Below are positions 1-64,000 of a stretch of 64,000 nt of DNA, piece after piece (the stretch's first letter is position 1; every line of letters begins with the position of its first letter). A program made the translations under genes and the position numbers. The stretch comes from Cloacibacillus evryensis DSM 19522. Its GTDB lineage: Bacteria; Synergistota; Synergistia; Synergistales; Synergistaceae. The stretch covers positions 2,161,283 to 2,225,282 of the forward strand of contig NZ_KK073872.1 in assembly GCF_000585335.1 (NCBI RefSeq). The letters are read 5' to 3'. The notes under the pieces are model-generated. The model worked only from the letters and a program-made list of their open reading frames with translations, made no database searches and was not told the DNA's origin.

Positions 1-195
1 GCGCTCCCGTTCGACGATGTCAAAGGCCCCCGTGTTCATCAATTCCGTCGTCATCATATCCGTAATTGCAGACGCTATCTGAGACCCTACGCCCGCTTTG
101 TCTATAAACGGCTGAATTGAAATGACCGGCTTTGCCCAGCACGGTATGGCAAAAATCAGAAGAGCGAAGATTGCGCAAAGAAGTTTTTTCTGCAT
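1..195 (-). CDS. CsgG-like secreted protein, N-terminal part (gene runs off window start)
   Basis: The 65 visible residues begin with a signal peptide (MQKK, a hydrophobic stretch, then a cut near CWA-KP). The mature start VISIQPFIDKAG is followed by a helix rich in TDMMTTELMNTG and ends FDIVERER. This pattern (a beta strand, then a helix ending before a gain-of-function-like VER motif) is typical of the CsgG/HfaB nucleotide-binding-like fold of envelope lipoproteins and LpoB-type proteins. A purine-rich AGGGGG lies about 10 bases before the ATG. It follows the next gene by 14 bases on the same strand, so the two are probably co-transcribed. The C-terminus is outside the window, so neither full length nor function can be judged. 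Confidence 0.6.
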   Translation of the reverse strand, partial: MQKKLLCAIFALLIFAIPCWAKPVISIQPFIDKAGVGSQIASAITDMMTTELMNTGAFDIVERER

Positions 196-209
196 TTAAA
201 GCATGCCCC

Positions 210-1007
210 CTAAAATGACATCTGAGCCATGGCCCCGTTTACAACGCCGAGCCGAAGGTTGGGAAAACGGTTAATCAGATACTGGGCCGCTTCTGTGACG
301 CTTACGCTGCCGCTGATTTCAAAAGAGGCGTTTCCAGCTCCGTAGCCGGACATTTTCACATCCGCGACGCCCGGCATCCCTTTTAAAGCAACAAGTATCT
401 CGTTGGCGCCGTTAAAGGAGCCTACGTTTGAGATAGAGAGGGCGCATATCTGTGAAGACGCTGCGGCCTGCCCCGCGCCATTCCCGGCGATGAGTTGGAC
501 GGCGGCTTGTTGGGCGGCCGCAATCAGTGCTTTGTGTGCGGCTTCATCTTCTGAATACCCAACTTCTTTGCCGGTGACGGAAGATGCTGCCACATATTGA
601 GCGTTTGCGTCATAGGCGTTTAAAGAAACGACAGCGGTACCTGTGTACATATTGAATTCGTTTAATCTTGGTTTATGCACAGTAGCCTGTCCAACCACTA
701 CCTGGCCGACGTGATAATTTTTTGTGAATGATTTAATGAGATTTTTGTTCCCGCCGATTATCTTCCTGGTGTCCACACTCCTTTTAATTTTTTCCATCTG
801 AGCTTCATTTACGATCTTAAAGCCGTTCTGCAGAAGTATGCCGCGGATCGTGTTTTCGGCCGCGCCTCCGGAGGTGAAGAAGGTTTGCCCAATATCACCG
901 ATGAAGACAGCGATATTCTTATTACGCGAAATTACAGCCTCAGAAGACGCCGTAAAGAAAAGAACAAAAACAGAACAAAGCGCCAAGATCCATCGTAATC
1001 TTTTCAA
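210..1007 (-). CDS. Secreted protein of unknown role, CsgG/FlgT-like
   Basis: A 265-residue protein with a clear signal peptide (MKRLRWILAL to about residue 23, SSEA). The mature part opens with NKNIAVFIGDIG, then a region on GFKIVNEAQMEKIKR and a second domain with KEVGYSEDEAAHKALIAAAQQAAVQLI, a helix seen at the end of CsgG- and FlgT-type domains. The C-terminal 80 residues are a small alpha/beta domain (LSISNVGSFNGANEILVALKG). The start codon is TTG at 1005-1007 with AGGAGG about 10 bases upstream. It precedes the CsgG-like gene at 195-1 on the same strand. A role in outer-membrane assembly is a guess from fold; no substrate is visible. Confidence 0.6.
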   Translation of the reverse strand: MKRLRWILALCSVFVLFFTASSEAVISRNKNIAVFIGDIGQTFFTSGGAAENTIRGILLQNGFKIVNEAQMEKIKRSVDTRKIIGGNKNLIKSFTKNYHVGQVVVGQATVHKPRLNEFNMYTGTAVVSLNAYDANAQYVAASSVTGKEVGYSEDEAAHKALIAAAQQAAVQLIAGNGAGQAAASSQICALSISNVGSFNGANEILVALKGMPGVADVKMSGYGAGNASFEISGSVSVTEAAQYLINRFPNLRLGVVNGAMAQMSF

Positions 1008-1300
1008 AATAAAACTCCTCCTTAATTTGTGTTAAATTAAAAAACCTTTAATTTAACTCGACGGCCTTTATTGAATATATAAAAGAAGATAAATGATTAT
1101 CAACGATAAAGATTCGCTTATACACTGTCAGTATATGGTTTAGAGCCATTCTTTCGATTATTGGAACTATTGTAAATACATTTAATCTTGGTATCGTTGC
1201 CGATGAGAATAGAATATTACTAGATGCCTGGAAGGTCAATAACTATTTTAGAAAATGATATTTGACCGAAGAACTCCATACGCCCTCATCACACTTTCCG

Positions 1301-2122
1301 CTATCGCTGGCACTTCGGGCAATAGACGCTGCCGCGGCCGCCTACTACGACGCGGAGGAGGCGTTCGCCGCATACGCGGCAGGGCTCGCCGGCGCGGCCG
1401 TATACGTTCAGATAGCGAGAGCGGTACCCGCGCCCCTTTCCGGCGAGATACTCCTCGGCGCTCATTCTGTTTTCCGCAATGCCGGTCAGAAGCGCCTCCC
1501 GTATCGCCGCGGCAAGCCGCTCACACTCATCGACAGAGAGGCCGCAGGCCGGTCGTTCTGGACGTATATTCGCGGCAAAGAGGCTCTCGTCGGCATAGAT
1601 ATTCCCGATACCGGCAATAAACCCCTGGTCGAGCAGGCAGCTTTTAACGGCCGACTTCCGCTTCGCCAAGGCCGAACTTAAGTAAGCGGCGCTGAAGTCC
1701 TCGTCAAAAGGCTCCGGGCCGAGCCGGCTGACGCCGCTGAAAAGATCCTCCTCGCCGCCGCGGATCAGCCAGAAGCGCCCAAAACGGCGCATATCCGTAA
1801 AGCGCAGCTCCCGCCCGTTCTCTAAATGAAAGATGAGATGGGTATGCTTCTCTAAAGGAAAATCCGGCGGCGTCAGCAGCAGCGAACCCGTCATGCGGAG
1901 ATGCAGAACGATTCTGCCGCCGCCCTCCAGGCAAAGCGAGAGAAACTTTCCCCGGCGCTCCAGCTCCATGATCCGCTCGCCCTTCAGCTCACGGACAAAC
2001 TCTTCCGCCGATGGCCGCGCGACGACCTTCGGATCGTTCACCGTAATACCGGCTATCCTCAGCCCCCTGATCTGCGGCGCGAGGACCTGTTTTACCGTTT
2101 CGACCTCCGGCAGCTCCGGCAT
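1301..2122 (-). CDS. mutM: Formamidopyrimidine-DNA glycosylase (Fpg/MutM)
   Basis: A 273-residue base-excision repair enzyme that removes 8-oxoguanine and formamidopyrimidines and nicks the abasic site. The N-terminus MPELPEVETV is the family signature: Pro2 is the Schiff-base nucleophile and Glu3 the general acid. The helix-two-turn-helix region contains the KSCLLDQGFIAGIGNIYADE segment, and the C-terminus has a CxxC...CxxC zinc finger (CRVCGE, then CPKC, ending QR). The ATG at 2122 is chosen because it gives the catalytic proline at position 2 and is preceded by GGAAGGGG; the open frame continues upstream but without homology. Confidence 0.97.
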   Translation of the reverse strand: MPELPEVETVKQVLAPQIRGLRIAGITVNDPKVVARPSAEEFVRELKGERIMELERRGKFLSLCLEGGGRIVLHLRMTGSLLLTPPDFPLEKHTHLIFHLENGRELRFTDMRRFGRFWLIRGGEEDLFSGVSRLGPEPFDEDFSAAYLSSALAKRKSAVKSCLLDQGFIAGIGNIYADESLFAANIRPERPACGLSVDECERLAAAIREALLTGIAENRMSAEEYLAGKGRGYRSRYLNVYGRAGEPCRVCGERLLRVVVGGRGSVYCPKCQR

Positions 2123-2299
2123 TTCACACACCCCTTCCGCGTAAGCAAAAACATATCCGACAGTCAGTCTGTCCCGACAACGATATTCACCTGAATGCGG
2201 ACCTCTCGGCTTATAATAACACCAATTTCGCAGAGACCCCGCTGCCGGTTCCAAGCAACGAGGTCTCTGGGTCTGTTTTATATTTTTACCGCAGTATCT

Positions 2300-3838
2300 C
2301 TATTCCCACTCAATAGTTGCCGGCGGCTTGGAGGTCACGTCTAGCACCACGCGGTTTACCTGCGGCACCTCGTTGCAGATGCGGCGCGAGACGGTGTCTA
2401 GCAGTTCGTAGGGCAGATGCACCCATTCCGCCGTCATCGCGTCGAGCGAGGATACGGCGCGCAGCGCTATCGTTTCGCCGTATGTGCGCACGTCGCCGAC
2501 GACGCCGACGCTGCGCACGGGCAGCAGCGCGCAGAAAGCCTGCCATATTGAATCATAAAGTCCGGCTTTGCGAATTTCCTCTATAAATATCGCGTCCGCC
2601 TCGCGCAGGATGTCGAGGCGCTCCTTCCTGAGCTCGCCGAGGCAGCGTACCGCCAGTCCGGGGCCTGGGAAGGGATGGCGTCCGAGGAAATGCGGCGCGA
2701 TGCCGAGCACCTTGCCGACACGGCGGACCTCATCTTTGAAGAGGTCGCGCAGCGGTTCGAGCAGTCCCATCTTCATATCATCGGGAAGACCGCCGACGTT
2801 GTGGTGGGTCTTGATCACACCGCCGCCGCCGTGGCCGCTCTCGACCACGTCGGGGTAGATCGTTCCCTGCAGCAGCCAGTCGGAGCCGCCAAGACGGCGC
2901 GCCTCCTCCTCGAATACACGGATAAAAAGCTCGCCGATGATCTTGCGCTTGCGCTCCGGCTCCGTCACACCGGCAAGAGCCGTGAGGAAGCGTTCGCTCG
3001 CGTCTGCAAAATGCACGTTGAGGTTCAGCGATTTGTAAGTTTCCATCACCTGTCTGCCCTCGTCTTTGCGCAGCATTCCGTGGTCGACGAAGATGCAGTG
3101 AAGCTGTCCACCGACAGCCCGCTGGGTGATCACCGCCGAGACTGTCGAGTCCACGCCGCCGGAGAGGCCGCAGATGACTTTGCCGCCGCCGACCTTCGCG
3201 CGTATCTTCTCTATTTCATGATCTATCCATTCATTGCCGAGGGTCCAGTCTGCCGTGCAGCCGCAGATGTCAAAAAGAAAAGCGGAAAGTATCTCCTGTC
3301 CCTTCGGCGTATGCGCAACCTCAGGGTGGAACTGCAGCGCCGTCACGCGCCCGTCCGCCGACTCAAAGCCGGCCATCGCGCCGCTCTCGCTGCGCGCCGT
3401 GACCTTGAAGCCCACGGGGAGCCTCTTTACCTCGTCCCAGTGGCTCATCCAGACCGCAAGTTTTTTATCGCCGCCGCAGCGCGTAAAAAGACGTCCCTCT
3501 TCTACGTTGACCGCCGCGCGGCCATATTCCGCGGAGCTGCCGCGCTCCACCGCGCCGCCGAACTGGTGCGCCAGCAGCTGCATACCGTAGCATATCCCCA
3601 GCACGGGGGCATCGGCGGACAACAGCTCCATCGGGACCGCCGGCGCGTCAGGATCAAGCACGCTGCGCGGTCCGCCGGAAATTATAATTCCCGCCGGATT
3701 GGACTCGCGGAGCTTCTCTATCGGAGAATCCCAGAAAAGTATCTCGCTGTAGACGCCAAGCTCGCGCACGCGTCTTGCGATCAGTTGTGTATATTGTGAA
3801 CCGCAGTCAATAATAAGGATCTTATTCTCTTTTTTCAT
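2300..3838 (-). CDS. guaA: GMP synthase, glutamine-hydrolysing
   Basis: A 512-residue enzyme that makes GMP from XMP, ATP and glutamine in the cytosol. The N-terminal class I glutamine amidotransferase has the nucleophile Cys83 in GICYGMQ and the His/Glu pair in FHPEVAHT. The ATP-pyrophosphatase domain carries the P-loop SGGVDST near residue 225, and the C-terminal dimerisation domain ends KPPATIEWE, the usual end of GuaA. Length matches the family. The start ATG has only a weak Shine-Dalgarno match. It is followed on the same strand by mutM about 180 bases downstream. Confidence 0.98.
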   Translation of the reverse strand: MKKENKILIIDCGSQYTQLIARRVRELGVYSEILFWDSPIEKLRESNPAGIIISGGPRSVLDPDAPAVPMELLSADAPVLGICYGMQLLAHQFGGAVERGSSAEYGRAAVNVEEGRLFTRCGGDKKLAVWMSHWDEVKRLPVGFKVTARSESGAMAGFESADGRVTALQFHPEVAHTPKGQEILSAFLFDICGCTADWTLGNEWIDHEIEKIRAKVGGGKVICGLSGGVDSTVSAVITQRAVGGQLHCIFVDHGMLRKDEGRQVMETYKSLNLNVHFADASERFLTALAGVTEPERKRKIIGELFIRVFEEEARRLGGSDWLLQGTIYPDVVESGHGGGGVIKTHHNVGGLPDDMKMGLLEPLRDLFKDEVRRVGKVLGIAPHFLGRHPFPGPGLAVRCLGELRKERLDILREADAIFIEEIRKAGLYDSIWQAFCALLPVRSVGVVGDVRTYGETIALRAVSSLDAMTAEWVHLPYELLDTVSRRICNEVPQVNRVVLDVTSKPPATIEWE

Positions 3839-4091
3839 AACAGGGGCGCCGCCCCGTCACCTCCGGCCGTCATTAAAGTGCACGTTTAAGTATGACATAA
3901 AGTTTCACGAATTGCTAGGCATTAGGAGGACTATTTCACAGATCGGCGAAAAAATGCGCGGATGTTTTTAAGACCGTGGGCAGAGATAAAAGGGCTTGTT
4001 CGCGTCATGTTATGGTATAGTTGGGCTATCGGCATAATATGAAAAAGAAAAAAATCCCGCACCATAAGTTCATGAGAGGGAGGCAGAAGAA

Positions 4092-4313
4092 ATGAAAAAG
4101 CTAGCCGCCGCAGTCGCCATTCTGCTGATATTCGCCGCCGCGGCCCTCTGCGCCGCCGCGGGGAACTTTATCGCCTCGCGCGACAGAGAACCCTTCCACA
4201 CGCTCAACTGCCGTTGGGCGAAAAAGATATCTCCCGAAAACGCCGTCTATTACAACACCAGGGACGAGGCCGTAAAGGACGGACATCGGCCATGTAAGGT
4301 ATGCAGGCCATAG
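4092..4313 (+). CDS. Small exported protein with an Ada-like metal-binding tail
   Basis: A 73-residue protein: a signal sequence or membrane anchor (residues 1-24, very Ala/Leu rich) followed by about 45 residues containing FHTLNCRWAKKISPEN and ending GHRPCKVCRP. The C...CxxC arrangement and the phrase WAKKISPEN match the short Ada-type zinc-binding modules found alone or at the end of exported nucleases. It starts after an AGGCAGAAGA purine stretch and ends just before a bidirectional-looking hairpin. The metal and the biological role are unknown. Confidence 0.6.
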   Translation: MKKLAAAVAILLIFAAAALCAAAGNFIASRDREPFHTLNCRWAKKISPENAVYYNTRDEAVKDGHRPCKVCRP

Positions 4314-4315
4314 CG

Positions 4316-4345
4316 AAAAAAAGGCAGCCCGGTAAAGGGCTGCCT
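4316..4345 (-). terminator. Intrinsic terminator after tmRNA
   Basis: Perfect 9-bp inverted repeat AGGCAGCCC / GGGCTGCCT (4322-4330 and 4337-4345, loop of 6) followed on the minus strand by seven T (A run 4316-4322). It sits 10 bases after the tmRNA 3' end and also meets the stop codon of the convergent small gene at 4092-4313. Confidence 0.9.
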
Positions 4346-4354
4346 GAAAATTTC

Positions 4355-4708
4355 TGGTGGAGACGCGGGGAATCGAACCCCGGTCCAACAGAGGCCGATC
4401 TGGAGGGCGCTACGTGCGTAGTCTACGCTTTAAAATTCGGGGCGGAGGCTCCCATAGACAGGATTCTCTTTCCCTAGCCTTTCCTGGATCTCGGACGTCA
4501 GCCGAAAAGCTCTGCCGCAATCCCAGCCGTCTTTGTGACGCTCTTTCCGGACCCAACGGCGGAAGCCCGGAAGAGCGCGCTGCTTAACTAAGCAGCGAGT
4601 GCGTAATTGTCTTCGACAATTATTGTTTTGGAGCCGGATTAACGAGGATTCCCCATCCTCGGCACGCTCCCTCCGACCATCCGTCTGCTGTCGAAACCTG
4701 TCGTCCCC
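4355..4708 (-). ncRNA. ssrA: tmRNA (SsrA)
   Basis: A 354-nt transfer-messenger RNA that rescues stalled ribosomes together with SmpB. Its 5' GGGGACG pairs with CGUCUCC just before the discriminator and CCA at 4355-4357, and the 3' end has a TUCGAUU T-loop. The tag-coding region at about 4590-4630 reads, in frame to a TAG, ...EDNYALAA, the usual hydrophobic ALAA degradation end. By comparison with E. coli, where UAGUC directly precedes the resume codon, UUGUC here points to a GAA resume codon and an 8-residue tag EDNYALAA. The tag end is seen; its beginning is inferred. Confidence 0.95.
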
Positions 4709-4735
4709 AGTTGGTGGTACGGGTGATGCCTGATC

Positions 4736-5209
4736 TTAGTAGTCTTCGCCGCGGCCTTTGCGGCGTACCGCTCTCTCTATTTCGCGGACGGCGTCGCGTT
4801 CGGCGGCGCTGTCGCGTTTGTCATGGAGCTGCTTGCCCTTGGCTACGGCAAGCTCGATCTTGGCCCGTTTGCCCTCTTTGAGGTATATCTTGAGCGGCAC
4901 GAGTGTGAAACCCTTCTCGCGAGTCTTCTCAAGCAGCCTGCGGATCTCCGTCTTGTGGACGAGCAGCTTGCGCGGGCGCAGCGGGTCTTTGTTGTAGATC
5001 GTGCCCTTTTCGTAGGGCGAGATATGGACGTTGTAGAGCCACAGCTCTCCGCCCTCCACCGAGGCAAAGCCGTCTTTAAGGTTGGCCCTTCCCTCCCTGA
5101 TGGATTTTATCTCCGTCCCGGATAAAACGATGCCGACCTCAAAAGAATCTATGATGAAATACTCATGCCTTGCCTTTCGATTCTGGGCGACTGTTTTATC
5201 CTCAGGCAC
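4736..5209 (-). CDS. smpB: SsrA-binding protein SmpB
   Basis: A 157-residue partner of tmRNA, placing the tRNA-like domain in the empty A site. Core motifs: QNRKARHEYFI near the start, GIVLSGTEIKSIREGRANLKD, and KRAKIELAVAKGKQLHDKRDS near the end; the basic tail RAVRRKGRGEDY is typical. A longer frame exists (ATG at 5230 or 5257), but the GTG at 5207-5209 is preferred: it has GAGGTGA five bases upstream and gives an N-terminus (PEDKTVAQNRKA) of the usual length. It lies 27 bases upstream of tmRNA on the same strand, so protein and RNA partners may share a transcript. Confidence 0.93.
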   Translation of the reverse strand: MPEDKTVAQNRKARHEYFIIDSFEVGIVLSGTEIKSIREGRANLKDGFASVEGGELWLYNVHISPYEKGTIYNKDPLRPRKLLVHKTEIRRLLEKTREKGFTLVPLKIYLKEGKRAKIELAVAKGKQLHDKRDSAAERDAVREIERAVRRKGRGEDY

Positions 5210-5357
5210 TTTTCTCACCTCGACAGGCATTATACCTGTTTGAACAAATTTAGTCAAATCGCAATTTTACGCAATTCCTCCGCTGCTGACTTGCGCGGGG
5301 AATTATGATATTGTAATGACATAGGGCAAAAGATACCCTTAGGGGGACTTATTTGAT

Positions 5358-6200
5358 ATGACGGATACGGCAAACATGATAATAGACAAGGTTGCGGAGA
5401 CATTCGCCGGCGTGCGGGGGATAGATGCCGTCGTGCTCGGCGGTTCGCGCGCCACCGGCACCGCGGGCCGTGATTCGGATATCGACATCGGCATATATTA
5501 TGACGCCGGCACGTTCGACCTCGATGATTTCCGCGGACGCGCCGCGCTCATCGACGACGAACACCGGAGAGACGCGGTGACTTCGCCAGGCGAATGGGGG
5601 CTGTGGATAAACGGCGGCGGCTGGCTTCGCGTCGGGGGAATGCCGGTCGACTTTCTTTTCCGCGACACCGCGAAGGTGAGTTCTGTCATCGGCCAATGTC
5701 TCGCGGGCGAGATCACGATAGATTATCAGTGCGGTCATCCCTTCGGCTTCGTCAATTCGATTTACGCGGGAGAGGCGGCTGCCTGCCGCGAATTATCCTG
5801 CGCCAACGAACGGCTGCGCGAAGAAAAGGCGCGTCTCGTTCCCTTTCCCGAGAAATACCGCCGCGCCGCGATGGATAAGTTCTTATGGGAATGCTGGTTT
5901 TCTGCCATGTGCGGCCGAAAATCCGCCGGCAAAGGCGACGTCGTCTACGCCGCCGGTTCGCTCTTTCGCTGCGCGGTCTCGCTGATGCAGGTGCTTTTTG
6001 CCTTCAACCGCATGTTCATGATCAACGAGAAGGGCGCGCTGGCGCGGCTTGTGAATGAAAAAAACGTTTACCTGCCGGACGGCTTCGCCGACGATATTAT
6101 TACGTCGTTTTCCGCACAGGACGGCGAAAGCATCGCCGGGAGCTTCGACAAGATCGAGAGACAATACCGCCGGATAGCCGAAAAGGCGGCCCTGGAATAG
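5358..6200 (+). CDS. Nucleotidyltransferase-fold protein (DUF4037-like)
   Basis: A 280-residue soluble protein. Residues about 25-50 carry VLGGSRATGTAGRDSDIDIGIYY, the GS-x(9-12)-DxD motif of the polymerase-beta nucleotidyltransferase superfamily, so two metal-binding aspartates are present. The rest is alpha-helical (FPEKYRRAAMDKFLWECWFSAMCGRKSAGKGD), resembling the C-terminal half of stand-alone nucleotidyltransferases related to aminoglycoside/lincosamide adenylyltransferases. AGGGGG precedes the ATG. The substrate is unknown; antibiotic modification, tRNA or small-molecule adenylylation are all open. It is a single-gene unit between divergent smpB and convergent pflA. Confidence 0.75.
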   Translation: MTDTANMIIDKVAETFAGVRGIDAVVLGGSRATGTAGRDSDIDIGIYYDAGTFDLDDFRGRAALIDDEHRRDAVTSPGEWGLWINGGGWLRVGGMPVDFLFRDTAKVSSVIGQCLAGEITIDYQCGHPFGFVNSIYAGEAAACRELSCANERLREEKARLVPFPEKYRRAAMDKFLWECWFSAMCGRKSAGKGDVVYAAGSLFRCAVSLMQVLFAFNRMFMINEKGALARLVNEKNVYLPDGFADDIITSFSAQDGESIAGSFDKIERQYRRIAEKAALE

Positions 6201-6249
6201 ACGGACGGGCGGCTCCGCAAACAGGGAAACCGCCCCTTTCGCAACAAGC

Positions 6250-6957
6250 TCAGCGTATGTCCGCGATCTTTTGCAGCTCCGCGAGCCGTTCCGCCGAGCA
6301 TTCGGGATAGTCCTTCAGCGGAAAATCTATCCCCAGACGTTCGTACTTTACGGCGCAGAGCCTTTTGAAGGGCAGCAGCTCGATCCTTTCCAGGTTGGCG
6401 AAGCGGCGCGCCGCCTCTCTGAGGCGCGGTATGTCGGCCTCGCCGTCGTTTATTCCCGGCACGATCACCTGCCGTATCCACAGCGGTATCCTCATCGCCT
6501 CCGTCAGAGCGAGAAATTCAAGCACCGGCGCGAGCGAGCCTCCGCAGTATTTAAAGTAGCCCTCTTCCGTTGTAAATTTAAGGTCGCAGATCACGAGGTC
6601 CGTATATCTCAACACCGCCTCCGCGCCGCGCGTTCCGCAGGCGCCCGAGCTGTCGAGCGCCGTGTGATAGCCTCGCTCCTTGAGCTCATGGAAGAGCGCC
6701 GCCGCGAACTCGGGCTGCATGAGCGGTTCGCCGCCCGAGAGCGTGACGCCGCCCTTTTCGGCAATATAGGGGCGCAGCCGCTCGATCCTAGCCGTCAGCC
6801 AGGAGACGGAACGTTCCTCGCCGCCCGCCGCCTCCCAGCTCTCAGGATTGTGGCAATAGGCGCAGCGCAGCGGGCAGCCCTGCGCGAAGATCACGCAGCG
6901 CAGGCCGGGACCGTCGACCGCTCCCAGGCTTTGAAAAGCGCAGATGCGCCCCTTCAC
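6250..6957 (-). CDS. pflA: Pyruvate formate-lyase-activating enzyme
   Basis: A 235-residue radical SAM enzyme that installs the glycyl radical on PflB under anaerobic conditions. The 4Fe-4S site is CxxxCxxC at Cys28, Cys32 and Cys35 (GCPLRCAYCHNPE), preceded by the family motif SLGAVDGPGLRCVIF. The SAM-binding GGE motif is TLSGGEPLMQPEF. The gene begins one base after the pflB stop (pflB ends at 6959), so the two are translationally linked and under the ZTP riboswitch upstream of pflB. Length is typical. Confidence 0.96.
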   Translation of the reverse strand: MKGRICAFQSLGAVDGPGLRCVIFAQGCPLRCAYCHNPESWEAAGGEERSVSWLTARIERLRPYIAEKGGVTLSGGEPLMQPEFAAALFHELKERGYHTALDSSGACGTRGAEAVLRYTDLVICDLKFTTEEGYFKYCGGSLAPVLEFLALTEAMRIPLWIRQVIVPGINDGEADIPRLREAARRFANLERIELLPFKRLCAVKYERLGIDFPLKDYPECSAERLAELQKIADIR

Positions 6958-6958
6958 G

Positions 6959-9190
6959 CTACATCACGCCGTGGAAGGTCCGCGAGACGACTTCCCTCTG
7001 CTGCGCGCGTGAGAGTTTGTGGAAGTTCACGGCGTAGCCCGAAACGCGGATCGTAAGGTTGGGATACTTCTCGGGGCATTCCATCGCCTCCCGCAGCGTC
7101 TCGCGATTCAGCACGTTGACGTTGAGGTGGTGCGCCCCCTGCGCGAAATAGCCGTCGAGCAGGGAGACCAGGTTGCCCAGCCGCTCATCACGCGAATGGC
7201 CGAGTGCCTCGGGAATGATCGAGAAGGTGTTTGAGATGCCGTCGCGGCAGGCGGCGTATGAGAGCTTGGCCACCGAGTTCAGCGAAGCGAGCGCGCCGTT
7301 CTTCTCGCGGTTGTGCATCGGGTTCGCGCCGGGAGCGAAGGGCTCCCCCGCCTTGCGCCCATCGGGCGTCGAGCCGGTCTTTTTGCCGTAGACGACGTTC
7401 GAGGTGATTGTCAGTATCGAAAGAGTGTGCTCCGCGCCGCGGTAGGCGGGATGTTTTTTCAGCTCATTAAAAAAGAGCTCTATCTGTTCGCGCGCGATAT
7501 CGTCCACGCGGTCGTCGTCGTTGCCGAAGGCCGGATAATCGCCCTCGGTGACAAAGTCGGTGATCAGCCCCGCCGCACTGCGCACCGCGCGCACCTTTGC
7601 GTATTTTATCGCCGAGAGCGAATCGGCGAGCACGGAGAGCCCAGCCGCGCCGAAGGCCATGTAACGGTGAACGTCGGTATCGTGCAGAGCCATCTGCGTC
7701 TTCTCATAGGCGTACTTGTCGTGCATATAGTGGATCATGTTCATTGCCGAGACATAGGTCTTAGCCAGCCACGGGCGGTAGATATCCATCAGCGCCAGCA
7801 CCCTGTCGTATTCCAGCATTTCGCCGCCGTAAGGCACGTGCGCCGGCCCCACCTGCTCGCCGCTCTTCTCGTCGCGTCCCCCGTTGAGGCTCATCAGCAT
7901 CAGCTTCACGAGGTTCGCGCGTGCGCCGAAGAACTGCATCTCCTTGCCGACGCGCATCGCCGAGACACAGCAGGCGATCGCGTAATCGTCGCCGTAGAGC
8001 GGACGCATAAGGTCGTCGTTTTCGTACTGGATCGCGTCCGTATCGCAGGATAGCTTCGCCGCGAAGCGCTTGAAGCCCTCCGGCAGCCTCTTCGACCAGA
8101 GCACCGTAAGGTTCGGCTCCGCGGAGGGGCCTAGGTTATAGAGCGTGTTTAACATGCGGTAAGAGCTCTTCGTAACGAGCGTGCGTGCGTCCTCGCCCAT
8201 GCCTCCGAGCGCCTCCGTGATCCACATCGGATCGCCCGCGAAAAGCTCATTATACTCCGGCGTGCGCAGGTGGCGCGCCATGCGCAGTTTCATCACGAAG
8301 TCGTCGATTATCTCCTGCGCGCCGCTCTCGTCAAGCAGCCCGCGCGCGATATCACGTTCAAAATAGATATCGAGGAAGGTCGAGACGCGGCCGATGGACA
8401 TCGCCGCGCCGTTCTGCTCCTTGATCGCGCCGAGATAGGCGAAATAGAGCCACTGCACCGCCTCGCGCGCGTCCGCCGCCGGGCGTGAGATGTCGTATCC
8501 GTAGAGCGCCGCCATCTCCTTGAGCTTGCCGAGAAAGTTTATCTGCTGATATATCTCCTCCAGCAGGCGGATATTATCCTGCAGCATCACATCCGAGGCC
8601 GCGGCGCGCGACTTGTCCTTTTTCTTTTCTTCAATAAGGCGGTCCACTCCATAGAGCGCGGCGCGGCGATAATCGCCGATGATGCGCCCGCGCCCGTAGG
8701 AGTCCGGCAGCCCCGTGATGATGCCGCAGTGGCGCGCCGTCTTGATCTCGTCGGAATAGACGCGGAATACGCCGTCGTTATGAGTCGTGCGGTATTGAAA
8801 TTCTGTCTCCACCTTGTCGGAGAGGGAATAGCCGTAGGACTCGCAGGCCTTGCGCGTCATCGCGATGCCGCCGAAGGGGTTCACGCCGCGCCGCAGCGGC
8901 CTGTCCGTCTGTAGGCCGACGATGATCTCACGTTCTTTATCCAGATAGCCGGCGCGGTAATTCGTCAGCGAAGTCACCGTCTGCGTATCGATATCGAGCA
9001 CGCCGCCGAACTGCCGCTCGAGGTTGAAAAGATGTTCCAGTTTCTTCATCAGCGCCCCCGTGCGCTCCGTCGGGCCGCAGAGAAAATCTCCGCCGCCCTC
9101 GTAAGGCCGGTAATTGCTCTGGATAAACCCCCTCACATCGACGCCTTCACACCATTCGCCCTCTTTGAAGCCCTGCCATTCTTCCCTCAT
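6959..9190 (-). CDS. pflB: Pyruvate formate-lyase (formate C-acetyltransferase)
   Basis: A 743-residue glycyl radical enzyme converting pyruvate and CoA to acetyl-CoA and formate. The adjacent active-site cysteines are in [20 protein letters not shown] in the middle of the chain, and the radical glycine is in the C-terminal [13 protein letters not shown] motif. ATG at 9190 is chosen over the upstream ATG at 9253 because GGGAGGAAAG lies directly upstream and the N-terminus (EEWQGFKEG) matches PflB proteins. It is preceded by a ZTP riboswitch, so the formate made here probably feeds 10-formyl-tetrahydrofolate for purine synthesis as well as redox balance. Confidence 0.97.
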
Positions 9191-9254
9191 ATAGCTTTCC
9201 TCCCGTTCATAATAAAAACATCCCTCTCCCGCGCCCTTTTTCATACAAAACATG

Positions 9255-9285
9255 AAAAAGGGCAGCTTCGAAAGGAATGCTGCCC
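9255..9285 (-). terminator. Riboswitch-controlled terminator before pflB
   Basis: On the minus strand GGGCAGC (9279-9285) pairs with GCTGCCC (9260-9266), loop of 12, followed by five T (9255-9259). The 5' arm overlaps the CUGGGC segment (9282-9287) of the ZTP aptamer, which in this class forms a ligand-stabilised pseudoknot. ZTP binding should sequester that segment and prevent termination, giving an on-switch. Confidence 0.85.
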
Positions 9286-9355
9286 AGACGGTCGGCTCTA
9301 TATGACCGCGACCCCACTGTGGTGCTCCACAATTATCCGTCAGGGATCGCGACCG
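9282..9355 (-). promoter_or_regulatory. ZTP (pfl-motif) riboswitch aptamer
   Basis: The minus strand contains, in order, the class hallmarks: CUGACGGA, a GUGG/CCAC hairpin, and the 3' block GCCGACCGUCUGGGC, which I recognise from the Fusobacterium ZTP aptamer. P1 is formed by GCGAUCCC with GGGGUCGC (one G-U pair). It lies between a strong promoter (9373-9401) and a terminator, about 90 bases before pflB. ZTP/ZMP accumulates when 10-formyl-tetrahydrofolate is short, so induction of pyruvate formate-lyase would supply formate. Confidence 0.9.
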
Positions 9356-9372
9356 GATGACATAACATGGAC

Positions 9373-9401
9373 ATTATATCTTAAATCTATATTTTTGTTA
9401 A
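9373..9401 (-). promoter_or_regulatory. Sigma-70-type promoter for the ZTP riboswitch and pflBA
   Basis: TTAACA (9396-9401) and TATAAT (9373-9378) are separated by exactly 17 bases on the minus strand. The predicted start near 9366 is about 10 bases before the riboswitch P1 stem. Confidence 0.8.
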
Positions 9402-9578
9402 CCTTTTTTCGACGGAACGATCAAGAACTCTTTATCCATTTACGTATTTTCACGCAACTTTTCCCACTTTTTTCCCGTTGCCTGAAGCGCGGCACACTTT
9501 AAACTGAACGAAGAGGGGCGATAGCCTCTTTTAACTTGCGCCGCGCGTCGCGGTCGCGGAAGCGGAGGCGGTAATATT

Positions 9579-10922
9579 ATGAAGGTAGTGATCATCGGAG
9601 GGGTGGCGGGAGGGGCCACCGCCGCCGCGCGTATCGGCACGCTGTCGAAAGATACGCGGGTGGTGATGTTTGAGAAGGGGCCCCATATTTCACTGGGCAC
9701 CTGAGGACTGCCCTATTTCATCGGTGATGAGATAACGGACGCATCCTCGCTCACCCCCTACACACCAGAGGAATTCAAAGAAAGGTATGGCGCCGAGGTA
9801 CGCGTGGAGAGCCGCGTCACGGCGATCGAAAGGGACAGAAAGCTCGTAACGGTCGAGTCCCGCGGGAAACGATATACTGAGAGCTACGACAAGCTGTTGA
9901 TAGCCACCGGCGCGGAGCCTTACCGCGCGCCCTTCCCGGGGGCGGCTCTGCCGGGAGTATTCACGCTGAGAAGTCTCGGCGACGCCGAGGCGATAAAGAG
10001 CTGGATAAAAGAACGCAATGTCAAAAAAGCGGCTGTCATCGGCGGCGGCTATATCGGAATAGAGTGCGCCGAGAACCTCAAAAAGAGAGGGATCGACACC
10101 TTCATCGTCGAGATGGGCGGCAGGCTGATGACTCCCTTTGACCCGGAGGTGGCGGCGCGCATCCAGCGCCACATCGAGGAAAACGGCGTCGGCGTACAGG
10201 TCGGCTGTCAGGTCAGGAATATCGACGATGCCGGCGGCCTCGCGGTACAGACGTGCCCCGAAAGACGCGCCGCCGACATGGTGATACTCGCGGCGGGAGT
10301 GCGCCCCGACACCGGGCTGGCGCAGGCCGCGGGACTTGAGATGAATAAAAAGGGCTCAATTGTAACGGACGCCGGCATGCGCACCTCCGACCCTGACATT
10401 TACGCCGTCGGCGACGCGGTCCAGGTGACAAATTTTGTGACCGGAGAACCCGATTTCGTGCCGCTCGCGGGCCCGGCAGGCAGGCAGGGGCGCATTGCGG
10501 CGGAAAATATCCTCGGAGCCGGCAGCCGTTACGACGGCGCGCAGGGAAGCGGCATCCTCAGGGTATTCGGACTGACGGCGGCCTGCACCGGCATAAACGA
10601 GGAAAGGGCGCGCCGCCGCAAGATAGACTGCGGCAGCGTGGATCTCGAATATCCCTCGCACGCGGGTTATTATCCCGGCGCGGAAGAGATATTTATGAAA
10701 GCAGTATTCGAAAAAGGCACGGGAAAGATACTCGGAGCGCAGTTCACCGGCAGGGACGGCGTCGATAAGCGCTGCGACGTAATGGCGGCCGCCATACGCA
10801 TGGGCGCGACCGCCAGCGACCTGACGCGTTTCGAGCTCTGTTACGCTCCGCCCTTCGGCACGCCGAAGGATATAGTGAACGTCGCCGGCGACCTGATAGA
10901 AAAAAAGCTCGGCGCAGAGTGA
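9579..10922 (+). CDS. Probable selenoprotein: FAD-dependent CoA-disulfide reductase / NADH oxidase family (TGA codon 42 = Sec)
   Basis: The frame from ATG 9579 to the stop at 10920-10922 contains one internal TGA at 9702-9704, codon 42. The N-terminal FAD motif is MKVVIIGGVAGGATAAARIG, then FEKGPHISLGT-U-GLPYFIGDEI. In this family the residue at the TGA is the redox-active cysteine (SFANCGLPY; Cys42 in NADH peroxidase). After it come the NAD motif AVIGGGYIGIECAENL, the second FAD motif IYAVGDA and the dimer-interface tail ELCYAPPFGTPKDIVN. Total 447 residues, normal length. A SECIS-like hairpin follows the TGA. GGAGG lies about 10 bases before the ATG. The likely role is CoA-disulfide, peroxide or persulfide reduction; a sequencing error or pseudogene is the alternative. 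Confidence 0.85.
9702..9738 (+). promoter_or_regulatory. SECIS-like hairpin for UGA recoding
   Basis: TGA at 9702-9704 is followed by ATTTCAT (9715-9721) pairing with ATGAGAT (9727-9733, one G-U), extended by T9714-A9734 and, after a bulge, CC/GG. The 5-base loop CGGTG presents a GGU as bacterial SelB-binding loops do, 17 bases after the TGA to the loop, inside the usual spacing. Confidence 0.75.
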
Positions 10923-10985
10923 CCGCGTTTGAAAGGGCCCGCTGCCGTTTGGCCGCGGGCCCCCGATATCTTATCTTCTATACAG

Positions 10986-11894
10986 CTATTCCGCCGATTT
11001 GGGTTCTTCCCTCATCAGTTCTTTTAACGAGGCGGCAAGGCCGGCCAGCCCCTGGATCTCGGAGGGTATTATTATCTTCGTCGCCCTGCCGTCCGCGGCC
11101 TTGCCAAACGCCTCGAGGCTCTTGAGCGCGACGATCTCTTTCGTCGGCGCAGCCTCGTTGAGCATCTTGATGCTGTCCGCGAGCGCGCTCTGCACCGCCC
11201 TGATGGCTTCGGCTTCGCCGGCGGCCTCGCGGATCTTCTGCTCTTTCACGGCGTCGGCGCGCAGTATCGCCGATTCCTTCTCGCCCTCGGCGATAAGGAT
11301 CTTGCTCCGCTTCTCGCCCTCCGCCAGCAGTATCGATTCACGCTTCTCGCGTTCGGCCTTCATCTGGCGTTCCATCGCCGCCATTATCTCCTGCGGCGGG
11401 ACGATGTTTTTGACCTCTACGCGGTTCACTTTGATGCCCCATTTGTCGGTGGCCTTGTCGAGCGTCTCGGTGATGCTGGAATTGATATGGTCGCGCGACG
11501 TCAGCGTGTGATCCAGCTCCATCGAGCCGATGATGTTCCTCAGCGTCGTCGCGGTGAGGTTCTCTATCGCGGCAAGCGGGTGCTCTACGCCGTAAGTCAG
11601 CATTTTGGCGTCCGTCACCTGAAAAAAGACGACGGTGTCTATCTGCATCGTGACGTTGTCTTTCGTGATCACAGACTGCGGCATGAAGTCGACGACCTGC
11701 TCCTTGACGGAGACCTTGTTCGCGATCCTGTCGATGAAGGGCAGCTTGACGTGCAGCCCCGCGCCCCAGGTGCTGAGATAGGTGCCGAGGCGCTCCAGGA
11801 CATAGACGCTCCCCTGCGGCACGATGCGCACGTTGGCGGCGACTATCATCACCAATATGAGTACTATAATCGTAAGCAGCATTGTTGACAGCAT
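10986..11894 (-). CDS. SPFH/Band 7 (stomatin, QmcA-like) membrane protein
   Basis: A 302-residue membrane-anchored scaffold protein. One N-terminal membrane segment (MLLTIIVLILVMIVAANV) precedes the SPFH domain (RIVPQGSVYVLERLGTYLSTWGAGLHVKLPFID) and a long charged coiled coil (MKAEREKRESILLAEGEKRSKILIAEGEKE). ATG at 11894 is preferred because GGGAGGACAAG lies before it. Its ATG is one base after the stop of the NfeD gene; NfeD and SPFH proteins commonly form a pair at membrane microdomains, sometimes linked to membrane proteases. The exact function in this organism is unknown. Confidence 0.93.
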   Translation of the reverse strand: MLSTMLLTIIVLILVMIVAANVRIVPQGSVYVLERLGTYLSTWGAGLHVKLPFIDRIANKVSVKEQVVDFMPQSVITKDNVTMQIDTVVFFQVTDAKMLTYGVEHPLAAIENLTATTLRNIIGSMELDHTLTSRDHINSSITETLDKATDKWGIKVNRVEVKNIVPPQEIMAAMERQMKAEREKRESILLAEGEKRSKILIAEGEKESAILRADAVKEQKIREAAGEAEAIRAVQSALADSIKMLNEAAPTKEIVALKSLEAFGKAADGRATKIIIPSEIQGLAGLAASLKELMREEPKSAE

Positions 11895-11895
11895 T

Positions 11896-12372
11896 TTACT
11901 TGTCCTCCCTTGTATCGGATGTTTTTTCAACCATTAGTTTTACCCCGCGAAGCTCCCTCACGACGACGATGATCCCCTTATCAAGGTTCGTCCCGTCCAG
12001 CGTGCGCGCCTCCCATTCAAGTCCGTTCGCCAAAACGCGTCCCTTTTCAAGAATATTGTCTATCGGCGATATTACGACCCCTTTCTGCCCGATCACCAGG
12101 TCGGCGTTGGTCGGCGTCTTCTCGACGCGCAGAATATTCTTGAGGAACGGGCGCGTGAAGACCATCGCCGCGACGCTCGCGGCAATGAAGGTCACGATCT
12201 GGTAATTGAAGGCGGCGTCAAAGGCGGCGGGCAGCATGGCGGCCAGCGCGCCGATCGAAAACCATATCGAGACGAGCCCGACCGTGACCGCCTCAAGAAC
12301 GCCAGCCGCAATCGCGACGATGAGCCAGAAAACCACAGGGTTAGTTGTTATTAAATTCGCCAGCGCTTCCAT
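11896..12372 (-). CDS. NfeD-like membrane protein
   Basis: A 158-residue protein with three or four membrane helices in the first 90 residues (NPVVFWLIVAIAAGVLEAV; SIWFSIGALAAMLPAAF; IVTFIAASVAAMVFTRPF) and a C-terminal OB-fold domain (VIGQKGVVISPIDNILEKGRVLANGLEWEARTLDGTNLDKG), the NfeD short-form layout. ATG at 12372 has AGAGGGA upstream. It is the upstream partner of the SPFH gene. The pair is thought to organise membrane domains and quality control. Confidence 0.92.
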   Translation of the reverse strand: MEALANLITTNPVVFWLIVAIAAGVLEAVTVGLVSIWFSIGALAAMLPAAFDAAFNYQIVTFIAASVAAMVFTRPFLKNILRVEKTPTNADLVIGQKGVVISPIDNILEKGRVLANGLEWEARTLDGTNLDKGIIVVVRELRGVKLMVEKTSDTREDK

Positions 12373-12532
12373 TTTATCCCTCTTTTCCAAAGGCGCGGTT
12401 CATCCTGAGACCGCCCCCGCTTCGATATTCTATCCGTATGTAGCATAGCATAGTCGGAACATTGTTGGAAACAGTTTGATCAAACACATCAGGTCTCTCC
12501 CTGATTCAAATATCCAGAGGCACGCCGGCGGC

Positions 12533-13438
12533 CTATGGCGCGTACACCGCGGCCTCAGCCAGCGTGGGGATCGAGGGAGAGGCCCCCTGCCTGGCAACGC
12601 TGATCGCCGCCGCCCTGGCGGCCAAGTCCATCGCCTCCGGAACGGAAAGCCCGCGCATCCTTCCGCCGATAAAAAAGCCGGTAAAGGTATCGCCGGCGGC
12701 GGTCGTATCGACGGCCTCCGCCGGATAGGCCCGCTGACGCAGAGGCCTGCCGCCGCCTCTTATATAAAAGGAGCCTTTTTCGCCCATAGTCAGGACGATC
12801 TCCGCCGAGGGGAACCTGCCGCCTAGCGCCTCGATAAGCTCCGTCTCCGCGGCGGCATTCCCGTCGTCAAGTCCCAGAAGCTGCGCGGACTCCACACGGT
12901 TAAGCATGAAGCAGTCCACACATTCAAGAGGAAGTTCCAAAACAGAGGCCTCCATCGGCGAAGGGTTCAGGACGATCTTCAGCCCGATCTCACGCGCCCT
13001 GCGTATTATGTAAGGGAGTTCGTTTATCTCATTTTGCAGGACGAGGCAGTCCCCCCGCTGAAAGCCAGACAGGACTTCGTCAGCCAGATCCCGCGTAACG
13101 GCCCGGTTCGCTCCGCCGTAGAGGATGATGCAGTTGTCGCCATTCAGGTCATTCTGGATGATCGCGTTCCCAGTCCGTTCCCGCTTCAGCACATGGACAT
13201 ATCTTGTATCAACGCCGGCCTCTTCCAGCTCTCTCAACAAAAAAAGACCGTCTTCTCCGATACAGCCGGCGTGGTATGTTTCCACCCCCGCCCTTGATAA
13301 GGCGACCGCCTGGTTCAGTCCCTTCCCGCCGCTGAATATATGAAGGGAGTCGGCGGATATGGTCTCCCCCTTTTTTACGAAATGTTTTACCCGATAGGTA
13401 TAGTCAATGTTGATAGAACCAAAGCACAACGCCTTCAT
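12533..13438 (-). CDS. PfkB-family (ribokinase-like) sugar kinase
   Basis: A 301-residue kinase. It has the N-terminal FGSINIDYTYRV and GGKGLNQAVALSRAG (substrate-binding GGKGxNxA of ribokinases), an ATP-site segment ELIEALGG...IVLTMGEKGSFY and the catalytic DTTAAGDTFTGFFIGG, with the Asp of GD as base. GxGD is AAGD here, as in ribokinase. ATG at 13438 is chosen over an upstream GTG because AGGGAGC then has correct spacing. The substrate is probably a ribose-like sugar or nucleoside, but no transport or catabolic gene lies beside it, so specificity is open. Confidence 0.88.
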   Translation of the reverse strand: MKALCFGSINIDYTYRVKHFVKKGETISADSLHIFSGGKGLNQAVALSRAGVETYHAGCIGEDGLFLLRELEEAGVDTRYVHVLKRERTGNAIIQNDLNGDNCIILYGGANRAVTRDLADEVLSGFQRGDCLVLQNEINELPYIIRRAREIGLKIVLNPSPMEASVLELPLECVDCFMLNRVESAQLLGLDDGNAAAETELIEALGGRFPSAEIVLTMGEKGSFYIRGGGRPLRQRAYPAEAVDTTAAGDTFTGFFIGGRMRGLSVPEAMDLAARAAAISVARQGASPSIPTLAEAAVYAP

Positions 13439-13731
13439 CACTCTCACGCTCCCTGCGATAAGGAAAACCTTGTTTCTATTATACAGATCTTATTTACTCT
13501 ATCACAGGCGTGCTCAAGAAGATACAGCACAGGCGCATCAAACTTTTTCATGAGGACATTGGACAGCCCGCGGCGCCGGGCGGCAGCGTTTTCCGCTTTC
13601 ATACGGCATTGGGAGGCCGCAGCGAACACTTGCGGGAGGGAAACCGCGGCATTTTGCCGCTGAGGATCCGGCGGCCGTTTTATTGTTTATGCGCGGACAG
13701 ACACTGTCCGGCGTCTCTTCCTGATATCTAA

Positions 13732-14400
13732 CTAAAGCTTGGAGAACCCCGCGACCCTTTCTACCGGGACCGTAAAGGCTATGGCTCTGGCATCGGTGGA
13801 GGGCCCCGCCTTGTCGATGATCGCTTCGATAATGGCGTCCTTGCTCTCTTTACTGGTTACAAGATAGATCATCTCTTTTTCCTCCGCGATGGTGAGGCCG
13901 AAAAATTTGGAGGCGAAACGGGCTCCGGTACCCTTCGCGTGAATGACCGTCCCGCCGCGGGCCCCGGCATCTCTCGCCGCGTCCATAACCATGTCGACGT
14001 AGCCCCTTTCGGCTATCGCTACGATCAGCGAATACTGCATCTCTTCCACCCTCTTTTTAAAATCGTCATCCAGCAACTCTTCCGGTAAACATTGAGCGTT
14101 CGAGACCCCGGCGACACAGTCCACGGGGAGCATAAGGGCGACGCCGGCGTTCGGCGCGTCGATCCGCATCTCCGAAACCAGCCCGGCAAGAAGCCCGTTG
14201 GCGGCGTCTGCGCCGCACAGGCAGCAGATGATCTGCATCTCTTTTTTCTCCAGCCCCCACAGGTAGAGCGCTTTTTTTTGCGCCGTTCCCTCGCAAAGAT
14301 AGCTGAATACCAGCTTGGCCCCATGCTTATGAAAAAAATCTATATAACCGTCGCTCTGCTTCCGCTGAACGACCGCGATCACAAAATTAACGCCGTTCAT
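13732..14400 (-). CDS. Tandem PII-like (GlnB-fold) regulator of the DUF1538 transporter
   Basis: A 222-residue protein made of two similar halves. Half one has YIDFFHKHGAKLVFSYLCEGTA and ends LPVDCVAGVS; half two has YVDMVMDAARDAGARGGTVIHAKGTG and ends VPVERVAGFS. Each has the PII pattern of a strand-helix-strand, a long loop and a C-terminal strand. The second half keeps the GTG of the nucleotide-binding loop. Its start is 30 bases after the DUF1538 stop, with GGAGGAAT upstream. PII proteins bind ATP/ADP/2-oxoglutarate and gate transporters; here the partner is the adjacent membrane protein. The ligand is unknown. Confidence 0.75.
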   Translation of the reverse strand: MNGVNFVIAVVQRKQSDGYIDFFHKHGAKLVFSYLCEGTAQKKALYLWGLEKKEMQIICCLCGADAANGLLAGLVSEMRIDAPNAGVALMLPVDCVAGVSNAQCLPEELLDDDFKKRVEEMQYSLIVAIAERGYVDMVMDAARDAGARGGTVIHAKGTGARFASKFFGLTIAEEKEMIYLVTSKESKDAIIEAIIDKAGPSTDARAIAFTVPVERVAGFSKL

Positions 14401-14430
14401 GACAGTATTCCTCCGAAACGATATTTTTCA

Positions 14431-15930
14431 TCACAACTCAGGCTCCTCTTTCTTCATCGCCGACATGCCGCGCATATAGAGCAGCCCCAGAAGCTGGATG
14501 GTGATGAGCGGCGTCATCGCCACCATCGCCACCACGCCAAAGGCATCCTGCGTGATGTTGCCGCCGACAGCGCTGCAAAGCCCCATCGCCAGCGGGAGCA
14601 GGAATGTCGCCGTCATAGCGCCGGAAGCGACGCCCCCGGAGTCAAAGGCGATGGCCGTGAATATCGGAGGCACGATGAAGCTCAGTATCAGCGCTATCGT
14701 ATACCCCGGCACAATGAGCCACATCAGAGGCAGCCCCGTCAAAATACGCATCATTGCCAGCCCGACAGAGATGGAGACGCCGATCGACAGACTGACGCTC
14801 ATCGCCTTTTTAGGGATGGCCCCCGCCGTGATCTCGACCACCTGCTTGTTGAGCACGTGGACGGCGGGCTCCGCCATAACGATAAAATACCCGATGACCA
14901 TACCGATCGGGACGATCACCCAGTTGTTCTCCAGCCCGCCGATAAGCTGCCCGATGTAATTGCCGACCGGCAGAAAACCGACATTCACTCCGGTGAGGAA
15001 GAGGACCAACCCAAGATAAGTATACAGGATACCGACCGTAATTTGGATGATCTCCGTCCCGTAAAGCTTCAGCTTAAAGATCTGAAAGGCGAGGAAGAAG
15101 AGGATTATCGGCAGCACGGAAAGCGCTATTTCATGGAAAAAACGGGGAAACTCCACGGCGAAGAGATACCACAGCTCCTGAGAATCCTTGATATCAGGCA
15201 CAGTCACGGGGGTATATTCGCTGCCTCCGCCGGGATAGAGGATGCCCAGGATCAAAACGGCAAGGATCGGGCCGACTGAGCCGATCGCCACGAGGCCAAA
15301 GCTGTCGTTCTGCGCGCTGCTGTCGCTTCTGGAGGCTGCGACGCCGACTCCGAGCGCCATTATGAATGGAACCGTCATCGGGCCGGTGGTGACCCCGCCG
15401 GAGTCAAAGGCGACGCCGATATAGTCCACCGGGATAAAGAACGCCAGCGTGATGAGCAGCACGTAAGATACAAGCAAAACCGTCCGCAGCCGTATCCCCA
15501 GGAAAATACGCAGCATCGCCAGCATCAGGAACACTCCCACGCCGACGGCCACCGCCCCGATGATCGCCGCGTTGGGGATGTTGGGCACCTGTCCGGCCAA
15601 CACCTGAAGATCTGGTTCGGAGACTGTGATGAAGGTTCCGACGAGAAAGCTGATCAGGAGAATGAACCACAAACTCCTGGTCCGTGTGACGGCCGAGCCT
15701 ATGTGCTCGCCGATCGGGGTCATCGCGATGTCGGCTCCCAGCGTGAACAGCCCCATGCCGACGGTAAGCAGGATCGAGCCAAAGACGAAAGCAAGCAGCG
15801 CGCCCGCAGGCACCGGAACGAGCGCGAAACAAACGACGAACACTATCGCCGTGATCGGCAGGACCGATTTCAAAGCCTCTTCCATCTTTGCGAAGAGAAT
15901 CGTGTTATTCAATCCAAATCTTTTCAGCAT
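14431..15930 (-). CDS. DUF1538 membrane transporter (UmpAB-like), internally duplicated
   Basis: A 499-residue protein with about twelve membrane helices in two homologous halves. Each half has the signature VAFDSGGVTTGPMTVPFIMALGVG or IAFDSGGVASGAMTATFLLPLA and an NDSFGLVA or QDAFGVVA motif. DUF1538 proteins occur as two adjacent subunits or as a fusion like this one, usually with a PII-like gene. A two-subunit member (UmpAB, Halomonas) has been reported as a Na+(Li+,K+)/H+ antiporter, so cation transport is plausible but untested here. The Shine-Dalgarno match before the ATG is weak; a downstream ATG (MEEALKS) is an alternative start. Confidence 0.82.
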   Translation of the reverse strand: MLKRFGLNNTILFAKMEEALKSVLPITAIVFVVCFALVPVPAGALLAFVFGSILLTVGMGLFTLGADIAMTPIGEHIGSAVTRTRSLWFILLISFLVGTFITVSEPDLQVLAGQVPNIPNAAIIGAVAVGVGVFLMLAMLRIFLGIRLRTVLLVSYVLLITLAFFIPVDYIGVAFDSGGVTTGPMTVPFIMALGVGVAASRSDSSAQNDSFGLVAIGSVGPILAVLILGILYPGGGSEYTPVTVPDIKDSQELWYLFAVEFPRFFHEIALSVLPIILFFLAFQIFKLKLYGTEIIQITVGILYTYLGLVLFLTGVNVGFLPVGNYIGQLIGGLENNWVIVPIGMVIGYFIVMAEPAVHVLNKQVVEITAGAIPKKAMSVSLSIGVSISVGLAMMRILTGLPLMWLIVPGYTIALILSFIVPPIFTAIAFDSGGVASGAMTATFLLPLAMGLCSAVGGNITQDAFGVVAMVAMTPLITIQLLGLLYMRGMSAMKKEEPEL

Positions 15931-16339
15931 CCATCAGAACAGAGCCATAAACGTCGTCCGGATAAATTGGTCATCGGCTCGCTCTCCTTTCGTCGGGATA
16001 GGAAGGCTGCTCCAGAACCCGGCTGGGCCGCCACGGGAAATCACAGCGGATCGGCTGATCGCGAAACATCCTGTGTTGAGTATAACATACTGCTGAACAT
16101 ACGCCATACAGATGACAATAGACTAAATTTACATTATTTTGCCATTATTATCCATCGTTCCGCCAATACTTAATATTACCGATGCGTGAAACACTTACGA
16201 TAGGATAAGATTAAAATGTATGTATTGCTATTTAAGATGTTTTTAGTGGTGGTATTCGGTCAGGACGCTGTCGATCTATAAACCAGACCAGGCCGGACGA
16301 CAATAGTAAAGACGCCGTGAGCCCGAGGGCCGCGGCCTT
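15931..16339 (-). other. Non-coding stretch; possible structured leader of the DUF1538-PII operon
   Basis: No convincing gene. Minus-strand RNA just upstream of DUF1538 (about 15965-16095) has GC-rich short helices, for example GGAAGG with CCTTTC (16001-16006 and 15985-15990) and CCAG/CTGG around 16012-16025, followed by an AT-rich block that could hold the promoter. I could not match it to a riboswitch class I know. Confidence 0.3.
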
Positions 16340-16510
16340 TTATTTTCTGTTGTCAAGAAAAATTATCGCCGCGGCTATCAGCGAGGCGAGCCCTGATACC
16401 GAGAGCACCAGCCAGGCGATGATCCCCGGCCTCCACCCATGCAGCCAGGCGTATAACATAGAGACGGCAAATATAACGAGCACAAGATAATGTAAAAATT
16501 TCGTATTCAA
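16340..16510 (-). CDS. Small two-helix membrane protein (56 aa, TTG start)
   Basis: A short frame with a TTG start at 16508-16510 preceded by GAGGGGGCG. The protein (NTKFLHYLVLVIFAVSML..., then HGWRPGIIAWLVLSVSGLAS..., ending FLDNRK) has two hydrophobic segments, residues about 6-22 and 29-52, separated by a short basic hairpin (HGWRPG), and a charged C-terminus. This is a plausible small inner-membrane protein. It has no visible operon partner. Function unknown. Confidence 0.5.
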   Translation of the reverse strand: MNTKFLHYLVLVIFAVSMLYAWLHGWRPGIIAWLVLSVSGLASLIAAAIIFLDNRK

Positions 16511-16638
16511 CCGACATCGCCCCCTCAGCTCTCACGCTAAAATCTGTCGCTGTGCAGTTTTGCTTTTCAATAAGATGTAGTATAAATCAAAAAAACAGAA
16601 ATCCCGCGAAAACCAACATATAATTTTATGAAGGTTTG

Positions 16639-16672
16639 GTTCTATCGCTTATAATTGCCGCTGGGATAAAAT
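16639..16672. repeat. Direct repeat copy A beside tRNA-Arg region
   Basis: A 34-base sequence (GTTCTATCGCTTATAATT, then GCCGCTGGGATAAAAT) that recurs with one difference at 17654-17687 and in part at 17405-17424. Copies A and C flank the toxin-antitoxin pair. Confidence 0.8.
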
Positions 16673-16692
16673 CTTTATGTAAACAAAACATC

Positions 16693-16721
16693 TTGACTTG
16701 TACTAACATCGTCATTACAAT
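16693..16721 (+). promoter_or_regulatory. Promoter of the relB-type antitoxin
   Basis: TTGACT (16693-16698), a 17-base spacer and TACAAT (16716-16721), ending 31 bases before the antitoxin ATG; AAGGAGGA provides its ribosome site. Confidence 0.75.
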
Positions 16722-16752
16722 ATAAATATAATAATACAAGGAGGAATGACAA

Positions 16753-17034
16753 ATGCCGCAGACAACGATAACCTTCCGCACAGATGCGCAGACCAAAGAA
16801 AACTTTGACGACTTCTGCTCCGAAGTCGGCATGAATGCCTCCGTGGCCTTCAACATGTTCATGAAAGCCACGCTCAACGCCGGAGAACTGCCCTTCCGCG
16901 TCTCCCGCGCGAAACCGCGCATTGATGACGCCAGCTTCTTCGGCGGCGCAAACCTGGCTCGACTGAATCACAGCAAAGCGCAGGCCGAAGCGGGACGCCT
17001 TTCGGAACACGAAACGATAACCGCCGATGATTAA
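16753..17034 (+). CDS. RelB/DinJ-family antitoxin
   Basis: A 93-residue protein. Residues 1-45 (PQTTITFRTDAQTKENFDDFCSEVGMNASVAFNMFMKATLNAGELPF) form the ribbon-helix-helix DNA-binding domain of the RelB/DinJ family; the C-terminal half is the disordered toxin-wrapping part. AAGGAGGA precedes the ATG and a near-consensus promoter lies upstream. Its last codons overlap the start of the YoeB-type toxin by 8 bases, the normal antitoxin-first arrangement. It would repress its own promoter. The toxin is interrupted, so this may now be a solitary antitoxin. Confidence 0.88.
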   Translation: MPQTTITFRTDAQTKENFDDFCSEVGMNASVAFNMFMKATLNAGELPFRVSRAKPRIDDASFFGGANLARLNHSKAQAEAGRLSEHETITADD

Positions 17035-17284
17035 AGCCTGGACCGATGACGCCTGGGAAGACTACTTATACTGGCAGACACAGGACAAAAAGACTCTGCG
17101 CCGTATCAACCTGCTGCTCTCCGACATAGACAGCAACGGCAACAAAGGCCTTGGTAAGCCGGAGCCGCTGAAAGACAACTTCAGCGGCTATTGGAGCCGC
17201 CGCATCGATGATTAACACCGTCTCATCTACGCCATACGGGAAGGCCGGATAATCATCATCGCCTGCCGCTACCACTATGGGTAA
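17027..17284 (+). pseudogene. YoeB/Txe-family toxin interrupted by an in-frame TAA
   Basis: The frame starts MIKAWTDDAWEDYLYWQTQDKKTLRRINLLL and continues GLGKPEPLKDNFSGYWSRRIDD, very close to YoeB. TAA at 17213-17215 stops it after 62 residues. The same frame continues HRLIYAIREGRIIIIACRYHYG to a second stop at 17282-17284, restoring the YoeB C-terminus. By alignment the stop replaces the glutamate before the HRL motif (a single GAA to TAA change). The catalytic Glu of KPEPLK is before the stop, but the active-site Arg (HRL) and His (RYHY) lie after it, so the truncated product should be inactive. Confidence 0.85.
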
Positions 17285-17515
17285 AAACCAGGCGTCCAGG
17301 TAAGCGCCATTATTGCCCTGCACCACCCTCTGCCGGAGCATCGAACTGTGGGGCTGGAACTGATATAAGAATAATGATCCCTAACAATTTCCATACATAT
17401 TCCATTATAATTGCCGCTGGGATAAGATCAAAAGCGGCGTGCCGAGGAAGAAAAGTGGGAAGCGTAGAGATCGACCGAAGCACTTTCCAGTTTTTGAGTA
17501 TATGCTGAGTACGGG
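17285..17515. other. Non-coding stretch with partial repeat copy B
   Basis: No gene seen. It contains repeat copy B and short fragments resembling tRNA-flanking sequence, consistent with decayed integration scars. Confidence 0.5.
17405..17443. repeat. Direct repeat copy B (partial)
   Basis: TTATAATTGCCGCTGGGATA, then AGATCAAAAGCGGCGTGCC, matches copy C and the first bases of the tRNA-Arg 3' end (AAAAGTGGCGTGCC), with differences. The similarity stops inside the tRNA sequence. Confidence 0.7.
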
Positions 17516-17549
17516 TAAAAAAATTCCCGAGGTATAAAACCTCGGGAAT
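17516..17549 (-). terminator. Intrinsic terminator downstream of tRNA-Arg
   Basis: Perfect 11-bp stem ATTCCCGAGGT / ACCTCGGGAAT (17523-17533 and 17539-17549) with a 5-base loop, followed on the minus strand by a run of about eight T. Confidence 0.9.
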
Positions 17550-17561
17550 CGTTGGTAAAAG

Positions 17562-17605
17562 TGGCGTGCCTGTGGGGATTCGAACCCCAGACCTTCGCCT
17601 CCGGA
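17562..17605 (-). repeat. Partial copy of the tRNA-Arg 3' half
   Basis: From the CCA complement at 17562 through the T-arm, variable region and anticodon-stem 3' side, the sequence is identical to 17694-17737 of the intact tRNA-Arg; then it diverges. A 3'-half tRNA duplicate next to the intact gene is the usual scar of a tRNA-targeting integrase. Confidence 0.85.
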
Positions 17606-17653
17606 TGAGCAGGGAACCAAAACGCCGCTTTCGCGTTTTGTGTGAGTCGCTTA

Positions 17654-17687
17654 GTTCTATCGCTTATAATTGCCACTGGGATAAAAT
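17654..17687. repeat. Direct repeat copy C, adjoining tRNA-Arg
   Basis: Matches copy A at 33 of 34 positions (A for G in TGCCACTGG) and ends 6 bases before the CCA end of the intact tRNA-Arg. Confidence 0.8.
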
Positions 17688-17693
17688 TAAAAG

Positions 17694-17770
17694 TGGCGTG
17701 CCTGTGGGGATTCGAACCCCAGACCTTCGCCTCCGGAGGGCGGCACTCTATCCAGCTGAGCTACAGGCAC
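17694..17770 (-). tRNA. tRNA-Arg (CCG)
   Basis: A 77-nt cloverleaf: acceptor GTGCCTG/CAGGCAC, discriminator G, encoded CCA at 17694-17696, D-arm GCTC...GAGT, anticodon loop CTCCGGA giving CCG, and T-arm GGGGTTCGAATCCCC. The top anticodon-stem pair (27-43) is a C-A mismatch, which is unusual but tolerable. Its 3' half is duplicated nearby. Confidence 0.95.
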
Positions 17771-17818
17771 GCATGAAGCGCTAGTAAGTATATCACAAGA
17801 AACGGAGAGCCGCCATAG

Positions 17819-18298
17819 ATGAACGATACTATTTATATGAAAGAGGCAATAGAGGAGGCGCGGCGCGCGCTTGAATGCGGAGAGATCCCCGTGGGCGCGG
17901 TAGTCGTCCGCGGCGAGGAGATAATCGGCCGCGGGCATAATGTCCGCAGCCGCGACAAGTCGCCGTTCGGACACGCGGAGATCGCCGCGATGACGGAGGC
18001 GGCGAAAAAGATAAATTCGTGGCGTTTCGACGGCTGTTCCATTTATGTGACGCTTGAGCCCTGCGTCATGTGCTCGGGCGCGCTGGTACAGTGCCGTATG
18101 GGAAGGATAGTCTTCGGCGCGAGAGACCCAAAGGCCGGAGGCTGCCGCTCCCTTTATGAGATCCCCCGCGACCCGCGAATGTATCACAGATGCGGGCTCA
18201 CAGGAGGCGTGTTGAGCGAAGAGTGCGCGGAGATGCTGCGGATATTTTTCAGAGAAAGAAGAAAGGCCGGTATAATAAAAAAGACCGCGCCGTTATAG
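17819..18298 (+). CDS. tadA: tRNA-specific adenosine deaminase TadA
   Basis: A 159-residue zinc enzyme that converts A34 to inosine in tRNA-Arg(ACG). The catalytic motif is HAE at His52-Glu54, with zinc ligands Cys82 and Cys85 in PCVMC. The segment FGARDPKAGG is also typical of TadA and separates it from cytosine deaminases. It starts 48 bases from tRNA-Arg(CCG) on the other strand; this closeness to an arginine tRNA is suggestive but may be chance. Its stop overlaps the convergent EAL gene by 6 bases. Confidence 0.95.
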   Translation: MNDTIYMKEAIEEARRALECGEIPVGAVVVRGEEIIGRGHNVRSRDKSPFGHAEIAAMTEAAKKINSWRFDGCSIYVTLEPCVMCSGALVQCRMGRIVFGARDPKAGGCRSLYEIPRDPRMYHRCGLTGGVLSEECAEMLRIFFRERRKAGIIKKTAPL

Positions 18299-19507
18299 GC
18301 CGCGAAAATATTTATCGATGAATTCTTCACAGGGCAGCGGCCTGTCTATCAGGTATCCCTGTATCTCGGCGCATCCCAGGCCCTTCAAAACAGACGCCTG
18401 CTCTTCTCTTTCGACGCCCTCCGCGATACAGCCGATACCGAGCCTGTCGCATATCCCCACCGTACTTTCCACGATCAGCCGGCTGATCTCATTTTCAGCG
18501 ACCTCGGCGACAATGGATTTGTCTATCTTAACAACATCGAAACGGAATGCCGACAACATGTATAGATTTGAATACTTGCTGCCAAAATCGTCCAGCGTCA
18601 GCTTGTATCCCGCACCGCGCAGCGCCTTGCAGGCCGCGGTAAAATCGTCGCGGGAGACATTGCCGACATTCTCGGTGAGCTCGATCTCCATATACCTTCG
18701 CAGCTCCTCAAATCCTCTGTCTATTTTACACACCTCGCCGGTGATATCGGGGGAGAGCAGCGTCTTTTTTGAAAAATTGACAGAAAGGGGCAGCGGCTTT
18801 TTACCCAGCGCTGTTAATTTACGCAGCAGCGCGTAGCTCCGATCGAGGACGTAAAGGTCAAGTTTCCTTATCAGGCCGGCCTCTTCCAGTTTGGGAATGA
18901 AGTCGTCCGGCATGACAAGCCCCTCCCGCGGATCGTCATAGCGCGTAAGCACCTCGGCTCCGGTGATCATGCCGTTAATTAAATTCACCTTCGGCTGCAG
19001 GTATAATTTTACGCGCCCGTTTTCAATGCCGCGCCTGAGCCAGTCTTCAAGGCGGGCGCGGTACTCGGCGCAGAAAGGCTCGCTCTCATCAGCTATCCGA
19101 AGTCTGCGGATAAGGCACATCGCCCTTTCAGGCTCGCCGCCGCTCCCGCGAAGCGTCTTATACGATATCTCCGTCAGACGGGGCTCGCCCTCCAGGAGGG
19201 GCGAAAAAGTGCGGATCATGCGGCCGCCCTCTCTCCCACTGAAGATGCCGTCGATGAACTGTTCAAGCGTTTCGTCACGTTCCCGGCTGGCAAAACCACA
19301 TCTGCGAAACAGTCCCGCCGCGTCAGTGCGGGAGAATCTTTCGCCGCGGCCGTGTTCTTCGGCGTTCCACGAAGAGATGGTCTCCCCGCGCAGGTCGGCC
19401 AAGTAAAGGGCCGAAGAGGTCAGGTCAAGAAGAGCCGATATCGTTTCGCATAATTCTCTCTGTTCTGCGCCGCCAGGAACATCCGGTTTTCTTACCGTTA
19501 CTCTCAT
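18293..19507 (-). CDS. EAL-domain cyclic di-GMP phosphodiesterase
   Basis: A 404-residue soluble protein. The C-terminal 250 residues are an EAL domain: ITGAEVLTRYDD (EVL in place of EAL), LSVNFSKKTL, MEIELTENVG, LDDFGSKYSNL, VVKIDKSIV and CIAEGVEREEQ. The glutamates, the Asp pair of DDFG and the lysine needed for metal and catalysis are all present, so activity is likely. The N-terminal 150 residues are not a GGDEF domain; SALYLADLRGETISSW hints at a PAS-like sensor. ATG at 19507 has AAGGGG upstream. It could influence the adhesin system at 57970-64000, since LapA-type adhesins are often c-di-GMP controlled; this is inference. Confidence 0.9.
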   Translation of the reverse strand: MRVTVRKPDVPGGAEQRELCETISALLDLTSSALYLADLRGETISSWNAEEHGRGERFSRTDAAGLFRRCGFASRERDETLEQFIDGIFSGREGGRMIRTFSPLLEGEPRLTEISYKTLRGSGGEPERAMCLIRRLRIADESEPFCAEYRARLEDWLRRGIENGRVKLYLQPKVNLINGMITGAEVLTRYDDPREGLVMPDDFIPKLEEAGLIRKLDLYVLDRSYALLRKLTALGKKPLPLSVNFSKKTLLSPDITGEVCKIDRGFEELRRYMEIELTENVGNVSRDDFTAACKALRGAGYKLTLDDFGSKYSNLYMLSAFRFDVVKIDKSIVAEVAENEISRLIVESTVGICDRLGIGCIAEGVEREEQASVLKGLGCAEIQGYLIDRPLPCEEFIDKYFRGL

Positions 19508-19683
19508 AAAAATATAGCCCCTTCCATGATGATCGCGATGACGGTGCTTTTTCTTAATCCGCGTCATATATGCCTAAACATTATACAATATATAAGATGC
19601 TAATAGCATCCTAAATTAACGATTATAGCGTTAACAATCCCTCCGCACTCACCCTAAAATTTACATCAGGTGAGGTGAAAGAA

Positions 19684-19995
19684 TTGGACAACGAATTTAT
19701 CAGAAAACGAATCACCGAGCTAAGGATAAAGAAGGGCGTCTCGGAATATAAGATGAGCCTTGATCTGGGACACAGCAGAAGCTACATGCAAAGCATCGTA
19801 AGCGGACGCAGCTTGCCCTCCATGGCGGAGTTCCTGTATATCTGCAAATATCTTGGAGTCACCCCAAGCGATTTTTTTGACGAAGAGATAGACAACCCGG
19901 CTCTGATCAAAAAAGCGCTGGAGGGGATTTCGAGGCTTTCTGAAAGAGACCTGTCGCTTTTACTCTCTCTTATAGAAAGACTTTGCACAAAGTAA
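19684..19995 (+). CDS. XRE-family helix-turn-helix regulator
   Basis: A 103-residue protein with a Cro/CI-type HTH in residues 5-60 (IRKRITELRIKKGVSEYKMSLDLGHSRSYMQSIVSGRSLPSMAEFLYICKYLGVTPSDFF) and a short helical tail (LSERDLSLLLSLIERL) seen in small SinR-like regulators. A TTG at 19684 is preferred as start because GAGGTGA lies at the right distance; a GTG at 19675 is also in frame. It stands alone, divergent from the EAL gene; targets are unknown. Confidence 0.85.
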   Translation: MDNEFIRKRITELRIKKGVSEYKMSLDLGHSRSYMQSIVSGRSLPSMAEFLYICKYLGVTPSDFFDEEIDNPALIKKALEGISRLSERDLSLLLSLIERLCTK

Positions 19996-20150
19996 AATGA
20001 AAAATGCCGCGCGGCATCACGGACCGCCCGATGTTTTCGTTAAAAAGCCCGATGAGTCCGCCCTGTTTTGCCGGTCATCTCTTTTGACATAGCGAGTGCA
20101 ATAGGATATAATGTCCTCCGTCGATATAAAGACATGGTAACGACGTACGC

Positions 20151-20242
20151 GGAGAGGTGTCTGAGCGGTCGAAGGAGCTCGCCTGGAAAGTGAGTGAAGG
20201 GGTCAAACTCTTCCATGGGTTCAAATCCCATCCTCTCCGCCA
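20151..20242 (+). tRNA. tRNA-Ser (GGA)
   Basis: A 92-nt class II tRNA: acceptor GGAGAGG/CCTCTCC, discriminator G, encoded CCA at 20240-20242, anticodon loop CTGGAAA giving GGA, a long variable arm (AGTGAAGGGGTCAAACTCTTCC region) and T-arm TGGGTTCAAATCCCA. Confidence 0.95.
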
Positions 20243-20266
20243 TTATTATGTCTAAACTGAGTCGAT

Positions 20267-20393
20267 GTGCCTTTTACGGGCACTCCAGTCCCATGCGGCG
20301 CGAGCCCGTGAACCTCGTCAGGTCCGGAAGGAAGCAGCGATAAGCGGAATCTTGCGGGTGCCATGGGAGCGCTGGAGTTCCCGTAAAGGGCAC
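20267..20393 (+). ncRNA. ffs: Signal recognition particle RNA (4.5S type)
   Basis: A rod-shaped RNA with long complementary ends (GTGCCTTTTACGGG with CCCGTAAAGGGCAC; ACTCCAG with CTGGAGT) and the universal domain IV loop GTCAGGTCCGGAAGGAAGCA, where Ffh binds. It is the small bacterial form without an Alu domain. A T-rich tail (GTTTTTTATT) after 20393 should end transcription. It lies 25 bases after tRNA-Ser. Confidence 0.95.
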
Positions 20394-20446
20394 GTTTTTT
20401 ATTATCCGGCTGATGTTCATATCCTTATTATCTGGATGGTGAGGTC

Positions 20447-20914
20447 ATGAGAGATGCTCCCGAGGGTTTTCTTCCCCTCAAAGTCACACCCGCGGAGGGT
20501 GACAGGCTGATTCTTTCACCGGCGTATGTTTTTCCCGCGAACATTATGGAACGCGGGCTCTTCGCCGGAGTCCGCCTCTCGTCTAAAACGATCATCGTGG
20601 ACGCCTCAAACGGCAGGACGGCGATCACCGACGCCTGCGTAACGCTCTGCGCGGATATCGATCTTCCCTGCGTCCCCAAAGAGCTGCCCGTCAAGATAAG
20701 CGCGCACGGCGCGCAGTCGATCGCCGAGATGATGGCGACGCCGGAGGAGGCGCGCGGTTGGCGGCGGAGTTTTAATTCAGCGAAGGTCCTCTTTCGTACC
20801 GATGAATTCAGGTTCGCCTGGCACGCATATATAATCCGCGGCCCCCTGCTTATCGACGCCTTTACGGGCGGAAGCAGCGAGGCCGCGGATCTTATCGATA
20901 TTTTACTTGGGTAG
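20447..20914 (+). CDS. Conserved-looking protein of unknown function (155 aa)
   Basis: A soluble 155-residue protein without signal peptide or membrane segment. I see a compact N-terminal beta-rich part (LKVTPAEGDRLILSPAYVFPANI), a central VDASNGRTAITDACVTLCADI and a C-terminal WHAYIIRGPLLIDAFTGGSSEAADLIDILLG. No motif is recognised. GGTGAGG lies just before the ATG. It follows SRP RNA by about 50 bases and its end overlaps the convergent histidine kinase by 12 bases. Codon usage resembles its neighbours, so it is probably a real gene. Confidence 0.6.
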   Translation: MRDAPEGFLPLKVTPAEGDRLILSPAYVFPANIMERGLFAGVRLSSKTIIVDASNGRTAITDACVTLCADIDLPCVPKELPVKISAHGAQSIAEMMATPEEARGWRRSFNSAKVLFRTDEFRFAWHAYIIRGPLLIDAFTGGSSEAADLIDILLG

Positions 20915-22672
20915 CCTGATAACGAAAGCCGCCCCGCCAAGCTGCGATTCTCCAATTTCGAGGGTGCCGCCGTGGCGTTCGATTATCCGCCGCGATATGG
21001 AGAGGCCGAGGCCGTAGCCGCCGCTCTTTTTTTTGCCGCGCGCCCGGTGGCCGTCGCCGCGGCGGAATCTTTCAAATACAAGTTCTCTCTCGTTTTCAGC
21101 GATTCCCGGACCGTTGTCATCGACCGTGAGGCGCCACTTTCCTTCGTCTTCTTCGATCGAAACTTTTATGATCCCCGCGGAGCCGTCGCCGGTCTGGATA
21201 TATTTCTGCGCGTTTTCCATGATGTTCAGCAGCGCCCGGCGCAGATCTCCGTGGATTCCCATAACGTGCGCGCCGTAAGCGGGGGCCGTTATCGCGATCT
21301 CTGTCGCTTTGGCCTGCGGCAGCGCCGCGATCTCGTCTTTGACCTCCTCCGCGATCCCCGCCAGGTCGACGTCCGTGATATTTTTTTGCATCGGGTCGGC
21401 GTCAAGGCGCACAAGCAGCAGAAGGTCGTCGACAAGCCCGCTGATCCGCTCCTGCTGGCGCAGCAGGCTGTCGATGGTCTCAACATCCTCGGAGCGTTCC
21501 GGGACCTTCATCTGCGGAGAGCTCTTGAGAAGCTCCAGCCCCGTGCGGATTATCGCGAGCGGCGTCTGGAATTCATGCCCGGCGTCGATGAAGAAGTCAC
21601 GGCGCACCTCTTCAAGCCTCGCCTTTTCCGTGAGGTCCTGAAGGGCGATAAGCCTTCCGCGCGCAAGCTCCAGGGTCGTCGCCTCTACCTGCATCGCCAT
21701 CGCGCCGCCGTGCATTATCGACAGCGTCCGGCTCGTATCGGGTTCGTCAAGCATGAGGTATAGCTCATGGGAGGGCAGTATCAGCTCCACGGAGGAGCCG
21801 CGGGCAGGCAGCTCGGCACGCCCGCAGATCGCCGCGGCCTCTTTGTTTATGTAACGTATCTTTTTTTCGTCATCGATAAGAATGACGCCTATCGGCAGCG
21901 CGCCGACCAGCTGCGCAAGCTCCTCTTTACGCTCCTGCGCCTCGCGTATCGTCTTTTGCAGCGCGTCCTGCATGGAGTTGAGGGTGTTTGAAAGCGCCTG
22001 TATCTCGCCGTCGTTGGTTATCGGAAAGCGCGCCTTCTCTCCTCTGGCTATTTGGGAGGCGGCAAGGCTCAAGGAGTTGAGCGGCGTAAGGATCAGGCGC
22101 AGCACAAGGTATGTCCCGAGCCAGACCAGCAGAAGGATCAGCGTGAAGTATTTGATAAAGGGGATGGTGACGTTTTTTATGAGGCCGGAGAGCTTCGCCA
22201 CCGGGTACGAGAGGCGCACCACGTAAGCGTCGCCGGGGCTGCCGGGGACGATGACCCTCTTCGCCATATATATCTGCCATTCCCGCTGCGTCTTGCTGTA
22301 GCGCAGTTCAGATCCCTCGCCGCCCTCAAAGGCCTCCATCACCTCGCCGCGCGTATAATGGTTCTCCATCCGCGCGGCGTCGGCCTTGGTATCCATGACG
22401 ACCTCGCCCATCAGGCTGACGACTGTGACGCGCCCGTCCGGATAGAGGGCGGTCCAGACGCCGGAGATGTTCTTTATTCCGTTGATCCCCTTTTCCTCTC
22501 CCGAAACGGCGATGAAGTCGAGATAGCGCGAGAGCATCGCGCGGGTATATTCGATGCTGTCGCTGCGCTCGGCCCTGTAAATTATCATCCAAGCCGCGAG
22601 GCCGATGACAAAGACCGCCGAGGTCATGAGAATGGCGATCTTTTTTTTCAGCGTCAATTTGCTGAGATTCAT
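20903..22672 (-). CDS. phoR: PhoR-type sensor histidine kinase
   Basis: A 589-residue membrane kinase. TM1 (IAILMTSAVFVIGLAAWMIIY), a periplasmic domain of about 130 residues, TM2 (FIKYFTLILLLVWLGTYLVL), a HAMP linker, a PAS domain (ALPIGVILIDDEKKIRYINKEAA), the HisKA box FIDAGHEFQTPLAIIRTG, an N box NIMENAQKY and G boxes DDNGPGIAEN and GYGLGLSI. The ATG at 22672 follows GGGAGGAGGGGCAGG and overlaps the regulator gene by 4 bases. Context (PhoB-type regulator, phoU, pst) makes it the phosphate sensor, acting with PhoU and PstSCAB; the signal itself is not readable from sequence. Confidence 0.93.
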   Translation of the reverse strand: MNLSKLTLKKKIAILMTSAVFVIGLAAWMIIYRAERSDSIEYTRAMLSRYLDFIAVSGEEKGINGIKNISGVWTALYPDGRVTVVSLMGEVVMDTKADAARMENHYTRGEVMEAFEGGEGSELRYSKTQREWQIYMAKRVIVPGSPGDAYVVRLSYPVAKLSGLIKNVTIPFIKYFTLILLLVWLGTYLVLRLILTPLNSLSLAASQIARGEKARFPITNDGEIQALSNTLNSMQDALQKTIREAQERKEELAQLVGALPIGVILIDDEKKIRYINKEAAAICGRAELPARGSSVELILPSHELYLMLDEPDTSRTLSIMHGGAMAMQVEATTLELARGRLIALQDLTEKARLEEVRRDFFIDAGHEFQTPLAIIRTGLELLKSSPQMKVPERSEDVETIDSLLRQQERISGLVDDLLLLVRLDADPMQKNITDVDLAGIAEEVKDEIAALPQAKATEIAITAPAYGAHVMGIHGDLRRALLNIMENAQKYIQTGDGSAGIIKVSIEEDEGKWRLTVDDNGPGIAENERELVFERFRRGDGHRARGKKKSGGYGLGLSISRRIIERHGGTLEIGESQLGGAAFVIRLPK

Positions 22673-23370
22673 TCCTGCCCCTCCTCCCATACGAGCCGGT
22701 AGCCGCGACCGCGGAGCGTCTGCGCCGAGAGCGCCGGCTTTTTACCGTCGTCGAGCTTCCTGCGCAGCCTTGAAAGGTGAACGTCCACCGTGCGCGTGTC
22801 GCAGTTGGACATTCCCCATATACGCCGCAGCAGCTCGTCACGCGACACGGTGTGCCCCATGCGGCGCGCGAGCACCTCCAGTATCGAATACTCGGTCGGG
22901 CTGAGGTCTATCAGAGAGCCGCGCAGCCAGGCCTCTTTCTCCGCCGCGTCCAGCCTGAAATCGCCGTTTTCGATCACCTTGCGGGTATCCGCCTGCGCGC
23001 GCGTGCGCCGCAGCAGCACGCGAACGCGCGCCAGCAGCTCGTCAAGGGGAAAGGGCTTGCGCATGTAGTCGTCCGCGCCAAGGTCGAGCCCCTGCACGAC
23101 GTCTTCGGCCGAGCCGCGCGCCGTCAGCATGAGGATCGGGATGTGTTTCGTCTCCGCGTCGGATTTCACGCGGCGGCATATCTCCCAGCCGTCCATCAGA
23201 GGAAGCATGAGGTCCAGTATCACAAGATCCGGCAGCTCTTCGTATATCAGAGTGAGCGCCGAATCTCCGTCATAGGCGCAAACTGTCTTATATCCCTGCT
23301 GCCTGAGGGCGCGGCAGATAAATTCCGCGAGGCTCTCTTCGTCGTCAACGACCAGTATCTTCTGTTCCAT
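22669..23370 (-). CDS. phoB: PhoB-type response regulator
   Basis: A 233-residue OmpR/PhoB-family regulator. Receiver: acidic pocket VDDEE, phospho-acceptor Asp in LVILDLMLPLMDGWE, switch Thr in LMLTARGS and Lys in MRKPF. Effector: winged helix with SPTEYSILEVLARRMGHTVSRDELLRRIWG and DVHLSRLRRKLDDG. It lies between phoU and the kinase gene and probably binds the four-repeat Pho box at 27585-27623. Length is typical. Confidence 0.95.
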   Translation of the reverse strand: MEQKILVVDDEESLAEFICRALRQQGYKTVCAYDGDSALTLIYEELPDLVILDLMLPLMDGWEICRRVKSDAETKHIPILMLTARGSAEDVVQGLDLGADDYMRKPFPLDELLARVRVLLRRTRAQADTRKVIENGDFRLDAAEKEAWLRGSLIDLSPTEYSILEVLARRMGHTVSRDELLRRIWGMSNCDTRTVDVHLSRLRRKLDDGKKPALSAQTLRGRGYRLVWEEGQE

Positions 23371-23374
23371 CGCC

Positions 23375-24064
23375 CTATGCCATCTTCTTGCGGCGGTAAC
23401 TGCTGGCCTTCACGGGGCGTCCCGTATACATGTAGGCGACACGTTCGGCGACGTTGGTAGCGTGGTCTCCCGCGCGTTCGAGAGTCTTGGAGACGTTCAT
23501 CAGGTTGAAAGACTGTTCGATGCGCTCCGGCTTTTCCATGATCAGCAAAAGCAGTTCGCGCATGATCTGCTTTTCGAGGTCGTCCACCTCGTCGTCCATC
23601 GGGAATACCTTGAGCGCCGCCTCTCCGTCGTGGTTGTCTACCGCCGTCATCGAGAGCCGCAGCATCTCTTTAATGATCTCCACCATGCGCGGGATGTCGA
23701 TGAGCGGCTTGAGCTGCGGCATTCTGGAGAGCGAGAGCGTCACCTTCGCGATGTTCTCGCCGTAGTCTCCGATGCGCTCAAGGTCTACCGCGATATGCAT
23801 GATGCTGACGACGACGCGCAGATCCTCGCCGAGAGGCTGGTAGCGGGCCGCGAACTCCATACAGGCCGCGTCGAGTTTTTCTTCAAGCTCGTCAATGACG
23901 TCGCCGTCGGCGATGACCTTCTGCGCCAACTCCGCGTCCTGGTTCTTCAGCGCCCAGACCGCCTTTTCAAGCGATTCAGAGGCCAGTCCGCTCATGCGGT
24001 ATATCATGTTCTTGAGGAGCGAAAGGTCCTCCTCTATTCTTTTTCTCGTATTTATCGTATTCAT
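23375..24064 (-). CDS. phoU: Phosphate signalling protein PhoU
   Basis: A 229-residue all-helical protein of two PhoU repeats, each with the metal-binding E/DxxxD pattern (AVWALKNQDAELAQKVIADGDVIDELEEKLD and the later DNHDGEAALKVFPMDDEVDDLEKQIM). The ends RAGDHATNVAERVAYMYTG are typical. PhoU links PstB transport activity to PhoR, shutting the regulon off when phosphate is sufficient. It lies between pstB and phoB, 4 bases before the phoB start. Confidence 0.96.
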   Translation of the reverse strand: MNTINTRKRIEEDLSLLKNMIYRMSGLASESLEKAVWALKNQDAELAQKVIADGDVIDELEEKLDAACMEFAARYQPLGEDLRVVVSIMHIAVDLERIGDYGENIAKVTLSLSRMPQLKPLIDIPRMVEIIKEMLRLSMTAVDNHDGEAALKVFPMDDEVDDLEKQIMRELLLLIMEKPERIEQSFNLMNVSKTLERAGDHATNVAERVAYMYTGRPVKASSYRRKKMA

Positions 24065-24092
24065 CGCTGCACTCCCCCTGTTTCTTTCTCTA

Positions 24093-24899
24093 TTAGCCGA
24101 AACGGCCGGAAATATAGTCTTCCGTGCGCTTGTCGTGCGGTGAGGTGAACATTTTCGCCGTCCTGTCGTACTCTATCAGGTCCCCCAGAAGGAAGAAGGC
24201 CGTGTAATCCGAGATTCGCGCCGCCTGCTGCATGTTGTGCGTGACGATGACGACGGTGTAATCCTTCTTGAGTTCGCTGACGAGCTCTTCAACGCGCGCC
24301 GTCGACATCGGGTCCAACGCGCTCGTCGGCTCGTCCATCAACAGGATGTCGGGCTGCGTCGCAATGGCGCGCGCGATACAGAGGCGCTGCTGCTGGCCGC
24401 CCGAGAGTCCAGTTCCGGAACTTTTCAGCTTGTCCTTCACCTCATCCCAGAGGGCGGCCCCCTGGAGGCTCTTCTCAACGGTCTCGTCGAGGCGTCCCTT
24501 GTCCTTTATGCCGTTGAGGCGCGGCCCGTATGCGATATTGTCATATATGGACATCGGGAAGGGGTTAGGCTTCTGAAAGACCATCCCGACCTTACGCCGC
24601 AGCGCAATGACGTCCATTTCGTTTGATAAAATATTTTCCCCGTCGATCTCAATTATACCCTCTACGCGCGCCGACGGGATAAAATCATTCATGCGGTTGA
24701 GGCACCTGAGATAGCTGCTTTTACCGCAGCCGGAGGGGCCGATGAAGGCCGTAACTTTGTTTTCCCCCATGTCGAAGGTGATATTCTTCAGCACCTGCCT
24801 GTCGCCGTAATAGAGGTCGACGCCGCGCGTGCGTATCTTTACCGACATCTCGTCCGTGTTCTCCCCGCGCCCTTCCTTATTCGCCAATGTATACCCCAT
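24093..24899 (-). CDS. pstB: Phosphate ABC transporter ATPase PstB
   Basis: A 268-residue ATPase with Walker [10 protein letters not shown], the ABC signature [16 protein letters not shown], Walker [14 protein letters not shown] and the H-loop VTHNM. The PstB-specific [12 protein letters not shown] follows Walker A. The ATG directly follows the pstA TAG (TAGATG), so translation is coupled. It energises PstCA. Confidence 0.97.
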
Positions 24900-25763
24900 C
24901 TACCTTCCGTTCCTTTCCGAGAGACGCGCGCGCGCGACAACCCCGATCGCGCTCGTCCCCATTACAAGTCCGATGAGCACCAATATCGCTCCGTATTCTA
25001 TCGGCGCGGCCGCCTCCGGGTCTGTCGCCGAGGTGGCGAGCACGTATATGTGATACGGCAGCGCCATCACTTGGCTGAAGAGGCTCTTCGCAATGTCAGG
25101 CGCGAAGTAGGCGGCGCCGGTGAACATTATCGGGGCCGTCTCCCCCGCGACGCGGCCCACCGCAAGAATGGCCCCCGTGATTATCGTCGAGGCCGCCGAG
25201 GGCAGCACGACCTTCATTATCGTCTGGTATTTCGTCGCTCCCAGCGCGTATGAGGCGTCCCTGTAATCCTGCGGCACCGCGAGGAAGGCCTGTTCGGCGA
25301 CCGTGACCACGAGCGGCAGCGAGAGGCAGGCCAGCGTCAGCCCCGCTGAAAGCAGGCAGGAGCCAAATTGCATGAATACCACGAAGAGCGAGAGGCCGAA
25401 GAGGCCGAAGATGACCGAGGGCACTCCGGCCAGCGAGCGGATCGATATCCTCATAAGGCTGACGATCCAGGTATCTTTGGCGTATTCCGCAAAGTAAAGC
25501 CCCGTCATGATCCCCACCGGAAGCGCCACCCCCATCGATACCAGCACGAGCTGCATGGTGCCCACCAGCGGCGTCAGTATCCCTCCGGCGAGCATGCCGT
25601 CCTTCGGCGGCTCCGAAAGGAACTCCCAGGAAAGCGTCGCCGCGCCGTTCTTTATCAGGAAGGCGGCGACCGCGCCGATCACCGCTACGAGCAGCAGCGC
25701 GAAGAGGCAGAAGACGAGCGTCATCAGCCGGTCGTATATCTTGCGTATAAAAGTACGGTTCAT
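24900..25763 (-). CDS. pstA: Phosphate ABC transporter permease PstA
   Basis: A 287-residue permease with six predicted membrane helices and the coupling loop EQAFLAVPQDYRDASYALGATKYQTIMKVVLP, where the EAA motif contacts PstB. The segment PIMFTGAAYF is conserved in PstA. It overlaps the pstC stop by 4 bases and is directly followed by pstB. Confidence 0.96.
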   Translation of the reverse strand: MNRTFIRKIYDRLMTLVFCLFALLLVAVIGAVAAFLIKNGAATLSWEFLSEPPKDGMLAGGILTPLVGTMQLVLVSMGVALPVGIMTGLYFAEYAKDTWIVSLMRISIRSLAGVPSVIFGLFGLSLFVVFMQFGSCLLSAGLTLACLSLPLVVTVAEQAFLAVPQDYRDASYALGATKYQTIMKVVLPSAASTIITGAILAVGRVAGETAPIMFTGAAYFAPDIAKSLFSQVMALPYHIYVLATSATDPEAAAPIEYGAILVLIGLVMGTSAIGVVARARLSERNGR

Positions 25764-26674
25764 CTCTTTGTACCTCTTTTTTCAATATAGAGAGAAGCCA
25801 GGTTTATCATCAAGGTCATCACAAGAAGGATGAGGCCCGCAAAAAAGAGCGCGTAGTAGTGTGTGCTGCCCACGGGGGTCTCTCCCATTTCGGCGGCGAT
25901 CGTCGAGGTAAGCGGCCTCACCGGCTCTGTGAAGAGGGTGGGGATTATCGCCGCGCCGCCGGCGGCCATCAGCACGACCATCGTCTCGCCGAGCGCGCGC
26001 ATCACCCCGAGCAGTACGGAGGCGGTTATGCCCGGCAGCGCGCCGGGAAAGACGACCTTTTGTATCGTCTCCATCCTCGTGGCTCCCAGAGCGTAGGAGG
26101 CGTCCCGCAGTTCAAGGGGGACGGCGGCGAGCGCCTCATCCGAGAGCGAGGCGACCACCGGTATTATCAAAAAACCCAGAAGTATCGAGGCGTTCAGCAG
26201 GTTAAGGCCGCTCGCGATGTTCAGCGAATCCTGCATCCAGGGCGCGATCAGCATCATGCCGATGAAGCCGAGGACTATAGAGGGGAGAAATCCGAGCATC
26301 TCAAGCAGGACCTTGAAGAAATTTCTCATCCTGCGCGGAGCGATCTCCGCGGTAAAAACCGCGAGCGCGAGCGCCGCGGGTATGGCAATCAAGCTTGATA
26401 GAAGGGTGGCGGCGAAGGTCCCTGCGACAAGCGCCGCCATTCCAAGTGCGGGAGGTTCCTCTGTCGGATACCAGTCTCTGGAAAAGAATAGCTCTTTAAG
26501 TGAAGCCGTCCGGAGGACCGGCAGCCCATTCGCCACCAGAAAGCCGAGGATGAAAACCAGGATTATGATTCCCGTCACCGCCACACAGAAGACCGTGCGT
26601 GACATTATCCTGTCTCCTCTGCCTCCGAAGGCCTGTTCCTTTGCCGGCCGTTCGGCCTTTGTAAGTGCGCTCAT
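25760..26674 (-). CDS. pstC: Phosphate ABC transporter permease PstC
   Basis: A 304-residue permease. The N-terminus has the long first helix (RTVFCVAVTGIIILVFILGFLVANG), then WYPTEEPPALGMAALVAGT, typical of PstC, and the EAA loop DEALAAVPLELRDASYALGATRMETIQKVVFP. The region RALGETMVVLMAAG is the PstC phosphate-path motif. It follows pstS by 34 bases and overlaps pstA. Confidence 0.96.
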   Translation of the reverse strand: MSALTKAERPAKEQAFGGRGDRIMSRTVFCVAVTGIIILVFILGFLVANGLPVLRTASLKELFFSRDWYPTEEPPALGMAALVAGTFAATLLSSLIAIPAALALAVFTAEIAPRRMRNFFKVLLEMLGFLPSIVLGFIGMMLIAPWMQDSLNIASGLNLLNASILLGFLIIPVVASLSDEALAAVPLELRDASYALGATRMETIQKVVFPGALPGITASVLLGVMRALGETMVVLMAAGGAAIIPTLFTEPVRPLTSTIAAEMGETPVGSTHYYALFFAGLILLVMTLMINLASLYIEKRGTKR

Positions 26675-26708
26675 GGGCTGTATGTCCTCCTCCTGTTGGC
26701 GATAACGG

Positions 26709-27539
26709 TTATTTCTTAAGTTCGCGGAGCGATACGAAACCCGTGCTGTTTACGATCTTCTGTCCGGCGTCGCTCTGCATGTACATAATGAAGTCAAGAA
26801 CTTCGCCCTTGGGCCAGCCGTTCGTGAACATGTAGAGGTAGCGCGAGAGGGGGTATTTGCCGCTGCGTGCCGTAGCTGCCGTCGCGGCGATCCCGTCGAC
26901 ATGGAGCCCCTTGACGGTCTTGTTGACGTAGCCCATTCCCTCATAGCCGATCGCGTTCTTGTTCTTGCTTACCGAAGAGAGCATCGCGCCGCTCGAAGAG
27001 GCGACCTGGGCCTTTGGCGTTACGCGGGTCTTCTCGCCCTTATCCATGATCATCTCCTGCCAGGTCCCGTAGGTGCCCGAGCTGGTATCGCGCCCGACGA
27101 CGACGATGGGTGCGTCCGCGCCGCCGACCTCTTTCCAGTTGGCGACCTTGCCTGAATATATATCTTTAAGCTGGGCGCGGGTGAGCTCTTTGACAGGGTT
27201 GTCTTTGTGTACTATCGGGACGATGCAGTCGAGGGCGACCGCGAAGGGCACGGGATAGATGTTCTTATCCATGCAGGTCTTGATTTCGGAATCTTTGATA
27301 AAGCGAGAGGCGTTCGCGATCTGGGCGCTGCCGTCGGCGAGCGATTTGAAGCCGTTGCCGGTGCCGGTGCCGGAGACTGAGAACTTGACTCCCGCGTTTT
27401 CCTTCATGAACTGCTCCACCGCCGCCTGGCCGAAGGGAAGGACCGTCGTCGAACCGTCCATCACGATCGGGGCCGCCATCGCCATCGTCGCGGCGGAAAG
27501 AACCACAAGTGCAATCAACGCTGTTACTAATTTTCTCAT
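26709..27539 (-). CDS. pstS: Phosphate-binding protein PstS
   Basis: A 276-residue periplasmic binding protein. Signal peptide MRKLVTALIALVVLSAATMAMA; mature part begins APIVMDGSTTVLPF. Phosphate-binding segments are DGSTT, SGTGTGNGF, RDTSSGTYGTW and the Thr/Ser-rich SSSGAM. AGGAGGAAT precedes the ATG. It is the first gene of pstSCAB-phoU-phoBR and is preceded by the Pho box, so expression should rise under phosphate limitation. Confidence 0.97.
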   Translation of the reverse strand: MRKLVTALIALVVLSAATMAMAAPIVMDGSTTVLPFGQAAVEQFMKENAGVKFSVSGTGTGNGFKSLADGSAQIANASRFIKDSEIKTCMDKNIYPVPFAVALDCIVPIVHKDNPVKELTRAQLKDIYSGKVANWKEVGGADAPIVVVGRDTSSGTYGTWQEMIMDKGEKTRVTPKAQVASSSGAMLSSVSKNKNAIGYEGMGYVNKTVKGLHVDGIAATAATARSGKYPLSRYLYMFTNGWPKGEVLDFIMYMQSDAGQKIVNSTGFVSLRELKK

Positions 27540-27569
27540 CTTTATTCCTCCTAAGTTGTTGTAACCATG

Positions 27570-27623
27570 AGTATAGACTTAGGATGTTAACGATGTGTTC
27601 AGCAAATGTAACAGGAACGTAAC
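27570..27623 (-). promoter_or_regulatory. Pho box (four 11-bp repeats) and -10 of the pst operon
   Basis: Minus-strand hexamers GTTACG, GTTACA, TGAACA and TTAACA start exactly 11 bases apart (plus coordinates 27618-27623, 27607-27612, 27596-27601 and 27585-27590), the spacing used by PhoB/PhoP dimers. TATACT (27570-27575) lies 9 bases beyond as the -10, with the box replacing the -35, about 45 bases before the pstS ATG. Confidence 0.88.
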
Positions 27624-27651
27624 GGGAGAGCCGGCGGCTTTTTCGGCGCCG

Positions 27652-28440
27652 TCAGAGGGACGAGCGGCTTATCGCCTCCATAACGCCGCCCGCGATCGAG
27701 AGGGATTTATCCGATATTGTAAAACAGTAATCTACCACGCCGCGGGGGTCTACGTCGCCGATCTTCATATCGTGATGGCATTCCACGGACGGATGTATGA
27801 GGCCACGGATAACTCCGGAGATGTTCGCCGCCACCGGATGTCCCGCGATCGCGCCGACAGCCTCCCCCGCTTCGACGAGGTCGCCGATGTTCTTATATGG
27901 GACCAGCCGTCCGGCCGCCGGCGCGCGAAGCAGGCGCTCGATGCCGTAGCCCATGATCACGCCTGGTTTTCTTGTGTCTGGAATAGCCAAGCCCTTCGTG
28001 ATGACACGCCCGAGGCTGTGGCCGCGCATCGTTTCTATAACGTAAAGAGCGTCCTCGGGCGCGCTGAAACCAGGTCCGAGGGCTATCGTCACCGGGGCCA
28101 TATCCCTCGTCGTTCCCGTGTTGCGCTTCGCCATGATCGCGTCGATCAATATGCGCGGGCGCACTTCAGCGAGCGACTTACAGTCCGGGTCTATCAGGAC
28201 GCAGACCGCGCCGGGATCAAATTCCGCGGGAGAGGAGATCAGGCGGCACTCCATATCCTCAACGGTCCAGCGTCCCGCGTAGACGGCCTCGCACGCGGAG
28301 ACGGCGCGGCGCACGGCGAGCGGGCGTCCAGTTTCGAGAACGAGCACGGGAAAGCCGGCCTGGCGGAGCCTGTATATCGTCCCGGTCGCGAGATCGCCGC
28401 CGCCTCTTATAATAATGGGTCTGTTTTTATCTGTTTTCAT
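27652..28440 (-). CDS. yqeB: YqeB-type protein for selenium-dependent molybdenum hydroxylases (EF2563 family)
   Basis: A 262-residue protein starting with a dinucleotide-binding turn (IIIRGGGDLATGTIYRLRQAGFPVLVLE). Family marks: MAKRNTGTTRDMAPVTIALGPGFSAPEDALYVIETMRGHSLGRVI, then PGVIMGYGIERLLRAP and the late barrel-sandwich-like GDLVEAGEAVGAIAG. The family is found with xanthine dehydrogenase-type hydroxylases and with selD and is predicted to handle labile selenium or the molybdenum cofactor. No hydroxylase gene is beside it here. Its ATG lies 5 bases after the mutS2 stop. It supports selenium use in this genome. Confidence 0.85.
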   Translation of the reverse strand: MKTDKNRPIIIRGGGDLATGTIYRLRQAGFPVLVLETGRPLAVRRAVSACEAVYAGRWTVEDMECRLISSPAEFDPGAVCVLIDPDCKSLAEVRPRILIDAIMAKRNTGTTRDMAPVTIALGPGFSAPEDALYVIETMRGHSLGRVITKGLAIPDTRKPGVIMGYGIERLLRAPAAGRLVPYKNIGDLVEAGEAVGAIAGHPVAANISGVIRGLIHPSVECHHDMKIGDVDPRGVVDYCFTISDKSLSIAGGVMEAISRSSL

Positions 28441-28445
28441 GAACG

Positions 28446-30800
28446 CTACCTTCTGAATTTTACGATCGTAACACCATAGCCGCCCTCGCCGGGGCCGCCG
28501 AGGTTATGTTCCGCGATATAGGGGACGCGCTTGCAAAGCTCCTGCACCTCGCGGCGCAGTATTCCCTCTCCGCGCCCGTGTATCACGGTGACTGTGTCGT
28601 AGCCGGCGCAATAGGCCTGGTCGAGATACTGCTCCACCATCGGCAACGCCTCGTCTATCGTCATGCCGCGCACCATTATCGACGAGGGCACGCCGACGGG
28701 GCGCGAGACCTTTATCTGCACCGGCGGCGTTTTGTCAGGAGCCTTTCTCGTGATCACCTTGAGCTTTGTGAGCGGGACTTCTATCTCCGCGATGCCGGCC
28801 TGTACACGGGCCTTCTTGCCCTTTACTTCGATCACCGTGGCGCTCTTGTTTGTGCCAAGCACCTGCACGGTATCCCCCGCCTTCAGTTCATGGCTCGTCG
28901 CCGCGACTGATTCGACGCTCTCCTTCTGCTCCTCGCGTTTTATCGCGGATTTTTCTATTTTCTGGAAGTGGCTGCGCTTCTTTTCAAGCTCGCGGCGCGC
29001 CTCCGACTCTGCCTGCGCATTCTCCATATTCTTTATCAGGGCGCGCGCGGAATCCTCCGCGTTGCGAACTATCGAAAGCGCCTTCTTGTCGGCGTTTGCG
29101 ATCAGCGCGTCGCGCTTCTCCTCAATGGCCTTTATCTTTGCCTCATAATCTTTTTCGAGCGCGGCCAATTTTTTCCGCGAGGACTCGACGGCGGACGCCT
29201 CGCGTTCGAGAGCGGCGCGCTTTTCATGGAGTTCCCCTATGAGGTCCTCCATCGATATCTCACGCCCGTTGATCGCCCTTTCGGCCCGCTCGATGATCGA
29301 GCGGCGCATACCGAGCTTACCGGCGATGAGCAGCGCGTTGCTGCGTCCCGGTATGCCGATCAGTATCCTGTAGGTCGGAGAGAGCGTCGCGCCGTCAAAC
29401 TCAACGCTCGCCGTCTCGATGTCCTGCGTCGTCAGGGCGAAACGTTTGATCGGATTATGATGCGTCGTCGCCAGCACAAGCGCCCCCTGCTCACGCAGCC
29501 AGTCGAGCAGCGCGATGCCCAGCGCCGCCCCCTCCTCGGGATCGGTGCCGGCGCCAAGTTCGTCGAGCATCACGAGGGAGCGCGGCGTGACCTTATTAAG
29601 GATCTCCGTCACATGAGTGATATGGGCGCTGAAGGTCGACAAGCTCTGCTCGATGCTCTGCTCGTCGCCGATATCGGTAAAAAGCTCGCCGATGTCGCCC
29701 AGTATCGAGCCCTCGCCGGCAGGTATCGGAAAGCCGAGCCAGCCCAGGTAGACGCAGACGCCGGCCGTCTTGAGCGCGACCGTCTTGCCTCCCGTATTGG
29801 GACCGGTTATGACGAGGATGCGGAAATCCCCGCCGCACTTTATCTCGATCGGCACCGACTTGTCGCCCAAGAGAGGGTGGCGGGCGCGAACAAAGGAAAA
29901 CTGCGCGCGCGGCGAAAGGCCGGGCACGCGCCATTTGTATACGCGCGTCATCTCCGAGAGCGCGTAGAAGAGGTCTATCGTCCCGAGGACATTTTCCGTG
30001 TCGACGATCCCATTTTTGCGGTTTATCAGCTTCGCGGTAAACTCGCGGAAGATACGCGTCTCTTCCAGCATCTCCTCGCCGTAGAGCTTGCTGTATTCAT
30101 TGTTGAGCGACATCAGCGACCTCGGCTCCATATAGACGCTGCTGCCGGAACCGGAGCGGTCGATCACCGAGCCGGGAAATTGCGACAGCGCGTCCTGGCG
30201 GACGAGGAAAGCATAGCGCCCGTTGCGCAGAGTGAGCACGCGTTCCTGAAGCATACCGGTGACCGACGGGTCGTTGAGCAGCGCGTGACCGCGCCTGCGC
30301 ACCGTCTCTTTGAGGCCGCGCATCTGCTGGCGCAGCAGGGAAAGTTTCTCCGAGGCGTAATCATAGAGATGCCCGTCGTCGTCGATCACGGCGAGCATCC
30401 GCGCCTCCTCCGAAAAATCGCGCATGTCGCGCAGCAATATCCCAAAGTTCGGATATTCCTCGCGCGCGTCGGAGAGGGCCTCCTTCATCCGGCCGGAGAG
30501 GGTCAGCAGAAGCCGTATTTTGACCAGCTCCTCGCCGGAGAGCAGCCCGTTCTCCTCCGCCGCCTCAAGCATGAAGGCGACGGATACTATCTCGTTTATC
30601 CACGGCAGTTCGCCCTTATAACCGCGATATCTTTCGACATCCATATAGAGCGCCTGACGCCGCTTAAGCTCAGCCATATCAAAGGCCGGAGCGATATTCC
30701 GCGCGACGAGCGCCCCGATCTCGCTGCGGCAGCGCCGCGAGATCAATTCCGTTATCTTAGAAATTTCGAGACTGCCATAAGCAGCTTTTTCTATGTACAT
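28446..30800 (-). CDS. mutS2: Endonuclease MutS2
   Basis: A 784-residue MutS homologue lacking the mismatch-recognition domain. Core helices, then the ATPase with Walker A GPNTGGKTV near residue 340, Walker B LVMLDELGAGTDP and the ATHH switch. A long coiled coil (residues about 520-640), a KOW-like beta region (GDTVQVLGTNKSATVIEVKGKKARVQAG) and the C-terminal Smr nuclease domain (IHGRGEGILRREVQE...GGYGVTIVKFRR) follow. Known roles are suppression of recombination and, in Firmicutes, rescue of collided ribosomes. It belongs to the pheST-zapA-cvpA-mutS2 order known in other bacteria. Confidence 0.97.
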   Translation of the reverse strand: MYIEKAAYGSLEISKITELISRRCRSEIGALVARNIAPAFDMAELKRRQALYMDVERYRGYKGELPWINEIVSVAFMLEAAEENGLLSGEELVKIRLLLTLSGRMKEALSDAREEYPNFGILLRDMRDFSEEARMLAVIDDDGHLYDYASEKLSLLRQQMRGLKETVRRRGHALLNDPSVTGMLQERVLTLRNGRYAFLVRQDALSQFPGSVIDRSGSGSSVYMEPRSLMSLNNEYSKLYGEEMLEETRIFREFTAKLINRKNGIVDTENVLGTIDLFYALSEMTRVYKWRVPGLSPRAQFSFVRARHPLLGDKSVPIEIKCGGDFRILVITGPNTGGKTVALKTAGVCVYLGWLGFPIPAGEGSILGDIGELFTDIGDEQSIEQSLSTFSAHITHVTEILNKVTPRSLVMLDELGAGTDPEEGAALGIALLDWLREQGALVLATTHHNPIKRFALTTQDIETASVEFDGATLSPTYRILIGIPGRSNALLIAGKLGMRRSIIERAERAINGREISMEDLIGELHEKRAALEREASAVESSRKKLAALEKDYEAKIKAIEEKRDALIANADKKALSIVRNAEDSARALIKNMENAQAESEARRELEKKRSHFQKIEKSAIKREEQKESVESVAATSHELKAGDTVQVLGTNKSATVIEVKGKKARVQAGIAEIEVPLTKLKVITRKAPDKTPPVQIKVSRPVGVPSSIMVRGMTIDEALPMVEQYLDQAYCAGYDTVTVIHGRGEGILRREVQELCKRVPYIAEHNLGGPGEGGYGVTIVKFRR

Positions 30801-30838
30801 TTCGTTCCCGCTTTTTATTTTTCTAAATAAAATCTGTC

Positions 30839-30966
30839 AAATCAGCAGGCTGGACGTGCCAGTTGCTAAATAACCTGGCGTCAGCATACCGCAGACGCAC
30901 TAAGGTGCGTCGAGGACAGGCTGGGGCCAGGTTATGACGCAAATGGCGCGTACAGCCTGCTGATTT
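30839..30966. repeat. 128-bp nested inverted repeat between cvpA and mutS2
   Basis: Outer 14-bp arms are perfect (AAATCAGCAGGCTG at 30839-30852, its complement at 30953-30966). Inside are ACGTGCCA with TGGCGCGT, ATAACCTGG (30870-30878) with CCAGGTTAT (30927-30935), and GACGCAC (30894-30900) with GTGCGTC (30905-30911) closing a 4-base TAAG loop. The whole can fold as one long hairpin from either strand. It includes the cvpA stop codon. It may be a mobile palindromic element (MITE/REP type) or a structured RNA processing site; nothing protein-coding is visible. Confidence 0.85.
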
Positions 30967-31567
30967 AAGTGCGGCCGGGAGTGGGATCATACCCCTCCGG
31001 CGCTCCCCCTCCGGTCCGGTATGGGCGCAATATCTGTTCAAGCGTGCCATCCGGCAGCGTCGTCCCCTCCGGCAACAGGCTGAGGTCGATGAACATCGCG
31101 CGGAACTTGGGCCAGCTCCTCCCGGCGTAGCGCAGGATGTCGCTCTGCGACATCCACGTGGGACTGACGACCGGCGCGAGCAGCAGCCCGCCCGTTATCA
31201 CCACGTAGACCACGATCACGCTCTTGATAACGCCGGAAACAAGCCCCAGCAGTTTGTCCACGCCTCCGAGACGCGCGGCCCCGATGAGGCTTTTCGTGAT
31301 TATCCGCAGCGTCGCCGCGGCCAGCGTCACCGACAGCCAGATCAGCACCGCGGCCAAGACCTGAGCGATATACTCGTTGAGCCCCGTCGCCGCCGCGATG
31401 AGGCGGCCGATCCCTCCGGAGTAGTGAAAGGAGAGGTAAAACGAGGCGAGAAAGCCCGCAAGCGTTATTATCTCCCCCACAAAACCGCGGAAGGAGCCGC
31501 GGATGATAAAGTAGCAGCCGAGGATTATAAAAAATATATCCCAGTAGTTCCAGCCGCTGAGGCTCAC
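30965..31567 (-). CDS. cvpA: CvpA-family membrane protein
   Basis: A 200-residue inner-membrane protein with four helices in the first 150 residues (WDIFFIILGCYFIIRGSFRGFVGEIITLAGFLASFYLS; YIAQVLAAVLIWLSVTLAAATLRIITKSL; GLVSGVIKSVIVVYVVITGGLLLAPVV) and the family motif GxFRGFVGE. The C-terminal 50 residues are cytoplasmic and Pro/Gly rich. It overlaps zapA by 4 bases. CvpA proteins support colicin V export and envelope homeostasis elsewhere; the molecular activity is unknown. The last codon and stop are inside a palindrome. Confidence 0.88.
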   Translation of the reverse strand: MSLSGWNYWDIFFIILGCYFIIRGSFRGFVGEIITLAGFLASFYLSFHYSGGIGRLIAAATGLNEYIAQVLAAVLIWLSVTLAAATLRIITKSLIGAARLGGVDKLLGLVSGVIKSVIVVYVVITGGLLLAPVVSPTWMSQSDILRYAGRSWPKFRAMFIDLSLLPEGTTLPDGTLEQILRPYRTGGGAPEGYDPTPGRT

Positions 31568-31842
31568 GCGGGATCACTGTCCCGTCCGCCGAATTCAGCC
31601 GAGATCTCGTCGATCCGGCGGCTCAGCTCCTCCATCTGATGAGAGAGCGCCATCAGGGCGAGGAAGAGCCGTTCATCCTGGCTCAGGTTCTGCGGGAAAG
31701 CCTCCACCAGCGCCCCTGCGTTTTCAACAATACGAAAGAAACGCGCCGCATCCAGCTTTGTGGTCAGCGTGTATCTTTGACGGCCTATCCAGAAGGAATA
31801 TTTTCCGTCACCTAAAGATTTTATTTCGCGCGTTTCGTCCAT
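31564..31842 (-). CDS. zapA: ZapA-like cell division protein
   Basis: A 92-residue protein: N-terminal beta part (GDGKYSFWIGRQRYTLTTKLDAARFFRIVENAGALVEAF) and a C-terminal helix (SQDERLFLALMALSHQMEELSRRIDEISAEF), the ZapA layout in which dimers of helices cross-link FtsZ filaments. Primary similarity is modest, but position between pheT and cvpA is the classic place for zapA. Overlaps cvpA by 4 bases. Confidence 0.75.
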   Translation of the reverse strand: MDETREIKSLGDGKYSFWIGRQRYTLTTKLDAARFFRIVENAGALVEAFPQNLSQDERLFLALMALSHQMEELSRRIDEISAEFGGRDSDPA

Positions 31843-31863
31843 TGTTCAGAGGTTCCCGCCGTT

Positions 31864-32151
31864 TTACTGCCGGTCTTCGCCCGCGGCTGCCTGTTCCTGA
31901 GCCGTCAGCTTGCACATGCGTCCGAGAAGCCCGTCAAGGCGGCTGCCGAGCTCTTCTTTTTCTGCCCGGCTGGAGGCCGCCAGCTTTTCCGCGTCCTCCT
32001 GGAGCTGCATGATCTCAAGATCACGGTCTTCTATTATGCCTTTGAGCTCGGATATCTCGCGGCCCAGAGCCTCGTTTTCCGATTTCATGCCGTCAAGCAT
32101 TTTCTCAAGACGGTCAAGCGCCTCGTTGACTCTTTCAAACTGTTCCATCAT
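31864..32151 (-). CDS. Short coiled-coil protein next to zapA
   Basis: A 95-residue almost entirely coiled-coil protein (FERVNEALDRLEKMLDGMKSENEALGREISELKGIIEDRDLEIMQLQEDAEKL). It resembles ZapB in size and composition, and its place directly before zapA suggests a divisome partner, but coiled coils are poor evidence of homology. GGAGGTG is upstream; ATG at 32151 is preferred over a TTG at 32157. Confidence 0.6.
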   Translation of the reverse strand: MMEQFERVNEALDRLEKMLDGMKSENEALGREISELKGIIEDRDLEIMQLQEDAEKLAASSRAEKEELGSRLDGLLGRMCKLTAQEQAAAGEDRQ

Positions 32152-32235
32152 TCTCAAAGCACCTCCAAAATTCTTTCGTCCGTGTGGCCTCCCCGCCGAG
32201 GGAAGGTCCGTCTCTCGCTCCAGTCTAGCAGACTA

Positions 32236-34665
32236 TCATGCCCCGCGGACATCTCCGCCGAACTTTTTGCCTATTTTTTTGACTACCTGCTTGGAAACAT
32301 TCTCTATCTGTTCGGAGGTGAGAGTCCCCTTGTCCGAACCGACCCAGATCCTGAAGGAGACGGATTTTTTACCATCCCCTACCTGCGCTCCGCGATATTC
32401 GTCGATAAACTTCACATCCTTGACCAGATCGGCCTTTCTCGCTATGGCCTCAATCTCGGCCCAGCCGACATTCTCGTCGAAGACGATCGAAAGGTCGAAG
32501 TCGGCGAGCGGATACTCAGGCAGATGGACAAACTCGTTCTGGCGCGAGGGCAGCGGCGTGAGTTTTTCAACGTCGAGCTCAAAGATCACCGTCAGACTGC
32601 GCTTTATGCCGGATGCCTTCGCGCTCTTGGGAGATACCAGCGCAAGCGCGCCGATCACCTCTCCGCCTGCCGTGACGTTGACCCAGAGCTTATCGTCTGC
32701 CCACGCAGGCTTCTCCTGCTGGGAGAAGCCGAGCCTCTCCATCTGCGCGGCGCGGTGCATATACTCAAGCACGCCCTTGGCCTCGCGGAAGAGCTGCCTT
32801 GCGTCGGCGCCTACGAAGGCTCCGCCCAGGCGGCGCGCCATCTCCGGAAGCAGTTCGTCCGTGCCGCTGATACTTTTATAATTCCTGTCAAAGAACACCT
32901 GCGTCATCTCAAAAATACGGAAATCCGTGAAATAGCGGATATTTGTCGCCACGGCCTTCAGCAGTCCGGGTACGAGGGTCGAACGCAGGCGGCTCTCGTC
33001 GGGCGCCGGCGGCGTCGAGAGCTCGAGCATCTCTTTCGTATCCGCCCCCGCGGCGCCGACATATTCGTCGCCGATCCAGGGATAGGTAAAGATCTCCTGC
33101 ATGCCGCAGCGGAAGGCCAGGTATTCGCGTATGGCGCGCTCCATGTCAGGCACACGCTGGTTGACGGCTTTATCAAGCAGCACGGTCGGCGCCGAGAATT
33201 CAAAATTCTCATATCCCATAAGGCGCGCGACCTCTTCAAGGATGTCATCCGGCAGCGAAATGTCGCCTGTGGAACGCCATGAAGGCGCTTCGACAAGAAG
33301 CCTGTCGCCATCCGTTTCCGTTTTGAAGCCGAGCGGCGAAAGGATATCCACCACCTCGCCCGCGGTAAGCTCTTTGCCTAGGCGCTTACGCAGGAAGTCA
33401 AGGCTCACTTCGACCTTCGCATTTTCAAGCGGGCGCGGGTAGACGTCCGTGTGGGCGGTTATCCGCATCTCAGGGAAATATTTTCCAAAGGCCTCCGCCG
33501 CGATCGCCACGGCGGCGTCCACACGCTGCGGATCGATACTCTTCTCATAGCGCGCGGAAGCCTCCGTGCGCACGTCGAAACGCTGCGATGTACGGCGTAT
33601 GCCGAGCGCGTCGAAGCTGGCGACCTCGAGGATGAGTTCCGTCGTATCGTCAAGGATCGAGTCGAGCTTGCCTCCCATGACTCCGGCGAGCCCGACGGGC
33701 GACTTCTCGTCGGCGATGACGAGATCCTCGGTCGTGAGGTCGAGCGTCTCGCCGTCAAGCAGCTGCAGCTTCTCGCCCTCGTAGGCGCGGCGCACGTAAA
33801 TGCCGCCCGCGATATGTTTTTTGTCAAATCCGTGGGTCGGCTGCCCCGTGGCGAGCATCACGTAGTTCGTGATGTCTACGGGCAGATTGATAGGACGCAT
33901 CCCGACGCGCCAGATCAGGCTTTTGAGCTCAAAGGGCGAGGGAACGCTGCTGATATTCTTAATGACGAGCCCGACATAACGGGAGCACCGCTCCGCGTCC
34001 TTTATCTCCACCTTCAGCTCCTCGGTCATCCCGGGGAAACTGGCTGCTTCGATCGGCTTCAGCGGGCATTTGTAGATAGCGGCGAGTTCGCGCGCCATTC
34101 CATAGTGTCCCCAGAGGTCCGGGCGGTTCGTCATCGACTTGTTATCTATCTCAAGGATTATATCGTCAAGCCCGAGAGCTTCGGCCAGCGGAGCGCCGGG
34201 CTTCGCGTCAAATTCGCTGATGTCCATTATCTCGGCCTGCCGCGTCGTCGGAAACAGCTCCGCGAGGCCTATCTCGCCGGAGGCGCAGATCATGCCGAAA
34301 CTCATCACGCCGCGCAGCTTCGCGGGCTTTATCTCAACGGGCTCTCCCTCTCCGTGCCACCTTACCCACGCCCCCGGTTTCGCCACGACTACCAACTGCG
34401 CGGGAGCGAGGTTCACGCCGCCGCAGACGATCGTCGAAGGCGCCGGATCTCCCACGTCCACCGTGCAGACGCGAAGCTTGTCGGCGTCGGGATGCGGTTC
34501 GACCGTCAGTATCCTCCCGACCACGAGCCCAGCGAGATTGTCCGCGAGGCTGACCGCGTCCTCGACCTCGACCGTCGACATCGTAAGGTCATACGAAAGT
34601 CTGGCCATCGTAAGGTCGGCAGGAAGGTCGGCGTATTTCTTTATCCAGTTTAACGATAATTTCAT
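32236..34665 (-). CDS. pheT: Phenylalanine-tRNA ligase beta subunit
   Basis: An 809-residue subunit. Order: N-terminal B1 segment, EMAP/tRNA-binding OB domain (VVGRILTVEPHPDADKLRVCTVDVGD), B3/B4 editing domain, B5 helix-turn-helix, the catalytic-like core (REYLAFRCGMQEIFTYPWIG) and C-terminal anticodon-binding ferredoxin fold (YPLADFDLSIVFDENVGWAEI). Length is normal for the long bacterial form. pheS ends 12 bases upstream. Confidence 0.97.
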   Translation of the reverse strand: MKLSLNWIKKYADLPADLTMARLSYDLTMSTVEVEDAVSLADNLAGLVVGRILTVEPHPDADKLRVCTVDVGDPAPSTIVCGGVNLAPAQLVVVAKPGAWVRWHGEGEPVEIKPAKLRGVMSFGMICASGEIGLAELFPTTRQAEIMDISEFDAKPGAPLAEALGLDDIILEIDNKSMTNRPDLWGHYGMARELAAIYKCPLKPIEAASFPGMTEELKVEIKDAERCSRYVGLVIKNISSVPSPFELKSLIWRVGMRPINLPVDITNYVMLATGQPTHGFDKKHIAGGIYVRRAYEGEKLQLLDGETLDLTTEDLVIADEKSPVGLAGVMGGKLDSILDDTTELILEVASFDALGIRRTSQRFDVRTEASARYEKSIDPQRVDAAVAIAAEAFGKYFPEMRITAHTDVYPRPLENAKVEVSLDFLRKRLGKELTAGEVVDILSPLGFKTETDGDRLLVEAPSWRSTGDISLPDDILEEVARLMGYENFEFSAPTVLLDKAVNQRVPDMERAIREYLAFRCGMQEIFTYPWIGDEYVGAAGADTKEMLELSTPPAPDESRLRSTLVPGLLKAVATNIRYFTDFRIFEMTQVFFDRNYKSISGTDELLPEMARRLGGAFVGADARQLFREAKGVLEYMHRAAQMERLGFSQQEKPAWADDKLWVNVTAGGEVIGALALVSPKSAKASGIKRSLTVIFELDVEKLTPLPSRQNEFVHLPEYPLADFDLSIVFDENVGWAEIEAIARKADLVKDVKFIDEYRGAQVGDGKKSVSFRIWVGSDKGTLTSEQIENVSKQVVKKIGKKFGGDVRGA

Positions 34666-34677
34666 AATATCACCCTC

Positions 34678-35763
34678 CTACTTGAACTGTTTCAGGAAGC
34701 GCAGGTCGGCGCTGTGGAAGAGGCGCACGTCGTCCACCCCGTAGCGCATCATCACAAGGCGGTCAAGACCGATGTTGATATAGAACCCCGACCAGACCGC
34801 GGGGTCCAGCCCCGCCGCTCTGAGGACGTTCGGATGCGGCGTGCCGCCGGGCATGACCTCTATCCAGCCCACATGCTTGCATACCTTGCAGCCCGTACCG
34901 CCGCATACCTGGCATTTCATGTCTATCTCAAATCCCGGCTCCACGAAGGGGAAGAAGCCGACGCGCATACGGACGCCGACCTCATGGCCGAAGACCTTTT
35001 CGAGTATCGTTTTGATGAGGACCATACCGGAGGCGAAAGAAAAATCCTTATCGACTATCAGGGCCTCGTACTGGAAAAAGGCGCGCTCGTGGCGGGCGTC
35101 GGTAGTCTCGTTGCGGTAGACGCGCCCCGGATATACGAAACGCGCGGGTGCTCCGTGCTCGCGCAGGTAGCGGACGCTGGCGCCCGTAAGATGCGGGCGA
35201 AGGCAGAGGCGCTTCGCCCCGCGCTCTTCGTCGTGCCCCTTCAGCCAGTAGGTATCCATGCTCTCGCGGGCTGGATGCTCCGGCGCAAAGTTCAGATTGT
35301 CAAAGGCAAATTTTTCGCTGGTTATCTCAGGCTCGGAGAATACCTCAAAGCCAAGCGAACGGAAGGCGTCGTTAAGGTCGTAGCACATTTGCGTAACGGG
35401 GTGCAGGCCTCCCTGAAAGGGCTCTATGCCGGGGACGGTGATGTCCGCCGCGCCCTCGAACGCGGAGAGCGTGTCGAGCAGCTCCGCGCTGCGGCTCTCG
35501 ACGGCGTCGCTGATGATCTGCTTGACGTCGTTGGCCGCCTGCCCCAGCACCTTGCGAAGCTCCGGAGCGGCCTGTCCCACGCTCTTCAATATCTCAGTCA
35601 GCTCGCCCTTGCGCCCGATAAGATTGGCGCGGACAAGCTGAAGCTGATCCGGCAAAGAACTTTGCGCTATCTTTTCCAATCCCGCCTCTTTTATCTTTTC
35701 AAGGCGTTCCAAAAGGCCGTTGTCTTCACCCTGCGGCCCCTTCGTTCCATCATTTTCCCGCAT
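34678..35763 (-). CDS. pheS: Phenylalanine-tRNA ligase alpha subunit
   Basis: A 361-residue class II synthetase subunit. N-terminal coiled coil for tRNA binding (LLERLEKIKEAGLEKI), motif 2 RVYRNETTDARHERAFFQYEAL and motif 3 GLDRLVMMRYGVDDVR. A loop with CQVCGGTGCKVC adds two CxxC pairs seen in many PheS. ATG at 35763 is chosen for the AGGAGGCAGG before it. Forms the alpha2-beta2 enzyme with PheT. Confidence 0.97.
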   Translation of the reverse strand: MRENDGTKGPQGEDNGLLERLEKIKEAGLEKIAQSSLPDQLQLVRANLIGRKGELTEILKSVGQAAPELRKVLGQAANDVKQIISDAVESRSAELLDTLSAFEGAADITVPGIEPFQGGLHPVTQMCYDLNDAFRSLGFEVFSEPEITSEKFAFDNLNFAPEHPARESMDTYWLKGHDEERGAKRLCLRPHLTGASVRYLREHGAPARFVYPGRVYRNETTDARHERAFFQYEALIVDKDFSFASGMVLIKTILEKVFGHEVGVRMRVGFFPFVEPGFEIDMKCQVCGGTGCKVCKHVGWIEVMPGGTPHPNVLRAAGLDPAVWSGFYINIGLDRLVMMRYGVDDVRLFHSADLRFLKQFK

Positions 35764-35787
35764 AAATCCTGCCTCCTGCAAACGGCG

Positions 35788-36504
35788 CTATTGCGGCGCG
35801 CCGGGTAAATTTATGTCCTTCATATCGATGAGGCCGGACACGCCGTTCTTTTCGACGAGCTTGTCCATATCCTCGACATGGCCCAACACCCACATCCTGT
35901 CCCCCTTCTCAAAGGGACGCATGGGCATCGGCGTATGTTGTATTCCCTCATACTCCATAAGTATAACAATAACTTTGTATTTTTGCGAAAATTTAAGTTC
36001 CGCCATGCTCTTGCCGATCATATCCGGCAGAGGCTGTATCTTTCCGAGGATGAAATTGCCGCCGTCGATGCGCGTAAAGGCGGAATACCACGGATAGACG
36101 AGCATCTCGCCGATACGTGAGCCCATGTCCCACTCCGGCGAGATCACCTTATGCGCGCCGACGCGCTCCAGCACCTTCGCGTGCAGCTTGTTCGAGGCGC
36201 GCGCGATGACGATCGGCACCCCCATATCGACCAGCAGGGAGGTGCAGAGGATGCTGTGCTCCACCGCCTCGCCGATCGTGACGACCGCGACATCCACCTG
36301 GGTGGCTCCGATCTTGCGCAGCGAATTTTCATCGGTGACGTCCATCTGCGCGGCGACGGCGATTTTATCGGAAAGTTCCATGACCGGCCCGGACATGCTG
36401 TCGATGCCGATGACGTTCTGTCCGAGGCTCGAGAGCTTTTCGCAGAGCGCGGTGCCGAAACGGCCCAGGCCGATTATCAGAAAACTCTTCTTTTTTCTCT
36501 CCAT
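35788..36504 (-). CDS. ktrA: K+ uptake gating protein KtrA (RCK/TrkA type)
   Basis: A 238-residue cytosolic RCK protein. The Rossmann motif is FLIIGLGRFGTALCEKL with DSMSGPVMELSDKI after it, and the C-terminal RCK_C domain spans the last 85 residues. It forms an octameric ring that binds ATP/ADP and gates the membrane partner. ATG at 36504 fits AAAGGAG better than the in-frame GTG at 36513. It starts 14 bases after the ktrB stop. Confidence 0.93.
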   Translation of the reverse strand: MERKKKSFLIIGLGRFGTALCEKLSSLGQNVIGIDSMSGPVMELSDKIAVAAQMDVTDENSLRKIGATQVDVAVVTIGEAVEHSILCTSLLVDMGVPIVIARASNKLHAKVLERVGAHKVISPEWDMGSRIGEMLVYPWYSAFTRIDGGNFILGKIQPLPDMIGKSMAELKFSQKYKVIVILMEYEGIQHTPMPMRPFEKGDRMWVLGHVEDMDKLVEKNGVSGLIDMKDINLPGAPQ

Positions 36505-36517
36505 GACGAGCACTCCT

Positions 36518-37855
36518 TTAACCTATCGGAATATGCGTATTGGGATAATGTATCCCCGAATCTCCGTCAGCGGTAACAAGCGTGGAAATAAATGAATAGA
36601 GCCCAACCCTTCCCCAAAACATCAGCAGCGTGATCACGAGCTTTCCCGCCGTGGAAAGCTCCGTGGTGACTCCTACCGTCAGGCCGACCGTGCCGAGCGC
36701 CGAAGCGACCTCAAAAATTATCGCGGAGAAAGGCATCTCCTCTATCAGCGTAAGCAGCACGGAGCCTGCCAGTATCGTGAAAAGATATATTGCGATGACG
36801 GAGAGCGCCCGGCGCTCGGTCCGCTCGGATATCCCGCGGTTCAGGAAGGTCGGGTCGCTGCGCATGTGCAGCTCGCTCCAGACGGATACCGCCAGCACCC
36901 CGAAGGTCGTCGTCTTCACGCCGCCGCCTGTGGAGGCGGGGGAAGCGCCGATTATCATCAGCACGATCATCAGCGCCTGCCCGAGGCCGGAGAGCGAACC
37001 GCTGGGCACCGTCTCAAAACCGGCCGTCCTCGTCGTGACGCTGGCAAAGAGGGCGTTCCAGACCTTCGCCCACACGGGAAAATCCTTGAAAGCGACATTC
37101 CAGTCCGAGAGCAGAAAGAGCACCGTACCGCCGACGATAAGGCCGCCTGTTATCATGAGCACAAGCTTTGCGTAGACCGAGACGCGGTGCGGCTGCCGGC
37201 GCTTAAACTTGAAATAGTTGGCATACTCGGCGAAGACGGGAAAACCAAGCCCGCCGAGAACTATCAGCGCCATTATCGTTCCCGGTATTATCAGCGTCAT
37301 CCTGTAGCCGTGCAGGCCGCCCAGACAGGGAGAGAATCCGGCGTTGCAAAAGGCGCTGACCGAATGAAACACGGCGAGATAGACCGCCCGCAGGAGCGCC
37401 TCCCCATTTAACACAAATCCCGCGAACAGCAGGATACTGCCGATCCCTTCGAGAAAGAGCGTGTATCTTATCACCGTGAAAAAAAGAGTGATCGCGCCCT
37501 GCACTCCGTCGACGCCAAGCCCTCCGAGAAAAAAAATGCGGCTCCTTATCCCGATCCTGCGCCCCACGGCGATGGACAGCAGCATCATACCTGTCATGAT
37601 CCCCAGGCCGCCTATCTGGATCAGCGCCATCATGATCACCTGCGACAGCAGTCCGAAATCCGTTGCGATGTCGACGACGCCAAGCCCCGTGACACAGACC
37701 GCCGACGTAGCCATAAAAAGCGCGTCGACAGGAGACAGGGGCTTCGCGTAGACAAAATTATTGGAGAGCCATAAGAGAAAGGCTCCCGCCAGTATGACCA
37801 GCAGGAACCCTGTAACAATGACTCTTTCTACCTTATAAGAGGTATGAAAACGCAA
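36518..37855 (-). CDS. ktrB: K+ transporter membrane subunit KtrB/TrkH
   Basis: A 445-residue protein with about ten membrane helices and four P-loop filter segments: ALFMATSAVCVTGLGVVD, AVFHSVSAFCNAGFSPC, ALFASVTTRTAGFETV and VASALGTVGLTVG, each with the conserved glycine. Length is in the short KtrB range. Operon with ktrA; probably Na+-dependent K+ uptake. Confidence 0.94.
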   Translation of the reverse strand: MRFHTSYKVERVIVTGFLLVILAGAFLLWLSNNFVYAKPLSPVDALFMATSAVCVTGLGVVDIATDFGLLSQVIMMALIQIGGLGIMTGMMLLSIAVGRRIGIRSRIFFLGGLGVDGVQGAITLFFTVIRYTLFLEGIGSILLFAGFVLNGEALLRAVYLAVFHSVSAFCNAGFSPCLGGLHGYRMTLIIPGTIMALIVLGGLGFPVFAEYANYFKFKRRQPHRVSVYAKLVLMITGGLIVGGTVLFLLSDWNVAFKDFPVWAKVWNALFASVTTRTAGFETVPSGSLSGLGQALMIVLMIIGASPASTGGGVKTTTFGVLAVSVWSELHMRSDPTFLNRGISERTERRALSVIAIYLFTILAGSVLLTLIEEMPFSAIIFEVASALGTVGLTVGVTTELSTAGKLVITLLMFWGRVGLYSFISTLVTADGDSGIHYPNTHIPIG

Positions 37856-37888
37856 CGTATTTCACACTCGAATCAAAAATCGGTATTT

Positions 37889-38239
37889 TTACAGAGCGGC
37901 GCGCGCCTTTTCTACAAGCTGTGAGAAGGCCGGCGCGTCGTTGACGGCGAGATCGGCGAGCATCTTGCGGTTGATCGTGATATTCGCCCTCTTGAGGCCG
38001 TTGATCAACGCGCTGTAGGCAATGCCGTTCACGCGGGCGGCGGCGTTGATACGGACGATCCACAGCTTGCGGAAGTCACGCTTCTTGAGCTTGCGGCCTG
38101 CGAAGGCGCTAGTAAGCGCGTGCAGGTACGCTTCGCGGGCGCGGCGATATACATTCTTCTTGCGTCCCCAAAAACCCTTCGTGATGCTGTATAATTTTTT
38201 CTGCTTATTGCGGCTGGCGCTGGATCCCTTTACTCGCAT
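37889..38239 (-). CDS. rplT: Large ribosomal subunit protein bL20
   Basis: A 116-residue basic protein (MRVKGSSASRNKQKKLYSITKGFWGRKKNVYRRAREAYLHALTSAFAGRKLKKRDFRKLWIVRINAA). The family signature is complete. Third gene of infC-rpmI-rplT; L20 represses this operon in other bacteria by binding the mRNA leader. Confidence 0.97.
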   Translation of the reverse strand: MRVKGSSASRNKQKKLYSITKGFWGRKKNVYRRAREAYLHALTSAFAGRKLKKRDFRKLWIVRINAAARVNGIAYSALINGLKRANITINRKMLADLAVNDAPAFSQLVEKARAAL

Positions 38240-38284
38240 TTTATGTCACTCCTTGAAATTTATCTGGTTAACCGTGGCTCCGCG

Positions 38285-38482
38285 CTACGCGTAGGGGAGC
38301 ATCTTCTTTACGTGCGCCTCTATCCCTGTCGGGAGAATACCCTTCTTCCTCAGGGCACGGAGACGCTTCGAATTTTTTGAAGAAAGAAGGTGTCCGCGGC
38401 CGCTCTTTTTGAAGCTTACCTTGCCTGAGCCAGTTATCTTAAAGCGCTTTTTCGTTGCGGAATGTGTTTTCATCTTAGGCAT
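38285..38482 (-). CDS. rpmI: Large ribosomal subunit protein bL35
   Basis: A 65-residue basic protein (MPKMKTHSATKKRFKITGSGKVSFKKSGRGHLLSSKNSKRLRALRKKG), the standard L35 length. It sits between infC and rplT, with AGGAGGAAAAG before the ATG. Confidence 0.97.
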   Translation of the reverse strand: MPKMKTHSATKKRFKITGSGKVSFKKSGRGHLLSSKNSKRLRALRKKGILPTGIEAHVKKMLPYA

Positions 38483-38524
38483 GTTGCTTTTCCTCCTCTA
38501 ATTTGCAAACTAGGCGATCCGCGC

Positions 38525-38545
38525 AAAACGCCGCAACGGCGTTTT
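38525..38545 (-). promoter_or_regulatory. Hairpin between infC and rpmI
   Basis: Perfect 9-bp stem AAAACGCCG / CGGCGTTTT (38525-38533 and 38537-38545) with a 3-base loop in the 115-base gap between infC and rpmI. The T run is within the stem, so it is a weak terminator at best; an L20-responsive or processing element is possible. Confidence 0.5.
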
Positions 38546-38597
38546 GGTCTCCCGCCTATAATTTATTTACCCAGGACGGGTAACTGAATCCCCTTAT

Positions 38598-39242
38598 TTA
38601 TATCTGGTCGGCGTCGGGCAAAACGTCCTTCTTGGCCTTCTGCGCCTTCACCGCGGCCGCCGCGCCATCTGACGGCAGCTTCTGACGCTCTGCCTGCGGA
38701 GCCGGTTTCTTAACGGGGATCTCGGCTGCCGGCGCTATCATTATCCTCATATAAGCGCCCTCCATCCTCGGCTCCATCTCTATCTTGCCAAACTCCGAGA
38801 CGGCGTCGACGACCTTCTTCAATACTTCCCTTCCCCTGTCAAGGAAAGCCATTTCGCGTCCGCGAAAGAATACTGAGACCTTGACACGATGCCCTGCCTG
38901 AAGGAAAGTCTGAATAGCCTTCACCTTGAATTCATAGTCATGCAGGTCTATCTTCGGACGCATCTTTATTTCTTTGACGACCTGGTTCTTCTGCTTCTTG
39001 CGCGCGTCCTTATCGCGTTTCTGCTGCTGGAAGCGGTACTTCCCGTAATTCATGATACGGCATACGGGCGGCGTCGCCTGCGGCGCGACCTCTACGAGAT
39101 CGAGTTCCGCGGCCTCCGCCATCTTGAGAGCCTCCTGAATGCTTATCACTCCGCGCTTGGCGTTTTGCTCGTCAATAAGGAGAATTTCCGGCGACCGGAT
39201 CTCGGAATTTACGCGGGGTTCGTCTTCCCTTGTGTTTGCTAT
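38598..39242 (-). CDS. infC: Translation initiation factor IF-3, AUA start codon
   Basis: A 214-residue factor that keeps the 30S subunit free and proofreads start codons. The N-domain must include NTREDEPRVNSEIRSPEILLIDEQNAKRGVISIQEALKMAE, so the true start lies upstream of the first ATG/GTG in frame. The only codon at proper distance from GGAGGTG is ATA at 39240-39242. infC is the classic gene with a rare start (AUU in E. coli), used for self-control because IF-3 rejects such codons. An out-of-frame ATG-CCA-TAG overlaps this ATA. The C-domain and a Lys/Ala-rich tail are intact. Confidence 0.93.
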   Translation of the reverse strand: MANTREDEPRVNSEIRSPEILLIDEQNAKRGVISIQEALKMAEAAELDLVEVAPQATPPVCRIMNYGKYRFQQQKRDKDARKKQKNQVVKEIKMRPKIDLHDYEFKVKAIQTFLQAGHRVKVSVFFRGREMAFLDRGREVLKKVVDAVSEFGKIEMEPRMEGAYMRIMIAPAAEIPVKKPAPQAERQKLPSDGAAAAVKAQKAKKDVLPDADQI

Positions 39243-39247
39243 GGCAT
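39239..39247 (-). other. Two-codon ORF (AUG-CCA-UAG) overlapping the infC AUA start
   Basis: On the minus strand ATG (39245-39247), CCA, TAG (39239-39241) share the same GGAGGTG Shine-Dalgarno as infC, with the AUA start lying across its last two codons. Ribosomes could choose either start. Confidence 0.6.
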
Positions 39248-39278
39248 TACACCTCCTGAAAAATTATTCGACCGAATT

Positions 39279-39313
39279 AAAAAGGTCCGGGCGCACAAGA
39301 ATGCGCCCGGACC
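39279..39313 (-). terminator. Leader terminator (attenuator) of infC-rpmI-rplT
   Basis: Perfect 12-bp GC-rich stem GGTCCGGGCGCA / TGCGCCCGGACC (39284-39295 and 39302-39313), six-base loop, then TTTTT on the minus strand, 37 bases before the infC start and about 95 bases after the predicted transcription start. Confidence 0.85.
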
Positions 39314-39412
39314 CTAGAAATATCTTCTCGGGGGCGGCCTGACAACTGATTTCGTCGGCAGGCGAGAGGGGCATCCTCTGCTTAAAACCCATTGATACTT
39401 ATCAACTGGAAG

Positions 39413-39441
39413 ATACTACCACAACGCGCCGCGATATGCAA
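39413..39441 (-). promoter_or_regulatory. Promoter of infC-rpmI-rplT
   Basis: TTGCAT (39436-39441), 17-base spacer, TAGTAT (39413-39418) on the minus strand. A perfect palindrome TTGATA-CT-TATCAA (39391-39404) lies just at the predicted start. Confidence 0.65.
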
Positions 39442-39659
39442 GCGCAGGAAAACACCTTGATCTCCAAGTTTTCGACTGGAAACTATTGCCGTAAACAATA
39501 TAGACTGCGCGCCGGATTTACAAATCCGGCGCACAGGATGTGTGGGGTGGTGAATCGTGGTCAGGCTTTGATTATGAAGGCTTCGCTTCAGCCGCCGCGT
39601 AACGTACGGGGTGTCCGGCCGCGGCATGTCTCTTCATTGCCGCGTTCCGGCATACCCTC
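39442..39659. other. Non-coding gap after the catabolic operon, with one strong hairpin
   Basis: No gene seen. An 11-bp inverted repeat GCGCCGGATTT / AAATCCGGCGC (39509-39519 and 39522-39532) may mark the 3' end of the upstream operon, although no T run follows it on the minus strand. Confidence 0.5.
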
Positions 39660-41201
39660 TTAAAGAGGAATGTTCCCATGCTTGCGCGCGGGACGCTCTT
39701 TTTTTCTGCCCCAAAACATGCGCAGCGTCTGAATGATCTTTATTCTTGATTCGGCCGGTTCGATCACGTCCTCGAATTTTCCGAGCTCGGCGGAGCGGTA
39801 GGGGTTCAGGAATTCCGTCTCGTACTTTTCCTTGTACATCTCCCTGGCCGCGGCGGGATCGGCGGCCTGCGCGATCTCATTTTTATAGAGCACCTCGACG
39901 GCGGCGTCGGCTCCGACCACGGCGCGTTCGCAGCTCGGCCAGGCGATGACGAAATCCGCCTTCATGTCGATGCTGCACATCGCGGGCGTAGCTCCGCCGT
40001 AGGACTTTCTGATCGGCATGATGATCTTGGGGACGGTCGCCTCCGCCCACGCATAGAGCAGTTTTGCCCCATGCCTGATGATGCCGTCATGTTCCTGGTT
40101 GACGCCGGGCAGATATCCTGGGACGTCCACGATCGACAAAAGCGGGATATTGAAGGCGTCGCAGGTGCGAATGAAGCGCGCCGCTTTGCAGGAGGCGTTG
40201 ATGTCGAGACAGCCGGCCATACAGCTGGCCTGATTGGCAACGACGCCTACCGGCATACCGCCCATGCGGATAAACCCGACTATGATATTGCGGGCATACG
40301 CCGGAGAAATTTCAAAGAAGAAACTGTCGTCGGCGATTTTTGTAATGACGCTTTTCATATCATAGGCTTTACGTTTGCTGTCGGGAATAATATCGTTGAG
40401 TTCCTCTATCCTGCGGTTAACGTCGTCGTTAGTGGCATAGATCGGAGGAAGAAGCTGGCAGTTGGCGGGGAAAAAGCTCAGCAGACTTTTGATCTGTTCG
40501 ATACAGTCATAGTCGTCCCTCGCCACCAGATGTGAAAGTCCCGATTTGGTGCTGTGCGTCGTAGCTCCGCCCAGCGTTTCAAAATCCACGACCTCGCCCG
40601 TCACCTCTTTGATAACGGCGGGCCCGGTGATAAAGGCTTTGCTGGTCTTATCGACCATGACGATAAAGTCGTTGAGGGCTGGAGAGTATGAGGCGCCGCC
40701 GGCGCAGCTTCCCATGAGAGCTGAAATCTGCGGAATGACTCCCGAGGAGTTCACGTTGTTGTAGAAGATGGTTCCGTAGACTGACGCGCCCGGCCCCTCC
40801 TGAAGACGGCCTCCGCCGGAATCGTTGAGCCCGACGATGGGTACGCCGACTTCCAGCGCCAGCTCCTGCATTCTGGCGAGCTTCAATCCATGCATCTCAC
40901 CCATCGATCCTCCCAGAACGGTGGCGTCCTGAGCGTAGGCGAAAGCTTTTCTGCCGTTGATAAGCCCGTGCCCCGTGATGATCCCGTCCGCCGGCGCGTC
41001 GATTTTGTCCATGCCGAAGCGCGTCGCTCTGGGTCTTACGAACATGTTGTATTCCACGAAGGTGCCGGGATCGAACAGTAAATTGATTCTCTCGCGTGCC
41101 GTCAGTTTGCCCTTGGCATGCTGCTTGTTGATTTTTTCCTGCCCGCCCTGAAGCATGATGTGCGCTTTTTTATCGAGCATGGCTTGAAGTTTCTGATTCA
41201 T
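39660..41201 (-). CDS. Acyl-CoA carboxyltransferase (MmdA/PccB-type)
   Basis: A 513-residue biotin-dependent carboxyltransferase. It has both crotonase-like halves: GSMGEMHGLKLARMQELALEVGVPIVGLNDSGGGRLQEG, then SALMGSCAGGASYSPALNDF (oxyanion Gly-Ala), and VGVVANQASCMAGCLDINASCKAARF with MPIRKSYGGATPAMC. Ending KHGNIPL is the family end. It acts on propionyl-, methylmalonyl- or glutaconyl-type CoA esters with a biotin carrier; no carrier or membrane decarboxylase subunit lies here, so direction (carboxylase or Na+-pumping decarboxylase) is open. Last gene of the cluster beginning at 53426. Confidence 0.9.
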   Translation of the reverse strand: MNQKLQAMLDKKAHIMLQGGQEKINKQHAKGKLTARERINLLFDPGTFVEYNMFVRPRATRFGMDKIDAPADGIITGHGLINGRKAFAYAQDATVLGGSMGEMHGLKLARMQELALEVGVPIVGLNDSGGGRLQEGPGASVYGTIFYNNVNSSGVIPQISALMGSCAGGASYSPALNDFIVMVDKTSKAFITGPAVIKEVTGEVVDFETLGGATTHSTKSGLSHLVARDDYDCIEQIKSLLSFFPANCQLLPPIYATNDDVNRRIEELNDIIPDSKRKAYDMKSVITKIADDSFFFEISPAYARNIIVGFIRMGGMPVGVVANQASCMAGCLDINASCKAARFIRTCDAFNIPLLSIVDVPGYLPGVNQEHDGIIRHGAKLLYAWAEATVPKIIMPIRKSYGGATPAMCSIDMKADFVIAWPSCERAVVGADAAVEVLYKNEIAQAADPAAAREMYKEKYETEFLNPYRSAELGKFEDVIEPAESRIKIIQTLRMFWGRKKERPARKHGNIPL

Positions 41202-41291
41202 ATGACCGGCCCCCTAAAGATAGATTTTTTCTAAAAAATGACCGCCGCGCGAAGAGGGCGCCCCTTCGCGCGGAAAAAAGTTGGAGATTTA

Positions 41292-42284
41292 TCAGACTAA
41301 TCCCTTCCAGGGGCTCAAGTCAAGTCCGCACTTCTCAAATCTTTCGCCAAGGAAGTTCAGCGCGTTCTTATACATGATCTTTTCCATGACGCCGGGCCTG
41401 AGATCCAGCTCTTCCCACTGCTTGAGGATCTCGCTGAGCTTGAAGACTCCCCACTCGGAACCGAAGATGAACTTGTCCTGGAGGCGTCTGTTCATGTCAT
41501 AGGTCATGCACTGCGGGAAGTATTTGGGCCACATGCCGGAGGTTTCGCGCATCACGTTCGTCTTGTGCATCGCGACATGGTTGATGACTTCCGGCCACGG
41601 CTCGCCGACGTGCAGGGCGATTATCTTCAGGCGCGGGAAATCCGCCGCTACTTCATCGACGTCGAGAGGCTGGCAGTAGGTCATGCTGTAGAGGCCGTCG
41701 CCGCCGGGGGCGCCGCTGCCCATTCCCGTGTAGCCGATGTGGAACTGGACCGGCGCTTCAAGCTGCTGGCAGAGGTCCCACAGCGGATAGAAGCGTCTGT
41801 CGTTGACGCGGAATTTCTGCGTGCACTGCTGGAACTTCAAACCGATCAGCTTCAGTTCGGTAATGGCTCTTTCAGCTTCCAGAAGGGCGTTCTGCCCCTG
41901 CCAGGGGTCGACCGAGCCCCACGCGCCGAAAAACGCGTCGGGGAACTCCTTCCACAAGCCGTAAACAAAGTCGTTGCTGGTGGGCGGTTCGCCCATGCCG
42001 CTGGTGGCGTCCCAGCCGACAGGCTGCATTTTTACGCCGTGAGTAAGGGCGTCGTTCGCCATTACTTCGTGTCCGGTTTCGTCGAACTCCGCCTTCAGAT
42101 CATCCAGCGTGCCCTTTCCAGATTTTCCGACCCAATTGGGCTGCGTGTATTTTCTGGAGGCCAGCATGGCCTTCATTGCGGGCGGATATCCTCCCTTGAC
42201 AAAGGGATGCGCGTGGACGTCGATAATATGAAAACCTCTTTCTTCAAGAGTTTTAGGTGTTCTGTCTCCTTGAGCCGTTGCCAT
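41292..42284 (-). CDS. Amidohydrolase-2 family metal-dependent hydrolase/decarboxylase
   Basis: A 330-residue TIM-barrel protein of the amidohydrolase family that includes ring-acid decarboxylases and lactonases. Metal motif HxH in FHIIDVHAHPF, later His in PVQFHIGYTGMG and in IIALHVGEPWPE. The usual terminal Asp (GSDxP) is replaced by FIFGSEWG, so a Glu takes that place. GLKFQQCTQKFRVNDRRFYPLWDLCQQLEAPVQFH is the typical barrel strand pattern. It follows the BadI-like gene in the same operon. Function could be hydrolysis of a ring or lactone or decarboxylation. Confidence 0.8.
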   Translation of the reverse strand: MATAQGDRTPKTLEERGFHIIDVHAHPFVKGGYPPAMKAMLASRKYTQPNWVGKSGKGTLDDLKAEFDETGHEVMANDALTHGVKMQPVGWDATSGMGEPPTSNDFVYGLWKEFPDAFFGAWGSVDPWQGQNALLEAERAITELKLIGLKFQQCTQKFRVNDRRFYPLWDLCQQLEAPVQFHIGYTGMGSGAPGGDGLYSMTYCQPLDVDEVAADFPRLKIIALHVGEPWPEVINHVAMHKTNVMRETSGMWPKYFPQCMTYDMNRRLQDKFIFGSEWGVFKLSEILKQWEELDLRPGVMEKIMYKNALNFLGERFEKCGLDLSPWKGLV

Positions 42285-42337
42285 GATTCATACACTCCTT
42301 TCAAAACTAATGTCCGAGCCTTGAAAGCCCAAACAAA

Positions 42338-43123
42338 TTAACGGTATTGGGCGATGTCGGGATCTCTCTTTTCACTGAACGCCTTGCCGCATTCTTTCGC
42401 CTCGTCCGTGTTGAAATACATGTTAAGCGCGACGCCGGCCATGGACTGAATGCCGCCGATGGAGGCGCTGTCGGCGTTGAAGGACATTTTCAGCGCGGCC
42501 AGAGAGGTCGGGCTGGATTTGACGATGTCATCCACCCATTTGTCCGTCTCCGCCATCAGCTCCTCAGGCGGGACTACGGCATTGACCAGTCCCATCCGCA
42601 GGCACTCTTCCGCGGTATATTTCCTGCACAGATACCAGAATTCTCTCGCCTTTTTCTCGCCGACTATGCGGGCGAGATAGGCGCTGCCGTATCCGGCGTC
42701 AAAGCTTCCGACCTTGGGGCCGACCTGGCCGAACTTGGCCGTGGCGGAGGCGATGGTAAGATCGCACACCACCTGGATGACGTGGCCGCCGCCGATCGCA
42801 TAGCCGTTGACCGCCGCCACCACCGGCTTGGGGATGGCGCGGATGGTATGCAGAAGCTGGGCGAAGAGGCTGGGCATCGGCAGCTTTTCAATGGGCTGGG
42901 CGTCGGCGTCCGTCTCACAGGGGGTGCCGCCGATCGTAAAGGCGCGGGTCCCGGCCGCCGTGAGGATGACCGCTCCGACCTCTTTGTCTGTCCACGCGCT
43001 CTGAAGCGCCGTGATCATTTCATTCAAGGTACGATTGGTGAACATATTCATCTTGTCGGGTCTGTTGATGGTTATCTTTGCCCGGTTGTTATACTTTTCG
43101 TACAGTATATCCTGAAATTCCAT
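42338..43123 (-). CDS. BadI/MenB-type crotonase (2-ketocyclohexanecarboxyl-CoA hydrolase-like)
   Basis: A 261-residue crotonase. The phrases INRPDKMN, PKPVVAAVNGYAIGGGH and FGQVGPKVGSFDAGYGSAYLARIVGEKKAREFWYLCRKY are those of the MenB/BadI subgroup, and overall it reads like BadI, which opens 2-ketocyclohexane-1-carboxyl-CoA to pimeloyl-CoA by reverse Dieckmann cleavage. The first oxyanion segment is FTIGGTPCETD where BadI/MenB have GGDQ, so the substrate may differ. No menaquinone genes are near, arguing against MenB. It lies between the thiolase and amidohydrolase genes of the cluster. Ring cleavage is inference by homology. Confidence 0.82.
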   Translation of the reverse strand: MEFQDILYEKYNNRAKITINRPDKMNMFTNRTLNEMITALQSAWTDKEVGAVILTAAGTRAFTIGGTPCETDADAQPIEKLPMPSLFAQLLHTIRAIPKPVVAAVNGYAIGGGHVIQVVCDLTIASATAKFGQVGPKVGSFDAGYGSAYLARIVGEKKAREFWYLCRKYTAEECLRMGLVNAVVPPEELMAETDKWVDDIVKSSPTSLAALKMSFNADSASIGGIQSMAGVALNMYFNTDEAKECGKAFSEKRDPDIAQYR

Positions 43124-43191
43124 ATTTACCGCAACCTCCTTCTTTAAACTGTCCGACGCCGTCCGTCAGGCATCTGATCGCCGGAGAGTGG

Positions 43192-44385
43192 TTAGACTCG
43201 GATTACGAAGGCTTCGCTTTCGCCGACGCCGCCGCAGATCGTGCAGAGGCCATATCCGCCGCCGCGGCGCTGCAGCTCGTAGGCCATCGTCATTACCAGG
43301 CGTCCGCCGGTGGCTCCCGTCGGGTGGCCGATCGCGATCGCGCCGCCGTTGATGTTCGTCTTCGCGCGTATCGCTTCGACTCTCGCGGGGTCCTGATCTC
43401 CCATAAGCAGCGTCGAGGCGATGGGCATCACGGCGAAGGCCTCGTTGATCTCTATCACGTCCATCTGCTCCACCGTCATGCCTGCCTTGGCGAGCGCCTT
43501 CTGCGCGGCAAAGGCCGGTATCGTCGCGATGTATTTGGGATGGCCGGAGGCCTGGGCGTGCGCGACTATCGTCGCCAGCGGCTTGATGCCGCGGCGGGCC
43601 GCTTCGCTTTCAGCCATGAGCACGAGCGCGCTGGCACCGGTGTTGAGTCCTGGCGCGTTGCCCGCCGTTACCGTCGGGCTCTGGTTGACGGTCTTGAGTT
43701 TGGCAAGCCCCTCGAGCGTGGTGTCTGGGCGCGGCGACTGGTCCTCGGAGATCACGACGTCGCCTTTCTTGGTGTGGATGACGTAAGGCTTGATCTCATC
43801 CTTGAATTTACCGGCTTTGAAGGCGTCCTGATAGAGCATCTGGCTGCGGTATGCCCATTCGTCCTGCATTTCGCGGCTGATGCCGTACTGCAGCGCGACC
43901 TCGCCGGCCTGTTTGGCGCGCGGTTCGCCGGTATAGGGGCAGGAGACGACCATGATGTCTTTAAGCGTGATGTCGCCGAGGCGTTTGCCCCAGCGCAGGT
44001 CTTCCACGAAGTAGGGGACGTTGCTCATATTTTCCGAGCCGCCGCCGACGGTGATCTTCGCGTCGCCGAGTTCGATCGCGCGCTTCGCCATCGCGATGGC
44101 GACCATCGAGGAGCAGCAGGCGCGGTCTACGGTGGTAGAGTTTGCTTCGGGCGGCATCCCCGCGGCGAGGGATATCTGTCTCGCTATCGAGCGGTTCGCG
44201 GTGGGCATGTTGATGCCGATATATGTTTCCTCTACCTCCGCCGGATCGACGGCGGCGCGCTCCATCGCCTCTTTGACGACGAACGAACCCAGCGATACCG
44301 TGTTTTCACCCTTCATCAGGCCGCCGAATTTATCGAACGGCGTACGTACGGCGGATACTATTACTACCTTTTCCATATCTTTCAT
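43192..44385 (-). CDS. Acetyl-CoA acetyltransferase (thiolase)
   Basis: A 397-residue thiolase. Nucleophile Cys in VDRACCSSMVAIAMA near residue 90, the His of GHPTGATGGRLVMT and the second Cys in LCTICGGVGES. Length and motifs fit the degradative/biosynthetic tetrameric class. In the cluster it would split a 3-ketoacyl-CoA released after ring opening and beta-oxidation. Start AGAGAAGG-type purine tract upstream of ATG. Confidence 0.94.
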   Translation of the reverse strand: MKDMEKVVIVSAVRTPFDKFGGLMKGENTVSLGSFVVKEAMERAAVDPAEVEETYIGINMPTANRSIARQISLAAGMPPEANSTTVDRACCSSMVAIAMAKRAIELGDAKITVGGGSENMSNVPYFVEDLRWGKRLGDITLKDIMVVSCPYTGEPRAKQAGEVALQYGISREMQDEWAYRSQMLYQDAFKAGKFKDEIKPYVIHTKKGDVVISEDQSPRPDTTLEGLAKLKTVNQSPTVTAGNAPGLNTGASALVLMAESEAARRGIKPLATIVAHAQASGHPKYIATIPAFAAQKALAKAGMTVEQMDVIEINEAFAVMPIASTLLMGDQDPARVEAIRAKTNINGGAIAIGHPTGATGGRLVMTMAYELQRRGGGYGLCTICGGVGESEAFVIRV

Positions 44386-44404
44386 CCTTCTCTCTTAATC
44401 TCTT

Positions 44405-45613
44405 TTATATGATCTTCTTGTCATGCAGTTCGGCGAGGCGTTCATCTGAGTAGCCAAGCTTTTTCAGCACGTCGTCCGTATCGGCGCCAAGGTTCGGCAG
44501 CGGGCTGTAAGCGGCTTCGTGCTCCTCCATTTTTATCGGGCAGCCGACGACGGTAAGCTCGCCGACGACTGGGTCGGGGATCTTGACGAGCATCTCGCGC
44601 TTTTTGGTGTGCTCGTCGTTGGCGACGTCCTGCGAATTCTGTACCGGTCCGCAGGGAAGCCCCTGGGCCATAAATATCTCGCAGGCTTCCGCCTTCGTCT
44701 TGTCGGCAAGCCATTCGTTGATGATCGGGCGGATAAGCGTCTCCATGTGGGCGCCGCGTCCCGGTCCGGACTGGATGTCGGGGTTATCGAGCAGTTCTGT
44801 ATGGCCGATGGCCGTAAGGAACTTTTTCCACATCGACTCCGTGGGGACGATGATCGCCACGTAGCCGTCCTTGCACTTGAAGGGGCCCCAGGGAGCGATG
44901 AGTTTGTCCGGGCCTCTGGTGACGACGTTGCCGGTGAAGGCGTAGACGTTGTGCGAACGTTCGGCGAGGGCGATCATGCAGTCGTACATCGAAACGTCGA
45001 AGTATTCGCCTTTGCCGGTGCGCAGCTTATTGATATAGCCGAGCATGGCCGCGTAGGCCGCGTAGACGCCCGTGCCGGAGTCTCCGAGCGCGAAGCCGAG
45101 CCATGTCGGCGGCCCCTGCGCGTCGCTGCCGCAGGTGTACATAAGTCCCGCCATCGCCTGCGCGATAATGTCGTAGGCCAGACGCTTCGCATAGGGCCCC
45201 TCATGCTTCTTGGAACGCCCAAAGCCGCTGATGGCCACATAGATCACGCCGGGATTGACCTCTTTGACCTTCTCATAGGTAAAGCCGAGTTTGTCCATCA
45301 GCCCGGGCTTCACATTTTCGATAATTATTTCCGTATCCTTGATGAGGTCCCAAAGGACGGCCTGTCCTTCCGGAGACTGCATGTCGATCGTCACGCTCTT
45401 TTTGCCGCGGTTGAAGCGCGCGAAATACCCGCTCTGCGCCTCGCCCTTGTCGTTTTTGAGCATCGGCGCCATTTCGCGCGCGGTGTCTCCGCTTCCCGGA
45501 CGCTCCACCTTGATCACGTCCGCGCCCTGGTCGGCGAGCATCATCGTACAGGTCGGTCCCGCGACCTGCTGCTCTATACCAAGAACCTTTACTCCTTCAA
45601 GTATCCCTGCCAT
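44405..45613 (-). CDS. CaiB/BaiF-type class III CoA-transferase
   Basis: A 402-residue protein with the family opening LEGVKVLGIEQQVAGPTCTMMLADQGADVIKVERPGSGDTARE, a covalent-catalysis Asp probably in LGFALGDSGTGVYAAYAAML, and the C-terminal GCPIKMEEHEA...PLPNLGADTDDVLKKLGYSDE. It moves CoA between carboxylic acids by an intrafamily mechanism. Within this cluster it offers an ATP-free way to activate the ring acid or a ring-opened product. Confidence 0.93.
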   Translation of the reverse strand: MAGILEGVKVLGIEQQVAGPTCTMMLADQGADVIKVERPGSGDTAREMAPMLKNDKGEAQSGYFARFNRGKKSVTIDMQSPEGQAVLWDLIKDTEIIIENVKPGLMDKLGFTYEKVKEVNPGVIYVAISGFGRSKKHEGPYAKRLAYDIIAQAMAGLMYTCGSDAQGPPTWLGFALGDSGTGVYAAYAAMLGYINKLRTGKGEYFDVSMYDCMIALAERSHNVYAFTGNVVTRGPDKLIAPWGPFKCKDGYVAIIVPTESMWKKFLTAIGHTELLDNPDIQSGPGRGAHMETLIRPIINEWLADKTKAEACEIFMAQGLPCGPVQNSQDVANDEHTKKREMLVKIPDPVVGELTVVGCPIKMEEHEAAYSPLPNLGADTDDVLKKLGYSDERLAELHDKKII

Positions 45614-45638
45614 GTGATTGCCTCCTTATTCCTTTTCT

Positions 45639-46091
45639 CTATATATTTGAAGCTTTGTTAGCCATATCGGTGAGCGCCTGCTCCGCCATATCCTCGGCCT
45701 TCGCGAGCGCCACCTGCTCAAAGGTGAATTCGGTCACTTCGTCGAGCGGGGTGCCCGGTCCAAAAACGCCGCTGACGCCCTTTTCCATGAGACCGGGAAT
45801 GTCCTGCTGCGGAATGATGCCGCCGAGGATAAAGACCGTGTTCTCCATTCCCTCTTTTTCCTTTACCTTGTCGACCACTTTCGGCATCAGCGTATTGTGA
45901 GCGCCGGAAAGGAGGCTCACGCCCACGGCGTCGACCTTCTCTTTCGCCGCTATTTCGGCGATCTCGTCCGGCGTGGCCTGAAGGCCGGTGTATATGACCT
46001 CGGCGCCGGCTTCCTCAAAGGCGCGCGCGACGACCTTCGCTCCGCGGTCATGGCCGTCAAGGCCGGGTTTTGCAATGAGAACTTTCACCAT
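45639..46091 (-). CDS. B12-binding subunit of acyl-CoA mutase
   Basis: A 150-residue cobalamin-binding domain. DGHDRG at residues 12-17 gives the His14 axial ligand (DxHxxG), with the later SLLSGAHNTLMPKV and FILGGIIPQQDIPGLMEKGVSGVFGPGTP motifs. It is the small subunit of the two-protein mutase with the gene at 46111-47709, 19 bases downstream of it. Confidence 0.95.
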   Translation of the reverse strand: MVKVLIAKPGLDGHDRGAKVVARAFEEAGAEVIYTGLQATPDEIAEIAAKEKVDAVGVSLLSGAHNTLMPKVVDKVKEKEGMENTVFILGGIIPQQDIPGLMEKGVSGVFGPGTPLDEVTEFTFEQVALAKAEDMAEQALTDMANKASNI

Positions 46092-46110
46092 AACGAACCC
46101 TCCGTTTCCT

Positions 46111-47709
46111 TTAATAAATCTTCATCGGCGTATATTTGCCGTAAACTTTTTTGAGCACTTCGCAGATCTCGCCCAGCGTCGCGTAGGCGCTTACCGCTTC
46201 GATCATGTATTCGCCCAGGTTTTCGTCGTTCCGGGCCGCCTTTTCCACGGCGGCGAGGGCGCGCTTCACCCTCTCGTTGTCGCGCTCCGCCTTCAGCTTG
46301 TTGATCTTCGCCGCCTGCTTGATAGCGACGTCCTCGGGGACCGTAAACTGGGCGGGCTCTATGGGCTTGCCGTCCTTAAACTCGTTGACGCCGACGACGA
46401 TGCGTTCCTTGTTGTCCACGCTCTTCTGGTACTTGTAGGCGTTGTCCGCCAGCATCCTCTGCTGGAATCCTTCTTCGATGCACTTCAGGGCCCCGCCCTT
46501 TTTCTCTATCGTCTCAAGTAAGGCGAGGACCTCTTCCTCAATGGCGTTCGTGAGAGCCTCGACCGCGTAGGAGCCGCCGAGGGGATCGACCGTCTCCGTC
46601 AGGCCCGACTCATAGCCCACGATCTGCTGCGTGCGCAGCGAGACCGTCACGGCTTCCTGCGTGGGCAGCGAGATCGCCTCGTCATAGGAGGAGGCGTGGA
46701 AGGTCTGGATACCGCCCGCCGCCGCCGCCATCGTCTGAATGGCGACGCGGACTATGTTGTTGATGGGCTGTTCCGCCGTCAGGGCGGAGCCGCTTGTGAA
46801 GGCGAATATCTTCAGGCGCTGCGGCTCCTCCGCCGTCACGTGATAGCGTTCCTTCATGATCCGCGCGTAAAGGCGGCGCGCGGCGCGGTATTTCGCGACC
46901 TCCTCCAGGAAGTCCAGCTGCGCGCCGAGGAAGAAGTAGCTGTTCGCCGTGGCCGCGACGATGTCCACTCCGCGCTTCACGGCGGCGTCATAGTATTCGA
47001 TCATATCCGCCAGCGTGAACGCCAGCTCCATCGCCGCCGTGGCTCCGGCGTCCCGGATGTGGTAGCCGGAGACCGCGATGGGCGTCCAGTGGGGAAGGTG
47101 TTTGCCGCAGTATTCCAGCACGTCGACGGAGAGCTTGACGCCGGCCGCTGGCGGAAAGATATACGTGCCGCGGCACATGTATTCTTTGAGGATGTCGTTT
47201 TGCAGGAAGAAGCCGATCGTATTTGGGTCGATATTGTTTTTCTTCGCGAAGGCCACGTAAAAGGCGAGCATGATTATCGAGTTGGCGTTCGCCGTCGTGC
47301 GGATCTGGCGTACCTGTTCAAAGGGGATTCCTTTGAACAGAGCCTCGATGTCAGCCAGGGAGTCGATGGCGACCCCGACCTTCCCAACCTCGCCCTCAGA
47401 CATAGGGTCGTCGGAATCGTAACCCATCTGGGTAGGCAGGTCCAGCGCGACGGAGAAACCTGTGCCCCCCTGCTCAATGATGTAACGGAAACGCTTGTTG
47501 GCCTCCTCCGCGGAGGCAAAACCGGCGTACTGTCCCATCGTCCACAGGCGGCCGTCACGGTACATCTCCTCGCGGATGCCGCGTGTGAACGGGAAGTGCC
47601 CCGGTTCGCCAAGCTGTGTCTTGGGGTCTTTTCCTTTTATATCGTCTTCCGTGTAGACCCTTTTCAGCTCGTAGCCTGATAAAGTGGTGTGTTTCTTCTC
47701 CTCCGCCAT
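46111..47709 (-). CDS. B12-dependent acyl-CoA mutase large subunit (methylmalonyl-CoA mutase family)
   Basis: A 532-residue TIM-barrel subunit lacking the B12 domain, as in archaeal-type MCM. WTMGQYAGFASAEEANKRFRYIIEQGGTGFSVALDLPTQMGYDSDDP holds the Tyr equivalent to Tyr89, and LKEYMCRGTYIFPP an Arg equivalent to Arg207, both used by methylmalonyl-CoA mutase. The substrate-loop FAFTSGSALTAEQPINN differs from the usual QTSGWSLTEQ, so specificity (methylmalonyl-, or a related branched acyl-CoA) is uncertain. ATG at 47709 follows AAAGGGGAAC; the frame opens earlier. It follows the Pct-type gene by 35 bases. Confidence 0.9.
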   Translation of the reverse strand: MAEEKKHTTLSGYELKRVYTEDDIKGKDPKTQLGEPGHFPFTRGIREEMYRDGRLWTMGQYAGFASAEEANKRFRYIIEQGGTGFSVALDLPTQMGYDSDDPMSEGEVGKVGVAIDSLADIEALFKGIPFEQVRQIRTTANANSIIMLAFYVAFAKKNNIDPNTIGFFLQNDILKEYMCRGTYIFPPAAGVKLSVDVLEYCGKHLPHWTPIAVSGYHIRDAGATAAMELAFTLADMIEYYDAAVKRGVDIVAATANSYFFLGAQLDFLEEVAKYRAARRLYARIMKERYHVTAEEPQRLKIFAFTSGSALTAEQPINNIVRVAIQTMAAAAGGIQTFHASSYDEAISLPTQEAVTVSLRTQQIVGYESGLTETVDPLGGSYAVEALTNAIEEEVLALLETIEKKGGALKCIEEGFQQRMLADNAYKYQKSVDNKERIVVGVNEFKDGKPIEPAQFTVPEDVAIKQAAKINKLKAERDNERVKRALAAVEKAARNDENLGEYMIEAVSAYATLGEICEVLKKVYGKYTPMKIY

Positions 47710-47744
47710 GTTAAGTTCCCCTTTCGTCCTTTTATGATCCGGCC

Positions 47745-49319
47745 TCATCGGTCGATGAAGCTTATCTTCATTTTTTTGTCGGTGAATATCCGTTCGTCCA
47801 TCGTCTTCAATTCGGGAGATATCAGCGGGACGAACTCCATTTTCGGCAGGATGTCTTTTTCGATGTCCATGCCGGGCGCGATCTCGGTCAGAGTCAGGCC
47901 GCCGGCTTCAAGCCGGAATACGGCGCGTTCCGTTATGTAGAGCACCTCTTGTCCGTTTTCCCGCGCATATCTTGATGAAAAAGTCACCTGCCCGACTTTT
48001 TTCTTGAATTTCACGTATTCAGCGTCTTTTTCTATTGATAAGAGGCCGCCGCCGGTCTTGTAATCCATGTGTCCGGCGGTAAAGGTCCCCATGAAACAGA
48101 CTTTCCTCGTATTCTGGGTAATATTGATGAATCCTCCCGGCCCGGTGCAGCGGCTGCCGAATTTTGAAACGTTGACGTTGCCCTCTTCGTCCACCTCGCC
48201 AAGCCCCAGGAAGGCCGCGTCCAGCGCGCCTCCGTCGTAGATGTCAAAGCTGTCGGTGATCGAGAGGATGGCGTCCGGGTTTACCGAGGCTCCCAGCCCC
48301 ACTCCGCTGACGGGGACTCCGCCGTAGACGCCGGTCTCGATCGAGAAGGTCACCTGATGGCTGATCCCCTCTTCGTTGGCGACGCTCGCGACGCTGTCGG
48401 GCATACCGATGCCAAGATTGACGAGGCTGCCGCCGGTTATTTCCAAAGCCGCCCGCCTGCCGCAAATTTTTCGCGGCGAGAGCGCCATCGGGCTGATCAT
48501 CTCCAGCCGCTGTCTCACGTCGCCGATCAGCTCGGGGCGGAAAACGGAGCCGTCGTAACATTGCAGATGGTTTTCCGGCTTCGCCTGCACAACGTAATCG
48601 ACCAGCGCGCCGGGGATCGACACCTGCCGCGGGTCGAGCGCGCCGCGTTTGAATACGTTCTTTACCTGCACGACCACGATGCCGCCGCTGTTGTGAACCG
48701 CCGCGGCCATCGCCGCCTGCTCGCTGTGTATCGCCTCCTCCTCGAGGGAGACGTTGCCGTACTCGTCGGCATAACTTCCGCGAATGATGCAGATGTCCAG
48801 CGGGAACGTCTTATAATGGAGGTATTCCGCGCCGTCGAACTCTACCAGAGAAACGACTTCGCGCCCCGACTCCCTGGCCTTGTCGTTGACCCGGCAGCCC
48901 TCCAGCCGCGGGTCGCAGAAGGTATGCAGTCCGATGCGCGTCAGCACGCCCGGTTTTTTCCCGGCGATGGCCTTCAGCAGATGTCCGTAGACTCCCAGCG
49001 GCACGGTGTAGCCCGCGATCTGGTTTGCGCTGACCGCCCGCCCTATCGAGGGCGACATCCCCACATGCGAGGCGTAGATCGAGGCGATGATGCCGGGCTC
49101 CTTAATGATGCTCAGGCCGTAGCCGTTTTCCGTGAGGTCGCCGGGAGAGATGCCGGAAACTACGTGCAGTCCCTTCGGCCTGCCGTGGGTGAAAAAAGAT
49201 TTCGCCAGCTCGCGCAGTATCTCGTCGGGGGCGGAAAAACCTCCGAATCCCCCGATACCGATCACGTCGTTATCTCTAATTAGTGATATTGCAGCAGCAG
49301 ACGAAATAATTTTGCCCAT
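47745..49319 (-). CDS. Fused-subunit acyl-CoA:carboxylate CoA-transferase (propionate CoA-transferase type)
   Basis: A 524-residue class I CoA-transferase with alpha and beta domains fused, as in Pct/YdiF. Alpha glycine motif DNDVIGIGGFGGFSAPDEILREL; beta part with the catalytic Glu in VTFSIETGVYGGVPVSGVGLGASVNP and GGFINITQNTRKVCFMGTF. It would exchange CoA between propionyl-/acetyl-CoA and pathway acids. A MarR-type palindrome overlaps codons 10-17 of this gene. It lies 72 bases after the permease gene. Confidence 0.93.
   Translation of the reverse strand: MGKIISSAAAISLIRDNDVIGIGGFGGFSAPDEILRELAKSFFTHGRPKGLHVVSGISPGDLTENGYGLSIIKEPGIIASIYASHVGMSPSIGRAVSANQIAGYTVPLGVYGHLLKAIAGKKPGVLTRIGLHTFCDPRLEGCRVNDKARESGREVVSLVEFDGAEYLHYKTFPLDICIIRGSYADEYGNVSLEEEAIHSEQAAMAAAVHNSGGIVVVQVKNVFKRGALDPRQVSIPGALVDYVVQAKPENHLQCYDGSVFRPELIGDVRQRLEMISPMALSPRKICGRRAALEITGGSLVNLGIGMPDSVASVANEEGISHQVTFSIETGVYGGVPVSGVGLGASVNPDAILSITDSFDIYDGGALDAAFLGLGEVDEEGNVNVSKFGSRCTGPGGFINITQNTRKVCFMGTFTAGHMDYKTGGGLLSIEKDAEYVKFKKKVGQVTFSSRYARENGQEVLYITERAVFRLEAGGLTLTEIAPGMDIEKDILPKMEFVPLISPELKTMDERIFTDKKMKISFIDR
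49269..49290. promoter_or_regulatory. Third MarR-type operator-like palindrome, inside the CoA-transferase gene
   Basis: CTCTAATTAGTG (49274-49285) matches the 12-base core CACTAATTAGTG of the site at 53597-53608 at 11 positions, and the flanking ATATT also matches. It lies about 30 bases inside the reading frame and could act as a roadblock, or be chance. Confidence 0.45.
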
Positions 49320-49391
49320 CTTCTCTCACCTCACGTTTTTTTTTGGGTTTTCCCGCCGCACAAGGCGGCGGGAAAATTAAAACAGTCCGAT

Positions 49392-50351
49392 TTAATTCGT
49401 TTTGTCCGTGACAACGCCGCTGCCGAATTTGCCGACCACAAACTTTGTGATGTAGGGGAAGACAAAGATGCAGAAGACCAGCGTCACCGCCATCTGCGCC
49501 GTCGCCGACTCCACATAGGGCTGATACTGGGGCAGACGTTCGCCGATGATCCTCGGCGCGACGACCGACAGCCCTCCCAGGCAGGTGGCCGCGACCGCGG
49601 CGTATCCGGGGCGTCTCAGGATAAGTTTGTCCGCAGTTATCATTATCGGCAGGAACACGCAGACGATGAGCCCGATCAGCACGATGTTGGCAGCCCCGGC
49701 CTGAGAGAGCGCTCTAAGGTTTATGCTCGCGCCCAGACAGCAGCCCAGGAAAAAGAGGACCACCGGCGTCGCCGTCGAAAAGAGCTTGCGTATCTTCTCG
49801 TCGGAATTGGCAAGGACCATGCCGAGAACGAACGGAACGAGCGAAGCGACGGCGCTCATGTAGTCAAAGCCGGTGCCGTCGGCTATGCCAAGGATCACCA
49901 GAGGGGTGGCGGGAACGGCGATCAGGTTGAGAACGCCCATCGCCGCTTTATCGACGTTGTCTCCATAAGACTGCATCAGCCCCGCGTAGACTCCGGGGTT
50001 GCAGCTGGCGAGAGAGATCGTGATCGCCAGCGCGGAGGCTCCGCAGATACCGCCGATGCCGAAGAATTTCAGCGTCAGCCAGGCTCCGGTAAAGGCCACG
50101 GCCAGGCGGACGACCACCAGCAGGCCGCCGCGCGCGCATACCGCGCCGAGGTCGCTGTATTTGGTTTGGCTGCCGGCGACAAAGAGCAGCATACCGATGG
50201 TCGCCATCGCTCCCGCGCCGCTGAAAGCCGCGGTAGTGGGGCCGCCTATTTTGAGCACAGCCGGAATAAATGTGTTTATCAGCGCGGTGATGATCATCGG
50301 TACGACCATGATGCCGCCGGGTACTTTATTGACCTTGCCTAGAATATCCAT
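49392..50351 (-). CDS. KdgT-family permease
   Basis: A 319-residue protein with about ten membrane helices. The opening LGKVNKVPGGIMVVPMIITALINTFIPAVLKIGGPTTAAF and the NPGVYAGLMQSYGDN, FLGCCLGASINLRAL segments are those of the 2-keto-3-deoxygluconate permease family. In this operon, sugar-acid degradation genes are absent, so it more likely imports the cyclic or other carboxylic acid that the operon degrades. Cation-coupled uptake is usual for the family. Confidence 0.88.
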   Translation of the reverse strand: MDILGKVNKVPGGIMVVPMIITALINTFIPAVLKIGGPTTAAFSGAGAMATIGMLLFVAGSQTKYSDLGAVCARGGLLVVVRLAVAFTGAWLTLKFFGIGGICGASALAITISLASCNPGVYAGLMQSYGDNVDKAAMGVLNLIAVPATPLVILGIADGTGFDYMSAVASLVPFVLGMVLANSDEKIRKLFSTATPVVLFFLGCCLGASINLRALSQAGAANIVLIGLIVCVFLPIMITADKLILRRPGYAAVAATCLGGLSVVAPRIIGERLPQYQPYVESATAQMAVTLVFCIFVFPYITKFVVGKFGSGVVTDKTN

Positions 50352-50515
50352 AGCCTGCCTCCCATCTCTCTTGATACCGCCTCTTGTTCGCGCGGCCCGG
50401 CGAGCAGCGGGGCTTGTTTTTCAAGGAAAGCGTTTTTCCCCCGGCCCCCTCATCGGTCCCGCAACAAAGGGTATCTCTGAATTCCACTCGGATCACCGCT
50501 CCCGGCTTTCCGTCG

Positions 50516-51619
50516 TCAGTTTTGCTGGGCGGCTTTGCGCTCCGCGATCTTGTCGGCGATGACACAGTTGACCGCTTCGTGCCTCTGGTCGCGCTCAAGA
50601 CAGCCGTTGCAGTAGACGCACTTCACTATCTCTTTCTCGCGCCCCTCGACCTGCTTTTTGATCCAGTCGGGATCGGCGAGCGCCGGGCGGCAGACGCCGA
50701 TGAGGTCGGCTTTGCCTGATTCGAATATCTCTTCGCCGTGCTGAAGGTCCTTCACTTTGCCGGAGACTACCACGGGGATATCAGATTTGATCTCGCGCAG
50801 CGCGTTCTTGATGCCCTCGGAGAGGTAGACATGGAGGCCCCAGGGGTATTCGGCGGTCGGCATGCAGCGGTTTCCGCTGTAGCCGGTGTACCAAGCGCCG
50901 TCTTCCGTCTTGCCGCCGGCGGAAACGCTGATGAAGTCCATTCCCGCGCCAGCGAATATCTTGGCTATTTCCGTCGTCTGTTTAAGCGTATTGCCGCCTT
51001 TGACGAACTCTTCGCCGGAGATGCGGCAGCCCACGCAGTAATCGTCGCCGACCTCTTTGCGGATATCTTCCATGATCTCCGTCACGATGCGGCAGCGGCC
51101 TTCGGTGTTGCGTCCGTATTTGTCCGTGCGCTTGTTGAGCAGCGAAATGAATGAGGAAAGGGTGTATCCGTGCGCCACATGCAGCTCCACGCCGTCAAAT
51201 CCGGCTTCCCTCGCTCTGATGGTGCTCTCGACGAACTGGCGCTTGCAAAGGTCGATATCTTCGTAGGTGAGGTCTTCCACGGCCTGCTTCCATCCCGTGC
51301 GCACAGACTGCTTCACGTAGTGGATGAGCTGCACCGTCATTTTGCAGCCTTCGGCGTGGACGGCGTCGGTCATCTCTTTGAGGCCGGGGATGAACTTGTC
51401 GTCGCAGATGCGGAGGAGGTTGGGGCTCTTTCTGTCGAGCACGCCGCAGGCTTCGACGTCGATAAGGCCGAAGCCGCCCTTGGCGCGCGCCACGTGGCGT
51501 TCGATGAGAGCGTCGGTTACAAATCCGACCTCGTCGGCAAGACAGGTGACGGCGGGAAGCCACACCAAACGGTTTTTAAGTTCGAGATTTCTGAATTTTA
51601 CAGGCTCTAATATTTTCAT
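50516..51619 (-). CDS. Old-yellow-enzyme-family Fe-S reductase, TIM-barrel part only
   Basis: A 367-residue FMN barrel: LEPVKFRNLELKNRLVWLP (FMN), GFDGVELHVAHGYTLSSFISLLNKRTDKYG, SGEEFVKGG and GVCRPALADPDW. The end CVYCNGCLERDQRHEAVNC supplies four cysteines for a 4Fe-4S cluster as in 2,4-dienoyl-CoA reductase. The C-terminal FAD/NADH domain normally following is missing: the gene stops 20 residues after the cluster. So another flavoprotein or ferredoxin should donate electrons. Likely role: reduce an enoyl- or dienoyl-CoA. Confidence 0.9.
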   Translation of the reverse strand: MKILEPVKFRNLELKNRLVWLPAVTCLADEVGFVTDALIERHVARAKGGFGLIDVEACGVLDRKSPNLLRICDDKFIPGLKEMTDAVHAEGCKMTVQLIHYVKQSVRTGWKQAVEDLTYEDIDLCKRQFVESTIRAREAGFDGVELHVAHGYTLSSFISLLNKRTDKYGRNTEGRCRIVTEIMEDIRKEVGDDYCVGCRISGEEFVKGGNTLKQTTEIAKIFAGAGMDFISVSAGGKTEDGAWYTGYSGNRCMPTAEYPWGLHVYLSEGIKNALREIKSDIPVVVSGKVKDLQHGEEIFESGKADLIGVCRPALADPDWIKKQVEGREKEIVKCVYCNGCLERDQRHEAVNCVIADKIAERKAAQQN

Positions 51620-51653
51620 GGAATTATACCTCCAAAATTATTTTATTAGGGGT

Positions 51654-51677
51654 GTGAAGGGCTAAAGAGCCCTTCAC
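51654..51677 (-). other. Hairpin between ligase and OYE genes
   Basis: Perfect 10-bp stem GTGAAGGGCT / AGCCCTTCAC with a 4-base loop in the 94-base gap. No T run follows on the minus strand, so it may be an RNA stability or processing site rather than a terminator. Confidence 0.6.
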
Positions 51678-51713
51678 GCGTTTTATGGGTGGCCGAACAG
51701 GGAAGTGTTCGTA

Positions 51714-53426
51714 TTACGCCTTATTTTTTTCCTCTTCCGCCATGATCGCGTAAATTTCCTGGCGGAGCTCCTCTTTCTTGACCTTGCCGATGTTCGTATG
51801 CGGCAGATCGTCGCGGATCTCAAGGCGTTCGGGAAGCTTGAACTTCGCGAGCTTGCCGGTGAGGAACTCGACTATCTCTTTAAGCGTGATGGTCTCTCCC
51901 GGGTTCCTCATGGAGACGAACAGGCAGGCCTTCTCGCCCAGCACGTGATCCGGCATCGGCACGAGCGCCGCGTCATGGATCTTCTCATGCTTCAGGACCA
52001 GGTTCTCCACCTCTTCGCAGCTGAACTTCTCGCCGCCGCGGTTGATGGCGTCCTTGATGCGTCCCATAATGACGAAACCCTTGCCGCTCTTGTGCATAGC
52101 GGCGAGGTCTCCCGAACGGTAGAAGCCGTCGGCCGTAAAGGCCTTTTTATTGTGGTCGGGGGCGTCATAGTAACCGCGTATCGTGTAGGGGCCGCGGAAG
52201 ATTATCTCTCCCGGGCGCTCCGTTTCGCCGCGGAAGACGGCGCTGCCGTCGTGTACGCTCTCCGCGATCAGCTCGCCGTTGTCCTTGTCGATGATCTTCC
52301 ACTCGTCCGCGGGCGATACCGGCAGGCCGATCGTGTTATAAGTGACCTCGTCGTCGTCAAAGAGGCTAGTCTGCGTAATAGTACCCTCGGACATGCCGAA
52401 CTGCGAGATGAGGCGGCAGCCCAGTTCCGGATATACGCGCGCGGCGACGACAGGCTCGATCTTGGAGCCGCCGTTGACGACGATCTTCCATGAGGAGAGG
52501 TCATACTTCGCCCTGTCTTCAAAATTCAGCATGTTGATTATCATTGCCGGAACCATCGGGATGTGGGAGATCTTTTCTTTCTCGATCAGTTTGCAGATAT
52601 CCTCGGTGCGCGGAGAGGTGCTCATGACGACCTTGCCGCCGAAGGAGAAAGCTCCCTGTATTCCCGGGGCGGCCAGTACCATGTTGTGAGCTACGGGTGC
52701 CACCGCAAGCTGCACTGTGTACATGTTATAGCCAAGCTCACGGCTCGATTCTTCCGCCACATAGCGGTAGGCGTTGTATTCGCGCGGGATGAGCTTCGGG
52801 ATTCCGGTCGTGCCGCCGGAGAGCAGGAGGATGCAGACGTCGTGCGGGTCCGGCAGATATTTTCTGAGAAGGTCGGGATCATCCTCACCCTCGGCCGGAG
52901 CGGCCAGCAGATCATTGACATAGAGGTATCCCGCGGGGATCTCCTGGCCGAGGCCGGCGATCATCTTATATTTCATTTCGGGCAGCTCAGCCGCCACCTG
53001 ATCTACTAATTCCACATAGTTATATTTATTTGCAAAACCGGGTATAATATAGCCGACCGCTTTCGCCTTTGCCGCGATCTGTGATATCTCCGTATATCTG
53101 TGCTGTGCCAGGCACATAACGGGAATGACGCCGATCTTCTGCAGTGCGAGGTAGATAAAAACAAACTCGGGTATGTTTGTCAGCTGGATGATTATGCGAT
53201 CTTCGTGCTTAAGCCCCATCTTCAGGAAGTGCAGGGCAAGGCGGTCCGAACCTTTCTTGAGTTCTCCGTAGGTAAAACGCTGTTCGCCTCCTACAAGAGC
53301 CTCGCGGTTCCAGAAACGTTCCGCAATATTATCAAAAACCTGTGAAAAATTCTCTTTCTTCCAATAGCCTTTCTCTTCGTAAGACTTTGCAAGTTCGGGT
53401 TGATAAGCGGTCCAATGTTCTAGCAT
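51714..53426 (-). CDS. AMP-forming aryl/alicyclic acid CoA ligase (EntE-like fold)
   Basis: A 570-residue adenylate-forming enzyme. P-loop-like LLLSGGTTGIPKLIPREYNAY, the motifs GGSKIEPVVAARVYPELGCRLISQFGMSEG, GFYRSGDLAAMHKSGKGFVIMGRIKDAINRGGEKFSCEEVE and the C-terminal Lys in NIGKVKKEELR. The whole N-terminal pattern is that of 2,3-dihydroxybenzoate-AMP ligases, but no NRPS or siderophore gene is near, and the operon is catabolic, so a free cyclic carboxylic acid is the likely substrate. ATG at 53426 is chosen because GGAGGGG precedes it. First enzyme gene of the cluster. Confidence 0.88.
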   Translation of the reverse strand: MLEHWTAYQPELAKSYEEKGYWKKENFSQVFDNIAERFWNREALVGGEQRFTYGELKKGSDRLALHFLKMGLKHEDRIIIQLTNIPEFVFIYLALQKIGVIPVMCLAQHRYTEISQIAAKAKAVGYIIPGFANKYNYVELVDQVAAELPEMKYKMIAGLGQEIPAGYLYVNDLLAAPAEGEDDPDLLRKYLPDPHDVCILLLSGGTTGIPKLIPREYNAYRYVAEESSRELGYNMYTVQLAVAPVAHNMVLAAPGIQGAFSFGGKVVMSTSPRTEDICKLIEKEKISHIPMVPAMIINMLNFEDRAKYDLSSWKIVVNGGSKIEPVVAARVYPELGCRLISQFGMSEGTITQTSLFDDDEVTYNTIGLPVSPADEWKIIDKDNGELIAESVHDGSAVFRGETERPGEIIFRGPYTIRGYYDAPDHNKKAFTADGFYRSGDLAAMHKSGKGFVIMGRIKDAINRGGEKFSCEEVENLVLKHEKIHDAALVPMPDHVLGEKACLFVSMRNPGETITLKEIVEFLTGKLAKFKLPERLEIRDDLPHTNIGKVKKEELRQEIYAIMAEEEKNKA

Positions 53427-53590
53427 GGTTCCCCTCCGTTCGAATAAGTACATAATGAGACGTCCTGGTTTAGTGCGATTGTGTGTGGTCTTTGCGCTCT
53501 GTGAAAAATTTCATTTGCTGAGATAACAGAAAAGAAACCGCACCGCATCCCCCCTCCTTTTATTTATTTTTAAGCATACAACATTTATGG

Positions 53591-53614
53591 AAATATCACT
53601 AATTAGTGGTATTT
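53591..53614. promoter_or_regulatory. MarR-type operator upstream of the ring-acid operon
   Basis: A 24-base palindrome centred on CACTAATTAGTG (53597-53608), perfect in the core, with only one mismatched pair in the flanks (AAATAT / GTATTT). It lies 165 bases before the ligase ATG, in the marR-ligase gap, and has the same architecture as the site at 54131-54152. Confidence 0.8.
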
Positions 53615-53650
53615 CTTGAAACAAAATCAGTAAAAGCCGTTAAGCTTTTT

Positions 53651-54070
53651 TTATCGCAGTTTCTTCAGTATAGAGACGACCTGTTCTTTCTCCGCGGTCG
53701 TCAGTTTTGAAAAAGCCTCGGCAAGGTTGGACATATGTTTTGCAAAGGTAGCGTCCATCAGTTCCTTGCCCCTCTGAGTTATCCCAATGAGATAAGAGCG
53801 CCTGTCGTGTGGATTATCGCGGCGGTAAACCAGTTCCATTTGCTCAAGGTTCCTTACCACCACCGTGATGTTGCCGCTGCTTGAGAGTACTTTGTCGATT
53901 ATCTGCTGTATCGTCTGCTCTCCTCTATTATAGAGAAGCTCTAGTACCGTAAACTGCGGCAGAGTCAGCCCCTTCTCGCGGAACAACTCATTCGATCTCC
54001 TATGCGCGTTGCGATAGGTCCTTCCAAGAGCGATGATGAGTTTGCCGTTTAACCTGTCCTTGGCGTTCAT
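53651..54070 (-). CDS. MarR-family repressor of the ring-acid operon
   Basis: A 139-residue winged-helix regulator (RSNELFREKGLTLPQFTVLELLYNRGEQTIQQIIDKVLSSSGNITVVVRNLEQMELVYRRDNPHDRRSYLIGITQRGKELMD). The DxR wing motif is present. It is the first gene, on the same strand, of the catabolic cluster. Two matching palindromes at its own promoter and before the ligase are its probable sites. In Rhodopseudomonas the MarR-type BadR controls cyclohexanecarboxylate genes in response to a CoA thioester, a useful analogy. Confidence 0.93.
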   Translation of the reverse strand: MNAKDRLNGKLIIALGRTYRNAHRRSNELFREKGLTLPQFTVLELLYNRGEQTIQQIIDKVLSSSGNITVVVRNLEQMELVYRRDNPHDRRSYLIGITQRGKELMDATFAKHMSNLAEAFSKLTTAEKEQVVSILKKLR

Positions 54071-54128
54071 CCCAAACCCCTCATCTCTATTTAATTTTCA
54101 GTGGATTGACTTATCTTTTGTTAGCAGT

Positions 54129-54157
54129 AGAATAACACTAGTTAGTGATATTGTCAA
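54129..54157 (-). promoter_or_regulatory. marR promoter with operator in the spacer
   Basis: TTGACA (54152-54157), 17-base spacer and TATTCT (54129-54134) on the minus strand. The palindrome CACTAGTTAGTG (54136-54147) with AATA/TATT-like flanks fills the spacer, so bound MarR would block RNA polymerase: autorepression. Confidence 0.82.
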
Positions 54158-54251
54158 CATAATTTTCAGATTACTTGGACTAAATTAAATATAATTTACA
54201 GGTTTTCAAGTTTATTTTTTAAAGATCTTATTCGCGAAGGAATGAACGCAG

Positions 54252-55385
54252 ATGCTAAAGAAAATAGTTTTCTTTTACGGGCCTAAATATAACTTCAGAC
54301 GCCGCCTGCCAAGGAACAAGCCGCTGACCACGATCAGCGAGCTGGCGATATACAGCGATAAGAAGATGAGGGAACATACCTTTAAGATACAGGGCAAACG
54401 CGGCGGCGACGCCGCGGAAAAACAGGAAGAACGCCTCTCCGTCCCCTGCCTTGTGGCTTATTCGGAGCAGTACGCCTCCATCAGCGAGAGCGCGCTGCAT
54501 TCTTTTTTGAGCTTCATAGACCAGTTCGAGGTGGAGTCGCTATACCTGCAGAACCCGCCGGCACACCTTGCGGCGCAGTTCAGAAATATGCACAGCCGCG
54601 TGAAGGTCATAAAGCACGAATACAAAACTTTGAACTTTGAGAGCCTCAAAAGGATAGACCGCGAATATCAGCTGGCAATCATCGGCCAGGAAGAGGTAAA
54701 ACGGAGGCTCCTCACCGCGCTATACCCGCTGGCGGCAAAAAAGCTCTCAAAACCGCTCGTTCTGCTCTTTTACGGCCCCACGGGAGTCGGCAAGTCGGAG
54801 ACCGCGAAATATATAAGCGGGGTGGTCGGACAAAAACTTTTCCGCCGGCAGTTCTCGATGTTTCACAGCAACGAGTTCGCCCCCTACCTCTTCGGCGGCC
54901 GCCACACGGGCGACTCTCTCGCGAAGGACCTGATGGAGCGGGAATCCTCCGTCATCCTCTTCGACGAGTTCGACAAGCCGAACCCGCTCTTCCACAGCGC
55001 CTTTTATCAGCTGTTCGACGAAGGGATATACGAGGACAGGAACTACCGCGCCGAAGTGAAGAACGCCGTCATCATCTGCACCTCGAACTACGCCTCAGCG
55101 GAGGAGGCGAGAGAACGGCTCGGAGCTCCGCTCTTTGCGCGCTTTGACGCCGTGATCGAATTTCGCCCGCTTTCGGATGAGGCCCTTGGCGTCATCCTGG
55201 CAAAGAGCTGCCGTGAGGAGGCGGAGCTGCTTACGGCGGAGGAAAGGGAGATAATATCCGAGGAGGAGCTTTGCGCATCCCTCCGGCCGCATGTCGCCGC
55301 CGGCGGCGACGGGGTGCGCGGCGTCAAGAGGCTGGTGCGCGAAAAGATATCAGAGGCGCTTCTGGACAGGGCGCTCCGCGGCTGA
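54252..55385 (+). CDS. Orphan AAA+ ATPase (Clp/AAA_2-like) with unknown N-terminal domain
   Basis: A 377-residue protein. Residues 1-125 have no recognised domain (AIYSDKKMREHTFKIQGKRGG..., ALHSFLSFIDQFEVESLYLQNPP). The AAA+ module follows: IIGQEEVKRRLLTAL, Walker A YGPTGVGKSETAKYI, Walker B ILFDEFDKPNPLFHSAFYQLFDEG, sensor 1 IICTSNY, an arginine-finger-like RF and a small C-terminal lid ending VREKISEALLDRALRG. It resembles the second ATPase domain of ClpA/ClpB or Torsin/ClpX types. No protease or partner gene is adjacent, and substrate is unknown. Confidence 0.8.
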   Translation: MLKKIVFFYGPKYNFRRRLPRNKPLTTISELAIYSDKKMREHTFKIQGKRGGDAAEKQEERLSVPCLVAYSEQYASISESALHSFLSFIDQFEVESLYLQNPPAHLAAQFRNMHSRVKVIKHEYKTLNFESLKRIDREYQLAIIGQEEVKRRLLTALYPLAAKKLSKPLVLLFYGPTGVGKSETAKYISGVVGQKLFRRQFSMFHSNEFAPYLFGGRHTGDSLAKDLMERESSVILFDEFDKPNPLFHSAFYQLFDEGIYEDRNYRAEVKNAVIICTSNYASAEEARERLGAPLFARFDAVIEFRPLSDEALGVILAKSCREEAELLTAEEREIISEEELCASLRPHVAAGGDGVRGVKRLVREKISEALLDRALRG

Positions 55386-55408
55386 CCGGCGCCCCCGGCA
55401 GACTGCGT

Positions 55409-56200
55409 TTACTTAAAGACGGAATCTATCAGCCTTACGTCGTCAAATACGGGAAATTCGCGGCGCGTCTGGCGCACGGTCTCTGAAAATACTTCCCCTT
55501 TGACCGTGCCCTCTTCAGGAATGGCCTCCGTGACCATCTCTCCCCAGGGGTCGATGATGCCGCTCTCCCCCACCATCGACAGATGCCTGTAAGGACCGAT
55601 CAGGTTGCATGACAGAAGGTAAGCGGAATTCTCCATCGCGCGCACCCTGTTGAGCATCTTGAAGGCCGTGGCGCGCGGGTAAGGCCAGGCGGCCGGCACG
55701 ATAAACATCTCGGCTCCCATGCCGAACGTCATCATGCGGAACAGCTCGGGGAACCTTATATCATAGCAGACGGCGAGGCCGAGTTTGCCGAACTCTGTAT
55801 CCGCCACCGCCGGCTTCGTTCCGTGCGTGAAAAAATCAGCCTCGCGCCCGTAACATGAGAACAGATGTATCTTGCGGTATTCCGCGACGTCGGTGCCCTT
55901 TCTGTCGAAGAGGATGCTGGTGTTGAACATCTTATCCCCCTCTTTATGGACGAAGCTGCCGCAGTGGATGAAGGCCCCGAGCTCCCTTGCCTTGTCAGAA
56001 AGGCGGCTCATCAGCGGCCCCTCCTTATCCTCCGCGAAGTTCCGGATCGTCCGGTAGCTGAGTATCCCGATATGCCACAACTCGGGAAGCACGATCATAT
56101 CGGAGCCGCGGCAGCCGTCGATCAGCCCGAATACGCGTTCGATAAGCTCCTCATGGGGCTCCCCCTCTTTTATTTCCAGCTGGATAAGCGATGCTTTCAT
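55409..56200 (-). CDS. Carbon-nitrogen hydrolase (omega-amidase/YafV-like)
   Basis: A 263-residue nitrilase-superfamily enzyme with the catalytic triad Glu (IVLPELWH), Lys (AEYRKIHLF) and Cys (LGLAVCYDIRFPELFR). Its compact size, DTEFGKLGLAVCYD and the VPAAWPYPRATAFKMLNRVRAMENSAYLLSCN tract are typical of omega-amidases (2-oxoglutaramate or similar damaged metabolites). It is convergent with the AAA+ gene and may be co-transcribed with butyrate kinase about 100 bases upstream. Confidence 0.88.
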   Translation of the reverse strand: MKASLIQLEIKEGEPHEELIERVFGLIDGCRGSDMIVLPELWHIGILSYRTIRNFAEDKEGPLMSRLSDKARELGAFIHCGSFVHKEGDKMFNTSILFDRKGTDVAEYRKIHLFSCYGREADFFTHGTKPAVADTEFGKLGLAVCYDIRFPELFRMMTFGMGAEMFIVPAAWPYPRATAFKMLNRVRAMENSAYLLSCNLIGPYRHLSMVGESGIIDPWGEMVTEAIPEEGTVKGEVFSETVRQTRREFPVFDDVRLIDSVFK

Positions 56201-56297
56201 CTGTGTCCCCTGTTCAAATTATATTTTCCGCTTATCCTATAATGTTTTTTCGTTCGGCGCAACATATTTTTGAGACACAGGCAGCCCGCTTCAAAAT

Positions 56298-57386
56298 TTA
56301 ACGCTGTTGTTGATCATACCGGAAGACCCGCGCCCTCTCGTCGCCCTTGAGTATTCTGTAGGCTCCGTGCGCAAGCGACTCCATCTCATTTTCTCCGGGA
56401 TAGAGCATCACCGGCGCGATAAAGCCTACCCGGCGTTTGATCTCCTCCGTAAGCATCTTCGAATGCGCGAGGCCGCCGGTGAGGATGACCGCGTCGGCCC
56501 TGCCGCAGACCGAGGCCGCAAGGTTCGCGATAAACTTCGCGATCTGCAGCGCCATCGCCTCGTAGACCAGCCTCGCCTTTTCGTCGCCTTCCTCTATCAT
56601 CCTTTCGACGCGGCGCGCGTCGCTCGTGCCGAGGTATCCGAAGAGCCCGCTGTCGCCGCGCATGACGCGCAGCTTGTCGCGCATATCGGTCTTATTTTTC
56701 ATCACCAGATATTTTATCAGTTGGATCACCTGTTGGCCGCCGGCGCGCTCCGGAGAGAATGGCCCCTCGTCGTCGCCGACGACGTCGGCGACGCGTCCCT
56801 TCTTATGCAGCGACATCGAGATGCCGCCGCCGAGATGCGCGACGATGAAGGTGCAGTCGCCGTAGGCTTTGCCCATGTCGGCGGCGGCGCGGTGAGCCGT
56901 GGCGCGCATATTGAGACAGTGAGTGACGGAAACGCGCGGCATATCGGGGATGCCGCTGATACGCGCGATCGGCTCCAGCTCGTCGGTCGAAATGCCGTCA
57001 TATATATAGGCGTGAGGGATACCGTATTTTTGCCGCAGCTCAAAGGCGATGCAGGCGGCGACGTTCGAGGCGTGCTCCTCCGCGCAAACGTTGAGCAGAT
57101 AGTCTACCATCACGTCGTTGATCTCATATCCTCCGGCGTGTATCGGCGGCAGGATGCCGCCGCGCGCGACGATGGCGTCGAAACGCCCGTACTCCTCCGC
57201 AGACTCTTTCATAAAATCGTCGGCCAATTCCTGACGCATCGGCAGTTGGTCCGACATGTAGGGGTATTTTTCAAGAAATTCTTTTGTATGTTCAAATTCC
57301 TTCTGGGTAACTTTTTTATCGTCAAAGTATACCGCCATCTTTGTAGATGTCGAACCCGTATTGAGCACCATGATCTTATATGCCAC
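56298..57386 (-). CDS. buk: Butyrate kinase
   Basis: A 362-residue ASKHA-fold kinase. N-terminal phosphate-1 MVLNTGSTSTKMAVY, central FIVAHLGGGISMSLHKKGRVADVVGDDEGPFSPERAGG and C-terminal VILTGGLAHSKMLTEEIKRR are those of Buk, converting butyryl-phosphate and ADP to butyrate and ATP (or branched-chain acids). No phosphotransbutyrylase gene is adjacent. It would serve ATP production in amino-acid or ring-acid fermentation. Confidence 0.95.
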   Translation of the reverse strand: MAYKIMVLNTGSTSTKMAVYFDDKKVTQKEFEHTKEFLEKYPYMSDQLPMRQELADDFMKESAEEYGRFDAIVARGGILPPIHAGGYEINDVMVDYLLNVCAEEHASNVAACIAFELRQKYGIPHAYIYDGISTDELEPIARISGIPDMPRVSVTHCLNMRATAHRAAADMGKAYGDCTFIVAHLGGGISMSLHKKGRVADVVGDDEGPFSPERAGGQQVIQLIKYLVMKNKTDMRDKLRVMRGDSGLFGYLGTSDARRVERMIEEGDEKARLVYEAMALQIAKFIANLAASVCGRADAVILTGGLAHSKMLTEEIKRRVGFIAPVMLYPGENEMESLAHGAYRILKGDERARVFRYDQQQR

Positions 57387-57798
57387 CGCGTTTCGCCTCC
57401 TGAAACATCATTTTCAGACTAATCTTATCTATTACATTTTATCACCTTTTTAACGAATACCACCATATAAATTAAGTCATATATCATTTTCTACCGATCA
57501 TAGATACGCTTATAACATATCATTGATAATTAAAAGAATTTTTTCAAGACATCGCCAATAAAACCATTAGCCTCAAATTATAAACAAAGTATCATTCAGT
57601 GTCCCAGCGCATGGCGCATGGCCGCGGGCCGCCGCGCAAAGCCGGTAAAATAGCTGCATTTTATATGTAAAATAGTACGGCGTCTTTCTTTTACCGTTAG
57701 TTTTTACGTTATTTAAGTTATTTGCGCCCGATTTCCACATTAACCTCGCGCAGGAGCCTTATCTTTCTCGCGGTTTTTCCATAATTTGATTATTTCTA
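57387..57798. other. AT-rich non-coding gap between buk and the type I secretion operon
   Basis: About 400 bases, clearly lower in GC than the surrounding genes, with no coding frame of note. It should contain the buk promoter on the minus strand (a TTGAAA box lies at about 57540) and control sequences for the secretion operon on the plus strand. No repeats or RNA gene recognised. Confidence 0.5.
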
Positions 57799-57827
57799 TT
57801 GACAACAAGGTCCTTTTTATTTATTAT
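57799..57827 (+). promoter_or_regulatory. Promoter of the type I secretion operon
   Basis: TTGACA (57799-57804), 17-base spacer and TATTAT (57822-57827). The start would be near 57834, just before two terminator hairpins. Confidence 0.78.
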
Positions 57828-57854
57828 ACTTTCGAGCTGCAGTCAATGCAGAAC

Positions 57855-57894
57855 GCCCACATAGCGGAGTTTCCGCCGTGTGGGCATTTATTTT
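57855..57894 (+). terminator. Leader terminator hairpin 1
   Basis: GCCCACA (57855-57861) pairs with TGTGGGC (57879-57885), with inner GCGG/CCGC, followed by ATTTATTTT. It lies about 20 bases after the predicted transcription start. Confidence 0.72.
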
Positions 57895-57902
57895 GACGGC
57901 AG

Positions 57903-57949
57903 AACGCCCACTTCGCGGAGTCACCGCGATATGGGCGTTTTTTATTTTT
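57903..57949 (+). terminator. Leader terminator hairpin 2
   Basis: AACGCCCA (57903-57910) pairs with TGGGCGTT (57932-57939), inner CGCGG/CCGCG, followed by a long T run to 57949. It is an imperfect tandem copy of hairpin 1 (shared GAACGCCCAC and GCGGAGT) and ends 20 bases before the TolC ATG. Confidence 0.85.
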
Positions 57950-57969
57950 AGGAAACGGGTGAAGAGAAA

Positions 57970-59358
57970 ATGAGAAAAATTCTTATGTTTGCGTTGATGT
58001 GCTTGTTCATTCCGGCCGCCTCGGCGGCGGACGACGGCGGGGCGGTCACGATGGGGCAGACGATACGGCGCGCGCTGGAAAGCTATCCCGAGGTACAGGG
58101 GAAACTGCACGCCTTCGGAGCGTCGCGCCACGACCTCGAAGGTTCTTACTCAGGCTACCGGCCGAAACTTGACGTTTACGCCGGCGTGGGCCGCTACAAC
58201 CTCGACGGAGACGGATACAGGTATACGCTCAACAATATGTACAATCACGACTATGACGGATTCTCCGCCGTCGCGACACAACCTGTATACGACGGCAACC
58301 TCACGAACAGCTCCGTGAAACGCTACAAATACGCTAAGAACATGCGCTACTTCGACCTGCTCTCCACAATGGAACAGGTCAGCTACACCGCCTTTCGTTC
58401 GCATCAGGACGTCGTCCGCTACCGTGAACTCACGGCGCTTGCGAAAGAGAACCTCGCCCGGCACGAAGAGGTGCTGGAAAAGGTCAGGAAACGCACGCAG
58501 GCCGGCGTGGACAGTTCGGTGAACTACGACACGGCGTACGGACGCGTCGCTCTCGCGAAGGTCAACCTCATAACGGAGGAGAGCAACCTCCACGACGCAG
58601 AGACACAGTATATGCGCATCGTCGGCGTCGCGCCGTCCGCGGAGCTCGAGGACCACATGATCGAGATAGCCCTGCCGGCGCTGCCGCAGGAGAGTCGCAA
58701 AGCGGCGCTCGCGGGAAACTATCAGCTCATCTCTTACGCTGAAAACGCGGAATCCATGCGTCACGTCGTCGGAGAGCAGGCCTCGCGTATGCGTCCGAAG
58801 GTAGACGTGCGCGCGGGGACCTACCTCAACCATGATGAGGACGGCACGGAAGGGCGCAAGGATAAAGCCTTCATCGAGCTGGTGCTCCACTGGAACCTCT
58901 ACAACGGCGGGCTCGACAAAGAGAATATCAAAAAGGCTGTCGAACAGTACAAGGAATCCGAGGAGCTTTACAACAAACTCGAACGTGACGTCGTGCAGTC
59001 TGTGCTGATCGCCTATAACGACATCAAAAACATCGAAGCGCAGATGCCGAACCTCGAGGCGCACATGAAGGCGGCGGACGTGACGCGCGCCGCCTACACC
59101 AAACAGTTCGAGGCGGGACGCCGCAGCCTCTTCGACCTGCTCGACTCGGAAAATGAATACTTCCAGGCGAAGATGAGCTACGCGAACGCCCAATATAACC
59201 TCAAAAACATGAAGGCGGAATACCTCGCGGCCACGGGAACGCTGCTGAGCCACTTTTCGATAGAGGTCCCCGCCATACCCTCGCTCTCCGAGGCGAAGAT
59301 AGACATGGACAAGGTCGTAGCGGAGCTGGCCAAGAGACAGAACGATGAGGCAAGATAA
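57970..59358 (+). CDS. TolC-family outer-membrane channel
   Basis: A 462-residue protein with a signal peptide (MRKILMFALMCLFIPAASA). Two outer-membrane-efflux repeats with long helices (SNLHDAETQYMRIVG, LNLYNGGLDKENIKKAVEQYKESEELYNKLERDVVQSVLIAYNDIKNIEAQ) and the LapE/AggA-like FEAGRRSLFDLLDSENEYFQAKMSYANAQYN. It provides the outer-membrane exit of the type I system. The ABC gene starts 14 bases before its stop. Confidence 0.93.
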   Translation: MRKILMFALMCLFIPAASAADDGGAVTMGQTIRRALESYPEVQGKLHAFGASRHDLEGSYSGYRPKLDVYAGVGRYNLDGDGYRYTLNNMYNHDYDGFSAVATQPVYDGNLTNSSVKRYKYAKNMRYFDLLSTMEQVSYTAFRSHQDVVRYRELTALAKENLARHEEVLEKVRKRTQAGVDSSVNYDTAYGRVALAKVNLITEESNLHDAETQYMRIVGVAPSAELEDHMIEIALPALPQESRKAALAGNYQLISYAENAESMRHVVGEQASRMRPKVDVRAGTYLNHDEDGTEGRKDKAFIELVLHWNLYNGGLDKENIKKAVEQYKESEELYNKLERDVVQSVLIAYNDIKNIEAQMPNLEAHMKAADVTRAAYTKQFEAGRRSLFDLLDSENEYFQAKMSYANAQYNLKNMKAEYLAATGTLLSHFSIEVPAIPSLSEAKIDMDKVVAELAKRQNDEAR

Positions 59359-61540
59359 CGTTTCGGAACACTCATCCCAGGAGAACCTCAGGGAAATCGC
59401 CGCGCCGGCAGGGGCCGCAAGCCTCTCCGGCGGGCCGCTCGCGGCCTCCCTCACGCTGATCGCGGCGCTCCACGGACGCCGCGTATCCCGCGACTCCCTG
59501 CTTTCCGGGCTGCCGATGGAAAACGGGATACTCTCCCCGGCACTTTTTTCGCGCGCCGCCAAACGGGCGGGACTCGCAAGCAAGATAATAAAGAGCCCGC
59601 TGGAGCGTATAAACGGCCTGCTCTGTCCCGCGGTCCTGATACTTTCCGGCAGCCGCGCCTGCGTTCTCACCGCGCTCGACGCCGCGGCGGAAAAGGCCTC
59701 GGTCATCTTCCCGGGCGAGATGGACGAAGGCACGGCGGAGCTCTCCTTCGAGACGCTGCGCGATATCTATACCGGATACGTGATATACCTAAAACCGCAG
59801 TTCAAGTTTGACGACCGGGCGGCGGCTCCCAAAGAACGCCGCGGGCACTGGTTCTGGGAAACTCTCGGAGCCGAAAGGAAGATATACAGGGACGTCGTCA
59901 TCGCCTCCCTGCTCAGCAACATCTTCGCCTTCGCCATGCCGCTTTTTGTGATGAACGTCTACAACAGGGTAGTGCCGAACAACGCCGTCGAGACCCTCTG
60001 GGTGATGGCGATCGGCGTCTTTATTATGATAACGGCCGACTTCGCGCTGCATATGGCGCGCGGTTATCTAACAGACCTCGCCGCCTCGCGCACGAACACG
60101 CGCCTCTCCGCGGACATGATGGAACAGGTGCTCGGCATGCGCAGCGAGGCGCGTCCCGCCTCCGTCGGCTCGATGGTCAACAGCATCCAGGGCTTCGACA
60201 GCGTGCGCAGTTTCATTTCCTCGGCGACGGTATTCGCTTATGTCGACCTGCCATTCTCCATCTTTTTTATCATCGTCATCGCGGTCATCGCCTGGCCGCT
60301 AGCGGTGCCTATCCTCATCGGGGGGATACTCGTGCTCGCCGAGGCGGTCATGGTGCAGAGGCAGATGCGCGAGCTTTCAGAGACGACCAACCGCGCGAGC
60401 TCGCTGAAAAACGCGACGATGGTCGAAAGCCTCGTCGCGATAGAATCCGTCAAAACGCAGAATCTTGAAAGCACCGTACAGAACCGCTGGGAAAAGACCG
60501 TCGCCCATCTCGAGGCGGCAAACGTCAAAATGCGCCTGCTCTCATCGGCGGTCGTCAGCTGGACCCAGTGGGTCAACGTCACGATCTCGATCGCGACGAT
60601 GGTGATCGGCGTCTACCTCATCCGCGCCAACGCGATAAGCATGGGCTCGCTGATCGCCGCCTACATGCTCTCCTCGCGCGCGATGATGCCCATCAGCCGC
60701 GTCGCGGGGCTCCTCATGCAGTACTATTCCACCTCACGTTCACTCTCCGCGCTCGACGATATCATGAACAAAGAGACTGAACATGGGGACAGCGCGACAT
60801 TTCTCAGCCGTCCGGACATCGCCGGCGGGATAGAATTCAAAGACCTCTGCTTCTCATACCCGGAACAGGAGCGCCGGGCGCTCTCCGCGCTGAATTTCAC
60901 AGTCAGGCCGGGAGAGAAGGTCGCCGTCGTCGGCCCCATCGGCTCCGGCAAGAGCACCGTCTTCAAGCTTATCCTCAAGCTCTTCCGCCCGACAGAGGGG
61001 GCGATCTTCATAGACGGCACCGACAGCCGCCAGATTGACCCCGCGGAGCTGCGCCGCGCCGTCGGCGTCGTGCCGCAGGAGGTGATGCTCTTCTACGGGA
61101 CGCTGCGCGACAACCTCGTAATGGGCAATCCATACATCACCGACCAGGCGCTGCTTCAGGCGGTGCAGATCAGCGGCGTCGACGTCATCGTGCGGAACCA
61201 CCCGAAGGGCTTCGACATGCAGGTCGGCGAGCGCGGCGCCAACCTCTCCAGCGGACAGCGGCAGGCGGTGGCTATCGCCCGCGCCGTCCTGAAAAATCCC
61301 TCGCTGCTGCTGCTCGACGAGCCGACCTCGGCGATGGACTCCGCGAGCGAAGAACGTGTGCGCCACAACCTCAAAATATTCGCGAAAGACAGGACGCTGC
61401 TCCTCGTCACCCACCGCACCGCGCTGCTCGACCTCGCCGAGAGGATCATCGTCCTCGACGGCGGCAGGATCGCGGCGGACGGCCCCAAAGACAAAATACT
61501 CGCGGCCCTCAAAGAGGGCTCGATCGGGAGGGCGTACTGA
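59345..61540 (+). CDS. Type I secretion ABC exporter (LapB-type)
   Basis: A 731-residue exporter. Residues 25-150 are a C39-like domain without catalytic Cys (PLAASLTLIAALHGRRVSRDSLLSGL), used for substrate docking. Then five to six membrane helices and the ATPase: Walker A GPIGSGKSTVFKL, signature LSSGQRQAVAIARA, Walker B LLLLDEPTSAMDS and H-loop VTHRT. Layout is that of LapB/LssB exporters of giant adhesins. Overlaps tolC by 14 bases; stop and next start are 1 base apart. Confidence 0.93.
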   Translation: MRQDNVSEHSSQENLREIAAPAGAASLSGGPLAASLTLIAALHGRRVSRDSLLSGLPMENGILSPALFSRAAKRAGLASKIIKSPLERINGLLCPAVLILSGSRACVLTALDAAAEKASVIFPGEMDEGTAELSFETLRDIYTGYVIYLKPQFKFDDRAAAPKERRGHWFWETLGAERKIYRDVVIASLLSNIFAFAMPLFVMNVYNRVVPNNAVETLWVMAIGVFIMITADFALHMARGYLTDLAASRTNTRLSADMMEQVLGMRSEARPASVGSMVNSIQGFDSVRSFISSATVFAYVDLPFSIFFIIVIAVIAWPLAVPILIGGILVLAEAVMVQRQMRELSETTNRASSLKNATMVESLVAIESVKTQNLESTVQNRWEKTVAHLEAANVKMRLLSSAVVSWTQWVNVTISIATMVIGVYLIRANAISMGSLIAAYMLSSRAMMPISRVAGLLMQYYSTSRSLSALDDIMNKETEHGDSATFLSRPDIAGGIEFKDLCFSYPEQERRALSALNFTVRPGEKVAVVGPIGSGKSTVFKLILKLFRPTEGAIFIDGTDSRQIDPAELRRAVGVVPQEVMLFYGTLRDNLVMGNPYITDQALLQAVQISGVDVIVRNHPKGFDMQVGERGANLSSGQRQAVAIARAVLKNPSLLLLDEPTSAMDSASEERVRHNLKIFAKDRTLLLVTHRTALLDLAERIIVLDGGRIAADGPKDKILAALKEGSIGRAY

Positions 61541-61541
61541 C

Positions 61542-62960
61542 ATGATAGAGCCCATGAATAAAGATAGCTTTGAAAAGACGGGAAAAGTCATCGCAAGGCT
61601 GGAAAATTTCGGCGGCGGCGTCACTCGCCGCGTCTTTGACCTATTAATTAAAGAAAACACGCGGCGCGCCGGAGATTGGGCCGGCGACGCCGCCTGGGCC
61701 GAAACGGAGGAGAGGCCGCTCAAGGCCAAGGCCGTCATCTATATCGTGCTCGCCGCCTTCCTCACGCTGCTGCTCTGGATGGCCGCCGCGCGGGTGGACG
61801 AAGTTGTCACCGGCAGCGGCAAGGCCATCCCCACCTCCGGGACCCAGATGGTCCAGGCGATCGACGGCGGCATGGTCGATGAGATACTCGTCAAAGAATC
61901 CCAGGCCGTCAGCAAAGACGCCGTTCTTGTGAAGATAAACCAGACACGTTTCTCCTCCTCGCTCGGCGAACGCAGCGCCCAATTGACGGCGCTATCCGCG
62001 AAGGCCGCGCGCCTCGAGGCGCAGACACAGGGCAAGCCCTTCGCCGTCCCCGCGGAGGCCGCGGACTCGATGCAGAACATCATCGAACACGAACGCCGGC
62101 TCTACCAGACGAGCCTCGAAGAGATGCGCTCCGCCGTCAAAGTGGCGCGCGACCAGGCATTCCAGCGCCGCCAGGAGCTTGTCGAGGCCAACGCGCGCCT
62201 CTCCCAGCTTACGGGAGCCTGCGAACTGGCGGAAAACGAACTTAAAGCGACGAAACAGCTTCTGTCGTCGGGAGCCGTCTCCGAACTCGAAGTGATCCGC
62301 CTCGAAAAAGAATCGGCGCGCGCAAAGGCAGACCGCGACCAGGCGAGGGCCCAGATAACACGCACCAGAGGCGCGATACAGGAGGCCGAAGGACAGATAA
62401 AGGAGACCGAACTGCGCTACCTGAACAGTTGGCGCAACGAGCTCACCGCGACGCTGCGCGAGCTCGAAAGCCTCGAAGAGGGAAACAAAGCGCTCATCGA
62501 CCGCGTCTCACAGGCAGAGATAAGGGCCCCTATCAGCGGCACGATAAAGCGGCTCTTCGTAAATTCCAAGGGCTCCGTCATCATGCCAGGCGGCGCGGTG
62601 GCCGAGATCGTCTCTGACCGGGACGCGCTCGTCGTAGAGGCGCGCCTCGCGCCGAACGACAGGGCCTTCGTCCGCCCGGGCCTGCCGGTCGTCGTGAAAG
62701 TCACCGCCTATGAATACGCGGTCTACGGCGGCCTTGAGGGGACCGTGGAACACATCGGCCCGGATACGATCACCGACGAAAAAGGCAGCACCTACTACAC
62801 CGTCCGCATCAGGACGAAAGAGACGGACTTCGGCCCCGACCGCCCCATACTTCCGGGAATGGTGGCGCAGGTCGACATTATGACGGGAAAACGCACCATA
62901 CTAGCCTACCTTTTACGGCCGCTCTTCCGCGCCAAAGAAAAGGCATTCAGAGAACATTAG
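61542..62960 (+). CDS. Type I secretion membrane-fusion protein (HlyD/LapC family)
   Basis: A 473-residue periplasmic adaptor: cytoplasmic N-terminus, one membrane helix (AVIYIVLAAFLTLLLWMAAARVDEVV), lipoyl half-motifs GSGKAIPTSGTQMVQAIDGGMVDEILVKESQAVSKDAVLVKIN, a long coiled coil and the beta-barrel PISGTIKRLFVNSKGSVIMPGGAVAEIVSDRDALVVEARL, ending with GMVAQVDIMTGKRTILAYLLRPLFR. ATG at 61542 follows GGGAGGG and the ABC stop directly; ATG at 61554 is an alternative. Confidence 0.93.
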   Translation: MIEPMNKDSFEKTGKVIARLENFGGGVTRRVFDLLIKENTRRAGDWAGDAAWAETEERPLKAKAVIYIVLAAFLTLLLWMAAARVDEVVTGSGKAIPTSGTQMVQAIDGGMVDEILVKESQAVSKDAVLVKINQTRFSSSLGERSAQLTALSAKAARLEAQTQGKPFAVPAEAADSMQNIIEHERRLYQTSLEEMRSAVKVARDQAFQRRQELVEANARLSQLTGACELAENELKATKQLLSSGAVSELEVIRLEKESARAKADRDQARAQITRTRGAIQEAEGQIKETELRYLNSWRNELTATLRELESLEEGNKALIDRVSQAEIRAPISGTIKRLFVNSKGSVIMPGGAVAEIVSDRDALVVEARLAPNDRAFVRPGLPVVVKVTAYEYAVYGGLEGTVEHIGPDTITDEKGSTYYTVRIRTKETDFGPDRPILPGMVAQVDIMTGKRTILAYLLRPLFRAKEKAFREH

Positions 62961-62976
62961 ACAGGGGGAGACCGAC

Positions 62977-64000
62977 ATGGCAAAACAGATCGTGACAAAG
63001 GCGGAGGGAGAAGCATACCGGATAGAGGCCGACGGAAGCAAAATAAAGCTTCGCGTCGGAGACCTCATAGACGACGGCGCGCGGATAATCACCGAAACGG
63101 GAGCATCCGTGCGCTTCGAGGACGAAAAAGGCGTCCCGCTGGAAATCGGTGAAAACACCGGGACGATACTCTTCAGCGACGCCGGGCCCGAGCTGAGCGG
63201 CACGCTCCTGGCGGCCGCCCCGCAGGATGCGCCCGCCAAAGAAACAGACGCCCCGACGCCCGATGACGCCGGAGCGCAAAATCCCCTGCCCTCCGACAGC
63301 GAGGGAGAGGACGACAGCGAAGCGCACTCCTTCGTCGAACTGCCGCGCATAAAATATGGCAGCGACATAAATCTGCAGTACGCGCGCGACGTGAACGTCA
63401 CCGACCAGATAGAAGGCCGCGCCTCGCTGAATCCCAGAATAAAATATTCATACAACCTCTCGATCGACCAGGAGATACAATCCTATAAAGACACCCGCTT
63501 CCCCTTCGACGGAGGCGCCAAGCCTTTCGAACCTGAACGTCCCACAGCCGGCGACCCGCCCGCGCCCGAGACCGACGGCACGAAAGCCGTCACCGCCGAA
63601 GATACGGGGATAACAGTCGATCCGCTGGAAAATTTCGTCACCCCCGCCGGAGTGGAACTCACCGTTACGGGGGCCGCGGCACAGCACGGCACAGTGGAAA
63701 TACTGCCGGACGGCACCCTCAAATACACACCCGCCCCGGACTGGTTCGGCACGGACGTCGTTAACTGCACCTCGACGGACCAATCCGGCAGAACATACAA
63801 TTCCACCGTCGAAGTGACGGTGACCCCCGTCATCGACACGAGAGACGACGACGCCGGCACAGTCAGGGAAAATTCCGCCATCGACACCGACGTGACGGCA
63901 AACGACCTCTTCGCCGACCATGAAGGAGCGAAAGTCGTGAGCGTGACCGACGGCAAATACGGGACGGTGACGATAAACGAAGACGGCACGGTAAAATACA
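62977..64000 (+). CDS. Large LapA/Bap-type adhesin, N-terminal part (runs off window end)
   Basis: At least 341 residues, open to the window end, starting after AGGGGGAG. There is no signal peptide, as expected of a type I substrate. Residues 1-65 (AEGEAYRIEADGSKIKLRVGDLIDDGARIITETGASVRFEDEKGVPLEIGENT) resemble the LapA retention module. A low-complexity acidic linker (80-125), a Lys/Tyr-poor middle and then tandem beta domains follow: VTAEDTGITVDPLENF...GTVEILPDGTLKYTPAPDWFGTD and DDDAGTVRENSAIDTDVTANDLF...GTVTINEDGTVKY, the cadherin/VCBS-like pattern. Probably a cell-surface adhesin exported by the three genes upstream; length and C-terminal RTX signal are outside the window. Confidence 0.85.
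   Translation, partial: MAKQIVTKAEGEAYRIEADGSKIKLRVGDLIDDGARIITETGASVRFEDEKGVPLEIGENTGTILFSDAGPELSGTLLAAAPQDAPAKETDAPTPDDAGAQNPLPSDSEGEDDSEAHSFVELPRIKYGSDINLQYARDVNVTDQIEGRASLNPRIKYSYNLSIDQEIQSYKDTRFPFDGGAKPFEPERPTAGDPPAPETDGTKAVTAEDTGITVDPLENFVTPAGVELTVTGAAAQHGTVEILPDGTLKYTPAPDWFGTDVVNCTSTDQSGRTYNSTVEVTVTPVIDTRDDDAGTVRENSAIDTDVTANDLFADHEGAKVVSVTDGKYGTVTINEDGTVKY

Follow-up and report, generated by a model that had tools for sequence, protein, structure and literature searches.

A predicted selenocysteine form of a CoA-disulfide/persulfide reductase-like flavoprotein in Cloacibacillus evryensis

A reading frame in a 64-kb stretch of the Cloacibacillus evryensis DSM 19522 genome (the window) carries an in-frame TGA where related flavoenzymes have their redox-active cysteine. 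This raises the question of whether the codon is a true stop, a sequencing error or a site of selenocysteine (Sec) insertion, and which reaction the product would catalyse. Sec forms of this enzyme family are known. A Sec-containing "NADH oxidase" was listed in 2006 for Geobacter metallireducens (PMC1794560) and in 2008 in marine GOS data (PMC2398784), and the Sec form has since been catalogued as a CoA-disulfide reductase with the motif UGxP (PMC9312934, PMC13188914). Because the Sec form has been on record since 2006, the gene described here is a further example of it and not a discovery. Synergistota are described as rich in selenoproteins (PMC9312934, PMC13188914), and 18 known selenoprotein genes have been counted for Cloacibacillus porcorum CL-84 (PMC12013277). 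The chemistry of a cysteine-containing relative has been described in E. faecalis, where the catalytic C42 of CoA-persulfide reductase contacts the flavin and attacks CoASSH, the resulting mixed disulfide is reduced by the flavin, and the rhodanese cysteine C508 provides the persulfide (PMC9405070).

A reading frame with UGA at codon 42

When TGA is read as U, the frame is open from its ATG to a terminal TGA and specifies 447 residues including Sec, with codon 42 as the sole internal TGA (Table 1). The sequence-only reading had claimed a frame unbroken except at this codon, and the translation bears it out. Under translation table 11 the same region yields a GTG-started fragment from position 9804 in place of the full gene, and annotation by the standard code shortens or overlooks it. 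The claim that the TGA falls on the redox-active cysteine of the family also held, since residue 42 stands opposite the Cys of SFANCGLPY in 3ntd in the alignment of structure homologues; the equivalent position is Ser in structure entry 3nt6.

Table 1. Features of the Sec gene and its surroundings (positions in the window).
Feature	Position	Strand	Basis
Gene for Sec-containing FAD/NAD(P)H-dependent CoA-disulfide/persulfide reductase-like protein (predicted)	9579..10922	+	open frame, Pfam, NCBIfam
UGA read as selenocysteine (predicted), residue 42, catalytic position (SLGT-U-GLPY)	9702..9704	+	alignment with homologues
Putative bSECIS apical hairpin UAUUUCAUC-GGU-GAUGAGAUA, 9 bp	9714..9734	+	folding and comparison of three TGA genes
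Shine-Dalgarno GGAGG, 10 nt 5' of ATG	9564..9568	+	read from sequence
Candidate promoter TTGCCT-16-TAAACT	9478..9505	+	read from three upstream sequences
ZTP (pfl-motif) riboswitch, Rfam RF01750	9275-9357	-	49.6 bits vs gathering 39
yqeB, selenium-dependent molybdenum hydroxylase maturation	27670-28416	-	TIGR03309

A protein match was found in 163 of the 183 genomes of the order. Among the matches listed, a stop lies within the match in three genomes only, and each time it is TGA: those of C. evryensis, a second species of the genus (87% identity) and a member of another genus of the family (58%). The TGA is codon 42 in all three genes, and Cys occupies this position in all the other homologues aligned, as expected where a selenoprotein gene has cysteine-containing homologues. 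The proposed inspection of the residue opposite the TGA thus returned Cys in all homologues examined except the two that themselves contain TGA. In the homologue tree the three TGA genes group together as a single clade (support 100/100).

Decoding machinery and a SECIS-type hairpin

Absence of selA, selB or selC had been named among the observations that would refute Sec. The host genome, a single contig of 3.49 Mb that contains the window, has selA, selB, a tRNA-Sec (UCA) and selD, the set of genes expected alongside a selenoprotein gene. The tRNA-Sec scores 76 bits and is given the anticodon TCA by ARAGORN, selA adjoins selB, and selD has one in-frame TGA of its own. The yqeB gene that had been reported elsewhere in the window was recovered (Table 1); the host genome has three more yqeB loci, one of them in two pieces (genome coordinates 1053442-1054193). 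A Cys paralogue with 38% identity lies at genome coordinates 1243050-1244342, about 4 kb from selB-selA.

Downstream of the TGA, positions 9714-9722 pair with 9726-9734 around a GGU loop (9723-9725), and the distance from UGA to loop is 18 nt. The hairpin had been described earlier as bacterial SECIS-like in form and spacing with a GGU in its loop, which stands; the stem, however, is 9 bp and not 8, and the spacing 18 nt and not 17. Both other TGA genes have UAUUUCAUC-GGC-GAUGAAAUA at the same distance from UGA. Published constraints on bSECIS elements are a loop of 3-9 nt, a stem of 4-16 bp, a G in the first two loop positions, a distance of 16-37 nt from UGA and an MFE <= -7.5, and the host hairpin lies within them (9 bp, GGU, 18 nt, -8.5 to -9.9 kcal/mol). 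Its folding energy is unexceptional (z -0.6 to -1.2), and about 8-9% of synonymous recodings form a hairpin of at least 8 bp. Since these single-sequence folding statistics are not significant, the argument for a SECIS element relies on comparison among homologues. A comparable hairpin is found in all three TGA genes, as against one of the 32 Cys homologues checked, in which it is weak (-5.4 kcal/mol). Across homologues the hairpin separates Sec from Cys genes, and its occurrence together with the TGA in three genomes is strong comparative evidence. Two-sided compensatory changes in the stem were not seen among the three TGA sequences. Conservation of synonymous codons in the SECIS region is high only between the second species and the other genus (11 of 13 codons); it is not clear for the host gene.

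Enzyme family, proposed reaction and rival readings

The 447-residue protein matches the Pfam domains PF07992 (Pyr_redox_2), PF00070 and PF02852 (Pyr_redox_dim), which cover the Rossmann domains for FAD and NAD(P)H and the dimerisation domain of CoA-disulfide/persulfide reductases. Its SFxxCGLPY motif contains a single catalytic residue, with Sec predicted in place of Cys. The best NCBIfam model, TIGR03385 (CoA-disulfide reductase), scores 442.6 bits, below its cut-off of 578.8, and we therefore label the protein CoADR-like and not a proven CoADR. The NADH oxidase model NF046103 gives 263.6 bits against a cut-off of 600, and among the matches listed the protein does not reach the curated cut-off of any named CoADR or NOX model. 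Solved relatives align over residues 2-437, the closest being the 3ntd/3nta group, which we take to be Npsr, the NADH-dependent persulfide reductase of Shewanella, together with 3icr (CoADR-rhodanese) and 8a56 (CoA-persulfide reductase). The persulfide and CoADR-rhodanese structures reach 391 and 380 bits, compared with 176-206 bits for 1nhr, 2bc0 and 2cdu, which are structures of NADH peroxidase (1nhr) and NADH oxidase (2bc0) type. Of the earlier name, "CoA-disulfide reductase / NADH oxidase", the first half is thus retained at the level of the family, and the second is doubtful on account of this difference in score.

The catalytic position is matched in 3icr, 8a56 and 3ntd, but these enzymes have Cys and a C-terminal rhodanese domain, whereas the host protein has the predicted Sec and ends at residue 447. 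A rhodanese domain gave no match in its sequence, which sets it apart from CoADR-rhodanese and Npsr enzymes. Among the matches listed, the frames of the nearest Cys relatives extend to about 550 residues or beyond, and the one relative examined for it has a rhodanese domain. The CoA-disulfide reductase of Staphylococcus aureus (1yqz) likewise has a single redox residue, no rhodanese domain and a similar length; it differs in having Cys, and the similarity is lower (246 bits). The Sec-containing FAD-dependent oxidoreductase listed for Geobacter metallireducens (reference protein WP_011365774.1) belongs to the same family (TIGR03385) and has Sec at the same position (UGxP), but comes from another phylum. 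To the known Sec forms the host gene would add a lineage from Synergistota that lacks the rhodanese domain of a near Cys relative. Knowledge of Sec decoding is unchanged by it. The interest lies in a conserved exchange of Sec for Cys in the active site of flavoenzymes whose family has been studied in depth, and the Cys sister enzymes allow direct comparison.

We consider it very probable, from the combined sequence comparisons, that Sec is inserted at residue 42 of a working member of the CoA-disulfide/persulfide reductase family; that the substrate is of the CoA type is probable, with appreciably less confidence. SelB and Sec-tRNA-Sec would bind the hairpin and place Sec at residue 42 of a homodimeric FAD enzyme, the single redox-active Cys of which is replaced. 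NAD(P)H would reduce FAD, and the flavin in turn would reduce the oxidised Sec. The selenolate could then attack CoA-S-S-CoA, CoA-S-SH or a related disulfide with release of a thiol (or H2S), leaving a Sec-S-CoA intermediate to be reduced by the flavin. Given Sec at residue 42 and the missing rhodanese domain, the protein most likely uses NAD(P)H for the direct reduction of CoA disulfide, or of CoA persulfide that comes from another source. Sec in place of a Cys nucleophile would, by textbook reasoning, lower the pKa and speed turnover.

Two other readings bear on whether Sec is inserted at all and on what the enzyme would act. In the first, the TGA is a true stop, or else an error of sequencing, and the gene is a Cys gene that is decaying or intact. 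A standard translation would halt at the TGA or begin at GTG 9804, and the modest energy of the hairpin agrees with this. The same TGA, however, occurs in three separately assembled genomes, the frame contains no further stop, and the sequence 3' of the TGA is under purifying selection. In the comparison of the host with the second species of the genus, the part before the TGA has a dN of 0.070 and a dS of 0.773, and the part after it a dN of 0.074 and a dS of 0.836, so that selection is equally strong on either side (dN/dS of about 0.09). These values rule out a pseudogene, and a sequencing error is untenable in view of them; we regard a stop or error as extremely improbable. A less remote alternative, though still an unlikely one, accepts Sec and changes the substrate, making the protein a peroxidase, an NADH oxidase or a reductase of some other low-molecular-weight disulfide or polysulfide. 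Sec enzymes are frequently peroxidases, the scores lie under the curated CoADR and NOX cut-offs alike, and the rhodanese domain is missing, unlike in the near Cys relative. NADH peroxidases and oxidases, however, have a catalytic His where the host protein has VAGGA (residues 9-13), and no such His is found near residue 10; the tyrosine motifs HAxYY and YAPP of the CoADR type are present, and 3ntd and 3icr are far closer than 1nhr and 2bc0.

Within the preferred reading of Sec insertion in a CoADR-like enzyme, three further cysteines draw attention. Cys351 is shared by all three Sec genes and occurs in none of the Cys homologues examined, and Cys399 and Cys421 are invariant in the Sec clade and occur also in close Cys relatives. 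It is conceivable, if improbable, that the rhodanese-free Synergistaceae Sec clade is independent of the Geobacter Sec form, and that Cys351, with Cys399 and Cys421, might resolve Sec42 in a new catalytic cycle, as a peroxidase or persulfide reductase.

Upstream signals and neighbouring genes

The upstream regions of all three TGA genes share CGGAGGCGGT. The candidate promoter of Table 1 is too weak for a consensus promoter scan; the other two TGA genes are preceded by the same arrangement, and a promoter function is possible. A GC-rich hairpin just 5' of the Shine-Dalgarno sequence (9510-9570, +) is weaker in the host and strong in the other two TGA genes, and may possibly serve in translational control.

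The pflB-pflA pair and an HflK-like gene adjoin the Sec gene in the host and are also nearby in the second species. No pflB-pflA or HflK-like matches were found beside the Sec gene of the other genus; a functional link with these neighbours was therefore rejected, and no pathway is claimed. The ZTP riboswitch is directly upstream of the genes for pyruvate formate-lyase (6959-9253) and its activase (6250-6957), and a strong promoter match lies near it at 9401-9373 (-).
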